From positions 186,001 to 250,000 of the forward strand of contig JAKLKO010000003.1 in assembly GCA_023150615.1 (NCBI GenBank): 64,000 nucleotides of DNA. The letters run 5' to 3'. A program made the translations under genes and the position numbers. The stretch is from Phycisphaerae bacterium (GTDB lineage Bacteria > Planctomycetota > Phycisphaerae > UBA1845 > UTPLA1). The notes below the pieces were generated by a model. That model searched no databases, was not told the origin of the DNA, and saw only the letters and a program-made list of their open reading frames with translations. Below are positions 1-64,000 of the stretch, piece by piece; positions within the stretch are counted from its first letter, which is position 1; every line of letters begins with the position of its first letter.

Positions 1-1
1 C

Positions 2-1762
2 ATCTACTCCGCCGCGTCGGGGACACTCTGCAACGTGACGCCCCGATCCGGAACGTCGACCGCCTGTCCGGCCGTCGCCGGCGCGGCCATGCTGATGCGT
101 CAGTATTTCATGGAGGGCTACTTTCCAAGCGGCGCGGCGAACCCGTCGGACGCATTTACCCCGAGCGCCGCGCTCATCCGCGCGACGCTGCTCAACTCCG
201 CGGTCGACATGACCGGCATCGCCGGCTTTCCGAGCAAGCGCGAGGGCTGGGGCCGCGTGCTGGCCGACAACGCGGCGTACTTTGCGGGCGATGCCCGCCG
301 ACTTGCCGTGCTCGAGGACGTGCGGAACGCGAACGGACTGGCGAGCGCGGAGGTGCGCGATTACCGCGTGCAGGTCGCGTCGAGCGGCGAATCGCTCAAA
401 GTCACTCTCGTCTGGACCGATCCGCCCGCAACGGCCGGCGCGACCTTCGCCGCCGTCAATGATCTTGACATCGAAGTCGTCGCGCCCGACGGATCGGTCT
501 ATCTCGGGAACGTCTTCAGTGCCGGGGCATCGGTCACCGGCGGAGAGAAGGACGACCGCAACAACGTCGAGCAGGTGCTGATTCCCGTCCCGCTCGTCGG
601 GGCGTGGTCGATCCGGGTCCGGGCCGCGGCGGTCAACGTCGGACTTCAGGGCTACGCCCTGATCGCGACGGGCGACGTGTCCGAACTGCCCTCGCCGCTG
701 ACGATTCGGCTGCCCGACGGCCCGCCGCGCGTCGTCGCACCGTACGCGACCAACTCGTTCAATGTGGAGATCACGCCCGGCAGCGAATCGGTCGTGCCCG
801 GCTCACTCCGACTCTACTACAGCACGAACTACGGTCCGTATCAGTCCGGCGCGCTCAGTCCACTCGGAGGCAACCTCTATTCCGCAACCCTGCCCGTCAT
901 GAACTGCGGGGACGCACCGCGCTTCTACGTCTCGGCCGACGGCGCGCTTGGATCGACGATCACGAGTCCCGCGGCCGCGCCGACGCTGGTCTACCAGGCC
1001 ACGGTCGGGTTCGAGAACCCCGTCTTCACCGACGATGTCGAGACCGATCTCGGCTGGACGCTCGGCGCGCCGGGCGACAACGCCACGACCGGCATGTGGG
1101 AGCGAGGCGATCCGATCGGGACCATCGCGCAGCCGGAGGATGACCACACGCCCGATCCCGGCGTGCAGTGCTTCTTCACCGGCCAGGGCACAATCGGCGG
1201 CCTGCCCAGCGATGCCGACGTGGACAACGGAAAGACGACGCTCATCTCGCCCACGTTCGATCTGTCGCCGTTCGGCGGGACGATCGGTTACTGGCGCTGG
1301 TACTCCAACACGAACGGCTCGGTGCCGAACGCCGACACCATGCTCGTCGACATCTCGTACAACGACGGTGGTTCGTGGACGACGGCTGAGGTCGTTGGAC
1401 CGTCCGAAGTGCAGAACGGCGGCGGCTGGTACTACCACGAACTGGTCATCGGCACCGGCTCGCCGACGGTCAAGATCCGCTTCGTCGTCGAAGACGAAGG
1501 TCTGCCGTCGCTCGTCGAGGCGGCCGTCGATGACATCGAGGTGCGGCGGATCGAATGCGTCACCTGCACCAAGGGGGACGTCAACGGGGACACGCAGGTC
1601 AACGGCCTCGACGTGCAGGCGTTCGTCGACATCCTGCTCAACGGCGGCGGCACACCGGTCGAGCATTGCGCCGGAGACGTGAACGCGCTGCCGAATGGCT
1701 CGATCGACGTGCTGGACGTGCCGGGATTCGTTTCGTGCATGCTCGGCTCGGGCTGCCCGTAA
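2..1762 (+). CDS. Secreted subtilisin-family (S8) protease, C-terminal part, with dockerin-like repeat
   Basis: The gene is open at the left edge, so the N-terminus, signal peptide and catalytic Asp and His are missing. The first visible residues carry the catalytic serine motif GTSTACPAVAG (Ser codon at 56-58), typical of subtilases. Next comes a beta-sandwich of about 120 residues (motifs TLVWTDPP, VNDLDIEV, DRNNVEQV) of the kind that follows the catalytic domain in Kp43-like S8 proteases. After it come an FN3-like segment and a MAM/jelly-roll-like domain (about residues 335-515). The last 60 residues hold two dockerin-like calcium loops (GDVNGDTQVNGLD and GDVNALPNGSIDVLD). Function as an extracellular or surface protease is inferred from the family. 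The dockerin-like tail in a non-cellulosomal genome is typical of planctomycete secreted proteins. Domain borders are by eye. Confidence 0.85.
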   Translation: MYSAASGTLCNVTPRSGTSTACPAVAGAAMLMRQYFMEGYFPSGAANPSDAFTPSAALIRATLLNSAVDMTGIAGFPSKREGWGRVLADNAAYFAGDARRLAVLEDVRNANGLASAEVRDYRVQVASSGESLKVTLVWTDPPATAGATFAAVNDLDIEVVAPDGSVYLGNVFSAGASVTGGEKDDRNNVEQVLIPVPLVGAWSIRVRAAAVNVGLQGYALIATGDVSELPSPLTIRLPDGPPRVVAPYATNSFNVEITPGSESVVPGSLRLYYSTNYGPYQSGALSPLGGNLYSATLPVMNCGDAPRFYVSADGALGSTITSPAAAPTLVYQATVGFENPVFTDDVETDLGWTLGAPGDNATTGMWERGDPIGTIAQPEDDHTPDPGVQCFFTGQGTIGGLPSDADVDNGKTTLISPTFDLSPFGGTIGYWRWYSNTNGSVPNADTMLVDISYNDGGSWTTAEVVGPSEVQNGGGWYYHELVIGTGSPTVKIRFVVEDEGLPSLVEAAVDDIEVRRIECVTCTKGDVNGDTQVNGLDVQAFVDILLNGGGTPVEHCAGDVNALPNGSIDVLDVPGFVSCMLGSGCP

Positions 1763-1795
1763 CGACGCGCCTCGGGGCTGCCGGGCGATGATGGC

Positions 1796-3829
1796 TCACG
1801 GCCCGCCCGCGGGCGCCTCGAGCGCGCGGAGCGCATCGCGCGAGTCCGCTCGATCGGGTTGAAGGCGCAGTGCGCGGCGGAACCAGTCGGCCGCATTGCC
1901 CGGCCGGCCGCGCAAGGCCTCCAAGATGCCGCGATTGTGCAGAGCGTCGGCGAAGTCCGGGCGTAGCGCCAGCGCGCGATCGATGGCCCGCGCCGCGTCG
2001 TCGAACCGTCGTTTCGCCAGATACGCGTTGCCGAGATTCAGCCAGGTCTCCGCCGACGACTCATCGTCGCGAAGCACGTCCTCGAACCGCGCGATGGCCT
2101 CGTCGTAGTGTCCCTTCAGCGCGAGGAGCGTCGCCAGTCCGCACCGCGCTGCCACGTCGCCCGGTTCGCAGCGAAGCGCCGCGTCGTATTCCGCCTCGGC
2201 TTCGTCATAGCGCCCCAGCGTCCGCAGCGCATCGCCGCGTCCGACGCGCGGCGCGGCGTAGGTCGGATCGCAAGCCGCCGCGCGGGCGAATCGAAACGCC
2301 GCCAGCGGCAGGCGGCCGCTCTGCATGTGCACCCTGCCCAGCGCATAGAGCACATCGGCGTCGTTCGGCCGCAGGCGCAGCGCTTTCTGGCACTCGGAGA
2401 CCGCCGCCCCGAATCGTCCCGCACCGGCCAGCGCCAGGGCGTGATTCGTGTACGACACGGCGTCCGTTTGGCGCTCGCCGCGGACCGGCACATGGCACGC
2501 CGCGCCGACAAGCACGGCACACGCAATCGCCGCCGAGGCACGGCCGTACTCGCCGGCGATCAGGCGCCTTGCGACCCAAACGACTCCGGCCCCCGCGAAC
2601 AGCGTGATTGGCGCGAAAAGCACCGCGCGATAGCGTCCGAACACCACGAACGCCGCGATGGCCAGCGCGCCGGCCGCGATCCACGCCCCCAGCCACCACA
2701 GCGTCCGCCAGCGTCGCCGGGATGCGACGAGGCCGAGCGCGGCCAGCGCTGAGAGCGCGCTGAACGGCAGGCCCGTATCCAACACCGTGAGCACCCACGA
2801 ACGCTCGCGAAAGAGGTAGTAGTCCTCCGTGTCCATCCGTTCCTTTGCATCGAAGACCATGAGCAGCTTGCGGGCCGAGAGTCGGAGCCACTCGCCGGGA
2901 TCGGATTTGATCCAGCGCAGTGCCGCGCGGAGATAGAAGTCCGAGACTTCCCCGGGCGACAGTCGCCGGCCAGTCTGCTGTTCGGCATAACGCGTCCATT
3001 CGCGCTGCTCCAGCTCGCCGGTGGCTCGTCCGCGCCGGAACGGCAGGTACGTGCCGGTCGCCTTCGGGTGGTTGCCCATGGCGAAATTCTGTCCGAGGTT
3101 GGGCGTGGCGAGCACGAACTCGCCGAGCACGACGCGGTTCCGCGCGATCCACGGCGCGAGCGTCAACAGCATTCCGAGCGCACAGATGGCCGCGCGGCGC
3201 GCGCCGACCGATCGCCGCGGGGACGTCTGCCACACGACGCCAAGCAGGATCGGAAGCAGGACCACCGCGTGCTGTCGACATAAGGCGAACAGGCCCAGCG
3301 CGACGCCGATCACGAGCGGCCGGCCGCGATCTGCGAAGCAGCGCGCGACAAGAAAGACGAGCAGCGCGCTGAGCAGCAGCTCGAGCGACGTCTTCTGGAT
3401 CAAGCCATCGAAGAAGATCGCGGCGGGAAAGAGCGCCAGGACCGTCGCGGCGGTTCGCGCGACCGTCTCGTCAAACAATCGGCGGCCCGCAAGAAGCGTC
3501 AGCACGCACGCGGTCGCGCCGGCGACGGCCTGCAGTCCGCGCGGCGGCCAGGGTCCATCGAGTCCGACGTAACGCAGGACCGCCAGCACGTAGGCGTAGA
3601 GCGGCGCGTGAACGAAGTCCGGCGGCCCGAGCCATTCTCCGGCGGCGATCCGCCGCGCCGCGTCCTCGTAGACGCGCGCGTCCGATAGCGAGTGGTGCAC
3701 GAACCCGATGTCGCGGATCTCGAACAGGTAACCCACTCGAACGACGAACGCCAGTAGAAAGACGAGCGCGGCCACGACGAGCGGCGACGGCGGCGATTCT
3801 CGCGGCGGTGATTCGGTGCGGTCCGGCAT
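1796..3829 (-). CDS. GT39-like membrane glycosyltransferase fused to C-terminal TPR repeats
   Basis: The 677-residue protein starts with a transmembrane helix (PLVVAALVFLLAFVVRVGYL) and has about ten hydrophobic segments over its first 430 residues. An acidic DARVYEDAA motif follows the first helix and HAPLYAYVLAVL comes next, as in the PMT/ArnT superfamily of enzymes that use polyprenyl-phosphate sugars. Residues about 450-660 are six tetratricopeptide repeats (for example WLNLGNAYLAKRRFDDAARAIDRAL). Such GT-TPR fusions resemble eukaryotic TMTC proteins and some bacterial glycosyltransferases; substrate and acceptor are unknown. The ATG at 3829 is chosen because it sits just before the hydrophobic start; an in-frame ATG at 3868 would add 13 residues. 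The gene is divergent from the J-domain gene and convergent with the protease. Confidence 0.75.
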   Translation of the reverse strand: MPDRTESPPRESPPSPLVVAALVFLLAFVVRVGYLFEIRDIGFVHHSLSDARVYEDAARRIAAGEWLGPPDFVHAPLYAYVLAVLRYVGLDGPWPPRGLQAVAGATACVLTLLAGRRLFDETVARTAATVLALFPAAIFFDGLIQKTSLELLLSALLVFLVARCFADRGRPLVIGVALGLFALCRQHAVVLLPILLGVVWQTSPRRSVGARRAAICALGMLLTLAPWIARNRVVLGEFVLATPNLGQNFAMGNHPKATGTYLPFRRGRATGELEQREWTRYAEQQTGRRLSPGEVSDFYLRAALRWIKSDPGEWLRLSARKLLMVFDAKERMDTEDYYLFRERSWVLTVLDTGLPFSALSALAALGLVASRRRWRTLWWLGAWIAAGALAIAAFVVFGRYRAVLFAPITLFAGAGVVWVARRLIAGEYGRASAAIACAVLVGAACHVPVRGERQTDAVSYTNHALALAGAGRFGAAVSECQKALRLRPNDADVLYALGRVHMQSGRLPLAAFRFARAAACDPTYAAPRVGRGDALRTLGRYDEAEAEYDAALRCEPGDVAARCGLATLLALKGHYDEAIARFEDVLRDDESSAETWLNLGNAYLAKRRFDDAARAIDRALALRPDFADALHNRGILEALRGRPGNAADWFRRALRLQPDRADSRDALRALEAPAGGP

Positions 3830-3903
3830 CCTGAGGCGCTCGCGGCCCAGTATATCGGGACCTCGCATCGGCGACGCGCGGCGCGGAACGCCGGACCGAA
3901 CGG

Positions 3904-3909
3904 GTATAA
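3904..3909 (+). promoter_or_regulatory. Consensus -10 box TATAAT, nine bases before an ATG
   Basis: A perfect TATAAT lies in otherwise GC-rich DNA with only nine bases between it and the ATG at 3919. Transcription would begin at or within a few bases of the start codon, so the mRNA would be leaderless or nearly so. No -35 match is visible 16-18 bases upstream. Confidence 0.55.
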
Positions 3910-3918
3910 TCGGCGGCG

Positions 3919-4449
3919 ATGTCCGCGCCGGAGTCGTCCATCAACGAGGCACAGGCACGCGCCTGCTACGAAGTCCTCGGACTTCAACCGAACGCCACGC
4001 ACCACGAGGTCCAGGCGGCCTACCGCCGACTGGCCTTCCGCCATCATCCGGACATCGCCGGCGACGACCCCGTCTCGCGCGCGGAATTCACGCGCATCAC
4101 GCACGCCTACAAGTCGATCTCGAAGCTCGACCGCCTGAAGGTGCTCTTCAAGCACGGTGGCTGCTGTCATCGCTGCCATGCGATCGAGGAGCTTTTCCTG
4201 GGCATGGACCGCCGCTACTACTGCGCAGACTGCCTGCTCAACGCGCGGCGACGCATCCTGCCGCTGCCGGTCGTGCGGACGATCCGCTGCGTCTCGGTCA
4301 TGGGCTTGCAGGCCGGAGCGGCCGCCGCCGCGGCACAATACATCTCGACCGACCGTCACGGATTCGCGTGGCTGGCGATGGTGGCGATTGCCGCGTCCGT
4401 GATGCTGCTCGGCTACTTCGTCTTCTCGGCCGATCAGATCGAGGCCTGA
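3919..4449 (+). CDS. J-domain protein with zinc ribbon and C-terminal membrane segment
   Basis: The 176-residue protein opens with a J domain (CYEVLGLQPNATHHEVQAAY, HPD tripeptide at residues 43-45), which recruits and stimulates an Hsp70. After it come two CxxC pairs (C83/C86 and C102/C105) that look like a single zinc ribbon. The last 45 residues contain one or two hydrophobic stretches ending in LLGYFVFSADQ. It is therefore probably a membrane-tethered J-protein with the J domain in the cytoplasm. It is not DnaJ: the Gly/Phe region and the four-repeat cysteine-rich domain are absent. Its client is unknown. A TATAAT box sits nine bases before the ATG and no ribosome-binding site is visible. 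Confidence 0.7.
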   Translation: MSAPESSINEAQARACYEVLGLQPNATHHEVQAAYRRLAFRHHPDIAGDDPVSRAEFTRITHAYKSISKLDRLKVLFKHGGCCHRCHAIEELFLGMDRRYYCADCLLNARRRILPLPVVRTIRCVSVMGLQAGAAAAAAQYISTDRHGFAWLAMVAIAASVMLLGYFVFSADQIEA

Positions 4450-4733
4450 TATGACGCAAACGCGCGGGGCGCACGCATGGCGCGGCGCGTCCGCCGCGCG
4501 CGATTAGACCATCGCCGAGCGGTCCCGGCCGCGACCGGCCAGCGCGTTCTCTGTGGCCGATCCAGAAGGCTCAATGCGGGTCTCACCAGTGCGACCAAGG
4601 CAGTACGCTGGTATCGTTACGCAAGGCTGTAGACGGCTTTGTTATCAGAACCGCAGACTTCGCCGGTGAATGATCGCAAATAGGGTGACTTCCATAAAAT
4701 AATGTGGAACAAGTTCTTATGACAGAATACAGT

Positions 4734-4762
4734 AAAAAAGGCACCTGCAACAGGCAGCGTGC
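4734..4762 (-). terminator. Rho-independent terminator-like hairpin on the minus strand
   Basis: Read on the minus strand, GCAC-g-CTGC and GCAGGTGC form an 8-bp stem with one bulged G around a CTGTT loop, followed by C and six Ts. Read on the plus strand it has no T tract. No annotated minus-strand gene lies to its right, so it would stop an unannotated leftward transcript from the dnaG promoter region. Confidence 0.5.
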
Positions 4763-4764
4763 AT

Positions 4765-4793
4765 TTGCCGCCCCGTCAAAGCCGTGGTATATT
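4765..4793 (+). promoter_or_regulatory. dnaG promoter candidate P1 (TTGCCG-17-TATATT)
   Basis: TTGCCG at 4765-4770 and TATATT at 4788-4793 are separated by exactly 17 bases, a good sigma-70 match. The start codon used for dnaG is about 110 bases downstream, leaving a roughly 100-base leader. Confidence 0.55.
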
Positions 4794-4833
4794 TGGACGT
4801 ACCGGGAATATCGTTCGCGGCGAGAAGCAAGCG

Positions 4834-4861
4834 TTCAAGTTCTCTCAAGTACCAGTAAATA
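4834..4861 (+). promoter_or_regulatory. dnaG promoter candidate P2 (TTCAAG-16-TAAATA)
   Basis: TTCAAG at 4834-4839 and TAAATA at 4856-4861 are spaced by 16 bases. It is weaker than P1 but better placed, about 40 bases before the GTG start. Confidence 0.35.
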
Positions 4862-4902
4862 AAAAACTTATCAAACTCCGTCTTGGGATCACGGACCGCG
4901 CT

Positions 4903-6732
4903 GTGACCGCCGAATCGCCTGAGTCGCTGACACGCCGAATCCAGCAGGCGTTCGACATCACCGATGTCGTCGCCGAGCACGTCAAGCTCACGCGCGCGGG
5001 GAAGGACTACCGCGGCCTGTGTCCGTTTCACCGGGAAAAGACCCCATCGTTCTACGTCGTTCCCTCGAAGCAGATTTTCAAGTGCTTCGGCTGCGGCGCC
5101 GGCGGCGACATCTTCAAGTTCATCCAGCTCCGAGAGCGCATCGACTTCAAGGAGGCTCGGGCGATCCTCGCCGCGCGAGCCGGCATCCCGCTGCAATCCA
5201 CGGGGGCCGATCGCTCGGCCGAGTCCGATCGCGCAGCGCTTGCGCGCGTCAACGACTGGGCGATGCGCTGGTTCGCCCGACAACTCCACTCGGACGCGGG
5301 CGCGGCGGCCCGGCGATACGCCGAACAGCGGGGGCTTTCGGCGGAGACGATTGGTGCATTCGCACTCGGCCTCGCGCCCGATGGCTGGCAGACGCTTTGC
5401 GACGCCGCTCGTGCGGCCGACGTGCCGTCGGCGTTGCTTGTTGCGGCCGGTCTGGCGAAGCCACGAAGTGATGGCTCGCTCTACGACGCGTTCCGAAACC
5501 GGCTCATCTTCCCGATCCGCGACGCGATGGAGCGTGTGATCGGTTTCGGCGGGCGGACGCTCGGCGACGACCCGGCGAAGTACCTGAACTCGCCGCAGAG
5601 CGCGCTGTTCGACAAGGCCCGCGCGCTGTACGGCATCGAGTTCGCCAAGTCGGCGATCCCCGAGGCCGGTCGCGCCGTTGTCGTCGAGGGCTATCTCGAC
5701 TGCGTCATGGCGCACCAGCACGGGTTCCGGAACACGGTGGCCACGCTGGGCACGGCGCTCGGCGTCGAGCATGCCCGCATCCTCCGCCGTTATGCGGAGT
5801 CGGTGGTGCTGCTCTTCGATTCGGACGAGGCCGGGGATCGCGCGGTCGATCGCGCGCTGCCGCTCTTCCTGTCGCAGACGATGGATGTGCGGCTGGCGCG
5901 GGTCCCGGAAGGTAAGGATCCTTGCGATTATCTGGTTTCGAGGGGTCGCGACGGATTTAACGACCTGTTGAATTCGGCTCCCGACGCGCTAGAATCGAAG
6001 TGGATTCAGTTGCTCGCCCGCTGCCGCGGCGCGGGCAATCTCGCGGGTCGCCGACGCGCCATCACCGAGTTTCTCGCGGTGATCGCGACGGCCGCGGAAT
6101 CCGGACAGATCGATTCGATTCAGCGTGGGCTGATCGCGAACCAAGTCGCCAAGCTTCTGGGCGTTACGGCGGAGGATGTTCTGCGACAGATTTCGGCCCG
6201 GGAGCCACGTCGCGCGGGGGAGGCAGCGAAGGAACAGATTGAGGCAACGCGGGCCACCGATCGGCGACGGACCCCAGTCGTCGAGAGCGCGTCTCGCGAG
6301 TTATTGGAAGTGCTGCTGAACGAGCCTGCGTACTACGGTTCGATCGGCGAGCATCTGGACATCGAGGCGTTCGACGACGCGCCCACGCGGCGCGTCGCGA
6401 GCATTGTAAAGGAGCTGGCGGCGCAGGTCGGCACGTTCGAGCTGACCGACGTGCTCGCGCGACTTGAATCGGTCGAGGATTCGCAGCGGGCCGTCGACCT
6501 GCAGATCGCCGGGCAGAAGAAAGGGAACCTGGCGGCCACCGTCGAAGGCGCGGTGGCGTGCCTTCAGAATGAGCGGATGCGGAGCCGCGCCGGAGAACTT
6601 CGGAGCGTCCTCCGCGATCCGCACGAGGCGACCGAAGCGCTGGACGAAGAGGCCCGGGCCCGGGTGCAGTTGGCCAGACAACACCGGCACTTCGCAGCGC
6701 GTCGTCAGTTGAATCCGCCGCTGCTCGGCTGA
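4903..6732 (+). CDS. dnaG: DNA primase
   Basis: DnaG makes the RNA primers for replication forks together with the DnaB helicase. The 609-residue product has the CHC2 zinc site C40-x2-H43...C61-x2-C64 (CPFH and CFGCGAGGD). The TOPRIM domain has its catalytic Glu in VVVEGYLD (about residue 262) and the DSDEAGD acidic motif (about 306). A helical C-terminal region would bind the helicase. The GTG at 4903 is chosen because it begins the conserved N-terminal helix (SLTRRIQQAFDITDVV); the frame stays open upstream to an ATG at 4759 without family-like sequence. rpoD follows 237 bases later, the classical dnaG-rpoD macromolecular-synthesis arrangement. Confidence 0.95.
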   Translation: MTAESPESLTRRIQQAFDITDVVAEHVKLTRAGKDYRGLCPFHREKTPSFYVVPSKQIFKCFGCGAGGDIFKFIQLRERIDFKEARAILAARAGIPLQSTGADRSAESDRAALARVNDWAMRWFARQLHSDAGAAARRYAEQRGLSAETIGAFALGLAPDGWQTLCDAARAADVPSALLVAAGLAKPRSDGSLYDAFRNRLIFPIRDAMERVIGFGGRTLGDDPAKYLNSPQSALFDKARALYGIEFAKSAIPEAGRAVVVEGYLDCVMAHQHGFRNTVATLGTALGVEHARILRRYAESVVLLFDSDEAGDRAVDRALPLFLSQTMDVRLARVPEGKDPCDYLVSRGRDGFNDLLNSAPDALESKWIQLLARCRGAGNLAGRRRAITEFLAVIATAAESGQIDSIQRGLIANQVAKLLGVTAEDVLRQISAREPRRAGEAAKEQIEATRATDRRRTPVVESASRELLEVLLNEPAYYGSIGEHLDIEAFDDAPTRRVASIVKELAAQVGTFELTDVLARLESVEDSQRAVDLQIAGQKKGNLAATVEGAVACLQNERMRSRAGELRSVLRDPHEATEALDEEARARVQLARQHRHFAARRQLNPPLLG

Positions 6733-6969
6733 GCCGCATCGGCGGGATGATGAGAGCGAGGACCCGCGGGTCCGAACGACACGGTGATTCCGGTTTGCCG
6801 ACGATCGCGCGGCGCGATCGCCCGGCCTCTTGTCGTGGCCGGTCCGGGCGCGACGGCCGGAAGGGGAAGGAGCGGCGGCGCGGGAGCGCGCCGTCGCAAG
6901 CGTGAAGGAAGGCCCGCATCGCGGGAGGCGATTGCGGCGCACTGGCTGTAGGACGGAGTAGCAGGACTT

Positions 6970-8709
6970 ATGGCGGACACAGTTTCGAAGCACGCGGCGG
7001 CCGACCCCGTGGAAACAAGCGTGAACGAGCTGGTCACACGCGGCAAAAAGCGCGGTTACGTGACCTGGGAGGAGATGAACGAGATCCTTCCCGATGAAGC
7101 GGTCCTTCCCGAACGGCTCGAAGCCATCCTCGTCAAACTCGAAAACCTGGGCATCGACATGGTCGATGAGGCCGAGGCCGAGCGCCAGGGCTTCGGCGAA
7201 GATGCCTCTCCCGCGGGCAAGAAGGGAGACGCGGTCGCGGACGTGGTCGCGCCGGGCAAGGGCGTCGGGCTCGAGGTCGCCAGCCGGCGGATCGACGACC
7301 CGGTGCGGATGTACCTGCAGCAGATGGGCGAGATTCCGCTGCTGACGCGCAGCGAGGAGATCGCGCTCGCCAAGAAGATCGAAATGACGCGCACGGCCTT
7401 CCGCCGCAAGGTCCTCGAATCGGACTTCGCGATGGCCGCCGCCGTGGAACTCCTTCAGCAGGTCGCCGACGGCACGCTGCCGTTCGACCGCACCATGACC
7501 ATCTCGACCGTCGAGAACCAGGCGAAGCACGCGGTGCTCAAGCGCCTGCCGGCCAACCTCAAGGGCGTGCGGAAGCTCATGGACGCCAACCAGCGCCTGT
7601 GGACCAAGCTGCAGGACGGACGACTCTCGCCCAACCGGCGCAAGGAGATCTGGCGCGACATCAACACGAACCGGCACAAGGCCGTCAAGCTCCTCGAAGA
7701 GCTGGCGCTGCGCACCAGCCGCATCACGCCGCTGATGCGGCGCCTCGACGGGCACTGCCACAAGATGACGGACCTCGAGAAGCGTGTCGCCACGTCGGCG
7801 GGAAAGTCCAACATCGACGCCGATGAGCGGCAGACGATGATCGACGAGCTGGCGGGGCTTCAGGACCTCGTGCTCGAGACGCCCGAGATGCTCCGCAAGC
7901 GCATGCTCGCCATCAAGCGCGTCTTCAGCGAGTACGAGGACGCCAAGCGCAAGCTCTCCGGCGGAAACCTCCGCCTCGTCGTCTCGATCGCCAAGAAGTA
8001 CCGCAACCGCGGCCTGCCCTTCCTCGACATCATCCAGGAAGGCAACACCGGCCTGATGCGGGCCGTCGACAAGTACGAGTACCGCCGCGGCTACAAGTTC
8101 AGCACCTACGCGACCTGGTGGATCCGACAGGCCATCACCCGCGCCATCGCCGACCACGCCCGCACGATCCGAATCCCGGTGCACATGATCGAGACCATGA
8201 GCCGCCTGCGGAACGTCAGCAAGCAGCTCGTGCAGGAACTCGGCCGCGAACCGACCACCGAGGAGATCGCCAAGAAGGCCCGCATGCCGATCGGCGAAGT
8301 CCGCCGGGTGATGAAGATCAGCAAGCACCCGATCTCGCTCGACCGGCCGGTCGGCGAGAGCGAGGACTCCTACTTCGGCGACTTCATCGAGGACGCCGGG
8401 GCCGAGAGCCCGGTGATCACGGCCAGCAGCGAGATGTTGAAGGACCGCATCGAGCAGGTGCTCAAGACGCTGACGTATCGCGAGCGAGAGATCATCCGAC
8501 TGCGGTACGGCATCGGCGATGGTTACACGTACACGCTTGAAGAGGTCGGCAAGATCTTCAAGGTCACGCGCGAGCGCGTGCGCCAGGTCGAGGCGAAGGC
8601 CATCCGCAAGCTCCAGCACCCGGTCCGGGCGCGGAAGCTCGAGGGCTTCCTCGATGGATCACTGCCGACGCGCGCATTCTTCGGCGGCAACGGCAGCGGG
8701 ACGATCTGA
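6970..8709 (+). CDS. rpoD: Primary sigma factor (sigma-70, RpoD/SigA)
   Basis: This housekeeping sigma factor directs RNA polymerase to -10/-35 promoters. The 579-residue protein has region 1.1 at the N-terminus, region 1.2 ([19 protein letters not shown]), a non-conserved spacer of about 200 residues, region 2 ([19 protein letters not shown] and the -10-recognising [15 protein letters not shown]), region 3, and region 4.2 ([20 protein letters not shown]). All the parts expected of a group 1 sigma are present. The ATG is preceded by AGGA. The 237-base gap after dnaG holds a perfect 8-bp hairpin (CGATCGCG/CGCGATCG, 6802-6820) without a T tract. A strong terminator closes the unit. Confidence 0.96.
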
Positions 8710-8739
8710 CCCCGCGGCCGGTCTCCGGATCAACCCCGA

Positions 8740-8771
8740 AGCCCATCGACGGCTCGTCGGTGGGCTTTTTT
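8740..8771 (+). terminator. Rho-independent terminator of rpoD
   Basis: AGCCCATCGACG (8740-8751) and CGTCGGTGGGCT (8755-8766) form a 12-bp stem with one G-U pair and a three-base loop. The stem runs straight into a tract of six Ts. Confidence 0.92.
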
Positions 8772-9181
8772 CATGGCCGAAGCGGCCCGCCCGGGCCGGG
8801 CGGGCGTTTCCATCCTTCAGCCTGCGGCACGTTACCAGACCTGCGCGGGCGGCCGCGGCGTGGGCGAGGCGCCGGGCATCGCACGGGCGAGATTGGGCGC
8901 GGCGCGCTCGACTTTCGCCTTGTGATTTGATACCTTTTTGGGGTGCAGCGCTCGTCCGATCCGACCGATCGGTGCGCTGGACGCCCGCGATCCACCGGCC
9001 CGGTTCACCCGCCGCCCTTCCGCACGGATGCAGGAGCCGAGGCGACGTCGGCCGCCGCGTGCGACCGCGACATCCGATGAGAATGCCTCGCCGTGAACAC
9101 GATCATCGCGGTCAACGGGGTTGTGATCACGGATTGAATCGGAAGCTCGCCGATCGAACACCCGTCAACAGGTGAACATCC
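8772..9181. other. Intergenic region between rpoD and the S1 gene
   Basis: These 410 bases hold a second hairpin (8785-8809) and the leader of the S1 gene. A 32-codon open frame (ATG at 9077) ends in a TGA that overlaps the AGGTGA ribosome-binding site of the S1 gene, but it lacks its own ribosome-binding site and I do not call it. No clear -35/-10 pair is visible. Confidence 0.5.
8785..8809 (+). terminator. Second GC-rich hairpin, possible back-up terminator
   Basis: GCCCGCCC (8785-8792) and GGGCGGGC (8798-8805) form an 8-bp perfect stem with a five-base loop followed only by GTTTC. The weak T tract makes it a doubtful terminator; it stands 14 bases after the strong one. Confidence 0.35.
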
Positions 9182-10702
9182 ATGGAATCTCCCGCCCATC
9201 CTTCCGCAGATCCGCTCGCCTTATCGTCCGACGCCGACCTCGAACGACAGGTGGCCGAAGCCACGGCCGGCATGGCCGAGACGCTGCTGACCTCCGGACC
9301 GAGCGCCGGGGCGTCTGATGGCCGCGACGCGTTCGCGCCCGGATCGCTGGTGAAGGGCCGGGTCGCCAACGTCGGCAGCAGCGACGTGCTGGTCGATCTC
9401 GGCGGCAAGATGCTCGGCGTGATCCCGACGGCCGAGTTCGAGACGCCGCCGGCGATCGGCGCGGAGATCGAGGCGCTCGTCGAAGGACCGGACGCGAAGG
9501 GCGGACTTCTGATGCTGTCGCACCGCAAGGCGTCGGCCGCGGCGATCTGGCGCGACCTGGCGGTCGGCCAGGTGCTCGAGGGCCGGATCAGCGGGATGAA
9601 CAAAGGCGGACTCGAGGTCGACATCTCGGGCGTTCGCGCGTTCATTCCCTCGTCGCAGGTCTCGACGCGGTTCATGAAGGACATCAGCGAGCTGATCGGC
9701 CAGGCGGCGCGGGTTGAGGTGATGAAGTTCGATCGCGCCGAACAGAACCTCGTTGTCAGCCGCCGCAAGGTGCTCGAGCGCGAGGCGACCGAGCGGCGCG
9801 CGAACATGCTGGCCAGCCTCACGCCCGGCCAGCGGACGACCGGCCGGGTCCGCAGTCTGACCGACTACGGCGCGTTCGTGGAGCTCGCGCCCGGCGTCGA
9901 TGGCCTGCTGCACGTCTCGGACATGAGCTGGGGGCGCGTGCAAAAGCCGGGCGACGTGGTGAGCGTCGGGCAGGAGCTCGAGGTCGAAGTACTAAAGGTC
10001 GACGGCGACGCCGGGAAGATCTCGCTGGGTCTGAAGCAGATCAAAGGCAATCCGTGGGAGCGCGTGGCCGAACGCTTTGCGCCGCAGCAGCGCGTCACGG
10101 GGCGCGTGGCGCGGCTGGCGGACTTCGGCGCATTCATCGAGCTGGAGGAGGGCATCGACGGCCTGCTGCCGGTCAGCGAGATGAGCTGGACGCGGCGGCT
10201 CCGCCATCCGAAGGAGGTCGTGAAGGAAGGGGACGTCGTCGAGGTGGTGGTCCTCGCGGTCGATGCGGAGAAGCGCCGCATCTCACTGGGACTCAAACAG
10301 CTCCAGCCGAACCCGTGGGACAACATCGCCGAGCGCTACCCGCCCGACCGCCTGATCCCGGCCCGGGTGGCGCGGATCACCGAGTTCGGCGCGTTCATCG
10401 AGCTGGAGCCGGGGCTTGACGGGCTGCTGCACATCTCGGAGATCTCCGAGCAGCGGATCAAGACCGTGTCCGAGAAGTTGCAGGTCGGGCAGGAGGTGCA
10501 GGTCCGCGTCATTCGCATCGACACCGAGGCGAAGCGGATCTCGCTGTCGATGAAGCCGTACACAGCGCACGAGGCCTCGCCGACCGCCGAGGCGGCGAAG
10601 CCTGCACCGAAGAAGCCGTCGAAGCCGCGTCGCGGCGGGCTGGAGCTGGACTGGGCGGGCGTGGGTCTCGGGTCGCTCGATCCGAGCAAGTACGCGCGAT
10701 AA
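9182..10702 (+). CDS. rpsA: Ribosomal protein S1 with five S1 domains
   Basis: S1 binds mRNA on the 30S subunit and helps it initiate, especially on weakly structured or SD-poor messages. The 506-residue product contains five OB-fold S1 repeats, at about residues 57-115, 133-195, 220-287, 305-372 and 391-460. The last three match best (GAFVEL..GVDGLLHVSDMSW, GAFIELEEGIDGLLPVSE, GAFIELEPGLDGLLHISE). Enterobacterial S1 has six repeats, so this is a shorter form. The tail is basic and proline-rich. The ATG follows AGGTGA at 9170-9175. The gene stands alone after the rpoD terminator. Confidence 0.92.
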   Translation: MESPAHPSADPLALSSDADLERQVAEATAGMAETLLTSGPSAGASDGRDAFAPGSLVKGRVANVGSSDVLVDLGGKMLGVIPTAEFETPPAIGAEIEALVEGPDAKGGLLMLSHRKASAAAIWRDLAVGQVLEGRISGMNKGGLEVDISGVRAFIPSSQVSTRFMKDISELIGQAARVEVMKFDRAEQNLVVSRRKVLEREATERRANMLASLTPGQRTTGRVRSLTDYGAFVELAPGVDGLLHVSDMSWGRVQKPGDVVSVGQELEVEVLKVDGDAGKISLGLKQIKGNPWERVAERFAPQQRVTGRVARLADFGAFIELEEGIDGLLPVSEMSWTRRLRHPKEVVKEGDVVEVVVLAVDAEKRRISLGLKQLQPNPWDNIAERYPPDRLIPARVARITEFGAFIELEPGLDGLLHISEISEQRIKTVSEKLQVGQEVQVRVIRIDTEAKRISLSMKPYTAHEASPTAEAAKPAPKKPSKPRRGGLELDWAGVGLGSLDPSKYAR

Positions 10703-10794
10703 GGTCGGTCGCGCCGGTCGTGCGGATCGGTGCTCAATGCAATTCACTCGGTCGACTCGAGCCGGAGCAACGCAAAGCGCAATCGCCTGGCTAT

Positions 10795-10884
10795 GTCATC
10801 CCTGCGAATGCGGGAATCCAGGACAATCGGGGTCTGGATTCCCGCCCCCGATCGGAGTCGAGGGCGAGCGTTCGCGGGAACGAC
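10795..10884. repeat. REP/MITE-like palindromic element
   Basis: An inner inverted repeat, GCGGGAATCCAG (10810-10821) and CTGGATTCCCGC (10834-10845), is perfect over 12 bp. The outer arms (GTCATCCCTGCGAATG at 10795 and CGTTCGCGGGAACGAC ending at 10884) are imperfect complements. The GTCATYCCYGC...GCGGGAAYGAC layout is like dispersed palindromes seen in many bacterial genomes. A degenerate half-copy may lie near 61787-61811. There is no coding capacity. Confidence 0.6.
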
Positions 10885-10971
10885 GGTGGGTCCCGGTCCG
10901 GATTGCGGCCAAGTGAGTGCAGGCAGATCGCGGGCCTCGCGCGGCGCGTGGAGCCGCGGGCCGCGGCGGCG

Positions 10972-10977
10972 TATACT
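10972..10977 (+). promoter_or_regulatory. -10 box TATACT, nine bases before an ATG
   Basis: TATACT is followed by nine bases and then the ATG at 10987, the same spacing as the TATAAT at 3904. There is no -35 match and no Shine-Dalgarno sequence in the nine bases, which suggests a leaderless transcript. Confidence 0.5.
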
Positions 10978-10986
10978 GCCGCCTCG

Positions 10987-11961
10987 ATGTCGACCGAGAC
11001 GCTCACCGAACCCGCCCGGCCGCGAGATGAGGCGAACTTGCGCAGCGATGCAAAGTCGGACTCCGACGAAGCGCTGCCGTTGTGGTCGCGCCTGAAGTTC
11101 GACTTTGTGCGCCTGTTCCTGTGGGGATGGGCGCGATGCTTTTCGCTATCCGGTCTGTATCAGCTCGGGCAGTTCTTCGGCACGTGCGAGTTCCTGCTCG
11201 ACTACAACCGACGCCGGCGCGTTCGCCGCCGGCTGGAGTTGTTCTTTTCCGAGGGACTGCCGCGGCGGCGGCGCCTGGCCATCACCTGGCGCTATTTCAT
11301 GCGCATCCGGTGCGACAAGATGCTCTACACGATCCTCGACAAGGTGCCGCGCGAGAAGCTGCTCAAGCGGATCAAGTGGTTCGGGCGGGAGCACCTCGAC
11401 GAGGCGCTGTCACACGAGCGCGGCGCGTACATCATGCTGTCGCACTTCGGATCGCACCACGTCGCGGGCTTCGTGATGGCGTTGCTGGGCTACTCGCTGG
11501 CGGGCGTGCGCGACCCGCGGGAAGCGCGGCTGCGCCGCTACGTGCAGCAGAAGTACGCCGAGACGTTTCCCGAGGTGGCGGCGATGAAGATGTTCTACGC
11601 CGACACCTTCCCGCGCGTCATCTACCGCTACTTCCAAAGCAACAACGTGGTCTGCACGGCCCTCGACGTGGACCGCTTCCGCGGCGAGCACCTCAAGACC
11701 TGCCCGGTGACGATCTTCGGCCAGCGGAAGGAGTTCCTGACCGGCACGCTGCAGATCGCGCTGCGCAGCCGGGCGGCGATCATGCAGGGCTTCATGATCT
11801 CGCGGAAGAACTACTATTACCGCTGGGAGCTGTCGGCGCCGCTGATCGACTCCGAGACCGAGGCCGACACGCCGGAGACCGTCGCGCAGCTCATGCAGCA
11901 CTACGCGGACGAGATCGAGGCGCACGCGCGGACCTATCCCTGTCACCTGATGAAGATTTGA
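10987..11961 (+). CDS. LpxL/HtrB-family lysophospholipid acyltransferase
   Basis: Members of this family transfer acyl chains from acyl-ACP or acyl-CoA to lipid A precursors or related lipids at the inner membrane. The 324-residue protein carries the acyltransferase motif LSHFGSHHVAG, equivalent to the HFGNWE-type block, and ends in the family-like region QLMQHYADEIEAHARTYPC. A hydrophobic stretch near residues 38-60 (FVRLFLWGWARCFSLSGLY) may anchor it. Either lipid A or another membrane lipid could be the target; lpxD at 59.7 kb makes lipid A possible. An open frame extends upstream to 10720, but the ATG at 10987 is preferred because it follows a -10 box and starts the conserved part. Confidence 0.75.
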   Translation: MSTETLTEPARPRDEANLRSDAKSDSDEALPLWSRLKFDFVRLFLWGWARCFSLSGLYQLGQFFGTCEFLLDYNRRRRVRRRLELFFSEGLPRRRRLAITWRYFMRIRCDKMLYTILDKVPREKLLKRIKWFGREHLDEALSHERGAYIMLSHFGSHHVAGFVMALLGYSLAGVRDPREARLRRYVQQKYAETFPEVAAMKMFYADTFPRVIYRYFQSNNVVCTALDVDRFRGEHLKTCPVTIFGQRKEFLTGTLQIALRSRAAIMQGFMISRKNYYYRWELSAPLIDSETEADTPETVAQLMQHYADEIEAHARTYPCHLMKI

Positions 11962-11992
11962 CGACGCTTGCCGGACGCCGCGACCTCGCCCG

Positions 11993-12868
11993 TTACGCGG
12001 CGACCGTCGCCACGTCGGGTTGCGCGGTGCGCCTCCGGCCGAGTTCGAGCACGCGCCGCGGGGGCCTCTTGAGATCGCGGACGACGCCGAACCAGCTCAG
12101 CGCGGTGAGCACGTAGTAAGTGATGTCGATTTCCCACCAGTAGAAGCCCTGGTTGACCGAGCCCTGGAAGTAGTGGTGGTTGTTGTGCCAGCCCTCACCG
12201 AGGGTGATGAGCGCGAGCAGCAGGCTGTTGCGGCTGTCGTCCGTCGTGTCGAAGCGCCGGCGGCCGATCACGTGGCAGAGCGAGTTGATCGAGAAGGTCG
12301 TGTGGTAGAGCACAACGGTGCTGAGCACGAAGCCCCAGACGAGTCCGGGCAGGCCGTCGATCGCCAGGCACGCGGCCGCGAGGGTGATGGGCGGGACGAG
12401 ATGCCAGCGGTTGAGCCAGCGCAGTTCGGGAAAGCGTACAAGGTCCTTGATCAGGTCGTCGCGCGTCGCTTCGTACCGCGATGAAAGCACCCAGCCGACG
12501 TGCGCCCACCAGAGCCCGTCGCGGGCGGGAGAGTGCACGTCCGCGGGCTGGTCGGAGTGGGCGTGATGGTGGCGATGCTGAGACGCCCACCAGAGCGCGC
12601 CTTTCTGAGCGGCGCTGCCGCCGATCCAGGCGAGAATGAACTGAAAGGCGCGGCCGGTCTTGAACGTGCGGTGCGAGAAGTAGCGATGGAAGCCGGCGGT
12701 GATGCCGAACTTGCGCACGAGAAGGGTCGTCGCGGCGAGCACGACGGTGCCGATCGTGGTGGCGTTCCAGATGGCGGGCACGAAGACGAGCAGGCAGCCG
12801 AGGTGCATGAGCACGAAGAGTAAGAAATTCAGATTGAATGAACTCGGGGAGCGATCGTTCTGCATCAT
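11993..12868 (-). CDS. Acyl-CoA/fatty-acid desaturase (stearoyl-CoA desaturase type)
   Basis: This is an integral-membrane di-iron enzyme that introduces a double bond into saturated acyl chains. All three histidine boxes are present: HRYFSH, HRHHHAH and HNNHH. Four hydrophobic helices surround them (for example FLLFVLMHLGCLLVFVPAIW). The length of 291 residues is normal for bacterial delta-9-type enzymes that lack a cytochrome b5 domain. The ATG at 12868 follows GACGAG; an upstream TTG at 12886 would add six residues. It is convergent with the acyltransferase gene 31 bases away, consistent with shared membrane-lipid roles. The electron donor is unknown. Confidence 0.88.
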   Translation of the reverse strand: MMQNDRSPSSFNLNFLLFVLMHLGCLLVFVPAIWNATTIGTVVLAATTLLVRKFGITAGFHRYFSHRTFKTGRAFQFILAWIGGSAAQKGALWWASQHRHHHAHSDQPADVHSPARDGLWWAHVGWVLSSRYEATRDDLIKDLVRFPELRWLNRWHLVPPITLAAACLAIDGLPGLVWGFVLSTVVLYHTTFSINSLCHVIGRRRFDTTDDSRNSLLLALITLGEGWHNNHHYFQGSVNQGFYWWEIDITYYVLTALSWFGVVRDLKRPPRRVLELGRRRTAQPDVATVAA

Positions 12869-13233
12869 GATCTCGTCAGATATCAACCAGGGGAAGGCAG
12901 GATCGGGGGACTTCTCGATCTACGGATACTGCGTGGTTCGTTCGATCCACCGGCAGACCGCGTGTCGCGGCGGACGAACGCCAACTTCCCGCATCACTGG
13001 GCCGCGTTCCTGAGCGATGATGGCGGCGGACCGCGATCCCGATCGAGAAACAGGCAATGACGAACGGAAGATAGTCTCGTCGGCGCGTCGCGTCAAGGCG
13101 GCGCGGCGGATTCGGCGCGGTTGACACGCCGATCGTGCTCCGGGACGCTAGTTGCGCGAAATCGTGCGGGCCGGGGCATCATCTGGCGGTGCGAATCGCG
13201 GGGCGGCGTACTTCTGGCGGAGCACAACCGAGG
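12869..13233. other. Divergent intergenic region, desaturase / squalene synthase
   Basis: No gene is supported in these 365 bases. A perfect TTGACA at 13121-13126 faces the squalene/phytoene synthase gene, with only a poor -10 (GACGCT at 13144) 17 bases on. No terminator is expected, because the genes point away from each other. Confidence 0.45.
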
Positions 13234-14289
13234 ATGTCGCAGCGGACCGACGGAACGATGTTGCAATCGGCGTGGGCATTCTGCCACGAGATTTTGCCGA
13301 GCGTTTCGCGGACGTTCGCGCTGAACATCCCGGTGCTGCCGCCGCGGTTGCGCGACGGTGTGTGCTGCGCGTACCTGCTGTGTCGCATCGCGGACACGAT
13401 TGAGGACTGCACGGCGGACAATCGCGCGCTTCAGGACCGACTCTACGCCGAGCTGCACGACGCCGTCGCGCCGGATTCGATCGAGTCCGTGCGACGGACG
13501 TTTACGCGCGGGTGGGCGGCAGGCATCGAGCCGGGCTACGCGCGGCTCGTCGATGGCGCCGAGCAGGTCTTCCGCGCGTTCGCGGATCTGCCGCGCGAGT
13601 ACCGCGTCGCGATCTGCGACTGTGTGCGCGAGATGATCTCGGGGATGCGACGGCTCGGCCGCGCGGCGACGTCGGACGGCGTGCAGTTCCTGACGGGGTC
13701 GCTCGAGGAGCTCGACGCGTACTGCCATTACGTCGCCGGGACGGTTGGCCGGATGCTCACGCGGTTGTTCGCGGTCGAGTGTCCGCACGCGAAGGCGCTG
13801 CGGACCGAGGAGACGCTTGAGCGCGGGCGTCGCTTCGGGCTGGGCTTGCAGGCGACGAATATCATCAAGGACCACGCGGACGACGTAGCGCGGGGCGTGT
13901 GTTACGTGCCGCGATCGTTCGTCGGACCGGCCGAAGGCGGCCATGCGATCGAGCCGGCCCGTCGGGCGTTGTTGATCCGCCATGCGCTGCGGCATCTGGA
14001 CGAGGCGCTGGAGTATGTACTCGTGATCCCGCCGGACGCGGAGGGCATTCGGTTGTTCTGCGTATGGGCGATGATGCTCGCGCTGGGGACGCTGCGCGAG
14101 GCCGCGTGTGCGGGCACCATGACGCCAAAGGTCTCGCGCGGCGAGGTGCAGCAGGTGCTGGCCGAGAGCCGTCGACGGATCGGCGACGATTCGCGTCTGT
14201 GCGCGTGGTTCGCGGCGTATCGCACGGCGGTGGCGCAGGCGCTGGACGGCGCCGCGTCCGACACGACCGCGGCGGGGGCGGCACGATGA
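13234..14289 (+). CDS. Squalene/phytoene synthase family protein
   Basis: This is a head-to-head prenyl synthase that condenses two farnesyl or geranylgeranyl diphosphates to squalene, a precursor of it, or phytoene. The two Mg-diphosphate motifs are visible: DTIED near residues 60-64 and NIIKDHADDVARG around 208-220. The conserved SRTFALNIPVLPP start is also present. The product is 351 residues long. The ATG at 13234 has a nearby GAGG; the ATG at 13258 is an alternative. It overlaps ispH by four bases (ATGA), so the two are probably translationally coupled and feed isoprenoid lipid synthesis. The exact product (hopanoid/sterol or carotenoid) cannot be told from the sequence. Confidence 0.85.
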   Translation: MSQRTDGTMLQSAWAFCHEILPSVSRTFALNIPVLPPRLRDGVCCAYLLCRIADTIEDCTADNRALQDRLYAELHDAVAPDSIESVRRTFTRGWAAGIEPGYARLVDGAEQVFRAFADLPREYRVAICDCVREMISGMRRLGRAATSDGVQFLTGSLEELDAYCHYVAGTVGRMLTRLFAVECPHAKALRTEETLERGRRFGLGLQATNIIKDHADDVARGVCYVPRSFVGPAEGGHAIEPARRALLIRHALRHLDEALEYVLVIPPDAEGIRLFCVWAMMLALGTLREAACAGTMTPKVSRGEVQQVLAESRRRIGDDSRLCAWFAAYRTAVAQALDGAASDTTAAGAAR

Positions 14290-15254
14290 AGGTTGTCCTG
14301 GCGCAGCCGCGCGGGTTCTGTGCCGGCGTCGAGCGGGCGGTGAAGATCGTCGAGCTGGCGCTGGAGATCTACGGCCGACCGGTCTACGTTCGGCGAGAGA
14401 TCGTCCACAACAGCCACGTCGTGCAGCGGCTGCGGGAGATGGGGGCGATCTTCGTCAGCGAAGCGGACGACGTTCCGAACGGCGCGCACGTTGTGTTCTC
14501 GGCGCACGGCGTGTCGCCGACCGTCTTTGAGGAGGCGGAGCGGCGGGGACTGCACGTGATCGACGCAACGTGCCCGCTGGTCGCAAAGGTGCACATGGAA
14601 GTCGATCGCTTCGTGCGGCACGGCTACCACATCGTGCTGATCGGACACGCCGGGCACGACGAAGTGGTGGGCACGATCGGCCACGCGCCGAGCTCGATCA
14701 CGCTGGTGCAGGACGTCGACGAGGCGCGGCGCGTCGAACTCCCGCCGCACGAACGGCTGATGGTGCTGACGCAGACGACGCTGGGCATCGACGATACGGC
14801 GGACACGCTCGCGGCGCTGCGCGAGCGGTTCCCGCACCTTGAGCTGCCGCCGTCCGACGACATCTGCTACGCCACGCAGAACCGGCAGAACGCGGTCAAG
14901 GCGATGTCCGAGCGCGGCGCGGCGGCGGTACTCGTCGTTGGATCACGGAATTCCTCGAATGCGCAGCGGCTGGTCGAGGTCGCGGCGGCCCGCGGGGTGC
15001 GCGGTTACCTGATCGACAGCGAACACGACGTACGGCCCGAGTGGCTCGATGGCGTCGCCGCGGTCGGGGTGACGGCCGGGGCCTCGACGCCGGAGGACGT
15101 CGTGCGGCGCGTGCTCGACCGGCTGCGGGCGCTGGGTGCGACGGAGATCGAGGTTTTGGAGACCGTCCGCGAGGACACGGTCTTCTCGCTGCCGCCAGGG
15201 CTGAGACAGGTGCCGCTCAACATCTCGGTCGGAAGCGCGACGCCCGGCGACTGA
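14286..15254 (+). CDS. ispH: 4-hydroxy-3-methylbut-2-enyl diphosphate reductase
   Basis: IspH is the last enzyme of the MEP isoprenoid pathway. It reduces HMBPP to IPP and DMAPP with a [4Fe-4S] cluster. The three cluster cysteines are C12 (RGFCAGVERA), C96 (DATCPLV) and C194 (ICYATQNRQ), and the GHAGHDEVVGT block supplies the conserved active-site His and Glu. The 322-residue length is standard. The start codon overlaps the stop of the squalene/phytoene synthase gene (ATGA), a coupling that ties precursor supply to its use. Its Fe-S cluster would come from the ISC system about 9 kb downstream. Confidence 0.96.
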   Translation: MKVVLAQPRGFCAGVERAVKIVELALEIYGRPVYVRREIVHNSHVVQRLREMGAIFVSEADDVPNGAHVVFSAHGVSPTVFEEAERRGLHVIDATCPLVAKVHMEVDRFVRHGYHIVLIGHAGHDEVVGTIGHAPSSITLVQDVDEARRVELPPHERLMVLTQTTLGIDDTADTLAALRERFPHLELPPSDDICYATQNRQNAVKAMSERGAAAVLVVGSRNSSNAQRLVEVAAARGVRGYLIDSEHDVRPEWLDGVAAVGVTAGASTPEDVVRRVLDRLRALGATEIEVLETVREDTVFSLPPGLRQVPLNISVGSATPGD

Positions 15255-15281
15255 CGCGCGGACTCTGCCGCGACGCAGGCT

Positions 15282-16688
15282 TCATCGGACGACGAGTCGC
15301 AGGTCCGCGGTCACGAGGCGATCCGTGTAGATCCGCGCGACGCCAACGAGCACCCGCGTCCCCGATTCCAACGCTTCGAGCAGGTGCCCGATCGACTCCG
15401 TCGTACGGCTCGGCCGCCCGGCGACGCTCGTAATCAGATCGCCGCGCTCCAGCCCCACACCGGCGGCGTCGCTATCGGGATCGACGTCAAGCACGACGAG
15501 GCCGATCGGCGCGCGGAGTCCAAGCTCGCGCAGCTCGCGCGTCGTCATGTTGCGGACCCGGATTCCGAACTTTTCAGCCATCAGTTTCGCGCCGTCCGGC
15601 GGCGGAATCGCCTCGATCTGCATCGTGGCATCGATGATCCGACCGCGGCGCGCGAGCGTCAGCTTGAGCGGTCGGCCGGACTCGGTCTGGTCGAGGATGG
15701 AAAACGCCTCAAGGAATGTCGGCGTCGGCCGATCGTTGATGGCCAGGAGGATGTCGTCGGCCTTCGCGCCGCCGCGTGCCGCGGACGATCCGCGGTCGAC
15801 GCGCGCGACGACGACGCCGTGCGTGAACCGGCCGCCCTCGACGCCCGCATCGGCGGTCTCGCTGGACAGGTGCAGGCCGAGGCGGACGCGGCGCACGCGT
15901 TCGAGGTCGAGCATCTCGGGCAGCAGTCGCCGCAGGGCATCGACGGGGATCGCGAAGCAGATGTTCTGCGCATCGCCGCGGATGGCCGTGTTGATGCCGA
16001 TCAGCTCGCCGTTGACGTTTAGCAGCGGACCACCGGAGTTGCCCGGGTTGATGCTGGCATCGGTCTGGATCAGGCCGCGGTAGCGCGTCCCCTGCGGGAA
16101 GACCAGCTCGCGATCGAGGGCCGAGACGATGCCGGCGGTGCAGGTGTGCTGGTAGCCGAGCGGATTGCCGATCGCGATGACCGTCTCGCCGATCATCAGG
16201 TCGTCGGAGCGGCCGAGGGGCAGGTCGGGTAGCGGGTGTCCGGCCGAGACCTTGAGCACGGCAAGATCGTGCTCGACGTCGACGGCGACGCGCTCGGCGT
16301 CGAACTCGGACTTGTCGGCGAAGAGGACCTTGACCTCGACGGCTCGGGCGATGACGTGCGCGTTGGTGACGATGTAGCCGTCGCGGTGCACGACGAAGCC
16401 GGAGCCGAGGTTGCGCGTGATGGACTGTCGCGGCGAGAACTCGAAGATGTCATCGAAGATGCCGCCGAAGCCGCGCTGCGTCTCGGTGACGCGCGTGGCG
16501 GAGATGTTGACGACCGCGTCGCGGCAGCGCTCGAAGACATCGACGACCGGCGTGCGGCGGGCGCGCTGTTCGACGGTCCGCGGCGCGGCGGCCTGGGCGG
16601 CGTCCAGGACGATGCCGGGCAGCAGCGGCGCGAGCAATCGGGCAACGAGGTCCGCTCGCCGCGCGGCGTTATGCATCCAGCGTGTCAT
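15282..16688 (-). CDS. HtrA/DegP-like serine protease with two PDZ domains
   Basis: This is a periplasmic quality-control protease. The 468-residue protein has an N-terminal hydrophobic segment (LLAPLLPGIVLDAAQAAAP) that could be a signal peptide. A trypsin-like domain follows with the triad His (VTNAHVIA), Asp (EHDLAVLKV) and Ser (NPGNSGGPL). Two PDZ domains follow (about residues 265-360 and 370-465). The start lies inside the end of the upstream phosphoesterase gene, a 20-base overlap in another frame, so the two are co-transcribed. A start at the second Met (16676) is also possible. It converges on ispH with 27 bases between. Confidence 0.9.
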   Translation of the reverse strand: MTRWMHNAARRADLVARLLAPLLPGIVLDAAQAAAPRTVEQRARRTPVVDVFERCRDAVVNISATRVTETQRGFGGIFDDIFEFSPRQSITRNLGSGFVVHRDGYIVTNAHVIARAVEVKVLFADKSEFDAERVAVDVEHDLAVLKVSAGHPLPDLPLGRSDDLMIGETVIAIGNPLGYQHTCTAGIVSALDRELVFPQGTRYRGLIQTDASINPGNSGGPLLNVNGELIGINTAIRGDAQNICFAIPVDALRRLLPEMLDLERVRRVRLGLHLSSETADAGVEGGRFTHGVVVARVDRGSSAARGGAKADDILLAINDRPTPTFLEAFSILDQTESGRPLKLTLARRGRIIDATMQIEAIPPPDGAKLMAEKFGIRVRNMTTRELRELGLRAPIGLVVLDVDPDSDAAGVGLERGDLITSVAGRPSRTTESIGHLLEALESGTRVLVGVARIYTDRLVTADLRLVVR

Positions 16689-17538
16689 ACCGTTTCTCCA
16701 TATACGTGGAACCGATGGCGGTGGCGGTCAGGTGCGCCTTGCGGCAGACCTGCCGGTGGTGTGAGTGGCCGCAGTAGACCCGGCGGATGCGCGGATCGGC
16801 GAGCAGGACTTCGCCGAACAGCTCGCTGCCGAGAAAGGCGCTGGCGAAGGCGAAGTGCCGGTTGATCGGCGTCGGGACCAACTCGACGAACGGCAGGTGA
16901 TGCAGCGCGACGACGATCTCACGGATGCGCGACGGGATGGCGGCGAGGTGCTCGCGCAGGCGCTGCGCTGCGGCCCGCGCGAATTCGACGTCGGACATCG
17001 CCATTCGGACGTGAACGCCGTCCATCCAGCGGGTCGTAATCTGCGCGGCGTCGTCCGACACGTCGTCGTACGCGTCGACCAGCGCGCGGAACTCCTCGCG
17101 CGCCAGCGCCGCGCCGGGCGACACCTTGTTCTGATAGAAACGCAGCGGCACGCCGAGCGTCGCCTGCCGGAACGTGTAGTCGTACCAGCCGACGTTCCCG
17201 ACGAGGGCGACGTCGCCGTCGACGTACGGCGCGCGATCGAGGTAGTGCACGCCGGCGCGGTCGCAGACGGCGGCGATCTCATCGGCGTAGCGCTGCATCG
17301 AGTCGCCGTCGGGCGGGGCCCAGAGCTCGTGATTGCCGGCGACGAAAAAGCGCCGCCCGGGAAACGATTCGAAAAGCGCGAAGCTCCGCTCTAGAATCGA
17401 CAGGTCGATCCCGGCGCAATCGCCGACGAGCACGAGCGCGTCACCGCCGGCGCGGTTGATCCGCGCGGCGATCGCCTCGGTCGGAGCCTTGCTGCGCGGG
17501 ATGTTGTAGTGGAGATCGGCTGTCAGGATGATCCGCAT
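16669..17538 (-). CDS. Calcineurin-like metallophosphoesterase
   Basis: The 289-residue protein has the full set of two-metal phosphoesterase motifs in order: TADLHYN (DxH), LVGDCAG (GD), AGNHELW (GNHE), LHHLPF and CGHSHHRQ (GHxH). No signal peptide is visible, so it is probably cytoplasmic. The substrate is not evident; such proteins act on cyclic nucleotides, nucleotides or phosphoproteins. It sits upstream of, and overlaps, the HtrA-like gene, and is divergent from the ABC transporter genes. Confidence 0.85.
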   Translation of the reverse strand: MRIILTADLHYNIPRSKAPTEAIAARINRAGGDALVLVGDCAGIDLSILERSFALFESFPGRRFFVAGNHELWAPPDGDSMQRYADEIAAVCDRAGVHYLDRAPYVDGDVALVGNVGWYDYTFRQATLGVPLRFYQNKVSPGAALAREEFRALVDAYDDVSDDAAQITTRWMDGVHVRMAMSDVEFARAAAQRLREHLAAIPSRIREIVVALHHLPFVELVPTPINRHFAFASAFLGSELFGEVLLADPRIRRVYCGHSHHRQVCRKAHLTATAIGSTYMEKRYDTLDA

Positions 17539-17614
17539 GCCGACAGGTGACTCCGCGGCGCCGCCAGAACGCGGCGTATTCTAGACCCGCCGCGCCGGCG
17601 GTACAACGGACGCC

Positions 17615-18355
17615 ATGCCGGACGTCGTCAACGTCATCGACGTGCATAAGCACTACCGCCTCGGCGCCGAGGACGTTCATGCGCTGCGAGGCGTCTGCCT
17701 CCGCGTCGAGGCCGGACGGTTCGTCGCCATCATGGGCGCGAGCGGCTCGGGCAAGAGCACCCTGCTGCACCTCATCGGCGGACTGGATCTGCCCGACGCC
17801 GGCCGCATCCTCGTGGCCGGCGAGGACCTGACGCAGATGACCGACCGCCAGCGGACGCTGTTCCGACGGCGTCGCATGGGCATCGTCTTCCAGGCGTACA
17901 ACCTCCTGCCGACGCTGACGGCGCGCGAGAACGTGATGCTGCCGCTGCTGGTCGACGGGCAGCCGATCGAGGCGATCGAGCGCCGCGCCGATGAGCTGAT
18001 CCGGCTCGTGCACCTCGACCGGCGCACGGCGCACGCGCCGTCGGCGCTGTCCGGCGGCGAGCAGCAGCGCGTGGCAATCGCGCGGGCGCTGCTCAACTCG
18101 CCCGACCTGCTGTTGGCCGATGAGCCGACGGGGAACCTCGATCCCGGTGCATCGCTCGAGATCTGGCACCTGCTGCGGCGGCTGGCGGACGAGACTCGAA
18201 CAACGATCGTGATGGTGACGCACGAAGCGGCCGCGGCGGCGTACGCCGACCGCGTGCACGTGCTGCGCGAAGGACAGTTCGCGGGCGTCATCGAATCGGA
18301 AGGAAAAGGCGATGCGGCGCTGGTGGCAAGTCGCTATCAGGAACTGGCTGGCTAA
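17615..18355 (+). CDS. ABC transporter ATPase, MacB/LolD type
   Basis: This 246-residue ATP-binding subunit powers a mechanotransmission-type exporter. Walker A is GASGSGKST, the signature LSGGEQQRVAIARAL, Walker B LLLADEPTGNLD and the H-loop VTHE. The N-terminal YRLGAEDVHALRGV block is typical of the MacB/LolD/FtsE group. The 3' end overlaps the permease gene by 44 bases, so the two are made together. Substrates of this group include lipoproteins, peptides and antibiotics; none is indicated here. Confidence 0.92.
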   Translation: MPDVVNVIDVHKHYRLGAEDVHALRGVCLRVEAGRFVAIMGASGSGKSTLLHLIGGLDLPDAGRILVAGEDLTQMTDRQRTLFRRRRMGIVFQAYNLLPTLTARENVMLPLLVDGQPIEAIERRADELIRLVHLDRRTAHAPSALSGGEQQRVAIARALLNSPDLLLADEPTGNLDPGASLEIWHLLRRLADETRTTIVMVTHEAAAAAYADRVHVLREGQFAGVIESEGKGDAALVASRYQELAG

Positions 18356-21071
18356 GCCGGCGCGGACGCTGCTGGCGACCGGTGCGATCGCGCTCGGCGT
18401 CGCGGTCGTCGTCTGGGTCACGAGCTGCTACGAGTCGGTCCGCCACAGCATCGTCGAGACCGTGGCCGAGTGGATCGGCCGGGCGCAGATTTCGGTCGAG
18501 AGCGTCGCGGGGCGCTGGGCCGTGTTCGACGCGTCGGTCGGCGACGGACTCGACCGGATTCCGGGCGTGGTGCGCACGACGCGGCGGACGCTGGAGACGG
18601 TGTACGCGGTCAAGCGCCCGGCGGACCTGCGCGATCCGAACGATCCCGATGAACCGGGCGCGATCGGTCTGCGCCTCGATCTCGTCGGGATCGAGCTGCC
18701 GACCGAGCTCGAATTCCGAACGTACCGCATCGTGGCCGGCCGGATGCTGCGGCCGGATGAGTCGCACGGCATCCTCATCGAGGAGCTGCTGGCGCGGGAA
18801 TGGGATCTATCGGTTGGTCAGTCGATTATCATCAAGCACCCTGCCGCGAGCGGCCGAAGCGAGGAATTCCAGATCGTCGGACTGATCGATCGCCGGCGCG
18901 TCAGCAGCCATCAGCTCCCGATGGGTTGGACGACGATCCCGGCGGTGCAGCGGTTGTTCGACGCGCGGGGCAAGATCAAGGGCATCGACATCCGCGTCGC
19001 GGACGACCGGGACGGGCCGCTGCGCGAGACGGCGGCGGCCATCCGCCGGCAGGTCCGCGAACGCGATCGCACGCTGAAGGTGTCGACGACCGAGGCACAG
19101 CTCCGGCAGCTTCGCACGGCGCAGAGCCAGCTCCAGTTCGTGCTCATGCTGATCTCGTGCGTTGCGCTGCTGACGGCGTTCTTCATCATCCTCTCGACCA
19201 TGAGCATGAGCGTGCTGGAGCGCATCACGGAGCTCGGCCTGCTGCGCTGCGTCGGCATGACGCGGGCACAGGTGCTCGCGCTCGTGCTGGTGGAGGTCCT
19301 GCCGATCAGCGCCGCGGCCGTGCTGCTCGGAATCCCCGTCGGCATCGGCCTGCAATGGCTCACGATCCAGCTCGTGCCCGAATATATCGGCCGCATGATG
19401 CTCAGCACCGGCGGGGTAACGCTCGCAGTCGCCGGAGGGATCGGCACGGCGCTGCTCGGCGCGCTGGGGCCGGCTGTCCGGGCCGCGCTCGTGTCTCCGA
19501 TCGCCGCCACTCGAACGGCGGCATCGGGCGAGCGCCGCACGATCGAGCTGGGCGCGGCGCTGCTCGGCGCGCTGCTGCTCGTCGGACATCAGACGGTCCT
19601 CTCGTCCATCACGAGCGACACGCCCCACTTCGCGATCCTCGCGCTCGGCGCACTGCTCCTGCTGTACGGCGGCTACGCGCTGATCGCTCCGCTGGCGGTC
19701 GTCGCCTACGGCGCGGTTGCCGAGGCCGTGGCGGCCGCGGTGCTCCGCGTGCGGCGCCGGCTGATCAGCGACCAGGTCGGGCGCCGGCCGTGGCGGTCGG
19801 GCGCAGTGTGCAGCGGGCTGATGGTCGGTCTGTCGCTGATCGTCGGTTTGCAGGTGCACAGCGAATCGGTCAAGGCCGGCTGGCAATTCCCGAAGCAGTT
19901 TCCCGAGGCGATGATCTACTCGTGGGAGGACGTACCGCTCGAGCGCATGCAGGCGGCGGCGCGGGCGTCCGGCGTTGCGGACGCGACGATCGCCGACGAC
20001 GTCCGCTGCCGGCTGATCCGCAAGGGGCGCGGGTTCCTCAGCGTGCTCGATCCGTTCTACCGCTTCATCGCCGGCGATCCGGACACGTTTCCGAAGCTGA
20101 TCAAGCTGGTCTACCTTGAAGGCAACGAAGCAGATGCGCTGGAGCGACTGCGCCGCGGCGGGGCGATCCTCGTCACGCGCGAGTTCAGCCTCGCCCGCAA
20201 CATTCACCTCGACGACGAGGTCGCACTCGAGATTGGCGACACGCAGGCGAAGTTCCGGGTTGCCGGCGTCATCGCCTCGCCGGCCATCGACATCGCCGTG
20301 AGCTTCTTCAACGCCAGCGGCGAGTTCCAGGTCTATGCCGTCGGCTCGTTTATCGGCACGTTGGCCGACGCCGAGCGCCTCTTCGGCCGGCGGAAGGGTC
20401 GGCTGCTGCTTTTCAATTTCGATCGCGCCGTCGCGCAGGATGCACCGGAGCCGCCCGGCTTCGAGGGGCTGAGCCACAAGCCGGTCCGCGACGAGCAGGG
20501 GCGCGTGATTCCCCAGGCGGAGGGCCACCTTAAGACCGCGGCGCGCGTCTCGGGAAGCGAGCGCGAGAAGGACGTCGTGCAGGCGATGATGGACACGCTC
20601 GGGTCGCCGCAGTGCGCGTTCGTCACGGCGCGGCAATTGAAGGACAGCATCGACCGGAACATCGATCGCGTGACGTTGCTGCTGGCCGCGATCCCGGCGG
20701 TGGGGCTGATTGTCGCGGCGCTCGGTGTTGCAAACCTCATGATCGCAAACGTTGCCGCGCGGATGCGCCCGATCGCGGTGCTTCGCGCGGTAGGCACGAC
20801 GCGCTTTCAGATCATCCGGCTGGTCGCGGCGGAAGCGCTGATCCTCGGCGTGCTCGGCAGCGCGCTGGGTCTGGCGCTCGGGCTTCATCTGGGCCGAAGC
20901 AGCAATCGCCTGACGCACGTTCTGTGGGGATTCGAGCCGCAGTACGCGGTGCCGTGGGCCATGGTGTCGGTCGGCATGGGGCTGGCGCTGAGTCTGTGCC
21001 TGCTGGCAGGCATCGGCCCCGCGCGGCTGGCGAGCCGCAGCAACATCGTCGCCGCGTTGCAGCGGCCGTAG
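18312..21071 (+). CDS. FtsX/MacB-family ABC transporter permease (duplicated form)
   Basis: This 919-residue permease partners the preceding ATPase. One TM helix at residues 15-35 (ARTLLATGAIALGVAVVVWV) is followed by a large periplasmic domain. Three helices follow in the FtsX domain (FVLMLISCVALLTAFFIILS onward), then a central set of helices, a second periplasmic domain, and a second FtsX domain near the C-terminus (VTLLLAAIPAVGLIVAALGV). The two-FtsX layout resembles LolC/E-like or DUF214 permeases that act as a single long chain. No outer-membrane or membrane-fusion partner lies beside it, so the exported molecule remains open. Confidence 0.88.
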   Translation: MRRWWQVAIRNWLAKPARTLLATGAIALGVAVVVWVTSCYESVRHSIVETVAEWIGRAQISVESVAGRWAVFDASVGDGLDRIPGVVRTTRRTLETVYAVKRPADLRDPNDPDEPGAIGLRLDLVGIELPTELEFRTYRIVAGRMLRPDESHGILIEELLAREWDLSVGQSIIIKHPAASGRSEEFQIVGLIDRRRVSSHQLPMGWTTIPAVQRLFDARGKIKGIDIRVADDRDGPLRETAAAIRRQVRERDRTLKVSTTEAQLRQLRTAQSQLQFVLMLISCVALLTAFFIILSTMSMSVLERITELGLLRCVGMTRAQVLALVLVEVLPISAAAVLLGIPVGIGLQWLTIQLVPEYIGRMMLSTGGVTLAVAGGIGTALLGALGPAVRAALVSPIAATRTAASGERRTIELGAALLGALLLVGHQTVLSSITSDTPHFAILALGALLLLYGGYALIAPLAVVAYGAVAEAVAAAVLRVRRRLISDQVGRRPWRSGAVCSGLMVGLSLIVGLQVHSESVKAGWQFPKQFPEAMIYSWEDVPLERMQAAARASGVADATIADDVRCRLIRKGRGFLSVLDPFYRFIAGDPDTFPKLIKLVYLEGNEADALERLRRGGAILVTREFSLARNIHLDDEVALEIGDTQAKFRVAGVIASPAIDIAVSFFNASGEFQVYAVGSFIGTLADAERLFGRRKGRLLLFNFDRAVAQDAPEPPGFEGLSHKPVRDEQGRVIPQAEGHLKTAARVSGSEREKDVVQAMMDTLGSPQCAFVTARQLKDSIDRNIDRVTLLLAAIPAVGLIVAALGVANLMIANVAARMRPIAVLRAVGTTRFQIIRLVAAEALILGVLGSALGLALGLHLGRSSNRLTHVLWGFEPQYAVPWAMVSVGMGLALSLCLLAGIGPARLASRSNIVAALQRP

Positions 21072-21131
21072 GCGTGCAGGGGGGCGCGGGTCTGGATCGC
21101 CGAAATCGGCGACGCGCGGCGCGTGTCGGGG

Positions 21132-22352
21132 TTACTTCTTTCGCTCGGCGAGCTTGGCCATGAGCGTCGTGGCGAGCTTCTCTCCGCGCAGGTCCTGACC
21201 TTCGGCGATGATCCGCATCGTGTCCGCGTCGATCAGGAACGGTGACGGAATCGATCGGACGCCGTACTCCCTCGCCGCGGGCGATTGCCACGCCTTGCCA
21301 TCGTAGAGCTGCGCCCAGTCCATCCCGATCTGCTTCATGTAGCTGCGGACCTTCTCCTCCGCGTCGGCCTGGTCGAGACTGACGCCGAGAAACTCGACGT
21401 TTTGCGCGCGGAACCGCTGCCGCACGCTGACGACGTTGGGCATCTCGCGCTTGCAGTAGCCGCACCATGTGGCCCAGAAATGCACCAGCACGAGCTTGCC
21501 GCGGTATTGATTTGGAAACTCGATGGGCTTGTCGTCGATCCCCTTGCCGATCAGTTCCGATGCGATCTTCACGCCCTTTGGAACGCCCTCGAGCTTTACC
21601 GTGCCGCCGTCGGCGCTGACGGCTGAGAGCTTCCACTGCGTGTTGCCGACCGACATCACCGTGCCGGCGTCCTGCAACTCGGTGCTGAACGCCACCTGGC
21701 CGTCGTTGTTCAGGTCGATGCCGTAGCGCAGCTTGCGGCAGCGGCCGTGCGGGAAGGTGAAGTCCCCGCAGGAGTCCTCATCGCAGAGCAGAAACGAGCG
21801 CCGCGTTCCGTCAACGTCGGCCGCGCCGCTGATGCAGTAGTCGCGATAATAGAACAGCACGTTGGCCGGCAAGCCGCGGACCTTGGCCGCCTCCGCCCGG
21901 TAACGGTACGCGATGACACGCAGCGTCTGCGCGCCGTCGGTCGTGCGCGGAAGATCGAGCTCGCCCTCTGCGCGGGCCGTGCTGGGCGTTTCGCCCTCGA
22001 CGACCGTCCACTTCGGACGTGCATCGTTCGTCAGGTCGCCGTCGGCGTTGCGATCCACGTAAAGCACGGGCGACGCCGCGGTCGACTCATCGATCGCCAC
22101 GGTCACCTGCAGCGGGGATGCGCCCGCGCCGAACGCGATGGTCCCCCAGAGCAGCGCCGCGCCCTCGGGCGCCTTGCGGACGCCCGCCGGCCGGTCGGTC
22201 GAAAGCTGAATCTGCGATGGCATCGGTGACGGAAGCTGCATCCTCGCACCGGAGGACTTCAGAATCGTCTCAATCTGAACGCGCCGGATCTCACCCTCGC
22301 CCGGCGTGTTCGCCGCCAGAACGAATACCGCAACTGAGGCCCATGCCTGCAT
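21132..22352 (-). CDS. TlpA/ResA-like thioredoxin with calcium-loop-bearing N-terminal domain
   Basis: This is a probable periplasmic thiol-disulphide oxidoreductase of 406 residues. The signal peptide is MQAWASVAVFVLAANTPG. The C-terminal 150 residues are a TlpA-type thioredoxin fold with active site WATWCGYC. The long N-terminal part has two EF-hand/dockerin-like loops (DRNADGDLTND and DLNNDGQVAFSTE) and four extra cysteines (YCISG, LLCDEDSC, GRC), which could be disulphide-bonded. A good ribosome-binding site (GAGGTG) precedes the ATG. The partner protein is unknown. Confidence 0.82.
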   Translation of the reverse strand: MQAWASVAVFVLAANTPGEGEIRRVQIETILKSSGARMQLPSPMPSQIQLSTDRPAGVRKAPEGAALLWGTIAFGAGASPLQVTVAIDESTAASPVLYVDRNADGDLTNDARPKWTVVEGETPSTARAEGELDLPRTTDGAQTLRVIAYRYRAEAAKVRGLPANVLFYYRDYCISGAADVDGTRRSFLLCDEDSCGDFTFPHGRCRKLRYGIDLNNDGQVAFSTELQDAGTVMSVGNTQWKLSAVSADGGTVKLEGVPKGVKIASELIGKGIDDKPIEFPNQYRGKLVLVHFWATWCGYCKREMPNVVSVRQRFRAQNVEFLGVSLDQADAEEKVRSYMKQIGMDWAQLYDGKAWQSPAAREYGVRSIPSPFLIDADTMRIIAEGQDLRGEKLATTLMAKLAERKK

Positions 22353-22463
22353 GATTCACCTCGAACCGCCGAACGCCCTCTTTGCGGCCCGGATCGGCCG
22401 CGCCGGTCCACATTTCCCCTGTCATGCTACACGAGTCAACGCGCCGTCCGCAAACGCGTCGCG

Positions 22464-23273
22464 TCACCGCTTCCGCTGCGCCTCGCCCGTCATCGGCACG
22501 AACATCACGGGCGCGAGAACCTGCCGATCGAGTCCGCCGTCGTCGCGCTTGCGGAAGAGGATCAGCTCCTGAAATCCATCGGGCGCATCGACGGGAATAC
22601 ACAGCCGTCCGCCGATGCGAAGCTGCTCCACCAGCGCCGCCGGCGGCGTCGGTGCCGCGCACGTAACGATGATCGCGTCGAATGGCGCCGCCTCCGGCCA
22701 GCCGCCGAATCCGTCGCCGATCCGCACGTGAACGTTTTCGTAGCCTCGCTCGCGCAGGATCCGCCGGGCCAGCTCGCCGAGCGGTCGCACGATCTCGATC
22801 GTGTAGACCTCGCGTGCCAGCTCGCTCAACACGGCGGCCTGGTAGCCGGATCCTGTGCCGATCTCGAGCACGCGATCCGTGGGAGCGACGCGCAGCGCCT
22901 CGGTCATCAGCGCCACGATGTAGGGCTGCGAGATCGTCTGTCCGAAGCCGATCGGCAACGGATGATCGTCGTATGCCTCGCCGGCCACGCGCGAAGGAAC
23001 GAACCAATGCCGCGGCACGCGCCGCAGCGCGTCGAGCACGCGCGGATCGCGGACGCCGCGCGACGCGATCTGGTCGCGGACCATGCGGAGTCGCTCGGCG
23101 GCGCGATCCTCCGTGGCCGGACGACTCGATGGTCCGGCCGGCCGGGACGCCGCCACGGCGGGCGGCGAGGCGTCAGGGTTTGCGTCGCGGTCGCGCGGGG
23201 GCTCAGCGCGGCAGGTGCCGATGAAAAGCAGCGACGCGACGGCGGCGCATCGAACCAGGTCGCGTGCGGGCAC
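22464..23273 (-). CDS. pcm: Exported protein-L-isoaspartate O-methyltransferase
   Basis: PCMT methylates isoaspartyl residues in damaged proteins using S-adenosylmethionine. The methyltransferase part shows ISQPYIVALMTEAL, the SAM-binding loop VLEIGTGSGYQAAVL, VYTIEI, and the closing GGRLCIPV. Before it lies a hydrophobic leader (CAAVASLLFIGTCRAEPP) and a Pro/Ala/Ser/Arg linker, so the enzyme seems to be exported or anchored, unlike cytoplasmic PCMT of most bacteria. The GTG at 23273 places the leader at the N-terminus; an ATG at 23342 would add 23 residues. How SAM would be available outside the cytoplasm is unclear. Confidence 0.82.
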   Translation of the reverse strand: MPARDLVRCAAVASLLFIGTCRAEPPRDRDANPDASPPAVAASRPAGPSSRPATEDRAAERLRMVRDQIASRGVRDPRVLDALRRVPRHWFVPSRVAGEAYDDHPLPIGFGQTISQPYIVALMTEALRVAPTDRVLEIGTGSGYQAAVLSELAREVYTIEIVRPLGELARRILRERGYENVHVRIGDGFGGWPEAAPFDAIIVTCAAPTPPAALVEQLRIGGRLCIPVDAPDGFQELILFRKRDDGGLDRQVLAPVMFVPMTGEAQRKR

Positions 23274-23686
23274 CCGCGGGCATCGCTTGAGCGTGGAGGA
23301 CCGCAAGTCTAAGTGGCCCGGAACGGATCGGAGTTCCATCATCGTGCGTGGCCCCGGATGAGCGCAGTCGGGGACCGGAAGGGCATGCTAACGCGCGGCG
23401 TGTGGGCCGGCGTTGATCGCGATACGTCGCGATGGCGCGTGGCCTCGAAAAGCCCGCGAGTGGTACCGAGTCGTGCCAAGTGCGCCACCTTCGGGAACCC
23501 CTGTAAGACTGTGGGCTCTTCTGGTTACATGAAACTCATAACCAATTTGTGCAAATCAGTTTACGATCGCGAAACTCGCAGGAGAATCGTCGACTTGTCG
23601 CCGAAAAGCGCTTGAATCCGTACCGTTTCAGTGCTAAATTTCCGCAGCGGCGAAGACGGGTTCCTTCGCCGGGCGACGAGGATCAC
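23274..23686. other. Divergent intergenic region upstream of the ISC operon
   Basis: There is no gene in this roughly 410-base stretch. From 23505 to 23640 it is AT-richer than its surroundings. It holds an imperfect palindrome GGTTACATGAAACTCATAACC-like at 23523-23543, an AATTTGTGCAAAT stretch at 23544-23556 and the Rrf2 promoter at 23612-23640. Regulation by the Rrf2 protein itself is plausible. Confidence 0.5.
23612..23640 (+). promoter_or_regulatory. Promoter of the Rrf2-isc operon (TTGAAT-17-TAAATT)
   Basis: TTGAAT at 23612-23617 and TAAATT at 23635-23640 are separated by exactly 17 bases and stand about 46 bases before the GTG start. This is one of the clearest sigma-70 promoters in the window. 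Confidence 0.7.
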
Positions 23687-24175
23687 GTGCTCGCCCTGAC
23701 GCGAAAGACCGACTACGCGCTGATCGCGCTGGCCTACCTCGTGCAGAATCGCGGCGAGGTCGCCAACGCGCGGGCGATCGCCGAGCGCTACCACGTGCCG
23801 GTGGCGCTGCTGATGAACGTTCTGAAGACGCTGGCGCACGAAGGGTTCATTCGCTCGCTCCGCGGCGCGAAGGGCGGATACGTGCTGGCGGTGGAGCCGG
23901 ACTCGGTGTCGCTTTATGACCTGATCCGCGCGATCGCCGGACCGATCCGCTTCGTACAGTGCGCCGGCGCCGAAGGCGATGGGACTGCGGGCGCCGATCC
24001 GTGCGATCTCGAACACAGTTGTCCGATTTCGCGCCCGGCGCGGCGCGTGCATGAAAAGCTGGAACAGTTTCTCAAGCAGATCACGCTGGCCGACATCGCG
24101 GGTGATCGCTGCTGCGGCCATGAGCCGTCAGGCGTCGTTCCGCTGGCGGTCGGGTCGATGGAGTTGAAGACATGA
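23687..24175 (+). CDS. iscR: Rrf2-family transcriptional regulator (IscR-like)
   Basis: This 162-residue winged-helix regulator probably senses Fe-S status and controls the isc operon. The start [18 protein letters not shown] and the [10 protein letters not shown] wing are typical of Rrf2 proteins. Three cysteines in the ligand region (C92, C106, C112) match the layout of the IscR cluster, though the first gap is longer (13 residues) than in E. coli; two more cysteines follow at 142-143. The GTG at 23687 is preferred over an upstream ATG (23549) because it begins the conserved N-terminus and follows GACGAGG. Its stop overlaps the iscS start (ATGA), so regulator and desulfurase are coupled. 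Confidence 0.88.
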
Positions 24176-25386
24176 GGCTGCCCATCTACATGGACAACAA
24201 TGCGACTACGCCGGTCGATCCGCGCGTGCTGGAGGCCATGCTGCCGTACCTCCAGGGCCGGTTCGGCAATGCGGCGAGTCGCAGCCATCGCTTCGGCTGG
24301 GAGGCGGAAGAGGCGGTGGAGCAGGCGCGCGAGCAGGTCGCATCGGTCATCAACGCGTCGTCGAAAGAGATCGTCTGGACCAGCGGCGCGACCGAGAGCA
24401 ACAACATCGCCATCAAGGGTGTCGCGGCCATGTACCGCGACCAGGGCAACCACATCATCACGCAGGTGACCGAGCACAAGGCCGTCATCGACCCGTGCAA
24501 GCACCTCGAGCAGAGCGGCTGCCAGGTGACGTTCCTGCCTGTGGACAAGTACGGGCGCGTCAGCGTCGAGCAGGTCCGCGAGGCCATGACCGACAAGACG
24601 ATCCTCGTCTCGCTCATGCATGGCAACAACGAGATCGGGACGCTCCAGCCGATCCGCGAGATCGGCGCGCTGTGCAAGGAGCGCGGCGTGCTGTTCCACA
24701 CCGACGCGTCCCAGACGTTCGGCAAGGTGCCGATCGACGTCGAGGCGATGGGCATCGACCTGCTGAGCTGCTCGGGACACAAGTGCTACGGACCGAAGGG
24801 CATCGGCGCGCTGTACGTGCGTCGCAAGCGGCCGCGCGTGCGCTGCGAGCCGGTCCTGCACGGCGGCGGCCACGAGCGCGGCATGCGGAGCGGAACGCTC
24901 AACGTGCCGGGCATCGTGGGCATGGGCAAGGCGGCCGAGCTGTGCCGCGAGCTGATGCCGACCGAGTCGAAGAAGGTGGCGGCGCTGCGCGACCGGCTGA
25001 AGGACGGCTTGTTCGGACAGCTCGACGAGATCTTTCTGAACGGCCATCCGACGGACCGAACGCCGAACAACCTGAACGTCAGCTTCCTCTACGTCGAGGG
25101 CGAGTCGCTGATGATGGGTTTCGACGACGTCGCGGTGAGTTCCGGCTCGGCATGCACGAGCGCGTCGCTGGAGCCGAGCTACGTGCTCAAGGCGCTGGGC
25201 GTCGGCGACGATCTGGCGCACAGCAGCATCCGCTTTTCGCTCGGTCGGTTCACGACCGAGGAGGAGGTGGACTACGCGGTGGAGCGGGTTGTGACGGCGG
25301 TCCGGCGATTGCGGGAGATGAGTCCTCTGTACGAGATGGCGCAGGAAGGCATCGACCTGAGCAAGGTGCAGTGGGCCGCGCACTAG
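24172..25386 (+). CDS. iscS: Cysteine desulfurase IscS
   Basis: IscS is a PLP enzyme that takes sulphur from cysteine and passes it as persulphide to IscU. The 404-residue protein has the N-terminal [18 protein letters not shown], the PLP lysine K204 ([10 protein letters not shown]), the PLP-ring His in TEHKAVID, and the active-site cysteine C328 on the mobile loop ([17 protein letters not shown]). The long loop and length fit the group I (IscS/NifS) type. It starts within the stop codon of the Rrf2 gene and is followed 80 bases later by iscU. Confidence 0.97.
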
Positions 25387-25466
25387 GGTGAGTCCATGGA
25401 GCTCGACGCCGAGGTCCTGCGGGCTCCGACACGCGAGGAATAACGAGTCCTGACAGAGGTAATCAA

Positions 25467-25892
25467 ATGTCCTACAGCGACAAAATCATCGATCATTACA
25501 CGCACCCGCGAAACGTCGGATCGTTCGACAAGAACGACCCGAAGGTCGGCACGGGGATCGTCGGCGCGCCGGAATGCGGCGACGTCATGAAGTTGCAGAT
25601 CAAGTGCGACGCCACCGGCCGGATCGTCGACGCAAAATTCAAGACGTTCGGCTGCGGCAGCGCCATCGCCTCCAGCTCGCTCGCCACCGAGTGGCTGAAG
25701 GGCAAGACCGTCAACGAAGCGCTTCAGATCAAGAACACCGACATCGTCAAAGAGCTTGCCCTGCCGCCGGTCAAGATCCATTGCAGCGTGCTGGCCGAAG
25801 ACGCCATCCGCGCCGCCATCGCCGATTACAAACAGAAGAACCACGTCGACGACGCGGCCGAATCGGTTTCGTCCGCGGCCGCCGGCGCCTAG
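25467..25892 (+). CDS. iscU: Fe-S cluster scaffold IscU
   Basis: This 141-residue scaffold assembles [2Fe-2S] clusters. The ligands C37, D39, C63, H105 and C106 are all present. The LPPVK chaperone-recognition motif at residues 99-103 is intact, which fits the hscA/hscB genes downstream. The last 25 residues are an Ala/Ser-rich tail. A GAGG stretch precedes the ATG. The TAG stop is part of TAGAAT (25890-25895), which could be a secondary -10 box before iscA, although no -35 is seen. Confidence 0.97.
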   Translation: MSYSDKIIDHYTHPRNVGSFDKNDPKVGTGIVGAPECGDVMKLQIKCDATGRIVDAKFKTFGCGSAIASSSLATEWLKGKTVNEALQIKNTDIVKELALPPVKIHCSVLAEDAIRAAIADYKQKNHVDDAAESVSSAAAGA

Positions 25893-25984
25893 AATGCACG
25901 CCACCGTCGCCCCCGCGGGGCACGGCGGCCGGGTCGATCCGAGCGGTCGGCCGGACGAGGACCACGACAAGGAGTTGATCGCAT

Positions 25985-26317
25985 ATGGCCGTGAATCTCA
26001 CCGAGCGAGCCGCGAAGGAAGTTCGCACGATCATCGAGCAGCAGAACCTGCCGCGCGAGGGCACCTACCTGCGCGTGGGCGTCAAGGGCGGCGGCTGCAG
26101 CGGCTTTTCGTACACGCTCGACCTGACCGACTCCGTCAACGAGAACGACGAGATTTTCAACCTGCACGAGGTCAGGGTCGCCTGTGATCCGAAGAGCTAC
26201 CTGTACCTCAACGGCGTCACCGTCGATTTCAAGGACGAAGTCATGGGCCGCGGCTTCGTGTTCAATAACCCGAACGCGACCCACACCTGCGGTTGCGGAA
26301 GCAGCTTCAGCGCCTGA
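25985..26317 (+). CDS. iscA: A-type Fe-S carrier IscA
   Basis: This 110-residue HesB/IscA-family protein delivers or helps mature [4Fe-4S] clusters. The three conserved cysteines are C38 (GGGCSGFSY), C102 and C104 (THTCGCGSSF). AAGGAG ten bases before the ATG is a strong ribosome-binding site. It lies between iscU and hscB in the operon. Confidence 0.95.
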   Translation: MAVNLTERAAKEVRTIIEQQNLPREGTYLRVGVKGGGCSGFSYTLDLTDSVNENDEIFNLHEVRVACDPKSYLYLNGVTVDFKDEVMGRGFVFNNPNATHTCGCGSSFSA

Positions 26318-26444
26318 CGCCGCCCCGACGGCGGACGTCGCTCGACCGCGTCGATCCACCGGCCGGAGCGCCCTTCGAGCTACTCGGCGGCAAGGCCCCG
26401 GTCGCCGCACCGCGGTCTTGCCGCTTTGCGTTGCGGTGCGTCGA

Positions 26445-27059
26445 ATGTCCATGACCCCGATCGCCACGACTCCGGCCAAATGCGCAACGTGCGCGCAACT
26501 CGCCGCGACGCCGCTCGCCTGCACCGACTGCCACACTCTGCTCGAGCACGTGCAGGGCGCCGACTACTTCGAGCTGTTCGGTCTGCCGCGGCGCTTTGCC
26601 ATCGACGACGCGGCGCTGCAACGCCACTACCTCGCCATCTCGCGCAACGTCCACCCCGACGGCTTCGCCACCGCCGAGCCGGAGATGCAGGCCCTCGCGC
26701 TGCGGCTGGCCGCCGCGGTGAACCGGGCCTACGCCGTCGTGAAGGACCCGATGCTCCGCGCCGAGTATCTACTCGAGACGTCGGGCGGCAAGTCGGCGGC
26801 GGACGACAAACGCGTCCCGCCGCAACTGCTCGGGGAGGTCATGATGCTCCGCGAGGAGATCGAGGAGGCGCGCTTGAACGGCGACGCGGCCACGCTGGCG
26901 CGAATCCGCGAATCGGTGCTGGCCGAACGCACCGCGTGCGAGCGGCGCGTCGCCGAGCTGGCCGGGCAACTGAACGCGCCGGGCGACGAGACGCGCGACC
27001 GGCTCCGGCTGGAACTGAACGCCATGAAGTACTACCAGAACCTGCTGGCGCAGTTGTGA
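26445..27059 (+). CDS. hscB: Fe-S co-chaperone HscB with N-terminal tetracysteine motif
   Basis: HscB brings IscU to the HscA chaperone. The 204-residue protein has a J domain (YFELFGLPRRFAIDDAALQ, HPD at 70-72) and a C-terminal three-helix bundle that would hold IscU. Unusually, the N-terminus carries two CxxC pairs (C13/C16 and C26/C29), as in human HSC20 and unlike E. coli HscB. They probably bind one zinc. The ATG at 26445 is chosen because the frame upstream is not conserved-looking; ATG 26451 is an alternative. The stop overlaps the hscA start (GTGA). Confidence 0.9.
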   Translation: MSMTPIATTPAKCATCAQLAATPLACTDCHTLLEHVQGADYFELFGLPRRFAIDDAALQRHYLAISRNVHPDGFATAEPEMQALALRLAAAVNRAYAVVKDPMLRAEYLLETSGGKSAADDKRVPPQLLGEVMMLREEIEEARLNGDAATLARIRESVLAERTACERRVAELAGQLNAPGDETRDRLRLELNAMKYYQNLLAQL

Positions 27060-28990
27060 ACGGACGACCCGTGAGCGATCGCAGCGAGGAAATCATCGTC
27101 GGCATCGACCTCGGCACGACGTTTTCGCTCGTGGCGTACTGCGATGAGCGCGGACCGCAGGTCGTGCGCGATGAGAACGGCGACGGCCGCGTGCCATCGG
27201 TCATCGGCGTGTCACCCGACGGGCAACTCTCGATCGGATGGCAGGCCCGCGGGCACGCGGTCGAGAACCCCGAGCACACCGTCTATTCGATCAAGCGGCT
27301 CATGGGCATCGGCGCCGACGTGCTGCAGCGCGAACTGCCCTACCTGTCGTACCAGGTGACGACCGACGGCGAGCGGGACATCGTCCGCGTGAACCTGCGC
27401 GGCGAGTGGCTCACGCCGCAGGAAATCTCGGCCCTGATCCTGCGCGAACTTCGCAGCCGTGCTGAGAAACACTTCGGACGACCGGTGCGCAAGGCCGTCA
27501 TCACCGTTCCGGCCTACTTCGACGACTCGCAACGCCAGGCGACGCGCGACGCGGGCCAGATCGCCGGGCTCGACGTCGTCCGCATCGTCAACGAGCCGAC
27601 GGCCGCGGCGCTGGCCTACGGTCTCGGCCAACAGCGGCCGCGCGCCTTCGTGCAGCGCCCGGCGACCGCGTCGCTGCCGGTCGGCGACACGAGCCGATGC
27701 AGCAGCGCGGCGACCGCCGGCGACGTTGCGGCGGCGGCGCCGTCGATCGTTGCGGTCTACGACCTCGGCGGCGGCACGTTCGACGTCACGATTCTGCGAC
27801 TTTCGGACGGGGTGTTCGAGGTTCTCAGCACGCACGGCGATACTCACCTCGGCGGCGACGACTTCGACCGCACGATCATCACGCTCGTCCAGCGCGAAGT
27901 GCGCGAACGGTTCGACGTCGAGATCGACGCGCCGGCGTCGCGCCAGGCCCTGCGGTTGCTCGCCGAGCAGGTCAAGATCCGGCTGAGCGGCGAAGCACAT
28001 ACGCAAATCGAGCTTGATCTCGGCCGGGACCGGATCTATCGCCGGACGCTGACGCGCGGCGAGTTCGAGCAGATGATCGCCCCGCTTATCGAGCGCACCG
28101 TGATCGCCTGTTGCCGGGCGCTGGCCGACGCGAATCTCCAGACCGACGCGATCGAGCAGGTCGTGCTCGTCGGCGGCTCCACGCGCATCCCGCTGGTCCG
28201 CCGCCGGGTCGAGCAGATCTTCAACCGCACGCCCTACACGGCCCTCAATCCCGACGAGGTCGTCGCGATGGGTGCGGCCGTGCAGGCGCAGATTCTCGCC
28301 GGCGGGCGGCGCGACATGCTGCTGCTTGACGTGACACCGCTGTCGCTGGGGATCGAGACGATGGGCGGCGCGATGGGCAAGCTGATCATGCGCAACACGC
28401 GCATCCCGTGCCAGGCGCGCGAGATGTTCACGACGTTCGTCGATGGGCAGACGAAGGTGAAGATCAACGTGCTCCAGGGCGAGCGCGAGCTGGCGAAGGA
28501 CTGCCGCAGCCTCGGCGCGTTCACGCTGACCGACATCCCGCCGATGCCCGCCGGCATTCCCAAGATCGAGGTCTCGTTTCTCATCGACGCCAACGGCATC
28601 CTGAACGTCACGGCCCGCGAGCAGCGCAGCGGCCGCTCGGCCGGCATTCAGATCGTCCCGGCGCACGGGCTGACGCGCGAGGAGGTCGCGCGGATCGAGC
28701 GCGAAAGCGTGCGCTTCGCGCGCGAGGATATGACCGCGCACCGCCTGATCGACCTGCGCAACCAGATCGAGTTCGACCTGCACAAGACGCAGCAGATGCT
28801 CGATCGCGTCGGCGACCGGCTGCCGCACGCGCAGCGCGTCGCCATCGAGGAAGGCATGCGCGTTCTTCGCCGGCTCGGACAGACCAGCGAGGACGCCGAG
28901 AGGATCCACCAGGCGCTCGACGCGTTCGACCGCCAGACCGTGCCGCTGGCCGAGCTGGCGATCACGCAGGCGCTGCAAGAGCAGAAGTGA
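27056..28990 (+). CDS. hscA: Fe-S chaperone HscA (Hsp70 family)
   Basis: This specialised Hsp70 binds the LPPVK loop of IscU and promotes cluster transfer. The ATPase domain shows GIDLGTTFSLVAYC, VPAYFDDSQRQATRDAG, NEPTAAALAYGL, YDLGGGTFDVTIL and VVLVGGSTRIPLVR. The substrate domain begins near LLLDVTPLSLGIETMGG. An insertion of about 35 residues, rich in Ala, Arg and Ser (residues about 193-229), interrupts the ATPase domain just after NEPTAAALAYGL; it is absent from E. coli HscA or DnaK. The GTG at 27056 overlaps the hscB stop; a second GTG at 27071 is possible. The length is 644 residues. Confidence 0.92.
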   Translation: MNGRPVSDRSEEIIVGIDLGTTFSLVAYCDERGPQVVRDENGDGRVPSVIGVSPDGQLSIGWQARGHAVENPEHTVYSIKRLMGIGADVLQRELPYLSYQVTTDGERDIVRVNLRGEWLTPQEISALILRELRSRAEKHFGRPVRKAVITVPAYFDDSQRQATRDAGQIAGLDVVRIVNEPTAAALAYGLGQQRPRAFVQRPATASLPVGDTSRCSSAATAGDVAAAAPSIVAVYDLGGGTFDVTILRLSDGVFEVLSTHGDTHLGGDDFDRTIITLVQREVRERFDVEIDAPASRQALRLLAEQVKIRLSGEAHTQIELDLGRDRIYRRTLTRGEFEQMIAPLIERTVIACCRALADANLQTDAIEQVVLVGGSTRIPLVRRRVEQIFNRTPYTALNPDEVVAMGAAVQAQILAGGRRDMLLLDVTPLSLGIETMGGAMGKLIMRNTRIPCQAREMFTTFVDGQTKVKINVLQGERELAKDCRSLGAFTLTDIPPMPAGIPKIEVSFLIDANGILNVTAREQRSGRSAGIQIVPAHGLTREEVARIERESVRFAREDMTAHRLIDLRNQIEFDLHKTQQMLDRVGDRLPHAQRVAIEEGMRVLRRLGQTSEDAERIHQALDAFDRQTVPLAELAITQALQEQK

Positions 28991-29031
28991 CGCGCGGCGC
29001 CGACGGGCCGCCGCGCCCCGGGAGATGGGAC

Positions 29032-29478
29032 ATGGGCGGACAGAACCCCTACATCGCTGATTCCAACATCCGCATGCCGACGCGCCGGTACCGGATCACA
29101 ATCATCGACGAGCAGAAGCAGGAGCACGTGCTGGAGGTCGACCCGGCGAAGCTGCCGTTCGGCGATCACGGCCTGCCGGGCAGCATCCTCGACATCTGCA
29201 TGGGCAACGGGATCGAGCTGGATCACGCCTGCGGCGGCGTCTGCGCGTGCAGCACCTGCCACGTCTACGTCCGGGAAGGGCTGGCCGCGTGCAACGAGGC
29301 GACCGAGGCCGAGGAGGACCAGCTCGACGAGGCCTACGCCCTGCGGCCGAACTCGCGGCTCGGCTGCCAGTGCGTGCCGGATGGCACGAAGGACGTCGTG
29401 ATCGAGATTCCGACCGTCAACCGCAACCTCGCCCGCGAGCCGCACAGCGCGGAGACGATGTCGACGAAGCCCGAGTAG
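29032..29478 (+). CDS. fdx: [2Fe-2S] ferredoxin of the ISC system (adrenodoxin type)
   Basis: Fdx supplies electrons for cluster assembly. The cluster cysteines follow the C-x5-C-x2-C...C pattern: C67, C73, C76 (HACGGVCACSTCHVYV) and C112 (RLGCQC). Extra cysteines at 71, 87 and 114 are visible. The 148-residue protein is longer than the usual 110 because of an N-terminal extension of about 18 residues and a polar C-terminal tail. The ATG at 29032 has GGGAG upstream; a start at the Met of MPTRRYRI (29074) would give a more typical N-terminus. It ends the isc operon, 41 bases after hscA. Confidence 0.9.
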   Translation: MGGQNPYIADSNIRMPTRRYRITIIDEQKQEHVLEVDPAKLPFGDHGLPGSILDICMGNGIELDHACGGVCACSTCHVYVREGLAACNEATEAEEDQLDEAYALRPNSRLGCQCVPDGTKDVVIEIPTVNRNLAREPHSAETMSTKPE

Positions 29479-29580
29479 CGCCGCGGCGATGGCGCGGGGT
29501 CCGCCTGTCGCGACGAACGGCCGGCGCTTGCCGACAAGACCCCGGAGGACCGCCGTCGGTGGGACCGGATCGCGGAACCG

Positions 29581-29617
29581 CCCTCACCAAGGCCCTCGCC
29601 CCGTGGGGAGAGGGTGA
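29581..29617. repeat. GC-rich hairpin between convergent fdx and superoxide dismutase genes
   Basis: CCCTCGCCCC (29593-29602) and GGGGAGAGGG (29605-29614) pair over 10 bp with one mismatch, extended by TCACC/GGTGA. The motif resembles a dispersed palindrome found in many GC-rich genomes. It may help end transcription from both sides, but no T tract follows on either strand. Confidence 0.4.
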
Positions 29618-29625
29618 TCGCCCGG

Positions 29626-30366
29626 CTACAGCGTCAGCTTCATCGCGCCGGACAGCCGCTGATCGACGTTGTCCCAGTGGATGATGTTCCAGAACGCCTT
29701 GACGTACGCGGTGCGGTCGCTCTGATACTTCAGATAGTACGCGTGCTCCCACACGTCGAGCACAAGCAGCGGCACGCAGCCGAACATCGTCAGGTTCTGG
29801 TGCTTCTCCGCGGCAAGCACGATGAGCCGCGCACTGAGCGGTTCCCACGCCAGCAGGCCCCAGCCGCTGCCCTGCACTTTTGTCGCCGCCGCGTCAAAGT
29901 GCGCGCGAAACGCCGAATAGCTGCCGAAGCTCCGCTCGATCTGCCGCGCGAGGGCGCCTTTTGGCTCGCCGCCGCCACCCTTCTTCATGTTGCCCCAGAA
30001 GACCGTGTGCAGCAGGTGACCCGAACCGTTGAACGCCAGCGAATCGGTCAGGCCGCGGACCTTCGCCAGGTCGTCCGGACTGCCGCTCTTGCGGACCGCT
30101 TCCAGGCCGGCGATGGCCTCGTTCAGGCCCTTGACGTACGCCGCGTGGTGCTTGTCGTGGTGCAGTTGCATCGTCTGATGGTCGATGTGCGGCTCGAGCG
30201 CATCGTAGTCGTACGGCAGCGGCGGCAGCACGTACTCGCGCAGCGGGCCGTCGGTCGATGTCTCGCCCGCGACGGCCTCGTTTTGCGTCAGTCCGATCCA
30301 TCCACCCGCCGCGGCCAGCGTGCCCAGCGAACCCATCATCTCACGTCGATTGATCGCTTTCATCAC
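29626..30366 (-). CDS. Exported Fe/Mn superoxide dismutase
   Basis: The enzyme disproportionates superoxide. The 246-residue protein has a twin-arginine-like leader (INRREMMGSLGTLAAAGGW), suggesting Tat export of the folded, metal-loaded enzyme. The catalytic domain starts at YVLPPLPYDYDALEP and has the metal ligands His69 (LHHDKHH), His120 (LLHTVFW), and Asp and His in LDVWEHAYYLKY. The sequence does not let me decide between Fe and Mn. It lies just after the Fe-S operon but on the opposite strand. Confidence 0.92.
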   Translation of the reverse strand: MMKAINRREMMGSLGTLAAAGGWIGLTQNEAVAGETSTDGPLREYVLPPLPYDYDALEPHIDHQTMQLHHDKHHAAYVKGLNEAIAGLEAVRKSGSPDDLAKVRGLTDSLAFNGSGHLLHTVFWGNMKKGGGGEPKGALARQIERSFGSYSAFRAHFDAAATKVQGSGWGLLAWEPLSARLIVLAAEKHQNLTMFGCVPLLVLDVWEHAYYLKYQSDRTAYVKAFWNIIHWDNVDQRLSGAMKLTL

Positions 30367-30541
30367 CGCTCTCCCATCATTCGGCCCGCGATTGCCCCCA
30401 CGCAGGCAACCGACCGCGCCGGCGCGGGGCCGTTCGTTCCGCCGTCGCGTGCGCCATTGATGAGACGAACCTAGTGCGACCGGAACCGCCGGTCAAGCCA
30501 GCCATTCGACACGCACGACGCGGCGCAGATACGATGCGACC

Positions 30542-32155
30542 GTGGCGCTGCTGGTCCGCGACCTGTTGCTGCGGCTGGACGAGCCGCCCGAGCGACTGCC
30601 CGAACTCGCCGCGCGCCGATTGCGCGTCGGCCGCGAGGAGATCCGCCTGTACGCCGTCGTGCGCCGCGCGCTGGACGCGCGCCGGCCGGCGGAGATCGCA
30701 TTCCGCTACAACCTGGAACTGACACTCGCCGGCGGTGAGAAGCGCGAGCGCCACGTGCTGGCGCGACAGCATCCGCGCGGCGTCGAGGCCCTCCGTGTTC
30801 AGCCGCCGCCGCGGATCGAACCCGGCATCGGGCCGATGAGGCATCGGCCCGTGATCGTCGGATTCGGTCCGGCCGGCATGTTCGCGGGGCTGATCCTCGC
30901 CGAGCACGGCTTTCGACCCATCCTGATCGAGCGCGGCCGGGACGTGCGGACGCGCCATCGCGACGTGATGGTGCGGTACTACCGGCGGCGCGACTTTGAC
31001 GCGGAGAGCAATCTGCTGTTCGGCGAGGGCGGGGCGGGCGCGTACAGCGATGGAAAGCTCTACACGCGCGTCAACGACCCGCGCGTGCGGCAGATCCTGG
31101 CCATCTTCTTCCGCCACGGCGCGCACCGCGACATCCTCATCGACGGCCGGCCGCACGTCGGCAGCGACCGACTTCCGACGATCTGCCGGCGGATCCGGGA
31201 GTCGATCGAATCGTACGGCGGCGAGGTGCGCTTCGGCGCGCGACTCGATGACGTGGAGATCGTCGACGGCCGCCTGTGCGCGATCACGGTCAACGGCGTC
31301 CGCGAGCCGGCGGAAACGCTGTTGCTCGGCGTGGGTCATTCGGCCCGTGACACGATTCGCATGCTGGCCGGGCGCGGCGTTGCGCTTGCGGCGAAGCCCT
31401 TCCAGCTCGGCGTGCGGATCGAGCACCCGCAGGCGCTGGTCGATCGGTGGCAGTACGGCGCGTGGTGCGAGCAGGTCCGCCTTCCGCCCGCCGATTACCA
31501 TCTCGTCGCCCGTGACGCCGCCGGCCCGCACGGCGACGTCTTCAGCTTCTGCATGTGCCCCGGCGGGACCATCCTGCCGACGAACGAATCGCCCGGCCTG
31601 ATCGCCACGAACGGCGCTTCGCGCGCGTCGCGCGGCGGGGCGTTCGCGAACGCCGGGCTGGTCATGACGGTGCCGCAGGAGTTGTTCGGCGACGACCCGC
31701 TCTGCGGGCTGGAGTACGCGCGGCGCTGGGAACGGCTTGCGTACGAGGCGACGGGCGGGAGCTACGCCGTGCCGGCGCAGCGCGCGAGCGACTACCTCGC
31801 GGGCCGGGCGTCCGACGGCGCGCTGGTCACCTCGTTCCCGCTCGGCGGACAATGGACGGAGATTCGCAGCGTGATTCCGGATTTCGCGGGGGAGGCGCTG
31901 GCCCGCGCGCTGCGGATCCTCGATGCGCGCCTGCCGGGCTTCGCCGGCGATGAGGCGATGATCACTGCGCCCGAGACGCGGGCCTCGGCGCCGGTGCGCA
32001 TCCTGCGGGATGCAAATTCGCGCGAGTCGGTCCGTGCCGCGGGATTCTATCCGATCGGCGAGGGCGCCGGTTACGCCGGCGGCATCATCTCGGCCGCGGT
32101 CGACGGAATGCACACCGCCGAGGCGGTGATCCGGCGATTCGCTCCGTTTCGATGA
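30542..32155 (+). CDS. FAD-dependent dehydrogenase of the COG2509 type
   Basis: The 537-residue flavoprotein has a Rossmann FAD motif (VIVGFGPAGMFAG, about residues 103-115) after a 100-residue N-terminal domain. Family-like blocks LLFGEGGAGAYSDGKLYTR, CMCPGGTILPTNESPG and a closing YPIGEGAGYAGGIISAA follow. These match uncharacterised FAD-dependent dehydrogenases whose substrate is unknown. The GTG start has a TACGAT -10-like box (30530-30535) six bases before it and no ribosome-binding site. It is convergent with the Spy-like gene. Confidence 0.82.
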   Translation: MALLVRDLLLRLDEPPERLPELAARRLRVGREEIRLYAVVRRALDARRPAEIAFRYNLELTLAGGEKRERHVLARQHPRGVEALRVQPPPRIEPGIGPMRHRPVIVGFGPAGMFAGLILAEHGFRPILIERGRDVRTRHRDVMVRYYRRRDFDAESNLLFGEGGAGAYSDGKLYTRVNDPRVRQILAIFFRHGAHRDILIDGRPHVGSDRLPTICRRIRESIESYGGEVRFGARLDDVEIVDGRLCAITVNGVREPAETLLLGVGHSARDTIRMLAGRGVALAAKPFQLGVRIEHPQALVDRWQYGAWCEQVRLPPADYHLVARDAAGPHGDVFSFCMCPGGTILPTNESPGLIATNGASRASRGGAFANAGLVMTVPQELFGDDPLCGLEYARRWERLAYEATGGSYAVPAQRASDYLAGRASDGALVTSFPLGGQWTEIRSVIPDFAGEALARALRILDARLPGFAGDEAMITAPETRASAPVRILRDANSRESVRAAGFYPIGEGAGYAGGIISAAVDGMHTAEAVIRRFAPFR

Positions 32156-32173
32156 ATCGGCGGTCGCGCCGCG

Positions 32174-33106
32174 CTACTCCTTGCGCTGATCTTCGCCCGA
32201 GCCGGTCGGCGATCCGGAGCCGCCCGTGGCGCCCGCACCTTCGGGCTTCGGACCGTGCGGACCGGCGCCGGTGCGGCGGCCGGGGCCGCGCTGTGTCAGG
32301 AACTGCTCGAGCTTCTCTTTCTGCTCCTGCGTCAGCACTTCCTCGATCTGGGCGCGGAGCGACTGCACGCCCTTGATCTCCTCGTTCTTTGCGGCATCGT
32401 CCTTCTTGCTGCCGCTGCGCCGACTCCGTTCGGTCTTGCGGAATTCGTCGAAGATGCGGTTGATCTTGTCGCGCTGATCGTTTGTCAGGCCCAGCGCCAT
32501 CACGGCGCGGCGCAGGTCGCGCGATGACGACGCCGAAAGCGACCGCCGCACACCGCCGGACTTCGTCTCCTTCCAGCCCTGCTCAAACGCCTCCAACTGG
32601 TCCGGGCGGAGGATCTTCAGGATGCCCTCGTGCAGGTCCTTCTCCATCTCCGCCTGCGCGATCCGCTGCGGCGCGAACAGCTCGCGCATCTGCTGGCGCA
32701 GCTCGTCGATCCGCGCCGCGTTTCCTTCGACGCGCGCCTGTCGCATCTGCTCGCGAAGCTCCTGAATCTTGTTCAAGGTGTCCGATTTCTCGCGGACCTC
32801 GCGCATCCGGTCGGTGAACTTCTTCTGCGCCTCCGACATCAGCGCCTTGAACTGCTCCTCCTGTTGCGCATCGATATCCACTTCCTCCAGGATCATCTCC
32901 GCCACGCGCGGCGAGATGTACACCTCCGGCCGCACGCCCGGACGACTCGGCGGGGACGGCAGTGGCCGCTTTTCGGCCCCGGAATCCGAACCCGTTCCCG
33001 CGGCGCCGCCCGCCGGCGGCGTCTCCTGCGTCCAGGCCGCGGCGGCCGCCGACACTGCAAGCGCGATGATCCACAACCCCGTCACACGTCGAACTGAAAG
33101 CGTCAT
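32174..33106 (-). CDS. Secreted Spy/CpxP-like LTxxQ-repeat protein
   Basis: The 310-residue protein has a signal peptide (VTGLWIIALAVSAAAAAWTQ) and is then almost entirely charged alpha-helix. Two segments resemble the LTxxQ motif of periplasmic Spy/CpxP chaperones (LGLTNDQRDKINRIFDEF and VLTQEQKEKLEQFL), with a third weaker one (VDIDAQQEEQFKALM). A coiled-coil stretch (REKSDTLNKIQELREQMRQA) lies between them. The tail is a Gly/Pro/Ser-rich segment. The ATG at 33106 follows AGGAG with a six-base gap, which decides the start. The role, envelope stress or protein holding, is inferred only from the weak motif match. Confidence 0.65.
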   Translation of the reverse strand: MTLSVRRVTGLWIIALAVSAAAAAWTQETPPAGGAAGTGSDSGAEKRPLPSPPSRPGVRPEVYISPRVAEMILEEVDIDAQQEEQFKALMSEAQKKFTDRMREVREKSDTLNKIQELREQMRQARVEGNAARIDELRQQMRELFAPQRIAQAEMEKDLHEGILKILRPDQLEAFEQGWKETKSGGVRRSLSASSSRDLRRAVMALGLTNDQRDKINRIFDEFRKTERSRRSGSKKDDAAKNEEIKGVQSLRAQIEEVLTQEQKEKLEQFLTQRGPGRRTGAGPHGPKPEGAGATGGSGSPTGSGEDQRKE

Positions 33107-33279
33107 TCTGAACTCCTGCGATCGATCGATCGCCGACTGGACTCGCTCACCGCGGCCGGACAACCACCGTCCGTCCCGAATGGCCCCACGGCGCGGGTGT
33201 ATTCCAAGTGCGTGGTCCCGAGAGTGTATACACAAGAGATTCGACGCTCCAGCCCGTGGAGTCGCCCGCCCGGACCCCC

Positions 33280-33285
33280 TAGAAT
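33280..33285 (+). promoter_or_regulatory. -10-like TAGAAT upstream of the M48 protease gene
   Basis: TAGAAT lies 47 bases before the ATG at 33333 in a GC-rich setting, without a visible -35. A perfect 10-bp palindrome GTGTATACAC (33224-33233) lies further upstream between the two divergent genes and could be an operator. Confidence 0.35.
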
Positions 33286-33332
33286 GCGCGAAAATGTCGG
33301 TCCGAACGCCCTGACGCGAGCCGCCGCAGCGT

Positions 33333-34910
33333 ATGTACTTCCTTGTCATCCTTGCCTTTGCGCTCCTGCTGACCGACGACCTGCCGCCGGCGCGGCTCAA
33401 CCTCCTCCCCTATGACCCCGTCGACCCGCTTTCGGCTGCAACCGCCCTGCAAAGCGCCGCCATGATCGCGTTCGGCCTGGTCGCAATCGCCGCGCTTGCC
33501 GGGCTGGTCGTGAATCACAGCGCCCTGCGCGTCCGGCGCGGCACGCCCTTCGACATTGAGCGCACGCAGGAGCGTTACACCCGCGGGCAGGTCGCACTGC
33601 TCGGCCTGCTCGCCGTGTCGCTCCTCTTCCTGTTCATCTGCACGCCCTGGATGCCGCTCGTCCGCGGGTTGCACGCCCCGTGGTCCTGGCCGCTCGTCTC
33701 CGACGTCATCATCATCGCCCCGTTCATCCTCTCGATCGTGGCGATCTGGTTTGTTCTTTACCCAGCCGACACGGTCATCCGCGCTGCCGCGGTGCGACAG
33801 CGCGCCCTCGAAGGCGTCGCGCCGCGCCCGATCTGGCCCGTCGCCGAGTATCTCGTCTACAAGCTTCGCCACCAGATCCTCATCATCGCCGGACCGATGG
33901 CGCTCGTGCTCGCCGCCAAGCATGTCCTCGACGTCTACCGCGGGCCGATCGTCACGGCCACGCGCGTACCGTGGGCCGCCGATGCGCTGCTCGGCATCGC
34001 CAGCGGCACGGTCCTGCTAATCGCGCCGGCGTTCGTGCGGCACATCTGGTCGACGCACGTTTTGCCGCCCGGCGAACTGCGCGACCGGCTCGAACGCCAG
34101 TGCCGCCGCATGGGGCTGCGCTACCGCGAGATCCTCGTCTGGAACAGCCACGGACTCGTCGTCAACGCGGCCGTCATGGGATTCGTGAAGCCGCTGCGAT
34201 ACGTCCTGCTCTCGGACGGGTTGATCGAGACCATGGCGCCGCGGCAAATCGAGGCGGTGTTCGGCCACGAGGCCGGGCACGTCCGGCACCACCATCTTCA
34301 GTTCTTCGTCCTGTTCGCGATCGTCAGCATGCTGGCGGTCGGCGGGTTGCTCGAGATCCTCGTGCGCGCGGTCCGGCTGGACGTCGGGATGCTGCAACTG
34401 ATCGCCATGGCTGCGACGATCGTTGTGTGGGGATTCGGCTTCGGCTGGGTCTCGCGACGGTTCGAGCGGCAGGCCGACGTCTTCGGCGTCCGCGCCATCA
34501 CGCCCGATATGGACTCGTGCACGCCGAGCTGCCCGGTCCACGCCGCCGGACCGGTCGATTCGGTCGATCTGAAGCGCTCGCCGCTGTGCCTCGGCGCCGC
34601 GCACTTGTTCGGTCAGACGCTCGGCGAGATTGCGGACCTCAACGGCATTCCGCGCGATGCGCCGAGCTGGCGGCACGGCAGCATCAACTCCCGCTGCCGC
34701 CTCCTGCATCGCCTCGCCGAAAACCCGGCCGCGGTCAGAGGCTTTGACCGCCGCGTGTGGCGCGTCAAGGTCGGGCTGATCGTCCTGTGCGTGATCGGAT
34801 CGGCGGTCGCGACGTGGCTCTACTGGCCGAGCGAACTGTTCGGGTCGCGCCACGGTCCGCGCCTGCGCGCCAGCCGGACCGTCTCGCTCATTCCGCCGGC
34901 TCGATCGTGA
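33333..34910 (+). CDS. Membrane-bound M48-family zinc metalloprotease
   Basis: The 525-residue protein has about seven hydrophobic segments. A zinc-protease motif HEAGH (VFGHEAGHVRHHH) is followed by a downstream ERQADVFG box that supplies the third metal ligand and marks the M48 (Ste24/HtpX) family. The segment between the last two helices has several cysteines (SCTPSCPVH). It is longer than HtpX and closer to the Ste24-like layout. Likely role: cleavage of misfolded or specific membrane proteins. Its last 23 bases overlap the 3' end of clpS on the other strand. Confidence 0.82.
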   Translation: MYFLVILAFALLLTDDLPPARLNLLPYDPVDPLSAATALQSAAMIAFGLVAIAALAGLVVNHSALRVRRGTPFDIERTQERYTRGQVALLGLLAVSLLFLFICTPWMPLVRGLHAPWSWPLVSDVIIIAPFILSIVAIWFVLYPADTVIRAAAVRQRALEGVAPRPIWPVAEYLVYKLRHQILIIAGPMALVLAAKHVLDVYRGPIVTATRVPWAADALLGIASGTVLLIAPAFVRHIWSTHVLPPGELRDRLERQCRRMGLRYREILVWNSHGLVVNAAVMGFVKPLRYVLLSDGLIETMAPRQIEAVFGHEAGHVRHHHLQFFVLFAIVSMLAVGGLLEILVRAVRLDVGMLQLIAMAATIVVWGFGFGWVSRRFERQADVFGVRAITPDMDSCTPSCPVHAAGPVDSVDLKRSPLCLGAAHLFGQTLGEIADLNGIPRDAPSWRHGSINSRCRLLHRLAENPAAVRGFDRRVWRVKVGLIVLCVIGSAVATWLYWPSELFGSRHGPRLRASRTVSLIPPARS

Positions 34911-35265
34911 CCGTCAGGCTGGCGGAGCGGAACTGGTCCTCGTACAGTTCGGCCCGCTCCTTGTGCGTGACCAGCAGCAGGGCGCAGCCGGAGTTGTGTG
35001 CCTCGACCGCGCGCTGGATCGCGTCGTTCTCGTTCAACGCGGTCAACTGAACGATCGTCACAATGACGTGCTCGAAGGTGTTCACGTCATCGTTGTGCAG
35101 GATGACCTTGTACGGGGGAAGCTGCTTCGGCTTCGCCGCGCCCGGCTCGATGCGGGGTGCGGCCTGCTGAATCGCCGTCACGGCGCCCTGCTCGGCCGGA
35201 CCGGCGGGTACGTCCTGAGGCATTGCGTCGAACTCCCTCGCGCTGATAGACCCGTTGTCGTTCAT
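34888..35265 (-). CDS. clpS: Clp protease adaptor ClpS
   Basis: ClpS hands N-degron substrates to the ClpAP protease. The 125-residue protein has a 45-residue flexible N-terminus, followed by the core PPYKVILHNDDVNTFEHVI, the AVEAHNSGCALLLVTHKERAE helix-strand and the closing ASLTVTIEPAE. The residues lining the N-degron pocket (NDD and the following Met/Thr-type positions) are recognisable. No clpA lies beside it. It sits 24 bases after the MscS-like gene and may be its downstream operon partner. Confidence 0.93.
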   Translation of the reverse strand: MNDNGSISAREFDAMPQDVPAGPAEQGAVTAIQQAAPRIEPGAAKPKQLPPYKVILHNDDVNTFEHVIVTIVQLTALNENDAIQRAVEAHNSGCALLLVTHKERAELYEDQFRSASLTVTIEPAE

Positions 35266-35289
35266 TATAGACGCGGCGGGGAAATCGCA

Positions 35290-38200
35290 TCAAGCGGGAG
35301 TCTTCGGCGGCGGCGGATCGGACGGCTCGTTTCGCTCGTCGGGTTCGAGCATCCGCACGCCGACCGCACTGGCCGGCGCGAAGCTGAGCGTGCGTTGCGG
35401 GAACGGGATTTCGATCCCGTTTTTGCGAAAGACGTCGACGATCGCGTGCCGCATCGCGACCATGCCATACCAACGCGACGCCGGGTCGCTGAACCAGCAG
35501 AGCAGGCGAAACATCAGCGCGCTCTCGCCAAAGTCCACGAAGAGCGCCTCGGGCGCGGGGTACTTGAGCACGCGCGGCTCGTTCGCCGCCACCTGCTCCA
35601 GCAGCGCCTTCACCCGGCCCGGATCGGAGTTGTAGCCAACGCCGATATCGACCGTCCCGCGGATCGGCTGCCGCAGGAGCGTCCAGTTTTCGACCTTCTG
35701 GTTGACGAAGTCGCCGTTCGGAACGACGAGGAACGTCCCGTCCGGCGTGCGGATCGTCGTCGATCGCATGCTGACGCGCGTCACCTCGCCGAGCTGCCCC
35801 TGGTAGATGATCGTGTCGCCGACGCGAACGTGCCGCTCGACGAACATCATGAGACCGCTGAAGAAGTTCACCACCAGCGGCTGCAAGCCGAGGCCCAGTC
35901 CGAGTCCGAGTCCGCCGAACAGCACCGCCAGGGCCCCCAGATCGATCCGGATCAGTTGCAGGCCGACATACACACCGACGACGACAGCCGTGTAGTGCAG
36001 CAGCGCGTTGATCGCCGCCTGGGCTCCGCGATCGATCCCCGGATGCCGCGGATAGACCCGCACGTTCAGCGTCTGCCGCAGCACGCGCGACAGCAGGACC
36101 GCGGCCACCGCCGACAGCACCGCCGAGCCGATGCGCCATGCCGTCACCGGCTGGCCGCCCTGCGACCACAGCTCGAAGTCGAGCAGTTGCTTGACCTCGT
36201 ACGGCCGTACGCCCCAGGCGATCAACACAACCACCGTCACCGCCACGCCGATGGTCAGCCGCGCCGCCGCGAGCACGAGTCGCGCCAGCGCCGAGACCTC
36301 ACGCACGTCGCGCGGGGACAGCTTTTCTGAACCCTCCGGCGCCGGACTCGATCCCGGCGGGGCGACCGGCGCTCCGAGCGACGGGCCGTGCACGGACGTG
36401 GCTTGCGCACGCTCGACGATCCATCGCACGAAGTCTCGCACCAGCCGGTCGACGAGCCACCCAAGCGCCAGGCCAGCGACGGTCGTCGTCAGTCCTGTGG
36501 AGACATACCAGGCGAGCGCCTCGTACCCCGCCAGGTGCAGGACGATCAGCGAGAACGTCACGATGAGAAGGAGGACGTGAACGGCGCGCAGCGTCGCGAC
36601 CGATGGCGCGAAGCCGCGCCGGCGCTCGCGCGGGAAGATGCCCAGCACCGTGTCCCGCCAGAGCAGGAACACGAACGCGCCGAGCGTCAGCGCCACGATT
36701 CCCCATTCCAGCAGCAGTTCCCGCAGGACGGGGCCGAGGTTCAGCGCGGCCAGGGCCGTCGCGGGAATGCCGAACACAATCAATACCGCGAGCAGAGCGC
36801 GCATGCCGCGGCGATAGAAGCGGGCCACGGCGTTGCTGCACGGGATGACGCGATAGCGCGCCTTCGACTGGTGAAACAACGCGCGGATCACCGCCTCCGC
36901 CACCGCGATGCCCGTCCACCAGCCGATCGCCGTTGCGAGGAGATCGTGCGCGCGACCGCTCAGGCCCGCCGCGCGAGCTGCCAGCACTGCCACGACCGGG
37001 ATCGCCAGGGCCGCCATCAGGTCGGGCGCGACGCGGGCCGTTTGCAGTTGCAGCCGCCCCGCGAACGGCAGGACGTCCTCGGGCCGCGCCGCATCTTCCA
37101 CCGGGCGCCGTGACCACACGGCCCGGCTGCGGCGACGGACCCAGTACATCGCGACGAGGGCGATGACGGCCGCCGCCGATCCGGCAATCCAGTTCCCGCG
37201 CCGCGTCGTCGCGATCGCCTGCCGCGCTTCGGACCACGTGCCGCCAAGCGCCTTCACCAATCCGCCGCCGCGCACGAGCCCCCGCCACTCGGCCGGCAGC
37301 GCGTCGTACCGATCTGCGTCAAACCATCCGTGCCCCCGCGTAAAGAGGCGCGCCCAGTACAGCCGGCTGCGCGCCGCCTCGTACGTCTTGACAAGGTTCT
37401 CCATCGTGTCGATGCCGTGGTTCAGCCGCCCGATCAGTTCCTCCGCTTCACGGAGCAGCGCCACGAACGGCTCGTCGATGCTCTTGCGCAGCTCGGGCAC
37501 GCGGCGCATCATCTCGATCGCGTCGGCGTCGGTCCGCGTGCCAATCCGATCCTTGAACTCCTGCGCGAGCTTCACGGATTCATCGTGAACGCGGTCCTGC
37601 CACTGCTCGAGCGATCGTTGTTCGCTGACGCTCGTGTCGAGCAGGCGATGAAGCTCGGCCAGCCGCGCTACGGCGCGCGACAGCGTCGTGCGCACCGCGC
37701 GATTCGCCTGCAGCACGTCGCCCGCCGGGCGGCGCGACAGCGACCCGGTCAGGCGCTTCCAGTACGCCTGCTCGCGTTGCGCGTTGCCGACGAGTTCCTG
37801 CAAGTCGCTCGCCGGAAACCGGTCGTGGATCGCCGTCGTGAATTCCTGCGACAGCCGTTGAACCGTCTGCTCGCGCAGCAGGGACAGCTTGAGAAACGAC
37901 CGCTCGGCCGGCGACAGGTTGGCTGCCTTCAGCCGCCGTGCGAGCCGTTCGGCCTCGCTGCGACTCTGGACCTCCTTCAGCAGCGTGGCCCGCCGTCGCA
38001 GCGCATCGACCAGCGGCTTGAGCGCATCGCGGCGCAGTCGATACGCCTGCACGTTCTGCGACGTCAGCTTCTCCTTCGCGTCCAGCGCCGCGCGACTTGT
38101 AAGCAACCCCGCGACGCGCGCCGCCGCCGCGCGACGCCGCGTGCGGATGATGTCCGCCTTGACTTCCGAGTCCGCCGCCTTGAGCGCCACGTCGAACGAC

Positions 38201-38895
38201 GCGTCGAGCTGCTCCTTTTCCGATTGTGCCTCCTTCAGCCGCGCGTCCAGCTCCGCCCGCTGTTTGCGGAACTCCTTCGACACCGACGCCTCCAGTTCGG
38301 TAATCGTCGCCGTCAGTGCATCCAGCATCCGCGCGTGCTTCTCCAACTCGGCGTCCGCCTCGGCGAGTTCCGCCTCCGTCGCGCGATACGGCTCGGCCAG
38401 GCCCGCCAGTTCCGCGGTGCGACGCTTCCATTCCTCGATCTCGCGCCGCAACGCCGCGTCGGTCTCGCCCTTCGCCAGCTCGGCCGACATCCGCGCGTTC
38501 GTATCCAGCTCCGACAGCGCCGCGCGAAACTCCTGGTAGCGGTCCCACAGCGCCAGCCGCCAGGCCGCGAGCTGAAGCCCCGGATCGGCGTCGGCACGCG
38601 TTGTCGGCTGCGAGGCAGGCTGCGTTCCGGCCGGCTGCGTCGTTGGTGCGAGGGCGTCGAGTTCCTTCTGAACGTCCGCGAGCGTCTGCTTGATGGCGGG
38701 CGACGTCGGCGGCGGCGCTGCGAATCGCAGCTCGATCGGCGCACTCGCGTCGATGGCCGTCGGCGGCGACTGCAGCGCCATTGCGGCGGCGACGAACGCG
38801 ACGAGCAATGTCGCGTGCGCGCGAGACCTGCGCGCACGAGTGCGATTTGCACCGTGCAGCCGTTGCGCCGACTTGCCGCCGAGTTGCCGAACCAC
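35290..38895 (-). CDS. Large MscS-family mechanosensitive channel (MscK/KefA-like)
   Basis: The 1201-residue protein has a signal-like hydrophobic start (ATLLVAFVAAAMAL), then a Thr/Pro/Gln-rich stretch. A 450-residue periplasmic region of coiled coil follows (residues about 100-560). About eleven membrane helices come next, and a C-terminal MscS core. The pore helix and beta domain are visible as LFGGLGLGLGLGLQPLVVNF, GDTIIYQGQLGEVTRVSMRS and TIRTPDGTFLVVPNGDFVN. Large MscK/KefA members protect against osmotic shock. The GTG at 38895 is chosen as the start nearest the signal segment; the frame stays open to 39030. Confidence 0.88.
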   Translation of the reverse strand: MVRQLGGKSAQRLHGANRTRARRSRAHATLLVAFVAAAMALQSPPTAIDASAPIELRFAAPPPTSPAIKQTLADVQKELDALAPTTQPAGTQPASQPTTRADADPGLQLAAWRLALWDRYQEFRAALSELDTNARMSAELAKGETDAALRREIEEWKRRTAELAGLAEPYRATEAELAEADAELEKHARMLDALTATITELEASVSKEFRKQRAELDARLKEAQSEKEQLDASFDVALKAADSEVKADIIRTRRRAAAARVAGLLTSRAALDAKEKLTSQNVQAYRLRRDALKPLVDALRRRATLLKEVQSRSEAERLARRLKAANLSPAERSFLKLSLLREQTVQRLSQEFTTAIHDRFPASDLQELVGNAQREQAYWKRLTGSLSRRPAGDVLQANRAVRTTLSRAVARLAELHRLLDTSVSEQRSLEQWQDRVHDESVKLAQEFKDRIGTRTDADAIEMMRRVPELRKSIDEPFVALLREAEELIGRLNHGIDTMENLVKTYEAARSRLYWARLFTRGHGWFDADRYDALPAEWRGLVRGGGLVKALGGTWSEARQAIATTRRGNWIAGSAAAVIALVAMYWVRRRSRAVWSRRPVEDAARPEDVLPFAGRLQLQTARVAPDLMAALAIPVVAVLAARAAGLSGRAHDLLATAIGWWTGIAVAEAVIRALFHQSKARYRVIPCSNAVARFYRRGMRALLAVLIVFGIPATALAALNLGPVLRELLLEWGIVALTLGAFVFLLWRDTVLGIFPRERRRGFAPSVATLRAVHVLLLIVTFSLIVLHLAGYEALAWYVSTGLTTTVAGLALGWLVDRLVRDFVRWIVERAQATSVHGPSLGAPVAPPGSSPAPEGSEKLSPRDVREVSALARLVLAAARLTIGVAVTVVVLIAWGVRPYEVKQLLDFELWSQGGQPVTAWRIGSAVLSAVAAVLLSRVLRQTLNVRVYPRHPGIDRGAQAAINALLHYTAVVVGVYVGLQLIRIDLGALAVLFGGLGLGLGLGLQPLVVNFFSGLMMFVERHVRVGDTIIYQGQLGEVTRVSMRSTTIRTPDGTFLVVPNGDFVNQKVENWTLLRQPIRGTVDIGVGYNSDPGRVKALLEQVAANEPRVLKYPAPEALFVDFGESALMFRLLCWFSDPASRWYGMVAMRHAIVDVFRKNGIEIPFPQRTLSFAPASAVGVRMLEPDERNEPSDPPPPKTPA

Positions 38896-38979
38896 GCCGC
38901 TAACGATTCTTACCGCCTTCCCGTCGCGCGACAACCCGGTTTCCAGACGCGCCGGCGCCCGTGCGCCGCGCCATAAGAC

Positions 38980-39008
38980 TTGACAGTCCGCGCCGCAAAC
39001 CGGCAAAT
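38980..39008 (+). promoter_or_regulatory. Promoter candidate for the GT2 gene (TTGACA-17-GCAAAT)
   Basis: A perfect TTGACA at 38980-38985 is followed after 17 bases by GCAAAT at 39003-39008, only six bases before the ATG at 39015. The transcript would again be leaderless or nearly so. Confidence 0.45.
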
Positions 39009-39014
39009 GCGCGG

Positions 39015-39719
39015 ATGCGTCGACTGCCATCGCTGACGATCTTCTTTCCGTGCTACAACGAGGAGGGCAACGTCGAGCGCGTCGTCCGTGCCGCCCTCGA
39101 ACACGGGGCGGCCGTCGCCGAAGACCTCGAAGTCCTTGTCGTAAACGACGGCAGCCGCGATCGCACGGGCGAGATTGCCGACCGGCTTTCGAGCGAGATC
39201 CCCAACGTCCGCGCCGTGCACAACCGACCCAATCAGGGCTACGGCGGCGCGGTCGCCCGCGGACTGTCCGAGGCCCGGAAGGCGTGGATTTTCTTCTCCG
39301 ACGGCGATGGTCAGTTCGATCTCGGCGAGATCCCGCGCTTGATCGAGTTGCTCGACCGATGCGACGTCGCCGTCGGCTACCGCATCCGCCGCGCCGACCC
39401 GTTCATCCGTCGGTTGAATGCGTTCTGCTGGGGGACGCTCGTCCGCACCCTGTTCGGGCTGAAGGTCCGCGATATCGACTGCGCGTTCAAGCTCCTGCCG
39501 CGACGCCTGATCGAGCAGGTCCCGCTACGCAGCCGCAGCGCGCTGATCAGCACCGAGCTGCTCGCGCGGGCGCAGCGCCTCGGCTATCGCATCGCCGAGG
39601 TCGGCGTGAATCACTACCCGAGGACGGCCGGCGTCCAGACGGGCGCGAAGCCGACCGTCATCCTCAAGGCGTTTGTCGAACTCTGGAAGCTCCGAAAGCA
39701 AATCCTCCGCGGCGACTGA
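39015..39719 (+). CDS. Family 2 glycosyltransferase (DPM1/DolP-mannose synthase type)
   Basis: The 234-residue enzyme probably moves a sugar from a nucleotide donor to a polyprenyl phosphate. The GT-A motifs are TIFFPCYNEEGNVERVV, VVNDGSRDRT, NQGYGGAVARGL and the metal-binding FFSDGDGQFD. A single-domain form without C-terminal membrane helices fits the soluble DPM1 type. The product could serve the GT39-like enzyme at 1.8-3.8 kb or the surface polysaccharide made by the neighbouring genes. A GTG further upstream (38961) is in frame, but the ATG fits the family start. Confidence 0.88.
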   Translation: MRRLPSLTIFFPCYNEEGNVERVVRAALEHGAAVAEDLEVLVVNDGSRDRTGEIADRLSSEIPNVRAVHNRPNQGYGGAVARGLSEARKAWIFFSDGDGQFDLGEIPRLIELLDRCDVAVGYRIRRADPFIRRLNAFCWGTLVRTLFGLKVRDIDCAFKLLPRRLIEQVPLRSRSALISTELLARAQRLGYRIAEVGVNHYPRTAGVQTGAKPTVILKAFVELWKLRKQILRGD

Positions 39720-39731
39720 CGTCGCGCCGCG

Positions 39732-41753
39732 TCAGGAAGCCGCTCCGCCGGCCCGCTGATCGAGCATCCGCCGCGCCCACTGCTCCACGATCGCCGCCCG
39801 CCAGATCGGCAGGGCCCAGCGTTCGTCGCCCATCTCGAAGCGCGAAGCGATCCGCGCCAGCCCCTTCGGCTCGAAGCAGCCGCGCTCCTTCATCGACCGC
39901 GATGCGAACAGGTCGCGCCACCACGTCCGCAGGGGGCCCAACATCCACCGCGTCACCGGCGCGGAGAATCCGAGCTTGTCCGTCCGCCGCAGCACCGCGT
40001 CCGGCACGCGACCGGCCATCGCATCGCGCACGATCGCCTTCGTCCGCCCCTCGCGGAGCTTCGCCGACGCGGGCAATTGCATCGCGAAGTCGACCATCGG
40101 CGCATCCAGCCACGGCACGCGGGCCTCGATCGAGAACGCCATCGAGCTCCGATCCTCGTAATGCAGCAGCGCCGGCAGGCTTCGCACCAGCAGCAGGTCC
40201 CAGCAGTACCGGTCGAACACGCATCGCACGTCGGCCGGCAATGCGCGAACACCGCGCGGAATCCGCTGCTGGTACGGAGCGCGGACCGGCTCCGCGACGG
40301 CCAATAGCTCGGGCGCGAGGTGCGTATTCCGTTGCAGGTCGCGCTCTCGACGCAAGAACTCGCGCAGTGCGGCGGGCATCGTCCACGTCACGCACCGTGC
40401 GAAAAGCGTCGCCATCCCGCGCCAACCACTCGCCGCTGTGCGGCACTCGGACGCCGCACGCAGGAACCGCCCGCGCCGCATTAGGCTCGCAAGCCTCGCC
40501 GGCCAATAGCCCGCGTAGCCGCAGAACAGCTCGTCGCCACCCTGGCCATCGAGCAGGACCGACAGGCCGGCCTCGCCCGCGAGCCGCATGACTTCCCATT
40601 GCATGAAGACGCCCGGCGACGCGATCGGCTCGTCCTGGTGCCAGAGCAAGCGGTCGAGGTCGTCAAGGAGTCGCGCCGGCTCGCACGCCGCGCGATGATC
40701 GTGCAGGCCGGGACCGGCCGCATGCACGGCATTGACGTAGCGCGACTCATCGAGCGGATCACCCGGAAGCACGGCGCTGAACGTGTGCTGCGACCAGGTC
40801 GAATCGGGCGCGAACGGCGCGAGCGACCGCAGAGACGTCACGATCGCCGAACTGTCGATCCCACCCGACAGGCACGACCCGATCGGCACGTCGCTCCGCA
40901 CGTGCAGCCGGAGCGACTCGTCGAGCAGGTCGCGGAGCCGGTCGGAAGCGCTGCTGCCGGCATCCGCCGTCGCCGACCGCCGCTCCGTCGGCCAGAACGT
41001 CGTCAGCCGGCCCAGCACCGACGTCAGCATCGGCGGTCGCAGGTCGATTTCCAGGATCGCGCCCGGCTGCATCGACCAGACATCGGCGAACAAGGTGTCG
41101 TTGGTGTGATCGAGCAGGCCCTCGACGAGAAAGTCGCGCAGCCGCGCTTCGTTCACGTCGGCCGAGACGCCCGGAAGCCGCCGCAGCGCCTTGATCTCGG
41201 ACGCGAACGCGTACCCGCGCTCGAACGCCGCGAGATACAGCGGCTTGATGCCCAGACGATCTCTGGAAAGCACGACGCGGCCGGCCACCCAGTCCACGAT
41301 CGCCAGCGCCCACATCCCGCGGAACCGCGCGAAGCAGTCCAGCCCCCACGCGCGATACGCCGCCAAGGCGACCTCCGTATCGCACATGCCGCGGAAGGTC
41401 ATTCCACGCCCGCGCAGTTCGTCCCGCAGCTCAACATGGTTGTAAACCTCGCCGTTGAAGACGATCCACGCGTGGCCGTCCGCACTCGACATCGGCTGGT
41501 GCCCGCCGTCGGATCGATCGACGATGGACAGTCGCCGTGCTCCGAGCGCGACGACGCCCGAATGGTGCGGCCACTCGATCGACGCGTTGGCCGATGGAAA
41601 GCGGCGCTCGATCGGGCGCGCGCCGCCCGTACCGACCACGACCGCGGCGCCGTCGTCCGGGCCGCGATGAAACAGGCACTGCGTCATCGCGCCGATCATC
41701 GCGCCCGCCTGCGCATCCGGACTGCCGAAGATCAACCCCGCGATTCCGCACAT
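39732..41753 (-). CDS. asnB: Glutamine-hydrolysing asparagine synthase-like amidotransferase
   Basis: The 673-residue protein has an Ntn-type glutaminase domain with nucleophile Cys2 (MCGIAGLIFG), RGPDDG, and NGEVYNH. The synthetase domain has a PP-loop SGGIDSSAI and the DGQGGDELFCGY block. The C-terminal region is complete. In polysaccharide loci such proteins often amidate or modify sugars or lipid-linked glycans rather than make free asparagine. Position among glycosyltransferases suggests that role here. It is convergent with the GT2 gene, with 12 bases between. Confidence 0.88.
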   Translation of the reverse strand: MCGIAGLIFGSPDAQAGAMIGAMTQCLFHRGPDDGAAVVVGTGGARPIERRFPSANASIEWPHHSGVVALGARRLSIVDRSDGGHQPMSSADGHAWIVFNGEVYNHVELRDELRGRGMTFRGMCDTEVALAAYRAWGLDCFARFRGMWALAIVDWVAGRVVLSRDRLGIKPLYLAAFERGYAFASEIKALRRLPGVSADVNEARLRDFLVEGLLDHTNDTLFADVWSMQPGAILEIDLRPPMLTSVLGRLTTFWPTERRSATADAGSSASDRLRDLLDESLRLHVRSDVPIGSCLSGGIDSSAIVTSLRSLAPFAPDSTWSQHTFSAVLPGDPLDESRYVNAVHAAGPGLHDHRAACEPARLLDDLDRLLWHQDEPIASPGVFMQWEVMRLAGEAGLSVLLDGQGGDELFCGYAGYWPARLASLMRRGRFLRAASECRTAASGWRGMATLFARCVTWTMPAALREFLRRERDLQRNTHLAPELLAVAEPVRAPYQQRIPRGVRALPADVRCVFDRYCWDLLLVRSLPALLHYEDRSSMAFSIEARVPWLDAPMVDFAMQLPASAKLREGRTKAIVRDAMAGRVPDAVLRRTDKLGFSAPVTRWMLGPLRTWWRDLFASRSMKERGCFEPKGLARIASRFEMGDERWALPIWRAAIVEQWARRMLDQRAGGAAS

Positions 41754-41777
41754 GTTTCGCGCGATGCTCCTGCGTCG

Positions 41778-43010
41778 TCAGTCCGCGCGCCCGGCCGGTG
41801 GAACACGCTCCGCAGTCGGATGCTGCTCCGCAAACCGGCGGATCGCTCGCTCGTAGACGGCCGCGTATTTCGCCGCGATGACGCCCGGTGCGAATCGCGC
41901 CAGGCACGCCGCACGGATCGCACGTCGATCGACCGATTCGATCCTGCGGGCCCAGTCGAGCATGGCAGCGCCCATCGCCGCAATGTCGCCGATCGGCACG
42001 AGCGTCCCGCACGTCCCGGTCACGATCGACTCCGGTCCGCCGCAGCGCGTCGCGATCACGGGCAGGCCGCACGCCAGCGCCTCGATCACCGCCACGCCGA
42101 ACGTCTCGCCGTAGCTCGGCAGCACGAATACGTCGCCGTCCAGCAGAGCGTCTCGAACTCGCTGCGGACCCGCAAGACTCCCGATGAACTCCACGCACGC
42201 CGACGCGCTCTGTTCCGCCGCGCGTTGCTCCAGTTCGCGCCGCAGCGGACCATCGCCGATGATCCGTAGCGCCGACGTCGGCCGTTGCCTTCGGACGAGA
42301 GCGAACGCCTCGAGCAGGTCCGCCACGCCCTTGGCCGCCGTCAGTGCGGCGACCGTTACGAAGCGAATCGCTTCGCCGACGCGGCGGCCTGCGGCGATCC
42401 GCGCATCCGGAATCTCGACGAACGACGCATCGAGGGCGTTCGGCACGACCTCCATCTCGCGCTGGATCCCCGCCGCACCAATCTCCTCCATCGCCGCCGC
42501 GCTCACGACCGTCACCGCGTCCGCCGCCGCCATCGCGCCGCGGACCTGCCGACGCTGCCACGCCGTCTCCATCATGATCGCGAACGGGCCGGTGTGCTCG
42601 GTCAACACGAACGGCACGTCCCAGTTCCCGGCCAGTCGCATGGCGGCGTGTCCCGCGGGAAGCACGACGTGCGCGTGCAGCACGTCGGGCGAGCCGTATC
42701 GCGTCACGTACTCGTAGAACAAGCGCCGCGCCGCACTCGCGAACGCCACCGTCCCGTGACGCTCGCGCGGCCACCATCGGAATCCGATCCAGCGCATCTC
42801 CCGCACCGGCCCATCGGCGCGTTCCACCAACTCGCCCGAACCGTCGCCCGGCCGCCAGAATCGAAGCGAGCGCAGCTCCGGAAACAGCACCGTCGCGTCA
42901 TGCCCCGCGCCGGCCAGCGCGTGCGCCAGCGACCGGATGAACGAACCGGCGTGCGGTTGTTCGGCGGTTGGATACCACGAAGGAAGCAAGACGATCCGCA
43001 CCCCTCGCAT
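41778..43010 (-). CDS. Family 4 glycosyltransferase (GT-B fold)
   Basis: The 410-residue enzyme has two Rossmann-like halves. The N-terminal half begins RIVLLPSWYPTAEQPHAGSF and has PDVLHAHVVLPAG. The C-terminal half has FVTVAALTAAKGVADLLEAF, LRIIGDGPLRREL, and the donor-binding PSYGETFGVAVIEALACGLP. The acceptor is unknown. The ATG at 43010 (MRGVRIVLLPSWYPT) is favoured over one at 43055. It lies 24 bases upstream of asnB on the same strand, so the pair probably forms an operon. Confidence 0.88.
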   Translation of the reverse strand: MRGVRIVLLPSWYPTAEQPHAGSFIRSLAHALAGAGHDATVLFPELRSLRFWRPGDGSGELVERADGPVREMRWIGFRWWPRERHGTVAFASAARRLFYEYVTRYGSPDVLHAHVVLPAGHAAMRLAGNWDVPFVLTEHTGPFAIMMETAWQRRQVRGAMAAADAVTVVSAAAMEEIGAAGIQREMEVVPNALDASFVEIPDARIAAGRRVGEAIRFVTVAALTAAKGVADLLEAFALVRRQRPTSALRIIGDGPLRRELEQRAAEQSASACVEFIGSLAGPQRVRDALLDGDVFVLPSYGETFGVAVIEALACGLPVIATRCGGPESIVTGTCGTLVPIGDIAAMGAAMLDWARRIESVDRRAIRAACLARFAPGVIAAKYAAVYERAIRRFAEQHPTAERVPPAGRAD

Positions 43011-43125
43011 CTTGCGACAAATCTCTTCCGTCGGCCACCCGCGACACGCGGACACGAGGCGTCCCGCCCGCGCGTGACGCGCGCCCGCTTTGCCGATTCA
43101 ATACGCTCCGCGCCCCGAGAGCGAC

Positions 43126-44391
43126 ATGACCACGCGACGCGTACTGATGATTTCGTACTGGTATCCGCCCACGCCGGGCGCAGGAAGCCTCCGGACCGCC
43201 GGCTTCGCCGAGAACCTCCCCGAGCACGGCTGGCACGCCGACGTCGTCACGGCATCGGACACCGACGCCGCGATCGATTCCGCCTCCGAGCGGCCCGACC
43301 CGGCACCTCGCATCGTCGGCGTGCGAGACATGGCCTCGCCATCGCGGCTCTTTCGACCGTACGCGGGTGATTCGGGCGGATCGCGCGGCCGCGACCTGCT
43401 TCGCTGGACCGTTTTCCCCGACCGGTTCCTCGTCTGGCGACTGCGCGCGACGCGGATCGCACGCCGGCTCGCGCACGATGCGCCCTGCGACGCCATCTGG
43501 GCCACGTTTCCGCCCGCCAGCGCTGCGATCGTCGGCGAGAGCCTCGCGCGGTGGACTCGCCGCCCGCTCGTCCTTGACTTGCGCGATCCGTGGCCCGGCA
43601 TCGGTGGGCACACCGCGCAACTCAAGCCGCTCCGTCGCCGCCACGCCGAGCTCGAACGCCGGATCCTCCGCCAGGCCGCCGCGATCATTACCGTCTCCGA
43701 TGCCATGCGTGACGACCTTCGCTGGCGACTTGGCATCGATCCGGCGATCGTCCATGTCATCCCCAACGGCTGGGACCAACGCCGCTGCGGCCCGATCAAG
43801 GTCACGCCGCGGGCCGCCGCCGCGCACGACGTCCCCGTACTGGCCCACGTCGGCACGCTGACGCAGCGAAATCGCCCCGACCTGCTCCTCGAATCGCTGC
43901 GCCGCACGCGCGACCTGCACGGCCGGCTGCCCGTGCGCATCCGCTTCGTCGGAAACGCGTCGCCGCAATGGCTCGGCGAGTCGGGCCTCGCGGACCTGAT
44001 CGAGCACACGGCGCTCACCTCCCCCGCGCGGGCCTGGGCCGAAACCTGCTCCGCCGACGCGCTGCTCCTGCTCGTCGGTGATTACGTTGCACGCTGGGGC
44101 CACAATGCCAAACTCTTCGAGTACTTGCGTGCCGGCCGGCCGATCTTGTGTCTCGAAACGACGCCGGATTCCAACGATGCGCGGCTGCTGCGGCGACTCG
44201 CACCCGATCGCTGCGTCGTCGAGCGGCTGGCGGCCGACCGCGACCTCTTCGCGACGCTGACCGATGTCGCAAGCCGCGCGGCCCGAACGCCGCGGGCGAC
44301 GCTTTCGGACTCGCCCGAACTCCGCGAATTCGAGCGCGGGGCGCTGGCGGGGCGGCTGGCACGCGTCCTCAACGCGCTCATGCACGGCTGA
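43126..44391 (+). CDS. Glycosyltransferase with GT-B (GT4-like) fold
   Basis: The 421-residue protein begins RRVLMISYWYPPTPGAGSL, which resembles GT4 enzymes. It has a middle block VVDLRDPWPGI-like (LVLDLRDPWPGIGGHTAQ), IITVSDAMRDDL, VIPNGWDQ, and a C-terminal donor half (AHVGTLTQRNRPDLLLESL, HNAKLFEYLRAGRPIL). The usual E-x7-E pair is less clear than in the neighbouring GT4. Divergent from the previous gene and upstream of the nonulosonate gene, it could add a sialic-acid-like sugar or an adjacent residue, but nothing in the sequence proves this. Confidence 0.8.
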   Translation: MTTRRVLMISYWYPPTPGAGSLRTAGFAENLPEHGWHADVVTASDTDAAIDSASERPDPAPRIVGVRDMASPSRLFRPYAGDSGGSRGRDLLRWTVFPDRFLVWRLRATRIARRLAHDAPCDAIWATFPPASAAIVGESLARWTRRPLVLDLRDPWPGIGGHTAQLKPLRRRHAELERRILRQAAAIITVSDAMRDDLRWRLGIDPAIVHVIPNGWDQRRCGPIKVTPRAAAAHDVPVLAHVGTLTQRNRPDLLLESLRRTRDLHGRLPVRIRFVGNASPQWLGESGLADLIEHTALTSPARAWAETCSADALLLLVGDYVARWGHNAKLFEYLRAGRPILCLETTPDSNDARLLRRLAPDRCVVERLAADRDLFATLTDVASRAARTPRATLSDSPELREFERGALAGRLARVLNALMHG

Positions 44392-44477
44392 CCGCCGAAG
44401 CCCGTGTTAGAGTGCCGCGCGTCCCAATCCGCGGCTGGCGATCAAGCCCCGTGCGACCCGTGACCGATCTTCAACCT

Positions 44478-46238
44478 ATGGACGGCGTCCTGGCAGTGAT
44501 CATCGCGCGGGCGGGCAGCAAGGGACTGCCGAACAAGTGCGTCCGATCGCTCGCCGATCGCGCGGTGATCGAATACACGTTCGACCACGCCCAATCCGCG
44601 CGAAACATCGACGCGGTCTGCCTCACAACCGACTCGCGCGAGGCCGCCGAGCTGGCCGCCGCCCGCGGCATTTTCGTCATCGCGCGGCCGCAGGAGCTGG
44701 CGAGCGACACGGCCACGGTCGACGCCGCGGTTCGCCACGCCGTCGAACGGTACGAAGCCGCGCACCCAGACTTCCGCGCGCGGATGATCGTCCTGTTGTA
44801 CGGAAACGTCCCGCTGCGCCCGACGGACGCCATCGACCGCGCGATCGAGCACCTGCGCTTGACCGGCGCAACGTCCGTCCGCACGGTCGCGCCCGTCACC
44901 AAGCAGCACCCCGACTGGCTTCATCGCCTTGACGGTGATCGGTTGCAGAAGTTTCGCGACAACGACATCTATCGCCGGCAGGACCTCGAGCCGCTCTACT
45001 ATCACGATGGCGCCGTCGTCGCCCTGACGCGCGAGTCGCTCTACACGCCGCCGGCGCATGCCCGCGACTTTCACGCCTTCTTCGGCGGCGATCGACGCGC
45101 GCTCCTCGTTCGCGCCGATGAGACCGTCGACGTCGATGACGAAGCCGACCTGCGACTTGCCGAGGCGATCCTCCGCTCCCGCGCGCCCCGACCGGTCGAG
45201 ATGTGCGGCCGGCGCATCGGGCCCGGCGAGCCGGTCTGGATCATCGCCGAAGCCGGCGTCAATCACGACGGCCGCCTCGATGACGCGCGCCGGCTGATCG
45301 ACGCGGCCCGCGCCGCCGGCGCCGACGCAGTCAAGTTCCAGTTCTTCCGCGCCGATCGACTCGTCGCGCGCAGCGCGCCGACGTGCGCCTACCAGCGTGC
45401 GCACGATCGCGATGCGACCAGCCAGCGCGACATGCTCGCCCGGTTGCAGCTTGACGATTCGCAACTCCGGCAACTCATGGAGCACGCCGCCTCGACCGGG
45501 ATCGAATTACTCGCCACGCCCTTTGGCGACGACGACGTCCGCATCCTCGCCGACCTCGGCGTCCGGGTCCTCAAGATCGCGTCGACCGACCTCGTCAACG
45601 CGCCGCTCATCGACGCCGCAATAGTCACGGGCTTGCCGATGGTCGTCTCGTGCGGTGCGGCCGAGATCGGCGAGATCGACCGCGCCGTCTGCCAGATGCG
45701 GCGCGCCGGTGCGGCCGACCGGCTCATTCTGCTGCACTGCATCAGCCGCTACCCGACGCCGTTGACTGAATGCAACCTCGCCGCCATCGCGGACCTTTCA
45801 CGCCGCGCCGGCGTCCCGGTCGGCTTCTCCGATCACACCCGCGAGTCGTTCACCGGCGCCCTCGCCGTCTCGGCCGGCGCTACGGTCCTCGAAAAGCACT
45901 TGACGCTCGATCGCACCGCCGTGGGCCCGGATCACTTCTTCTCGCTCGAGCCGCGCGATCTTGCGGACTACGTCGCCATCGCGCGACAGGCCGCCGCGGC
46001 CCTCGGAACAGGTCGGATCGCCCTGTGCGAAGGCCAGCGCGAGGTCCGCCGGGTCGCCCGCGGCCGGCTCATCGCCGCGCGCCCCATCCGCCCCGACGTG
46101 CCGCTGACGCCCGACGATCTGGTCGTCCGCCGCGCCGAGGACGGCATCGACGTCGCCGAGTACGCCGCCGTTATCGGCCGACGGACCCGCATGCCCGTCC
46201 GTCCGGAAACACCGCTCACCTGGGCCATGCTCGCCTGA
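44478..46238 (+). CDS. Fused CMP-nonulosonate synthetase (NeuA-like) and nonulosonate synthase (NeuB-like)
   Basis: The 586-residue protein joins two consecutive steps of sialic-acid-type sugar synthesis. Residues 1-238 are a cytidylyltransferase (AVIIARAGSKGLPNKCVR P-loop; DVDDEADLRLAEA near 218-230). Residues 250-586 are a NeuB/PseI/LegI synthase (IIAEAGVNHDGRLDDARRL, AVKFQFF, LEKHLTLDR) with a C-terminal SAF domain (about 525-586). NeuB makes the nine-carbon acid from phosphoenolpyruvate and NeuA activates it with CTP. The exact acid (sialic, legionaminic or pseudaminic) cannot be told. No epimerase or sialyltransferase of known type is adjacent. The start is ambiguous: ATG 44478, or GTG at 44460 or 44451. 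Confidence 0.9.
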   Translation: MDGVLAVIIARAGSKGLPNKCVRSLADRAVIEYTFDHAQSARNIDAVCLTTDSREAAELAAARGIFVIARPQELASDTATVDAAVRHAVERYEAAHPDFRARMIVLLYGNVPLRPTDAIDRAIEHLRLTGATSVRTVAPVTKQHPDWLHRLDGDRLQKFRDNDIYRRQDLEPLYYHDGAVVALTRESLYTPPAHARDFHAFFGGDRRALLVRADETVDVDDEADLRLAEAILRSRAPRPVEMCGRRIGPGEPVWIIAEAGVNHDGRLDDARRLIDAARAAGADAVKFQFFRADRLVARSAPTCAYQRAHDRDATSQRDMLARLQLDDSQLRQLMEHAASTGIELLATPFGDDDVRILADLGVRVLKIASTDLVNAPLIDAAIVTGLPMVVSCGAAEIGEIDRAVCQMRRAGAADRLILLHCISRYPTPLTECNLAAIADLSRRAGVPVGFSDHTRESFTGALAVSAGATVLEKHLTLDRTAVGPDHFFSLEPRDLADYVAIARQAAAALGTGRIALCEGQREVRRVARGRLIAARPIRPDVPLTPDDLVVRRAEDGIDVAEYAAVIGRRTRMPVRPETPLTWAMLA

Positions 46239-46333
46239 CCGACACGTGCCGCCGACGTCCCCGCGCGCACGAGTGCCATCCGCGTGACATCTAAGTGAAA
46301 CGCCGCGCCCGACGCGCCGATAAGCCGACGGTA

Positions 46334-46351
46334 CGTCACGGGAACGTGACG
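46334..46351 (+). other. Perfect hairpin in the leader of the HDOD gene
   Basis: CGTCACG-GGAA-CGTGACG forms a 7-bp stem with a GNRA tetraloop, 36 bases before the ATG at 46388. No T tract follows. It could affect leader stability or be a dyad operator. Confidence 0.4.
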
Positions 46352-46387
46352 CGGCCCAGGAATCGTGTACCCGGCAGGAACGACGAC

Positions 46388-47272
46388 ATGAATCCGACGA
46401 TGGCTCCCGGCAATTCCGACGCGGCAACGATCGTCAACTCGGCGATTCACGGCATTGGCGAGATCGCGACGCTGCCGGAGATCACCGTCCGCATCATCAG
46501 CATCGTCGAAGACCCCAAGAGCACGGCCCGCGACCTGCACGGCGTGATCAAGAACGACCCGGCACTCGCGACGAAGATCCTGAAGGTCGTCAATTCCGCG
46601 TTCTACGGTCTGCCCGGGCAGATCTCGAACCTGGACCGCGCGATCATCCTGCTCGGCCTGTCCGCGGTGAAGAACATCGCCATCGCCGCGTCGATGACGC
46701 GCATGTTCCAGGGCGGCACGTCGATCGAGGGCTTCTCGGGCATGGACCTCTGGCGGCACAGCGCCGCCGTCGGCGTCGCCTCACGCGCGATCGCCACGAT
46801 CCAGGGTGCGATCTGCCTCGAGGAGATGTTCCTCGCCGGGCTGATCCACGACCTCGGCCTTCTGGTCGAGCGCCAGGCGCTGCCGAAGAAGATCGCCGAG
46901 GTCATCGCGCGCTACAAGGCCGCGCCGAAGAAGTTCTGCACGATCGAAGAGGAAGTCATCGGCGCCGATCACCAGGCGTTCGGCCAAGCGCTGGCCACGA
47001 AGTGGCGTTTCCCGCGCAGCCTCACGACCGTCATCGGATATCACCACAAACCGCAACTGCTCGCGGCCGAGTTCCGCCCCATCACCGACATCGTCCACGT
47101 CGCGGACATCCTTGCCTGCAAGGCCGGCCTGGGCTTCTCGCTCACGGCCGGGTTCGACGACGTGACGCCCGAACTGCTGGAATCGGTCAGCCTCTCACAA
47201 AGCGACGCCGATCGCATCATCGCCGAGCTGCCCGAGCACGTCACTGCGGCCGAGACGCTCTTCCACTCGTAA
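46388..47272 (+). CDS. HDOD-domain signalling protein
   Basis: The 294-residue protein is one HDOD domain (residues about 20-225): LPEITVRIISIVEDPKSTA, IKNDPALATKILKVVNSAFYG, AIILLGLSAVKNIAI, FLAGLIHDLGLLV. HDOD proteins lack the catalytic residues of HD phosphodiesterases and often act in signal cascades, motility or virulence control. The C-terminal 70 residues continue helical. The ATG at 46388 follows AGGA. No partner kinase or receiver domain is next to it. It converges on phaR. Confidence 0.85.
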   Translation: MNPTMAPGNSDAATIVNSAIHGIGEIATLPEITVRIISIVEDPKSTARDLHGVIKNDPALATKILKVVNSAFYGLPGQISNLDRAIILLGLSAVKNIAIAASMTRMFQGGTSIEGFSGMDLWRHSAAVGVASRAIATIQGAICLEEMFLAGLIHDLGLLVERQALPKKIAEVIARYKAAPKKFCTIEEEVIGADHQAFGQALATKWRFPRSLTTVIGYHHKPQLLAAEFRPITDIVHVADILACKAGLGFSLTAGFDDVTPELLESVSLSQSDADRIIAELPEHVTAAETLFHS

Positions 47273-47317
47273 GCCGCATCGCGTTGCCACGATGACCGGA
47301 TCGACTGCGCCGGCCGC

Positions 47318-47926
47318 TTAGCGACCGCGCCGGCCCCGAGGCTTCTTCTTTGCGGAAACGCGTGGCGGCTTCGCATCCCGAACACGCTCCTGCAGCGCCT
47401 GCACCTCGCGCTGCAGCGACTCGACCGTCGCGCGCAGCGCCGATGCCTCGTCCGGTGCAGGCGGCGGTTCGGAAGCCGCCGACGCGTCCCCGCGATTCTG
47501 CTTCAGCCAGGACTGCGCCCAAGAAAGCGGATTGGAACCGGTCACCGCGCCCAGCCCGGGGAAACCCGCCTGTCGCAGAAAGTTCTCGAACTGCGATTGC
47601 GATTGCAGAAACGACTCGAACGCCCGGCCGAAGTAGTTTTCGATGAACAGCCGCAGCATCTGCTGATTGGCCTGAATGACCTGGTGCAGCAGGTCCGCGC
47701 CAAAGAGCTGCATCTTCGGCGGATCGTGCTCGAGGATCATCTGCGTCAGCACGAGCGGCGTGATGTTCTCGCCCGTCTTCGAGTCCGTGACGACAATCGT
47801 GCGGCCTTCGCGGACGAGACGGTGCAGGTCGGCCAGCGTGACGTGGCGGCTGCGCGTCACGTCGTAGAACCGCCGATTGGGATACTTCTTGATTTCGAGC
47901 ACCTGGCCGGCCGGCGATTCGGACAT
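47318..47926 (-). CDS. phaR: PHA synthesis repressor PhaR
   Basis: PhaR binds DNA and PHA granules and releases phasin genes from repression when polymer appears. The 202-residue protein has the PHB-accumulation regulator N-terminal domain (EIKKYPNRRFYDVTRSRHVTL, VVTDSKTGENITPLVLTQM). The second conserved helix-rich part is QVIQANQQMLRLFIENYFG. The tail is a Lys/Arg-rich segment (KKKPRGRRGR), after a short coiled coil. The ATG at 47926 follows AAGGGG. The gene is divergent from the phasin-like gene; the gap holds its probable operator (see 47952-48060). Confidence 0.92.
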   Translation of the reverse strand: MSESPAGQVLEIKKYPNRRFYDVTRSRHVTLADLHRLVREGRTIVVTDSKTGENITPLVLTQMILEHDPPKMQLFGADLLHQVIQANQQMLRLFIENYFGRAFESFLQSQSQFENFLRQAGFPGLGAVTGSNPLSWAQSWLKQNRGDASAASEPPPAPDEASALRATVESLQREVQALQERVRDAKPPRVSAKKKPRGRRGR

Positions 47927-47951
47927 GTTCGGAACCCCTTTTCTTTTGCTA

Positions 47952-48060
47952 TCGCACAAATTCTAACGCATAATTGCGAAAAAGTCATCTCAAAAATAAC
48001 TGTATCATGCTTATTTACAAAGACTTACGCCGAGATTCGATAATTTGTGCGAGTGCACAA
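47952..48060. promoter_or_regulatory. Divergent phaR/phasin operator-promoter region
   Basis: A perfect 11-bp inverted repeat, TCGCACAAATT (47952-47962) and AATTTGTGCGA (48042-48052), lies in an AT-rich intergenic stretch. On the minus strand the left copy is preceded by TAGAAT (47965-47960); on the plus strand the right copy follows GATAAT (48039-48044). Each copy therefore sits just after a possible -10 for its own gene. The right copy also forms TTGTGC-N4-GCACAA (48045-48060). The layout fits autorepression of phaR and repression of the phasin gene by PhaR. Confidence 0.6.
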
Positions 48061-48150
48061 AAATCTGTTGCTTTCCGACCGGGCGACCGATACACTTTCT
48101 CCAGACGGATGCGGAAGTTCGAGCACCGTCCGAGACAGGAGTGTAATCCC

Positions 48151-48615
48151 ATGGCGACCGAGACGAAAGACACGTTCAACAACCTCTTCAAGCAGGCCTC
48201 GCGAAGCTTCGAGACCCTCTTCAATTCGGGCACCAAGCTCCAGGAAGAGGCGTTCCGGATGTTCTCCCAGCCGTTCACCGGCTGCGAGACCCTCGAGGAC
48301 GTCTGCCGGCGCGGCGAGCAGTTCACGACCGACCTGATCGGCACGATTCAGCGCAACATGGCCGAGTCGTTCAAGGCCGCCGACGCGCAGTGCAAGAACA
48401 GCGTTGACCTCGTCCGAAAGACATTCGAGGTCGCGGATCGGCGCGGCGACGCCGACGTGCGCGACCGGGCCGTCAGCTTCTGGCAGGCGACGTTTGACGC
48501 GTTCCGCACGGCCAACGAGATCTCGACGAAGACGGGAATGCAGACGATCGAGAACTGGTCCAGCTTCTGGACCAGCGCCTTCAACCTCCCGTCGAAGAGC
48601 GCGGCCGCCAAGTAA
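48151..48615 (+). CDS. Phasin-like PHA granule-associated protein
   Basis: The 154-residue protein is almost entirely amphipathic helix (FNNLFKQASRSFETLFNSG, DLIGTIQRNMAESFKAADAQ, SFWQATFDAFRTANEIS), has no signal peptide and ends in a short Lys/Ala tail. This is the look of phasins, which coat polyhydroxyalkanoate granules. The assignment rests on the fold and on position between phaR and phaE/phaC; sequence identity to named phasins is not checked. AGGAG nine bases before the ATG is a strong ribosome-binding site. A terminator follows, so it may be made more than the synthase. Confidence 0.75.
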   Translation: MATETKDTFNNLFKQASRSFETLFNSGTKLQEEAFRMFSQPFTGCETLEDVCRRGEQFTTDLIGTIQRNMAESFKAADAQCKNSVDLVRKTFEVADRRGDADVRDRAVSFWQATFDAFRTANEISTKTGMQTIENWSSFWTSAFNLPSKSAAAK

Positions 48616-48686
48616 TCCCCGCCGACCGCTCGAACGGATCGCCCGCGACGCGCCGGCGATTCCGCGACGGCCGGACCGAGATTTCC

Positions 48687-48732
48687 AGCGCCGGGATGAC
48701 TTGCGCGAGCCGCGTCCCGGCGCTTTTTCTTT
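48687..48732 (+). terminator. Rho-independent terminator after the phasin gene
   Basis: AGCGCCGGGA (48687-48696) and TCCCGGCGCT (48715-48724) make a perfect 10-bp stem with an 18-base loop, followed by TTTTCTTT. It separates the phasin gene from phaE/phaC. Confidence 0.85.
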
Positions 48733-48752
48733 GCTCGCAGGCGCGCCGCGGC

Positions 48753-48781
48753 TTCGCGCCGGATGCATCGGACCCTACAAT
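48753..48781 (+). promoter_or_regulatory. phaE-phaC promoter candidate (TTCGCG-17-TACAAT)
   Basis: TACAAT at 48776-48781 is a good -10, about 40 bases before the phaE start. TTCGCG sits 17 bases upstream as a weak -35. It follows the phasin terminator, so phaEC appears to have its own promoter. Confidence 0.5.
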
Positions 48782-48820
48782 CGCCTCCGGTTCATCCGTC
48801 GCTTCGAACAGGAGACGCAC

Positions 48821-49333
48821 GTGTCCACCTCACCGAACGCCTCCGCCGGTCCGTTCGATCCCGTCATGAAGTTCTGGCAGGACCTGTGGGCACAGGCCAC
48901 GTCCGCGATGCCCTCGGCCACACCGCCGCCCGCGCCGGCGCCCGAACTGCTCGCACAGATGCGACGCGCCTTCTTCGACGCCATGGCCCGCTTCTGCGAT
49001 GACTACATGCGGTCTCCGCAGTTCCTCGACATGATGAAGCAGACCATGGACAACGCGCTCGCGTTCCGAAAGCAGCTCAACGAGTTTCTGGCCGGCGCCT
49101 TGCACGCCTCTCAGATGCCTACGCAGGACGACACCGGCGAGGTGCTGGAAACGCTCCACGCCATCGAATCCCGGGTGCTGCAGCGAGTGGAAGAGCTGAG
49201 CCACCGGATCGCGGCTCTCGAACGCCGCAAGTCCCCCGCCTCCAACGGCGCCGGGCGCGGACGGGCCGCACGACGTACCGCTCGAACGCGACGTTCCGTT
49301 CGAGCCGCCGCGAAATCCGGCCGCGCCCGCTGA
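48821..49333 (+). CDS. phaE: Class III PHA synthase subunit PhaE-like
   Basis: The 170-residue protein is the partner subunit of class III PHA synthase. It starts PFDPVMKFWQDLWAQATSAM and has helical blocks FFDAMARFCDDYMRSPQFLD and LETLHAIESRVLQRVEELSH typical of PhaE. The C-terminus is very basic (RRTARTRRSVRAAAKSGRAR), perhaps for granule or nucleic-acid contact. PhaE proteins are usually longer (about 350 residues), so this is a short form. The GTG follows AGGAG. phaC starts 38 bases downstream. Confidence 0.75.
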   Translation: MSTSPNASAGPFDPVMKFWQDLWAQATSAMPSATPPPAPAPELLAQMRRAFFDAMARFCDDYMRSPQFLDMMKQTMDNALAFRKQLNEFLAGALHASQMPTQDDTGEVLETLHAIESRVLQRVEELSHRIAALERRKSPASNGAGRGRAARRTARTRRSVRAAAKSGRAR

Positions 49334-49371
49334 GGCGCCGCCGCCCGCGACGCAGTTAGGGGAGATACACC

Positions 49372-50478
49372 GTGACGCAGACCCAGACGATGCCGTTTCC
49401 CTGGTTCGGCACCCATCCGTTCACGCCCGACGTGCAGGGGTTCTTCGAACGCCTCATGGCGCTGCCGAAGATCATGGAGATCGCGCGGCGCATTCCCAAG
49501 GGATGCACGCCCTCGGAGATCGTCTATGAAGAGGACAACCTCCGCCTCTTGCGCTACACGTGGGGACCGGAGAAGAAGTACGCCACGCCGCTGCTGATCG
49601 TCTTCGCTCTCGTCAACCGTTCCTACATCCTCGATCTGATGCCGGCCAAGAGCGTCGTGCGGCATTTCCTCCGCGCCGGCTTCGACGTCTATCTCATCGA
49701 CTGGGGAGTGCCGACCTACGGCGACCGGCACGTCGGGCTCGAGCGCTACATCGAGACGTACCAGCACAACGTTGTCGATTACATCCGCGAGCGCACCGGC
49801 CAGGAGCAGATCAACCTGATGGGCTACTGCATGGGCGGAACCATGTCCGCCATGTACGCCGCGCTGCATCCGGACCGCATCAAGAACCTCATCCTGATGA
49901 CCGCGCCGATCGACTTCTCGCAGCGCGAGAGCCTCCTGTCGCTCTGGTCCGACGAGCGCTACTTCGACGTGGATTCGTTCGTCGAGGTCTTCGGTAACGC
50001 GCCGCCGCAGTACCTCCAGTTCAACTTCCAGCTCCTCAAGCCGGTCACCAACTTCGTCGAGAAGTACTTCAACTTCTACGAGAAGATGACGGACGAAAGA
50101 TTCCTTGAGGAATTCATCGCCATGGAGCAGTGGGTCAACGACAACATCCCCGTTGCCGGCGAGACCTTCCGCCAGTTCGTCCGCTACGGCTTCCAGCAGA
50201 ACCTGCTCATCAAGAACCAGTGGCCCATCGGCCGCAAGCGCGTCAACCTTCGCAACATCGCCTGTCCCGTTCTCAATCTCATGGCCACCGCTGACCACCT
50301 CGTTCCGTGCGGCCAGAGTCGCGGCTTCAACGACCTCGTCGCATCCAAAGACCGCACGTCGATCGAGTTCCCCGCCGGGCACATCGGCCTGGCCGTGGGA
50401 TCGAAGGCGCAGGCCGAGCTCTGGCCGAAGGCCTGCGACTGGCTCGCCCAGCGCTCCGACCCGCTCGACGACGAATAG
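49372..50478 (+). CDS. phaC: Class III polyhydroxyalkanoate synthase PhaC
   Basis: The enzyme polymerises hydroxyacyl-CoA. The 368-residue length and the absence of the long class I N-terminal domain indicate class III, which needs PhaE. The lipase-box-like nucleophile motif is GYCMGG with Cys153. The Asp is in ATADHLVP and the His in PAGHIGLAVG. The conserved Trp block is seen as YLIDWGVPTYGDR. GGGGAGA precedes the GTG start. Together with phaE, phaR and the phasin-like gene it forms a compact PHA locus; the precursor genes phaA/phaB are not in the window. Confidence 0.95.
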   Translation: MTQTQTMPFPWFGTHPFTPDVQGFFERLMALPKIMEIARRIPKGCTPSEIVYEEDNLRLLRYTWGPEKKYATPLLIVFALVNRSYILDLMPAKSVVRHFLRAGFDVYLIDWGVPTYGDRHVGLERYIETYQHNVVDYIRERTGQEQINLMGYCMGGTMSAMYAALHPDRIKNLILMTAPIDFSQRESLLSLWSDERYFDVDSFVEVFGNAPPQYLQFNFQLLKPVTNFVEKYFNFYEKMTDERFLEEFIAMEQWVNDNIPVAGETFRQFVRYGFQQNLLIKNQWPIGRKRVNLRNIACPVLNLMATADHLVPCGQSRGFNDLVASKDRTSIEFPAGHIGLAVGSKAQAELWPKACDWLAQRSDPLDDE

Positions 50479-50529
50479 GCCGCATGCGTCCGACATCGCA
50501 GCCCTCCCCCCGCGCCACCGCGGCGACGC

Positions 50530-50535
50530 TACAAT
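50530..50535 (+). promoter_or_regulatory. -10 box TACAAT before the LCAT-like lipoprotein gene
   Basis: TACAAT at 50530-50535 lies 42 bases before the GTG start and is embedded in TACAATCGCCT, the same 11 bases as at 48776-48786. No -35 match is visible. Confidence 0.4.
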
Positions 50536-50577
50536 CGCCTGCCCGGTCCGCCGACGGCCGGGTGGAGGACTTCCCGC

Positions 50578-52023
50578 GTGTGGTCTCGACGATTCGCGCC
50601 GCTCCTGACGGCGGCCATGCTCGTGAGCGGCTGCGCTGCGACGATCATGCCGCCGGACCTCGGCGGACTGTATTCGCGCGCGGCCGCGTCCAGCGACGTG
50701 GATCGAAACCCGGTGATTGTGATCCCGGGAATCCTCGGCAGCCGGCTGGTCGATGGCGAGTCGGGCCGCGTCGTCTGGGGTGCGTTCGGCGGCGGCTACG
50801 CGAATCCGCAGACGCCTGACGGCGCGCGGCTCGTCGCGCTGCCGATGCGATCCGGCGCCGCGCTGCATGAATCGCGCGATGAGGTGCAGCCCTCCGGCGT
50901 GCTCGACCGAGTTCGGCTCGATTTGCTCGGCCTGCCGATCGAGCTGCAGGCCTACACCAACATCCTCGCCACGCTCGGCGCGGGCGGATACCGCGATGAG
51001 CTGCTCGGCCGCAGCGGCGCGGTCCGCTACGGCGATCAGCACTTCACCTGCTTTCAGTTCGACTATGACTGGCGGCGCGACAATGTCGAGAACGCCGGCC
51101 GACTGCACGAGTTCATCGTCGAGCGACGCAACTACCTCCGCTCCATCTACCGCAACAAGTTCAACCGGGCCGACGCCGATGTGAAGTTCGACATCGTCGC
51201 GCACTCGATGGGCGGACTGGTCGCCCGCTACTTCCTGCGCTACGGCGATGCCGACCTGCCGGCGGATGGGTCGGCCCCGCCGATCACATGGGCCGGCGCG
51301 ACGTTCGTCGAGCGCGTCGTGCTTGTCGGAACGCCGAATGCCGGCTCGATCCACGCCCTCGACGAACTGGTGAACGGCGCGCAGATCGCCGGCGTCCTGC
51401 CGCGGTATGACGCGGCCATCGTCGGGACCATGCCGTCGGTGTACCAGCTCCTGCCCCGCGCGCGGCACGGCTGCGTCGTCGATGCCTCTGACAACAAATC
51501 GATCATCGGAGATCTCTTCAACCCGGTGCTCTGGGAGCGTCTCAACTGGGGGCTCGCATCGCCGCGGGCCGACCGCTGGCTGCGCGAACTGCTGCCCGCG
51601 GTCATCGAACCCGATGCGCGACGCAGGATCGCCCTCGAACACCAGCGCAAGTGCCTCGAGCGGGCCGCGCAGTTCGCCGCCGCGCTTGACGCGCCCGCCG
51701 AACCACCCGCCGGCATCGAGCTCTACCTGTTCGCCGGCGACGCGGTGCCGACCGACGCCGTCGCATCGGTGAACGCATCAACGGGTGAAATCCGGATGAT
51801 CCGGCGACAACCGGGCGACGGCACCGTGCTGCGAAGCAGCGCGCTGATGGACGAGCGCCTCGCGCTGGGCTGGTCGCGAAAGATTGTCTCGCCGATCCGC
51901 TGGACGGGCGTCACGTTCCTTTTCGAGGATCACCTCGGCCTGACGCGCAGCCCGATCTTCGCCGACAACGTGCTCTACCTGCTGCTCGAAGGGCAGCGCT
52001 CAAAACGGGCGGCTGGTTTATGA
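50578..52023 (+). CDS. LCAT-like alpha/beta-hydrolase lipoprotein
   Basis: The 481-residue protein has a lipoprotein signal (LLTAAMLVSGCAA, lipobox VSGC), so it is probably anchored in a membrane facing the periplasm or surface. The mature part has the LCAT-family start VIVIPGILGSRLV and nucleophile motif AHSMGGLVAR. Lecithin:cholesterol acyltransferase-type enzymes move or hydrolyse acyl chains of phospholipids; a bacterial role in acyl-ester hydrolysis is likely but the substrate is unknown. GTGGAGG precedes the GTG start. Its place behind phaC hints at, but does not prove, acyl-polymer or lipid turnover. Confidence 0.8.
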   Translation: MWSRRFAPLLTAAMLVSGCAATIMPPDLGGLYSRAAASSDVDRNPVIVIPGILGSRLVDGESGRVVWGAFGGGYANPQTPDGARLVALPMRSGAALHESRDEVQPSGVLDRVRLDLLGLPIELQAYTNILATLGAGGYRDELLGRSGAVRYGDQHFTCFQFDYDWRRDNVENAGRLHEFIVERRNYLRSIYRNKFNRADADVKFDIVAHSMGGLVARYFLRYGDADLPADGSAPPITWAGATFVERVVLVGTPNAGSIHALDELVNGAQIAGVLPRYDAAIVGTMPSVYQLLPRARHGCVVDASDNKSIIGDLFNPVLWERLNWGLASPRADRWLRELLPAVIEPDARRRIALEHQRKCLERAAQFAAALDAPAEPPAGIELYLFAGDAVPTDAVASVNASTGEIRMIRRQPGDGTVLRSSALMDERLALGWSRKIVSPIRWTGVTFLFEDHLGLTRSPIFADNVLYLLLEGQRSKRAAGL

Positions 52024-52063
52024 CGGAAGGAGTGGCCGGAGCGGTCGGGCAACGGCGGTCGAC

Positions 52064-52336
52064 CTACGTTGTCACGAGCGCCGCGGTGCGCTGATCCGCG
52101 AGGACTTCCTCGCTGGGCACCATCGTGATCACGTCCCATGGGCAGACCTGCGCGCACAGCTTGCAGCCGATGCACCGCCCCATGTCGATCGTGCAGACGC
52201 CCATCGCGTACCCCGGATGCGATGGGTCGTGCACCTTGTCGATGCAATCCACCGGGCAGACCGTGATGCACGCCTCACAGCCGGTGCAGAGATCCTCATC
52301 GAGGATCGCCAGTTGTTTCGGCAGCTTCTTCGCCAT
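52064..52336 (-). CDS. 2[4Fe-4S] ferredoxin
   Basis: The 90-residue protein has two cluster motifs: CTGCEACITVCPVDCID and CIGCKLCAQVCPWD (both CxxCxxCxxxC followed by P). A short linker separates them with one more Cys between (VCTID). It is a soluble electron carrier with low-potential [4Fe-4S] clusters. Its partner is not evident. It lies 83 bases downstream of the cysteine-hydrolase gene on the same strand and converges with the LCAT-like gene. Confidence 0.93.
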   Translation of the reverse strand: MAKKLPKQLAILDEDLCTGCEACITVCPVDCIDKVHDPSHPGYAMGVCTIDMGRCIGCKLCAQVCPWDVITMVPSEEVLADQRTAALVTT

Positions 52337-52419
52337 CGCGGAAGACGTCCCGTTGCAATCGCATCGATTCCGGCCGGTCGATCGCCCGGCCTGCGGGGAG
52401 ATTAGTCGTCCGAGGCCGC

Positions 52420-53268
52420 TCAGGCAAGCAGCCGGCCGTTGCGACGGTCACCCGAGCCACGAGGGCGTCGGCTGACCGCGCTGCGACCGGCCAGGCCGGC
52501 GCTGCGCAGGGGAACGGTGTGTCGAACGGAGCCGTCGCCGTGACCGTTTCCGTCTCCGTTCCCGTTTCCGCGACCGGCCGCGTGCTCGACGCCGTCGCCG
52601 TTCTCGGAATCGGCGACCTGCGGGAGAAGCCGCATCGGGATGTCGGCGTTGGAGACGATCTGTTCGGTCGTCATCAGGATCGCGCCCTTCGCGTCCATCT
52701 GCCGCATGGAGATCTCGGCCTCCGGCGCGTTCCAATATCCACAGGCGTCCTGCACGACGACGACGTTTCGATGGCGCGCGAGCAGCGCGAGGACGGTCGC
52801 CTTGACGCAGTGTTCAGTGGTCACGCCGAACACGATTACGTGCCGCAGCGGCATCTCCGTCAGCAGCCGGTCGGCCTTCGGATTGCCGAGCAGGTCGCGC
52901 GTGCGCTTCGCAAAGATAACTTGTCGATACCGTCGGAAGAGATCGTAAGGAAGGTCGAAGGTGTTGTCGCCGTCGATCAAAATGCGCCGTGGCAGGAGCG
53001 TGAACGGGAGCTTGCGCTGTCCCGGAGTTTGATCGACACAGTGCTTCGCCATGCCGCTGTACATCGCTTCTTCGGGCCGGTGCACGTTGAGACTGGAGAC
53101 CAACGGAATGGCCGATTCGCGCGACCATTCGAGCAAGCGGCAGACGTTGGGGATGACCTCGGCACGATTCGCGACCGGAACCGCGCCGCTTGGCAGCAGA
53201 TAGTCGCACTGCGTGTTGAGATCGAGAAGGACCTTCTCGAACGCACCGCGCCGATGACCGATGCTCAT
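52420..53268 (-). CDS. Isochorismatase-family cysteine hydrolase
   Basis: The 282-residue protein is one isochorismatase-like domain with catalytic Asp (LLDLNTQCDYL), Lys (FAKRTRDLLG) and nucleophile Cys (GVTTEHCVKATV). Relatives hydrolyse amides such as nicotinamide or carbamoyl groups. The last 65 residues are a low-complexity tail (GNGNGDGNGHGDG) and an Arg-rich end, not part of the fold. The substrate is unknown. It lies upstream of the ferredoxin gene, perhaps in one operon. Confidence 0.8.
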   Translation of the reverse strand: MSIGHRRGAFEKVLLDLNTQCDYLLPSGAVPVANRAEVIPNVCRLLEWSRESAIPLVSSLNVHRPEEAMYSGMAKHCVDQTPGQRKLPFTLLPRRILIDGDNTFDLPYDLFRRYRQVIFAKRTRDLLGNPKADRLLTEMPLRHVIVFGVTTEHCVKATVLALLARHRNVVVVQDACGYWNAPEAEISMRQMDAKGAILMTTEQIVSNADIPMRLLPQVADSENGDGVEHAAGRGNGNGDGNGHGDGSVRHTVPLRSAGLAGRSAVSRRPRGSGDRRNGRLLA

Positions 53269-53659
53269 TCCCGCCTCCCGTACGGCGATCGATCGGTGCC
53301 GGACGCTGCCGGCGCTTGTCGGACGGTCAAGGTATGCGTTTGCCCGAGCGCTCGCTGAACACGAGCGAAGAGTTGAAGATTCGAACGGGCACTTCTTTCC
53401 CCTAACCGCCGCAAGAATACTACCTCGTGCGTTTCGGGAAATCGAGTGCCTTCAACAACAATTCACACCGAATCCACCAAGGCCTGACAACTCGGACGCC
53501 CCCCCGCCGATCTCCCCGCGCGACCCGCAGAATCGTTTCGTCCGGCAAATTCGGAACCCGGTTCGACTCCGGACAATCGTCCTGGGTCCCGCCCGTCGGC
53601 TTGACACCATCCCGCCCAGACCCGAGAAATCACAGCGTCTACCCGGGAGCCTCGGGGTC
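53269..53659. other. Divergent intergenic region, cysteine hydrolase / lipoprotein
   Basis: No gene is supported in this 391-base stretch. It holds a TTGACA-18-AGAAAT promoter candidate facing right (53601-53630). A GATTCGAAC stretch near 53371 resembles a tRNA T-loop in reverse but has no cloverleaf around it. Confidence 0.5.
53601..53630 (+). promoter_or_regulatory. Promoter candidate for the 53660 lipoprotein gene (TTGACA-18-AGAAAT)
   Basis: A perfect TTGACA at 53601-53606 is followed after 18 bases by AGAAAT at 53625-53630; the start ATG is 30 bases downstream. Confidence 0.5.
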
Positions 53660-54628
53660 ATGAATCCCAAACGAGCGATCTTCGCACGGAACCTCCTGCG
53701 GGCACTTGCGCTGCTCACGCCCGCGCTCGGCTCCATCGCATGCGAGGACGTGGATTGGGATTGGGAGTGGCGCTGGTGGGAACGTCCGACTCGGCGCGTC
53801 GAGCCGAGCCGCCGAACCGTCCGTCCCGAACGCCGCGCGCCCCGCGAACCGCCGACCGAAACCGCGTCGGTTCAGACGTCGCCGTCGGCGGCCGAAGAGC
53901 CCAGCGCTGCCGCTTCACCCGAATCGCTGCTGCCCGTTGAAGCGCAAACCGGCGCGTTCTTCCAGTTGTACCTGGTCAGCGAACCGGCGGCGCTGAATTC
54001 GAGCCCCACCGTCGAGCGCGTCAAGCTGCGAAGCGCCACGGCGCGATTCGCGGCCCTGCTTCTCGCGCAGTTGTACGTGCCGATCGGCGTCGGCGGCGGC
54101 GACCATCAGCACTACCTGATCTACCAGGACGTCGACGAGTTTCGCGCAGCGCGGGCGGCGATCGAGTGGATCGACGTCTCCGAGCCGGATACGGGGGCGG
54201 TCGATCCGAACGCGGTGTTCCAGCGCGCCGTGCGGCGCGTGATGGACGTTCTTCGATCCGGCGCTGCGCCGCCGCGCGAGACCGTCGAGCGCTGCCAGCT
54301 CGCGCTCGCGCAGTCGGCACAGAGCCTTGCGCTCGACACGCCGCGCCGATGGGCCGCCGCCGTCCTCGCGGCGCGTCTGACGATGGACCAGATGTTCGAC
54401 TACGGCGGCGCGCGCGGATTCTGGGACCAGGCCGAGCGTCTCTCCGCCGCCGGGTCGATTGAGCGACTCTCCGTCGCGTGGGGCCGTGCTGAGAGCTTTG
54501 ATCTGGAAGGCGACCGCAGCACCGCGGCCGAGGTCTGCCGCGCCATCTGCGATCAGTTCGCGCCCCATTCCCGCGCCCAGGCGTACCAGCGGGCCAAGTC
54601 GTACGTGGCCGGCGCGGTGCGCCGCTGA
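53660..54628 (+). CDS. Putative lipoprotein of unknown function
   Basis: The 322-residue protein has an N-terminal signal (LLRALALLTPALGSIACE) with a cysteine that could be lipidated, although the lipobox is not ideal. A Trp/Asp-rich stretch (DVDWDWEWRWWERP) and a long Arg/Pro/Glu/Ser linker follow. Residues about 95-320 form a mostly helical domain (RFAALLLAQLYVPIGVGGG, VERCQLALAQSAQSLALD, FWDQAERLSAAGSIERLSVA) that resembles helical repeats. I do not recognise the family. The ATG at 53660 is chosen because it begins the signal. Confidence 0.65.
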   Translation: MNPKRAIFARNLLRALALLTPALGSIACEDVDWDWEWRWWERPTRRVEPSRRTVRPERRAPREPPTETASVQTSPSAAEEPSAAASPESLLPVEAQTGAFFQLYLVSEPAALNSSPTVERVKLRSATARFAALLLAQLYVPIGVGGGDHQHYLIYQDVDEFRAARAAIEWIDVSEPDTGAVDPNAVFQRAVRRVMDVLRSGAAPPRETVERCQLALAQSAQSLALDTPRRWAAAVLAARLTMDQMFDYGGARGFWDQAERLSAAGSIERLSVAWGRAESFDLEGDRSTAAEVCRAICDQFAPHSRAQAYQRAKSYVAGAVRR

Positions 54629-54662
54629 CAAGCCGCGGTCGCAGCGAGCCAGGTCGTGCGGG

Positions 54663-54827
54663 CTAGTTCGGTCGCTTCCGCGTCCGGCTGTGCCGCACGC
54701 GGTTATTGAGACCTTCGAGCTGCCGCAGGTAGTCGTTCAGGTCGTTCTCGGAGAACTGCTGAAGGAACTCCGGACGCGCGGAGCGGTTCAGAGACATGAT
54801 CCGCTGAATCATTTCTCGCTTGGACAT
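54663..54827 (-). CDS. Small 54-residue protein of unknown function
   Basis: On the minus strand an ATG at 54827 (cat at 54825-54827) opens a 54-residue frame that ends with TAG (54665-54663). GGAG lies ten bases upstream as a ribosome-binding site. The sequence is strongly amphipathic and charged: it begins MSKREMIQRIMSLNRSARPE, has FLQQFSENDLNDYLRQLE, and ends in a basic tail (RVRHSRTRKRPN). No signal peptide or membrane segment is visible. The gene is convergent with the lipoprotein gene and divergent from the methyltransferase gene. I do not recognise the family. It could be a small regulatory, ribosome-associated or nucleic-acid-binding protein. Confidence 0.65.
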   Translation of the reverse strand: MSKREMIQRIMSLNRSARPEFLQQFSENDLNDYLRQLEGLNNRVRHSRTRKRPN

Positions 54828-55023
54828 CGTGAAACGACTCCCGCAGGGCGATCGGCGAGCCTTGCGGGCCGTGGGTCAGGCAGCGCCGGCTTACGATCAT
54901 CGGTCGCGATGCCGGGCCGACTTGAGCCATCGCGATACGCGACGGACCGGGCGGTGTAAGATGCCGCCGGTCCGCCGAAGACGCGTCGTCGACCGCCGGA
55001 CGGGACGAGGAGTTCGCTCCGCC

Positions 55024-55695
55024 GTGCACCAGACTCCGCACCGCATGAAGCACAGCGCCCGCCACGAGTTCGAGCGCTGGGCGCACACGTACGATCGCTC
55101 GATCCTGCAACGGCTGGTCTTTCAGCCGTCTTATCGGGCGTTTCTGACCGAACTGGTCCGCTGGCGGAGCGACGACCCGCGGCCGTTCGACATGCTCGAC
55201 GTCGGCTGCGGCACCGGCACGTGGCCGGCGATGGTTGCCGCGACCGAACTGCCCGTCGGGCGGCTCGTCGGGCTGGACTACGCCTACGCGATGTGCCGGC
55301 TGGCGCACGAAAAAGCCGCGGCGATCGACGACGCGGCGATCCAGTTCGTCAACGGCGATTCGGAGCACCTGCCGTTCGCCGATGCATCGTTCGACCTCGT
55401 GACGTGCAGCAACTCGTTCCACCACTACCCGCACCAGGGAGCGGTGGTGCGCGAGTTCCGCCGGCTGCTGCGGCCGGGCGGACGGCTCATGATCATTGAC
55501 GGTTTCCGCGACAACCTGATCGGCTGGATCGCCTTTGACGTGCTCGTGGCGCGGGCGGAGGGCGACGTGCATCACGCGCCGTGGTCGCTCATGCGGCGTT
55601 ACGCGCTGGAGGCGGGCTTTGGCCGCGTGGAACAGCGGAAGTTCGGTGTGCTCATCCCGCTGTTCATCACGGTCGCACACGTGGCGGAATTGTGA
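55024..55695 (+). CDS. SAM-dependent methyltransferase (Methyltransf_11 type)
   Basis: The 223-residue enzyme has a class I Rossmann methyltransferase core: FDMLDVGCGTGTWPAMVA (SAM loop), LVGLDYAYAM, NGDSEHLPFADASFDLVTCS, and LRPGGRLMIIDG. The substrate is unknown; UbiE/menaquinone-type and small-molecule methyltransferases share this core. The GTG at 55024 has GAGGAG upstream; an in-frame ATG at 55045 is also possible. A TAAGAT -10-like box (54957-54962) may drive it. Confidence 0.82.
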   Translation: MHQTPHRMKHSARHEFERWAHTYDRSILQRLVFQPSYRAFLTELVRWRSDDPRPFDMLDVGCGTGTWPAMVAATELPVGRLVGLDYAYAMCRLAHEKAAAIDDAAIQFVNGDSEHLPFADASFDLVTCSNSFHHYPHQGAVVREFRRLLRPGGRLMIIDGFRDNLIGWIAFDVLVARAEGDVHHAPWSLMRRYALEAGFGRVEQRKFGVLIPLFITVAHVAEL

Positions 55696-55763
55696 CACGT
55701 TCTGGAACCACCCGTTCCGCCGCCGCCGTCCGGGCGGGTAAGATCGTGCCGGAAGGTGCCGGT

Positions 55764-57014
55764 GTGCGCTCGGACAGCGACAAGATCGCGATGCTCATGA
55801 AGGTGCTCGAGGTCTCGCGCCGGCTCGGCGCGACGATCGACCTCGAGGAGTTGCTCGGCTTCATCGAGCAGGCCGCCCTCGCCGTGCTCGACTGCGAACG
55901 GGCTACCGTCTTCCTCTGGGACCGCAAGACCGACGAGTTGTACAGTCGGCTGGCCACCGGCGTCGGCGAGTTGCGCATCCCGGTCAACCGGGGCATCGCC
56001 GGGGAGGTGGCGCGGACCGGCTCGGTGGTCAACGTGCCGGACGCGTATCGCGATCCGCGGTTCAATCCCGAGATCGACCGCAAGACCGGCTTCGTCACGC
56101 GGAACATCCTCTCGTTTCCGCTCATCGGGCATGATCAGTTGACCGTCGGCGTGCTGCAGGTGCTCAACAAGCGCAGCGGCGGTTTCGACGATTGGGATGA
56201 GACGCTCGTGCGGACGTTTGGCGCGCAGGTCGGCGTGGCGCTCCAGCGGCAATTGCTGCTTGAGCAGTTCGCTGAGAAGCAGCGCATTGAGCACGATCTC
56301 GGCATCGCCCGGAACATCCAGCAGGCGCTGATCCCCGAGGCCCCGCCCGATGCCGCGGGCTTCGATATCGCCGGATGGAACAAGCCGGCCGACGAGACGG
56401 GCGGCGATTGCTACGACTTTTTGACCCTCGATCGCGGAGAGATCGCTGTCACGATCGCCGACGCAACCGGCCACGGCATCGGCCCGGCGCTGGTTATCGC
56501 CGAATGCCGCGCGCTGCTGCGGGCCTGTGCGTCGCTGACCGACTCGCTGCCGCGGATCGTCAAGCTCGTCAACAACCTGCTCTGCAACGACCTGCCGGAC
56601 AACCGCTTCGTGACGGCCTTCTTCGGACTACTTCGGCCGGCCGAAGCGCGACTGTCGTTCGTGTCGGCCGGGCACGGTCCGATCGTCTTCTTCAACGCCG
56701 AGCACGGCACGTTTGAGTCGCTGCCGATCAACGGCGTGCCGTTCGGCATCCTCGAAGGCGTCGAATACGACGATCCGATCGAGGTCGCATTTCGCGCCGG
56801 CGACATGTTGCTGCTGTTCACCGACGGGTTCTTCGAAGCGACCAACGCGCAGCGCGAACAGTTCGGCATGAACCGCGTGCAGCAGATCATCGCCGCGCAG
56901 CGCAGCGCGACTGCGTCGGAGTTGATCGAGCGCATCTACGCGGAGGTCGTCGCATTCTCGGGCGGCGCACCGCAGGCCGACGATCTGACCGCCGTGATCA
57001 TCCGCAAGCTCTGA
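55764..57014 (+). CDS. GAF-domain PPM-type serine phosphatase (RsbU/SpoIIE-like)
   Basis: The 416-residue protein has a GAF sensor domain (residues about 25-165: VSRRLGATIDLEELLGFIEQ, GVGELRIPVNRGIAGEVA) and a C-terminal PPM/PP2C phosphatase (about 180-416). The metal-binding block is ETGGDCYDFLTL, with ADATGHGIGPALV, FVTAFFGLL, SAGHGPIVF, LLLFTDGFFEA and DDLTAVIIRKL. RsbU-type phosphatases dephosphorylate anti-anti-sigma factors in partner-switching systems; no such partner is next to it. A GTG at 55764 with GGAAGG upstream is taken as the start; a TAAGAT box lies 19 bases before it. Confidence 0.88.
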   Translation: MRSDSDKIAMLMKVLEVSRRLGATIDLEELLGFIEQAALAVLDCERATVFLWDRKTDELYSRLATGVGELRIPVNRGIAGEVARTGSVVNVPDAYRDPRFNPEIDRKTGFVTRNILSFPLIGHDQLTVGVLQVLNKRSGGFDDWDETLVRTFGAQVGVALQRQLLLEQFAEKQRIEHDLGIARNIQQALIPEAPPDAAGFDIAGWNKPADETGGDCYDFLTLDRGEIAVTIADATGHGIGPALVIAECRALLRACASLTDSLPRIVKLVNNLLCNDLPDNRFVTAFFGLLRPAEARLSFVSAGHGPIVFFNAEHGTFESLPINGVPFGILEGVEYDDPIEVAFRAGDMLLLFTDGFFEATNAQREQFGMNRVQQIIAAQRSATASELIERIYAEVVAFSGGAPQADDLTAVIIRKL

Positions 57015-57033
57015 TCCGGCGGCGCCCGCCGGA
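57015..57033. terminator. Perfect hairpin between the two convergent phosphatase genes
   Basis: TCCGGCGG-CGC-CCGCCGGA is an 8-bp perfect palindromic stem in the 22-base gap between the two stop codons. It has no T tract, but its position suggests a bidirectional transcription stop. Confidence 0.4.
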
Positions 57034-57036
57034 CCG

Positions 57037-58812
57037 TCAGCGGACCTTCGCCACCACGACCGTCATGTCGTCCGTTTGCGGCGCCAGGCCCGCGAAGCGC
57101 CGGACGTCCCAGACGAGCTGGTTCGCCATCTGCGCCGCGGGGAGCGCTGCGTGCCGCCGAATCGACTCGTGCAGGCGCTGACGGCCGTACGAGCGCTCGT
57201 TGTAATCCATCGCTTCCAGCAGTCCGTCGGTCACGAAGACCAGGATGTCGCCGCCGCGAAGATCGAGCACGCCGCGCTCGTACGTCGCGCCCGGCTGAAT
57301 GCCGAGCACGGTTCCGCCGACGTCCAGCTCCCGAAGCGCGCCGTCGCGCAGCAGGATCGCGGGCTCGTGGCCGGCGTTGCAGAACGTGAATCGCCGCCCG
57401 TTCGAATCGAGCACGCCGTAGAACGCCGTGACAAACTCCTCCGGTCGCGTGTCGCGGCACAACTGGCGATTGACCTCGCTGATGATGCGGTCGATGTCGT
57501 AGATGCTCTTGGTGTGCGCCCGCAGCGATGCCTTCGCCGCCGCCATCAGCAGCGACGCCGGCACGCCCTTGCCCACGACGTCGGCGATCACGATTCCGAC
57601 GTGCTGCTCGGGCAACTCGATGAAATCGTAGAAGTCGCCGCCGAGGTCCGAGCTTGGCTGATACACGCAGCCGAACTCGATGTTCGGCGACCGCGGCGCC
57701 GACGCCGGCAGCATCCGCATCTGCACCTCGCCGGCCAGCCGCACCTGCCGCTCCAGCTCCGCGGCCTCCTCGGCCTCGCGGCGCATCCGCGCGTGGATGA
57801 TCGCCGCCGCGGCCTGCGCGGCGACGGCCCGAAGGAGCGAGACCTCCAGCGCGCTAAACGTCCGCTTGCCCTCGGCATAGACCCGCATGACGCCGATCGA
57901 GTGGCCGCGATAGGTCAGGCTCGTCACCAGCGCGCTGTGAATCCCCTCGTGGGCTGCTTCCTCCTTGTAGACGGTCCGCGGGTCGTTGGGCATGTCCTCG
58001 ACATACACGACCTTGCCGCTGAGCGCCTCGGCGTCGATCGGGCTGGCCGACACGTGCAGCGGGCCTTTGTTGAGGTAGTCGGCCGACAGGTTGTGCACGG
58101 CGGCGATCTTCAGCTCGTCCGTCTCTTCGTTCAGCAGGCGAATGCCAGCCGCCTTCACGTTGAGCACGTCCGTCACGAGCTTCGCCGCGAGGTTGAGCAC
58201 GGACTGCAGGTCTCGTTCGCCGGCGAGCAGGGTCGAGACGTGGTAGACGGTGCTCAACTCGCGGACCCGCTGCTGAAGCTCCCAGCCCTGGTAGCACAGC
58301 CGTGCCAGCGTCGTCGCGAACAACTGCGCGAAGCGAGTCGCGGCCGTCATCTCGCGATCGGACCAGTTCCGCAGGCCCCACGCCGCGCGCCGGAGGGTGT
58401 CGTAGTCGAGGTCAAAGCGCTCGGCGATCTCGCGCACCTGCTCGTCGGACAGCGGACGGCGCGGCCGATCACCGACGATGATCGCCCCGAGGCGCTGACC
58501 GCCGACCGTGATCGGCGCGGCGAATTGCGTCAGGCCGGCGTGGCACTCGCGCTGGCACGGCTCGCCGAGCGTACAGGCGGCGAGCGTCGCGGCGACGTGG
58601 CTCTCACGGCAGGCCTCGGCCGACGCGGGATGATCGAGCAGCCGACGGCAGAAGTCGTTCTCGTGGTGCGTCTCGGTGACGGGCGCGCCGCGCGCATCGC
58701 GGATGCTCGTCGCGACGCCCGTCAGCGCCGCGAAGGCGTTCTGCATCTCCCGCAGCGCGGACTCCTCCACGAATTCGGTCAGTGCGGGTACGGAATCAGC
58801 GGCCACGCTCAT
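57037..58812 (-). CDS. PocR-GAF-PPM phosphatase
   Basis: The 591-residue protein has a PocR-type sensory domain at the N-terminus (residues about 15-165). It contains the conserved cysteines of that family in CRRLLDHPASAEACRESH and LGEPCQRECHAGL, which may bind a ligand or metal. A GAF domain follows (about 190-345), then a PPM phosphatase (about 365-591) with SSDLGGDFYDFIEL, ADVVGKGVPASLLMAAAK, TAFYGVLDSNG, FVTDGLLEAMDYNE and DDMTVVVAKVR. It is a multi-input partner-switching phosphatase, convergent with another of the same class. A -10-like TACTAT lies about 25 bases before the ATG on the minus strand. Confidence 0.88.
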   Translation of the reverse strand: MSVAADSVPALTEFVEESALREMQNAFAALTGVATSIRDARGAPVTETHHENDFCRRLLDHPASAEACRESHVAATLAACTLGEPCQRECHAGLTQFAAPITVGGQRLGAIIVGDRPRRPLSDEQVREIAERFDLDYDTLRRAAWGLRNWSDREMTAATRFAQLFATTLARLCYQGWELQQRVRELSTVYHVSTLLAGERDLQSVLNLAAKLVTDVLNVKAAGIRLLNEETDELKIAAVHNLSADYLNKGPLHVSASPIDAEALSGKVVYVEDMPNDPRTVYKEEAAHEGIHSALVTSLTYRGHSIGVMRVYAEGKRTFSALEVSLLRAVAAQAAAAIIHARMRREAEEAAELERQVRLAGEVQMRMLPASAPRSPNIEFGCVYQPSSDLGGDFYDFIELPEQHVGIVIADVVGKGVPASLLMAAAKASLRAHTKSIYDIDRIISEVNRQLCRDTRPEEFVTAFYGVLDSNGRRFTFCNAGHEPAILLRDGALRELDVGGTVLGIQPGATYERGVLDLRGGDILVFVTDGLLEAMDYNERSYGRQRLHESIRRHAALPAAQMANQLVWDVRRFAGLAPQTDDMTVVVAKVR

Positions 58813-58871
58813 GCGAAGGTCTCAAACGCCGTCTCGAATAGTACATGTGGGACCGGTTCGAGAAGCTCGCA

Positions 58872-58877
58872 TAGTAT
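58872..58877 (+). promoter_or_regulatory. -10-like box TAGTAT directly before an ATG
   Basis: TAGTAT (58872-58877), overlapping TATACG (58875-58880), lies seven bases before the ATG at 58885. There is no room for a Shine-Dalgarno leader, so translation may be leaderless. Confidence 0.4.
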
Positions 58878-58884
58878 ACGCTGC

Positions 58885-59604
58885 ATGAACCTCGTTCGCT
58901 ACGGCCGGCATCTCGGGCATCGTCCGCGCGAGGTCGTGCTGCTGCGCGGACTGCCGTGCATCTGGAGCCGTTGCAGCTTCTGCGACTACATCGCCGACAA
59001 CACGACCGACGTGGCCGAGATCCGCCGCGTCGCCGACGAGGCGCTGGCGCGCGTCACGGGCGAGTTCGGACGGCTGCAGGTCATCAACTCCGGCAGCATC
59101 CAAGAACTGCCGCCGCCGGTGTTGGAGCAAATCCGAACGCTGCTGGTCGAGCGTGGCATCGAAGAGTTCTACACCGAGTCCTACTGGGCCTATCGCAACT
59201 CGTTCGACGAGACGCGGCGCTTCTTCCGCGTTTCGAATCGCCGCGGCCGGACGGTCCGCACGCACCTGTTCCTCGGCGTCGAGACCTTTGACGACGGACT
59301 GCGCAACGGCATCCTCAACAAGTCCATGCACTGGTCCGGTCCGGACGACGTCGCGGCCGCGACGGATTCGATCTGCCTGATGATCGGCTTCCGCGGTCAG
59401 ACGCGCGACATCGTGCGGCGCGACATCGATCTGCTCCTGTCGAAGTTCCGCTACGGGATCATCAACCTGTTCTCGCCCAACACGAAGTCGGCGGGCCTGA
59501 TCGACGAAGAGATCAAGGCGTGGTTTGTCGAGGAGTTCGCCTGGCTGCGCGACGTCGAAAAGGTGGACGTGCTGCTGAACAACACTGACTTCGGCGTCGG
59601 CTGA
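58885..59604 (+). CDS. Radical-SAM-like Fe-S protein with CX4CX2C motif
   Basis: The 239-residue protein begins with a Lys/Arg-poor lead and then LRGLPCIWSRCSFCDYI. The three cysteines follow CX4CX2C rather than the usual radical-SAM CX3CX2C, but the position, the SFCDY ending and the barrel-like order (QVINSGSIQELPPPVLEQI, THLFLGVETFDDGLRNGILN, GIINLFSPNTKSAGLI) support the superfamily. Its substrate is unknown. No partner enzyme is adjacent; it precedes lpxD. The ATG follows a TAGTAT -10 box by seven bases. Confidence 0.65.
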   Translation: MNLVRYGRHLGHRPREVVLLRGLPCIWSRCSFCDYIADNTTDVAEIRRVADEALARVTGEFGRLQVINSGSIQELPPPVLEQIRTLLVERGIEEFYTESYWAYRNSFDETRRFFRVSNRRGRTVRTHLFLGVETFDDGLRNGILNKSMHWSGPDDVAAATDSICLMIGFRGQTRDIVRRDIDLLLSKFRYGIINLFSPNTKSAGLIDEEIKAWFVEEFAWLRDVEKVDVLLNNTDFGVG

Positions 59605-59657
59605 GCACCGCCGCGCTTTGAGTTCCGTGCGCGGCGCGCATGGCGGCGTGCCGCAGT

Positions 59658-59686
59658 TTGCCAGAGCCGACCGTCGCTCATAACAT
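59658..59686 (+). promoter_or_regulatory. lpxD promoter candidate (TTGCCA-17-TAACAT)
   Basis: TTGCCA at 59658-59663 and TAACAT at 59681-59686 are separated by exactly 17 bases. The ATG used for lpxD is at 59703, 16 bases downstream, so the leader would be very short. Confidence 0.6.
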
Positions 59687-59702
59687 ACGCGGCGTCCTGC
59701 GG

Positions 59703-60785
59703 ATGCATGAGTCCATGGCCGAAACTCTCGCCAATCTCGTCAAGGGCCTCGAACGGCACGGCATGTCCGGGACGATCGAAGGCGATGCCTCGCGCGCCAT
59801 CCGCGCCGTCGCCACGCTCGAGGACGCCGGCCCGGACGAGATCAGCTTCCTGTCCAACCCCAAGTACGAGAAGCTCCTCGCGACCACCCGCGCCGGCGCG
59901 GTAATCGTCGGCCTGAAGCAGGGCGTGCCGAACGGCCTGACCGTTGTGCGGACCGCCGATCCGTACGCGGCCGTCACCGCGATGATCGTCGCGCTGCACG
60001 GCTACCGCCGACACCCGGGCGGCGGAATTCACCCGAGTGCGGTGATCGACCCGTCGGCCGAGATCGGCGAGAGCGCCAACATCCACCACGGCGTAACGAT
60101 CGGTGCGAACGCCCGGATCGGCCAGAATGTCGTGATGTACCCGGGCGTCTATGTTGCGGCCCGATGCCGGATCGGCGACAACTGCGTGTTGCATCCAAAC
60201 GTCGTTCTGTATGAAGACTGCATCCTCGGTCGGCGCGTCACGATCCATGCCGGCAGCGTGATCGGGGAAGACGGACTCGGCTATGCGCCGGTCGGCGAGA
60301 AGTGGCACAAGATCCCGCAGGTCGGCATCGTCGAGATCGGCGACGACGTCGAGATCGGCGCGAACTGCACCATCGACCGCGCGACGCTCGGCAAGACCGT
60401 CATCGGCGCGGGTTCGAAGTTCAGCAACCTCATCGCCATCGGGCACGGAACGAAGATCGGCACCGATTGCATGTTCGTCGCGCACGTCGGCATCGCCGGG
60501 TCGGTCACCGTCGGCAACCACGTCACCATGGCCGGCAAGGTCGGCGTCGCCGGACACCTGACGATCGGCGACAACGCACAGCTCGCCGCCATGGCGGGCG
60601 TGATGAACGACATCCCGGCGAACACGCGGGCGCTCGGCCAGCCGGCCATGCCGATGAACGACGCGAAGCGCGTCTATGCGTCGCTACCGAAGCTGCCCGA
60701 GCTGCGCGAGCGGCTGCGGCGCCTCGAGGCCGAGGTGGAGCGACTCCGCGCCGGCGTCAACCCGAACGTCTCCTCGCCACCGTGA
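59703..60785 (+). CDS. lpxD: UDP-3-O-acylglucosamine N-acyltransferase
   Basis: LpxD adds the second acyl chain to UDP-GlcN in lipid A synthesis. The 360-residue protein has the N-terminal uridine-binding domain (DEISFLSNPKYEKLLATTRAG), then a left-handed beta-helix of hexapeptide repeats (IHPSAVIDPSAEIGESANIH, VTIGANARIGQN) with the catalytic histidine region IAIGHGTKIGTDC. The C-terminus is a long coiled helix (ELRERLRRLEAEVERL). A start at ATG 59715 is also possible. No other lpx gene is beside it in this window. Confidence 0.92.
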   Translation: MHESMAETLANLVKGLERHGMSGTIEGDASRAIRAVATLEDAGPDEISFLSNPKYEKLLATTRAGAVIVGLKQGVPNGLTVVRTADPYAAVTAMIVALHGYRRHPGGGIHPSAVIDPSAEIGESANIHHGVTIGANARIGQNVVMYPGVYVAARCRIGDNCVLHPNVVLYEDCILGRRVTIHAGSVIGEDGLGYAPVGEKWHKIPQVGIVEIGDDVEIGANCTIDRATLGKTVIGAGSKFSNLIAIGHGTKIGTDCMFVAHVGIAGSVTVGNHVTMAGKVGVAGHLTIGDNAQLAAMAGVMNDIPANTRALGQPAMPMNDAKRVYASLPKLPELRERLRRLEAEVERLRAGVNPNVSSPP

Positions 60786-60798
60786 GCCCACTGGCTTC

Positions 60799-61632
60799 GT
60801 GGACCGATCTCCGGCTTCGATCGGGCGCGCGTCCCGGGTACGGGCCCTTCTGATGCTCGTCTGGCTGCTTTCCGCCGCTGCCTGCGCGCTCGACCGGCGC
60901 ATCTTCGATCTGGTGCCGAGCACCACGAGTCAGAACGGGCGACTGCTCAACCTCTCCGCCGACGCTGTATCAACGGATGCGCCGTTCGAACCGGCCCGCG
61001 CGACGATGGTCGTGACGCACGGATTCAACCCGTTCGCGTGGGCCGGACAGTGGACTCTGATGCAGGGCTACGCGCTGGCCGTTCACGAGCGATTCGCAAG
61101 CCGCTTCAACGTCGCCGGCTGGGACTGGAACGCGGCGACGCTCGTCAGTTTCGGCACGACCATGAACGCCGCGAACGCCGTCGAGCAGGGCGAGCGGCTC
61201 GCCGATGCGCTGCGGGCGGCCGACGTCGAACCAGCCAGGACGCACATGATCGCGCACAGCCTGGGCTGCGTGCTGGCCGCATCGGCGGCGAAGCGACTGC
61301 ACGAGTCCGCGCCGTCCGGGACGCGGCTGCGGCAGGTCACGTTCCTCGACGCCGTCGCGCAACAGCACGCCCTGATCTTCGATCAACTCGACGCGGCCGC
61401 TCACGCTGATCGCGTCGAGAACTACTGGGCCGCGGCCCCCGGCGGATTCGGCCAGCCGGCAGCCGACCCATCGGTCTTCAACGAGCGGTTCGCTTCCGGC
61501 GCGACGCTCCTCGGCGGCCGCTTCGATCCGACGCAGCTTGACCACGTGCGCATCCTCAGTTGGTACCTCGAGACGATTCGCAGCACCGCGGCGGACTCGG
61601 GCTTCGCGCGATCGCTGCTGCTTGCCGACTGA
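60799..61632 (+). CDS. Secreted or lipid-anchored alpha/beta hydrolase
   Basis: The 277-residue protein has a signal with a cysteine (MLVWLLSAAACALDRR) and an alpha/beta-hydrolase fold. Motifs are MVVTHGFNPFAW (oxyanion His-Gly), MIAHSLGCVLAAS (nucleophile Ser) and a late HVRILSWYLETI that may carry the catalytic His. The substrate, ester or lipid, is unknown. The GTG at 60799 is used as start; the ATG at 60853 is an alternative with a shorter signal. It is 13 bases after lpxD on the same strand, so may be co-transcribed with it. Confidence 0.72.
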   Translation: MDRSPASIGRASRVRALLMLVWLLSAAACALDRRIFDLVPSTTSQNGRLLNLSADAVSTDAPFEPARATMVVTHGFNPFAWAGQWTLMQGYALAVHERFASRFNVAGWDWNAATLVSFGTTMNAANAVEQGERLADALRAADVEPARTHMIAHSLGCVLAASAAKRLHESAPSGTRLRQVTFLDAVAQQHALIFDQLDAAAHADRVENYWAAAPGGFGQPAADPSVFNERFASGATLLGGRFDPTQLDHVRILSWYLETIRSTAADSGFARSLLLAD

Positions 61633-61902
61633 TCCGAACCAACCCGCACGAAACTCCCAGCGCGTTACGGGGAACTACGTATCGCGCGCCCCGCGAGCGA
61701 GCGCTCATCGCGCGGGCGACTGAGATTGGTTGAAACGCCGATTGCGAATTCGATACGATGGCAGGTCGGAGAGACGACAATCACCCATCCCCGGCCACTG
61801 CGGGAATGACGTTCGTCGCGATCCGCCCCGACTCGGATTCGACGATCCACACCCGCGAGCGTGCTCGCCTCATCGACCAATCCAGTCGGGCGGAGCGCAG
61901 CC

Positions 61903-62742
61903 ATGTTGCGTCGATCTGCGTGCCTGATCGGAATCCTGCTCGTCGCGGTCGCGCTGCTGGGACGCGCGCCCCGCCCGCTGATCGCGCAGGGCGGTTTCGA
62001 GGTGCCGGGTGAGCCGATCAAGTTCGTCGGCCGGACGGGCACCTCCTGCGCTCGGATTGTCCTGGAATTCTGCGGCCGGCCGGAAAGCGATCCGACGTTC
62101 GATCCGAACGGCGAGTTGCACCTCTACGTCGAGCTCGAATGCGGACTGTTCGCCGAGAACACCGAGCGCAACAACATTCCCGGCGCGACGGTCATGAAAT
62201 ACGCGGTGACGGGCAACACGCGCGCGCAGGCCTGCGCCGACATCTTCAACAACGTCGGCCCGAGATCCGGCAATCGCCGCTATGCCGGGCAGACCACGCT
62301 CGTCTCGGACATCGAGTGGAACGCGCCGAATCTGGACCGCAACGGCCGACTCGTCGTACGGATTACAAAGCTCACGCCGGAGTACGAGGTCTCGATTCCC
62401 GCGTGGACGTTTCCGGACAACCTGCCGCAGGCCGACCGGAACATGTGGAACACCTTCATTGCCGAACTGGTAAGGCACGAAAGAGGGCACGTGGACATCT
62501 TTCGCGCCCGCGAGCAGGCGTGGAAAAACCAGGTCGTGGGGCAGCAATTCACGATCGACCGCAACGCGACGGACGCCCAGATCAACGCACGGTGCAACCA
62601 GATCGCGCGGGCCGCCGCCGCCTTCGTGACGATGCAGATGGAGTCGGCGAACTACGATGCGCCGTTCAACGCACAGACGAACCCGACCGGGACGAACCAC
62701 GGCACGGAAAACGGCCAGAACGCCACGTGCCCGGATGTTTGA
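61903..62742 (+). CDS. Predicted secreted zinc protease-like protein (DUF922 type)
   Basis: The 279-residue protein has a signal peptide (ACLIGILLVAVALLGRAPRP). It contains an HExxH-like motif, HERGH (ELVRHERGHVDIFRAR), and VTGNTRAQACADIFNNVGP, typical of the DUF922 predicted secreted metalloprotease family. Four to six cysteines (SCARIVLEFCG, LECGL, ARCNQI, TCPDV) could form disulphides. The enzyme role is predicted from the family only. The ATG follows GGAG seven bases upstream. Confidence 0.72.
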   Translation: MLRRSACLIGILLVAVALLGRAPRPLIAQGGFEVPGEPIKFVGRTGTSCARIVLEFCGRPESDPTFDPNGELHLYVELECGLFAENTERNNIPGATVMKYAVTGNTRAQACADIFNNVGPRSGNRRYAGQTTLVSDIEWNAPNLDRNGRLVVRITKLTPEYEVSIPAWTFPDNLPQADRNMWNTFIAELVRHERGHVDIFRAREQAWKNQVVGQQFTIDRNATDAQINARCNQIARAAAAFVTMQMESANYDAPFNAQTNPTGTNHGTENGQNATCPDV

Positions 62743-62786
62743 GCCTCCGGCCCGGCCGCGCAATTGGGCGCGCGGACGGCCTTCCG

Positions 62787-63596
62787 TCACGCCCCGACGG
62801 CCGAGTAACGCCGCACACCACGCGACCACATGACGCGGAACGCGACGATGCCCGCGATCAACCACGCCACCTGCCAGACCAGTCCGCGCGTCGCGCGCGA
62901 CGGGTCAAGCTGACCGGCGAGCAATTCGCACGGGTAGGCGAATATCCACTGGAACGGCGTCGCCTGCGCGACCCATTGCAGCGGCGCGGGCAGCAGGTCG
63001 ATCGGCGCGATCCGACCGCCGAAGAACATCGACGCGCCGAAGAACAGCTCGGACGCCGCGTCCATCTTCGTCACGAAGAAGGCCAGCGTGCCCACGACGT
63101 AGCCCCAGACGAAGCTCAGCCCCGACGCCAGCGGCAGCGCCGCCAGCGCCAGGCACGCGTCGTGCGCGCTGGTGTGAAACGTCGGCCGAACCGCCCACGC
63201 GATCAACGCCCAGATCGGAACCAGGATCACAAGCGTCACGAGCTTGTACGCGATGTTGTCCGCGAGTGACGCCCAGACCGGCAGGATTGGACGCAGAAGC
63301 GATGCCGACAGCCGGCCGCTCCGCACCAGCCAGCCCATCTCGTACACGTCCCAAGCGGCCGTGATGTGCCCGACGATCATCGTCATGAAAAAGTACGCGG
63401 AAATCTCGCCGGCCGAGCGATGGCCGATCCGGCCGGGATCGCTCGATGCATGGGCCGCGGCGTTCCACAGGGCCATCATGACGGCGGGCGAGACGACGCC
63501 CCATGCAGCCCACAGCGCGATCTCGGCGCGGTACTGGATCATGTTCGCGATCGCGACGCGAAGGAACGCGGGCAGGGCGGACAGGACGTGCTTCAT
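62787..63596 (-). CDS. ABC-2 type transporter permease
   Basis: The 269-residue protein has six hydrophobic segments (for example AEIALWAAWGVVSPAVMMAL, LVTLVILVPIWALIAWAV, SGLSFVWGYVVGTLAFFVTK) and no signal peptide, matching the ABC-2 permease class (COG4587-like). It would export a lipid, polysaccharide or drug. Its start overlaps the stop of the ATPase gene (ATGA), so the two are translationally coupled. Confidence 0.82.
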   Translation of the reverse strand: MKHVLSALPAFLRVAIANMIQYRAEIALWAAWGVVSPAVMMALWNAAAHASSDPGRIGHRSAGEISAYFFMTMIVGHITAAWDVYEMGWLVRSGRLSASLLRPILPVWASLADNIAYKLVTLVILVPIWALIAWAVRPTFHTSAHDACLALAALPLASGLSFVWGYVVGTLAFFVTKMDAASELFFGASMFFGGRIAPIDLLPAPLQWVAQATPFQWIFAYPCELLAGQLDPSRATRGLVWQVAWLIAGIVAFRVMWSRGVRRYSAVGA

Positions 63597-64000
63597 GTCG
63601 CGGACTCCGCCGTCGCGGCGCTGCGCGTCGAGGCATACACGCGTTCGATCACGTCCTCGATCGGCGGGTCCTCGATCGTCAGGTCCAGCACCGGCAGGTC
63701 CGCCAGCAGGCGGCCCGTGACCGACGCAGCCGCATCCTTCGGCACGCGCAGCGTGACCTTGCGGCCCTCGCGTGCCAGCACGTCGCCGAGCGCCGCGAAG
63801 TCGAAGCCGTCCACGTCGCGCGTCAGGTCGATGACGATCACTTTGAACGGCGCGAGCCGCGCCGACAGCGACGCCAGCGGCCCGTCGAAGACGATCTTCC
63901 CGTGGTCGATGAGGATGATCCGGCGGCAGAGGGCCGTCACATCGGCCATGTAGTGGCTCGTCAGGATGATCGTCGCGCCGAAGCGGGCGTTGTACTCGGC
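63593..64000 (-). CDS. ABC transporter ATP-binding protein, C-terminal part
   Basis: This gene runs off the right edge; only the last 135 residues are visible. They begin AEYNARFGATIILTSHYMAD, where TSHYM is the H-loop of ABC ATPases, and continue DVTALCRRIILIDHGKIVFDG, as in ABC-2 type exporter ATPases. The rest of the protein (Walker A and B, signature) lies outside the window. It partners the overlapping permease. Confidence 0.8.
   Translation of the reverse strand, partial: AEYNARFGATIILTSHYMADVTALCRRIILIDHGKIVFDGPLASLSARLAPFKVIVIDLTRDVDGFDFAALGDVLAREGRKVTLRVPKDAAASVTGRLLADLPVLDLTIEDPPIEDVIERVYASTRSAATAESAT

Follow-up and report, generated by a model that had tools for sequence, protein, structure and literature searches.

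The region between a phaR-like gene and the phasin gene divergent from it raises the question of whether one regulator governs both genes, and through which DNA sites. The locus lies in a stretch of 64,000 nucleotides (hereafter the window), which is part of a 4.1-Mb genome whose PhaR relatives belong to Phycisphaerae and other Planctomycetota. The intergenic region is 224 bp long with a G+C content of 44%, against 68% for the window. An original prediction, made from the sequence letters, had placed one copy of a perfect 11-bp inverted repeat directly after a -10-like hexamer on each strand, and proposed that a single regulator, most simply PhaR, acts on both genes. The features of the locus are collected in Table 1.

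Table 1. Features in and around the phaR–phasin intergenic region (window coordinates)
Feature	Position	Strand	Remarks
phaR, predicted PHA-responsive regulator, 202 aa	47318-47926	-	PF07879 and TIGR01848 scores
O1, TTTTGC-TATC-GCACAA, predicted operator	47944-47959		1 mismatch from TTGTGC-N4-GCACAA
Left arm of 11-bp repeat	47952-47962	+	inside and beside O1
Predicted phaR -10, TAGAAT	47960-47965	-	consensus match only
Predicted phaR -35, ATGACT, 17-bp spacer	47983-47988	-	consensus match only
O3, degenerate copy (3 mismatches of 14) of CGTAAC-N4-T-N7-A-N4-GTTACG	48001-48029		conserved in relatives
Right arm of 11-bp repeat	48042-48052	+	inside and beside O2
O2, TTGTGC-GAGT-GCACAA, predicted operator	48045-48060		perfect dyad, conserved in relatives
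Predicted phasin-gene -35, TTGCTT, 7 bp after O2	48068-48073	+	conserved promoter geometry
Predicted phasin-gene -10, TACACT, 17-bp spacer	48091-48096	+	TATACT in many relatives
Phasin-like granule protein, 154 aa	48151-48615	+	homologues divergent from phaR in 41 loci
Terminator-like hairpin and T-run 3′ of phasin gene	48687-48728	+	-26.6 kcal/mol, z -3.5
Possible second PHA synthase subunit (PhaE/Bacillus-PhaR-like)	48821-49333	+	TIGR02132 21.5 bits, far below cut-off
Class III PHA synthase PhaC	49372-50478	+	TIGR01836 413 bits, above cut-off

The phaR product contains the PF07879 (PHB_acc_N) DNA-binding domain at residues 12-67 (8.5e-22; 77.5 bits against a cut-off of 25). Its score with the TIGR01848 PhaR equivalog model was 90.1 bits, below the curated cut-off of 109.45, and the protein is therefore named PhaR-like through its domain, its place in the tree and its context rather than as an equivalog. 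The polymer-binding domain PHB_acc gave no match in the C-terminal part of the protein even at E up to 10, which, together with the TIGR01848 score, leaves polymer sensing without support from the sequence. An AlphaFold model was confident only at approximately residues 11-70, and a PDB fold search returned no solved or structurally similar protein (best E 0.21), so that there is no structural account of the 4-bp operator spacer described below.

For the phasin-like protein, Pfam matches were only sub-threshold (PF05597, 17.4 bits against a cut-off of 28.8) and NCBIfam gave no phasin match; its name thus reflects context and weak similarity. Those of its relatives that were tested likewise had no Pfam or NCBIfam match at cut-off. 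Since a stable hairpin with a T-run, missed by the consensus terminator scanner (loop limit 8), lies 3′ of the phasin gene, the gene may form its own transcription unit. The candidate synthase subunit gene is kept beside the phasin gene in relatives, and phaR is encoded in conserved synteny with the class III PHA synthase and phasin-like genes. An LCAT-like alpha/beta hydrolase is encoded at 50578-52023, 3′ of PhaC.

The 11-bp inverted repeat is present as described, with the arms TCGCACAAATT and AATTTGTGCGA. Within the 64-kb window, repeats of this length with a gap of at most 110 bp numbered five, compared with 4.65 in block shuffles, so the repeat by itself proves nothing and the 11-bp identity was rejected as the signal; in shuffles of the phaR–phasin intergenic region alone, the same repeat gave P = 0.0034. 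The right copy forms the dyad TTGTGC-N4-GCACAA, as the original prediction had it, and the 4.1-Mb genome contains no exact match other than this site (O2). The left copy, which had been taken for a lone half-site, turned out to be half of a second full dyad (O1) with one mismatch, whose TATC spacer begins with T and departs from the RNNY rule of the other sites. The proposed hexamer before each copy was borne out on the minus strand, where TAGAAT, with ATGACT 17 bp upstream of it, directly abuts O1, and O1 should therefore cover the phaR start site. It did not hold on the plus strand: relatives do not keep the -10-like GATAAT before O2, so a phasin promoter on that side of O2 was rejected, and the conserved promoter lies 3′ of O2. 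TGC/GCA half-site dyads are thus present at both the phasin and the phaR promoter.

We compared the intergenic regions of relatives, drawing on 17 genomes of the family, 114 of the order and an alignment-based scan of public contigs for PhaR relatives, which together yielded 54 distinct phaR loci. The results showed that TTGTGC-N4-GCACAA with at most one mismatch occurs upstream of phaR in 31 of the 53 loci other than the window (0.04 in shuffles), and with at most two mismatches in 45 of the 53 (0.86 in shuffles). No match was obtained in the 53 upstream regions for spacers of 2, 3, 5 or 6 bp at one mismatch. In 43 of 49 loci, a sigma70-type promoter started 6-8 bp beyond the dyad, the distance being exactly 7 bp in 33 of them, compared with 17% for shuffled sequences. 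The shorter core YGC-N4-GCR was found near phaR in 14 of the 16 loci of the window's family set (3.1 in shuffles) and in 11 of the 27 other loci (3.8 in shuffles), other spacers being rarer. The dyad is therefore the part of the repeat that is conserved, and the AATT flank falls outside it; the dyad is kept at a fixed promoter geometry, tracks the phasin gene, and occurs for the most part in genomes that have phaR.

In approximately a dozen relatives outside the window's family (L028, L029, L031, L035, L040, L041, L044, L088 among them), a second, weaker dyad lies 21-24 bp after O2 and overlaps the phasin -35 box; it is absent in the window.

The proposal of one regulator for both genes thus passed the comparative tests, with its anatomy partly redrawn. 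We consider that O1 and O2 are probably PhaR-dimer sites through which PhaR would repress both phaR itself and the phasin gene divergent from it, repression being relieved by PHA granules, and we give this reading a probability of roughly 0.83. In cells without storage polymer, PhaR would occupy both O2, which adjoins the phasin -35 box, and O1, which overlies the predicted start site of phaR, and would keep both promoters low. As PHA granules form, PhaR would be drawn onto the polymer and both promoters would open, and once phasin coats the granule, PhaR would be displaced back to the DNA. We infer PhaR as the binder, repression as the effect and polymer as the signal from the studied proteobacteria, in which the PhaR binding sites are dyads that occupy the same positions in the promoters (PMC12849132; PMC12542648; PMC10888616) and from whose literature the granule step is taken (PMC12849132). 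Since the layout is like that of the repressed phasin promoters of Ralstonia eutropha and Sinorhizobium meliloti, repression of both genes by PhaR appears most likely.

The sign of the effect is not certain, since PhaR of R. eutropha can also activate, as it does at phaP3 through sites located upstream (PMC12849132). The centre of O2 falls near -50 relative to the predicted phasin start, on the upstream side of the -35 box, a position that would also suit a PhaR that mainly activates the phasin gene, or that does both depending on the granule state. This appears unlikely, as BS1 of R. eutropha, a site immediately upstream of the phaP1 -35, is part of a repressed promoter (PMC12849132), and the S. 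meliloti AniA sites that flank the -35 boxes of phaP1 and phaP2 are also at repressed promoters (PMC12542648). Moreover, the weaker second dyad of the dozen or so relatives overlaps the -35 box itself, and O1 comes directly after the phaR -10.

The dyad goes along with the phasin gene when that gene has another position. Besides the 41 loci in which the phasin gene is divergent from phaR, seven have it downstream of phaR on the same strand, where a dyad is found just before it. In two genomes (G008 and G013), the phaR locus lacks both a phasin gene and a strong dyad; a gene-blind, genome-wide pattern scan located the dyad before unlinked phasin genes of these genomes, with the same promoter geometry. 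The strict pattern TTKTGCRNNYGCACAA was matched in 49 of the 54 genomes with PhaR and in 7 of the 60 without (Fisher 1e-18, kinship not corrected for), leaving five PhaR genomes without a match and seven matching genomes without a detected PhaR as exceptions. These seven, and the fact that PhaR is put forward as the binder from sequence and analogy, would be in keeping with some other regulator that binds the dyads, PhaR being only a neighbour. However, the strong association of the dyad with the presence of phaR, and the TGC/GCA half-sites common to the studied PhaR sites, including TTGTGC-GGC-GCACAA of S. meliloti, make this distinctly improbable. That the repeat arose by chance in A+T-rich intergenic DNA and has no function, which would agree with the ordinary frequency of such close 11-bp repeats in the window, is very unlikely and the least credible reading of all, given the conservation, the blind genome-wide scan, and a dyad, spacer and promoter distance that are fixed across genera sharing ~31% identity between O1 and O2.

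Strict matches number one to three per genome in the window's family, unlike S. meliloti with its dozens of predicted targets. Looser sites (two mismatches) in the window's genome amounted to 94, against 148 for the reversed control, and a large PhaR regulon was rejected for this genome as there is no excess of such sites outside the PHA locus. G014 and G016 have an extra site, which overlaps the promoter of a conserved gene for acetyl-CoA acetyltransferase, the kind of enzyme with which PHB synthesis starts.

Individual sites were noted in passing. At positions 1501-1516 of loci L143 and L145, from two related genomes, a PhaR-type dyad overlaps the -35/spacer part of an acetyl-CoA acetyltransferase promoter. 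At the same positions of L139 and L149 (genomes G010 and G011), a dyad is kept although its letters differ, inside promoter-like sequence upstream of an elongation-factor-G-like gene. One genome (G078) had 13 strict matches compared with about one in most genomes, which hints at an expanded regulon.

How far the proteobacterial logic extends to this lineage was a question that the original prediction had raised. The PhaR–phasin pair appears to be shared, but the logic is not a plain copy: the strong sites of the window's clade have a half-site spacer of 4 bp instead of the 3 bp of the proteobacterial TGC/GCA operators. In R. eutropha (Cupriavidus necator) H16, a PhaR-domain regulator acts on TGC/GCA dyads, with the motif YTKNTGCRNYGCANMAR and a 3-bp spacer as opposed to TTGTGC-RNNY-GCACAA here; one site is directly upstream of the phasin -35, as in the window, whereas the start-site one is on phaP1 itself (PMC12849132). 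This PhaR is reported to repress its own gene too (PMC12849132; PMC3570403). Unlike in R. eutropha, phaR and the phasin gene are divergent here with one intergenic region in common, and a class III PhaC is encoded downstream. The AniA (PhaR) regulon of S. meliloti has the palindrome YGC-RNY-GCR with A/T-rich arms, and in its target TTGTGC-GGC-GCACAA the half-sites are identical to those of O2 across a 3-bp spacer (PMC12542648). Similarly, PhbF of Herbaspirillum seropedicae has TG-N-TGC-N3-GCAA sites, again with 3 bp, at phaP1 and phbF, both of which were repressed in a reporter test (PMC3206438). The boxes of Bradyrhizobium diazoefficiens (NGC-N3-GC[GA], two of which flank the phaP1 -35; PMC10888616) and Rhodobacter sphaeroides (CTGC-N3-GCAG; PMC12542648) also have 3-bp spacers, with arms that are not of the TTG/CAA form.

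Among 13 plasmid-borne proteobacterial phasin promoters, the best dyad score exceeded 4 in seven, and several had no recognisable dyad. The spacer in these seven was 3 bp in four, 6 bp in two and 2 bp in one, and 4 bp in none; one of the two spacer-6 cases (L189) includes a TGC-N3-GCA core. According to a quick PhaR tree (135 columns, midpoint-rooted, SH-aLRT support only), the PhaR sequences of the strong-N4 loci belong to one 55-row branch with an SH-aLRT of 95, made up of Phycisphaerae, Isosphaeraceae and two Verrucomicrobiota. Outside this branch, strong N3 sites were present in two planctomycete loci, a perfect one in L166 and one accompanied by a slightly weaker N4 site in L171. As strong N4 sites are confined to a single branch, the spacer change appears to have happened once, on modest evidence. 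With its half-sites 4 bp apart instead of 3, the operator would require the dimer to present its two DNA-contacting parts differently.

The distance between the two operators is also held. In the window's family, the O1–O2 centre distance is 99.7 bp (sd 1.3), and an O1 core was found 97-103 bp upstream of O2 in 12 of 13 loci (0.06 in shuffles); the spacing between O1 and the phaR start codon ranges from 18 to 92. The sequence between the operators is only ~31% identical, indicating conservation of length rather than of sequence. Most O1–O2 distances in another family (f8) are 88-89 bp, shorter by about one helical turn; L032, at 93 bp, is off this pattern. The helical-phase statistic R was 0.73, a value that treats related loci as independent although they form two main clusters. 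A difference of one turn fits looping or a shared complex, and with as few as two clusters of related genomes it is only suggestive. A combined scenario, in which the PhaR clade of Phycisphaerae, Isosphaeraceae and Verrucomicrobiota switched from a 3- to a 4-bp spacer and its operator pair forms a higher-order complex or loop, is one that we regard as doubtful; in the looping reading, such a complex would be the reason why distances of ~100 and ~89 bp are held.

A third palindrome of 29 bp (O3) lies between O1 and O2, is unrelated to their dyad, and is conserved in many relatives. Its right half-site is located 19-24 bp upstream of O2 in L007, L008, L044, L046, L088 and others, a nearly fixed distance. 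In the window's genome, this palindrome occurs at 27 places with at most two mismatches, compared with 5 for the control, one of them at window positions 23537-23565. It is enriched genome-wide in nearly all of the 114 order genomes, with or without phaR, and mostly between genes.

Our literature search found PhaR control of phasins in proteobacteria only and none in planctomycetes (subscription papers were mostly outside the search), no PhaR binding or expression data for the Phycisphaerae/planctomycete lineage, and no description of the N3 to N4 change in operator geometry. We therefore regard the PhaR–phasin autoregulatory pair as a well-supported prediction: the type of circuit is known, we found no report of it for this lineage, and what would be new is the one-base change in its operator geometry. 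The prediction thereby carries the circuit into a further part of the bacterial tree, one with a class III synthase. It also poses the question of how a DNA-binding domain without a solved relative shifted its half-site spacing by one base pair, and the O1/O2 operator pattern may be used to search uncultured planctomycetes for PHA-regulated genes.

Follow-up and report, generated by a model that had tools for sequence, protein, structure and literature searches.

A predicted queuine lyase, QueL, in planctomycete genomes that largely lack QueF and genuine QueC

We asked which reaction is likely to be catalysed by a small radical-SAM-like protein encoded in a 64,000-nucleotide stretch of a Phycisphaerae bacterium contig (hereafter the window), whose first two cluster-loop cysteines are separated by four residues. 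The canonical radical-SAM motif is CX3CX2C, and the initial annotation, which read the CX4CX2C spacing correctly (C25-IWSR-C30-SF-C33), proposed a possible variant enzyme with unknown substrate that keeps a barrel-like order. Our analysis retains the radical-SAM fold with its non-canonical spacing and replaces the rest of that proposal: the protein belongs to a known kind of enzyme and is well identified; what is somewhat new is its setting. Queuine lyase allows bacteria unable to synthesise a tRNA-modifying base to recycle it. Taken jointly, sequence and predicted structure make it very probable that the protein is QueL and that it turns queuine into preQ1.

The open reading frame begins with ATG and runs for 239 codons to a TGA stop, giving a 239-residue protein whose translation includes ...LRGLPCIWSRCSFCDYI... 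(Table 1). A PDB sequence search at E values up to 10 returned only one match, 6p78_A (E 3.2e-55, 190.8 bits, residues 3-239), the queuine lyase of Clostridium spiroforme, whose structure title records bound SAM and queuine. Together with homologues in 19 other genomes, this match marks the frame as a real gene. Identity extended to 95 of the 228 aligned residues. Of the 49 positions at which 28 QueL homologues do not vary, 46 carry the same residue in 6P78, a count taken over family-invariant residues of any role. An AlphaFold2 model built with 28 sequences (mean pLDDT 91.7, pTM 0.88) retrieved 6P78 as the top Foldseek match (E 1.7e-26, TM 0.92/0.95), followed by lipoyl synthase (E 1.6e-4), and VIA-align 2 superposed 228 residues at an rmsd of 1.3 with a Z of 33.4, against a Z of 13.9 for the second-ranked entry. 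The radical-SAM barrel of the predicted model superposes on 6P78, bearing out the barrel-like order noted earlier. The protein thereby shares with the QueL of C. spiroforme and Clostridioides difficile a full-length sequence match, the predicted fold, the CX4CX2C motif and the C-terminal TDFGVG, and differs from 6P78 in its sequence divergence and an 8-residue insertion. Counting against the assignment, identity to Bacillota homologues was only 43-48% in the alignment, and long branches separate the clades. By homology, the substrate would be queuine, cleaved to preQ1.

Table 1. Features of the queL locus, in window coordinates
Feature	Position	Strand	Basis
queL, predicted queuine lyase (radical SAM)	58885..59604	+	ORF, homology to 6P78, predicted fold
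CX4CX2C motif CIWSRCSFC (C25-C30-C33), presumed [4Fe-4S] ligands	58957..58983	+	39/39 loci; also in 6P78
INSGS, residues 67-71, downstream of the cluster loop	59083..59097	+	28-sequence alignment
8-residue in-frame insertion, residues 118-125	59236..59259	+	Missing from 27 aligned homologues
C-terminal TDFGVG	59584..59601	+	28-sequence alignment, 6P78, model

Four residues between the first two cysteines are characteristic of the family and not a sign of new chemistry. CX4CX2C was found in all 39 QueL loci examined, a count that includes the window's own locus and enters several genomes twice via two collections, and 6P78 shares it; within the QueL family the motif is neither due to chance nor unusual. 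For this reason the suggestion of an unknown substrate fails, the solved relative having been captured with SAM and queuine, and a false lead is removed. Two further motifs were conserved: I67, S69 and S71 of INSGS are invariant across 28 sequences, and the position of this segment suggests a SAM-binding role; G237-V238-G239 of TDFGVG are likewise invariant in the 28 sequences and shared with 6P78, with residues 237-239 modelled at pLDDT <50.

Profile families, by which the initial annotation would have placed the protein, yielded little. Pfam, searched at E up to 1 with HMMER filters applied, returned no family; since Pfam gives this protein no family at all, the missing radical-SAM match is no evidence against the fold, which the 6P78 comparison settles. 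The sole NCBIfam match was TIGR01210, the archaeosine radical SAM protein RaSEA (26.8 bits, residues 17-151), raising the alternative of a RaSEA-like enzyme acting on a modified base within tRNA. RaSEA, too, is a radical-SAM enzyme that takes part in modifying tRNA with 7-deazaguanines, but the weak similarity falls far under the curated cut-off of 212.15 bits, on which score a RaSEA identity was rejected, and compares with 190.8 bits over residues 3-239 for 6P78. In addition, RaSEA acts on archaeal tRNA with ArcS (PMC11298593, available portion), whereas this genome's TGT belongs with the bacterial enzymes acting on tRNA-G34: it scores 476.8 bits on TIGR00430, whose cut-off is 306.75, and 128.5 bits on the archaeal TgtA model, where 350 is required. 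We regard the RaSEA-like alternative as extremely improbable and retain QueL. A weak fold match linked the QueL model to QueE (6NHL; E 9.1e-3, TM 0.40), a radical-SAM enzyme in the same pathway. QueE makes the base precursor in de novo preQ0 synthesis and, unlike QueL, does not salvage.

QueL was present in 20 of 61 searched genomes, the window's own included, with the other 19 copies at 59-76% identity; a separate contig scan gave 27 QueL loci, several from genomes already counted. The 20 genomes span three families (f1, f5 and f8), which also include QueF genomes lacking QueL. In a sample of 199 genomes from the phylum, QueL was detected in the window's own genome and as a weak match (25.5 bits, 33% identity) in one other, QueF exceeded its cut-off in 146, and Qng1 matched in 7, own genome counted. 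Planctomycete and Bacillota QueL formed separate clades with full support and long branches in a 28-sequence tree. A phage or mobile origin of queL was rejected: 50,697 phage records held no match at E 1e-3, none of 56 viral-contig stretches fitting a pattern was confirmed as a viral QueL copy, and the single plasmid-collection match, a Fusobacterium vincentii homologue at 36.3% identity, came from a 2.1-Mb record. Separately, one contig labelled Alphaproteobacteria (L022) carries a QueL that falls inside the Phycisphaerae clade and is probably mislabelled or misbinned. Neither QueL in planctomycetes nor a Qng1-QueL pairing was found among the titles and abstract openings listed from the open-access literature searched, and the string 'planctomycet' is absent from the available part of PMC11130926. 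These occurrences extend queuine lyase, as a predicted enzyme, from the Bacillota in which it has been characterised to environmental planctomycetes.

Comparison of gene content across the 61 genomes indicated that QueL on the one hand and QueC and QueF on the other replace one another almost completely. QueF, counted without matches under the Pfam cut-off (about 22-26 bits), was found in 1 of the 20 QueL genomes and in 38 of the 41 without QueL, and genuine QueC, defined by a 160-bit line chosen after the scores were seen, in 0 of 20 versus 39 of 41. The two QueL-less genomes scored as lacking genuine QueC are G056, where QueC is split into two adjoining pieces scoring 154.1 and 67.8 bits, and the 67%-complete G022; G030 has QueL and QueF together, though without genuine QueC. 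Qng1 (DUF2419) followed QueL, occurring in 19 of 20 QueL genomes (the lone exception is 75% complete) versus 7 of 41 others, the latter including one partial 33.9-bit match in G022. The association is not strict, and Qng1 also occurs independently of QueL: three genomes of the window's family (G006, G014 and G016) and two of another (G041 and G059) have Qng1 and QueF but no QueL. QPTR (17/20 versus 23/41) and nucleoside hydrolase (17/20 versus 13/41) were also tallied, and QueL genomes carried TGT in 20 of 20 cases and QueA in 19. As the 61 genomes are related, Fisher p-values overstate their independence and are indicative only; families missing from the VIA list were not counted as evidence.

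The window's own genome (99.62% complete) conforms to this pattern, with TGT, QueA and a Qng1 that matches solved DUF2419 queuosine-salvage proteins (E 2.4e-62), and with neither QueF nor QPTR found. It also encodes a QueC-like protein that aligns along the whole Pfam QueC model (L082:3166-3807 (+), equivalent to G000:C9:41165-41806). We rejected this gene as QueC and treat it as a below-cut-off paralogue (99.1 bits against a TIGR00364 cut-off of 150.3); second QueC-family genes of similar score also occur in relatives that have genuine QueC.

We then considered which base the TGTs of these genomes would accept. Queuine-inserting TGTs typically carry GG[LS][AS]G and the E. coli enzyme GGLAVG (PMC11570991, available portion), and Val233 of bacterial TGT would clash with the cyclopentene ring (PMC6165067, available portion). 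The pocket reads GGL[SA]VG in 19 of 20 QueL genomes (GGLSVG in the window's own) and GGLALG in the remaining one (G003), with the queuine-type pattern in 0 of 20. Such preQ1-type pockets suggest that these cells should need preQ1, which QueL would supply. The combination of QueL with a preQ1-type TGT, in a host without QueF and genuine QueC, is shared with C. spiroforme and C. difficile; it supports the QueL assignment without strictly defining it.

Gene neighbourhoods set the planctomycete and Bacillota systems apart. In C. difficile, indirect salvage proceeds through QueL, which remakes preQ1 from queuine, QueK, which hydrolyses queuosine, and an ECF-type queuosine transporter (PMC11130926 and PMC11570991, available portions). 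All 12 Bacillota QueL loci adjoin a queuosine-salvage-type gene: 9 have a nucleoside hydrolase that matches the one in locus L032, 10 an ECF S-component-like protein that matches its L032 counterpart, and 2 a protein that matches the one in L034; each reference locus is included in its own tally. The names QueK, QueT and QrtT were first given to these neighbours by eye; profiles back a nucleoside hydrolase in L032 (PF01156) and QueT in L027 and L034 (PF06177). ECF models fell just under cut-off for the L032 ECF-like protein and gave no match for that of L030, and neither of these two is PF06177. By contrast, the available flanks of 15 planctomycete-clade loci (L013-L026 and L036, including the alphaproteobacterially labelled L022) held no QueK-type hydrolase, ECF protein, QueT, TGT, Qng1 or QueA; in L013, L018, L019, L021 and L024, at least one flank was under 5 kb. 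The planctomycete clade therefore differs from Bacillota QueL in having no QueK or ECF partner found beside the gene, and in co-occurring with Qng1. A general nucleoside hydrolase lies ~1.8 kb from QueL in G033 and G045 and ~8.2 kb away in G030, and in G003 a TGT lies ~10.6 kb away. The nucleoside hydrolase of the window's own genome was tried as QueK and not accepted, given its low identity (27.7-28.7%) to four compared QueL-adjacent Bacillota hydrolases and scores under every NCBIfam cut-off against which it was compared.

The natural substrate of Qng1 is a nucleotide, queuosine 5'-monophosphate. Its co-occurrence with QueL suggests a Qng1-QueL-TGT-QueA salvage route, in which Qng1 would free queuine from that nucleotide, a step that we consider somewhat favoured. 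By analogy with the characterised relative, a [4Fe-4S] cluster on C25, C30 and C33 of QueL would then cleave SAM, and the resulting 5'-deoxyadenosyl radical would lead to loss of the cyclopentenediol of queuine and release of preQ1. PreQ1 regenerated in this way would be inserted into tRNA by the preQ1-type TGT, which should refuse queuine, and the rebuilding of queuosine would start with QueA. Given that QueF and genuine QueC are missing from the genome, flux through this route may stand in for de novo preQ1 synthesis, as judged from these two enzymes of the de novo pathway.

The same observations bear on a second alternative, in which the planctomycete protein, though a lyase related to QueL, has changed substrate and cleaves, for example, queuosine as nucleoside or nucleotide, or a modified form of queuine, in place of free queuine. 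Such a shift would fit the separate planctomycete clade, the failure to find the Bacillota partner genes in the available flanks of any of the 15 loci, five of which have short flanks, and the presence of Qng1 with its nucleotide substrate. It sits poorly with the 46 of 49 family-invariant residues kept in 6P78, with the close superposition of the model on that structure, and with the TGTs, whose retained preQ1-type pocket calls for a free 7-deazaguanine base as the product. We judge a shifted substrate improbable, and free queuine stays the predicted substrate of this QueL.

How queuine or queuosine would enter these cells was approached through known importer families. PF06177 QueT was found in none of the 61 genomes, and three genomes with QueL, Qng1 and TGT (the window's own, G003 and G010) also have no QPTR. 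Judged from these family searches, the importer of these three would lie outside QPTR and PF06177; it may belong to the ECF S-component type seen beside Bacillota QueL, which is not PF06177 in the two loci tested (L032 and L030). These genomes offer a concrete place to seek another queuine/queuosine transporter, and PMC11130926 proposes ureide permease, MFS and AdipoR/haemolysin-III-related proteins as transporter families. A broader scenario, to which we give slightly less than even weight, is that this planctomycete order swapped QueC and QueF for an orphan QueL in members of three families, that a Qng1-QueL route replaces the QueK route of gut Bacillota, and that members without QPTR and PF06177 import by another, possibly new, carrier.

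Other genes around planctomycete queL were recorded as observations in their own right. The window contained no preQ1 riboswitch or other Rfam RNA at the gathering threshold. Near QueL in G033, a galactokinase, a nucleoside hydrolase and mnmE (a tRNA-modification GTPase) lie in a row (L084:3314-6920), and the same order was seen by eye in G030 (L085). Upstream of queL, the window encodes two GAF-SpoIIE phosphatases (55581-57014 (+) and 57037-58812 (-)), the second of which has a PocR sensory domain and is divergent from queL; at two other loci (L014 and L015), a gene of similar appearance was seen by eye upstream of QueL.
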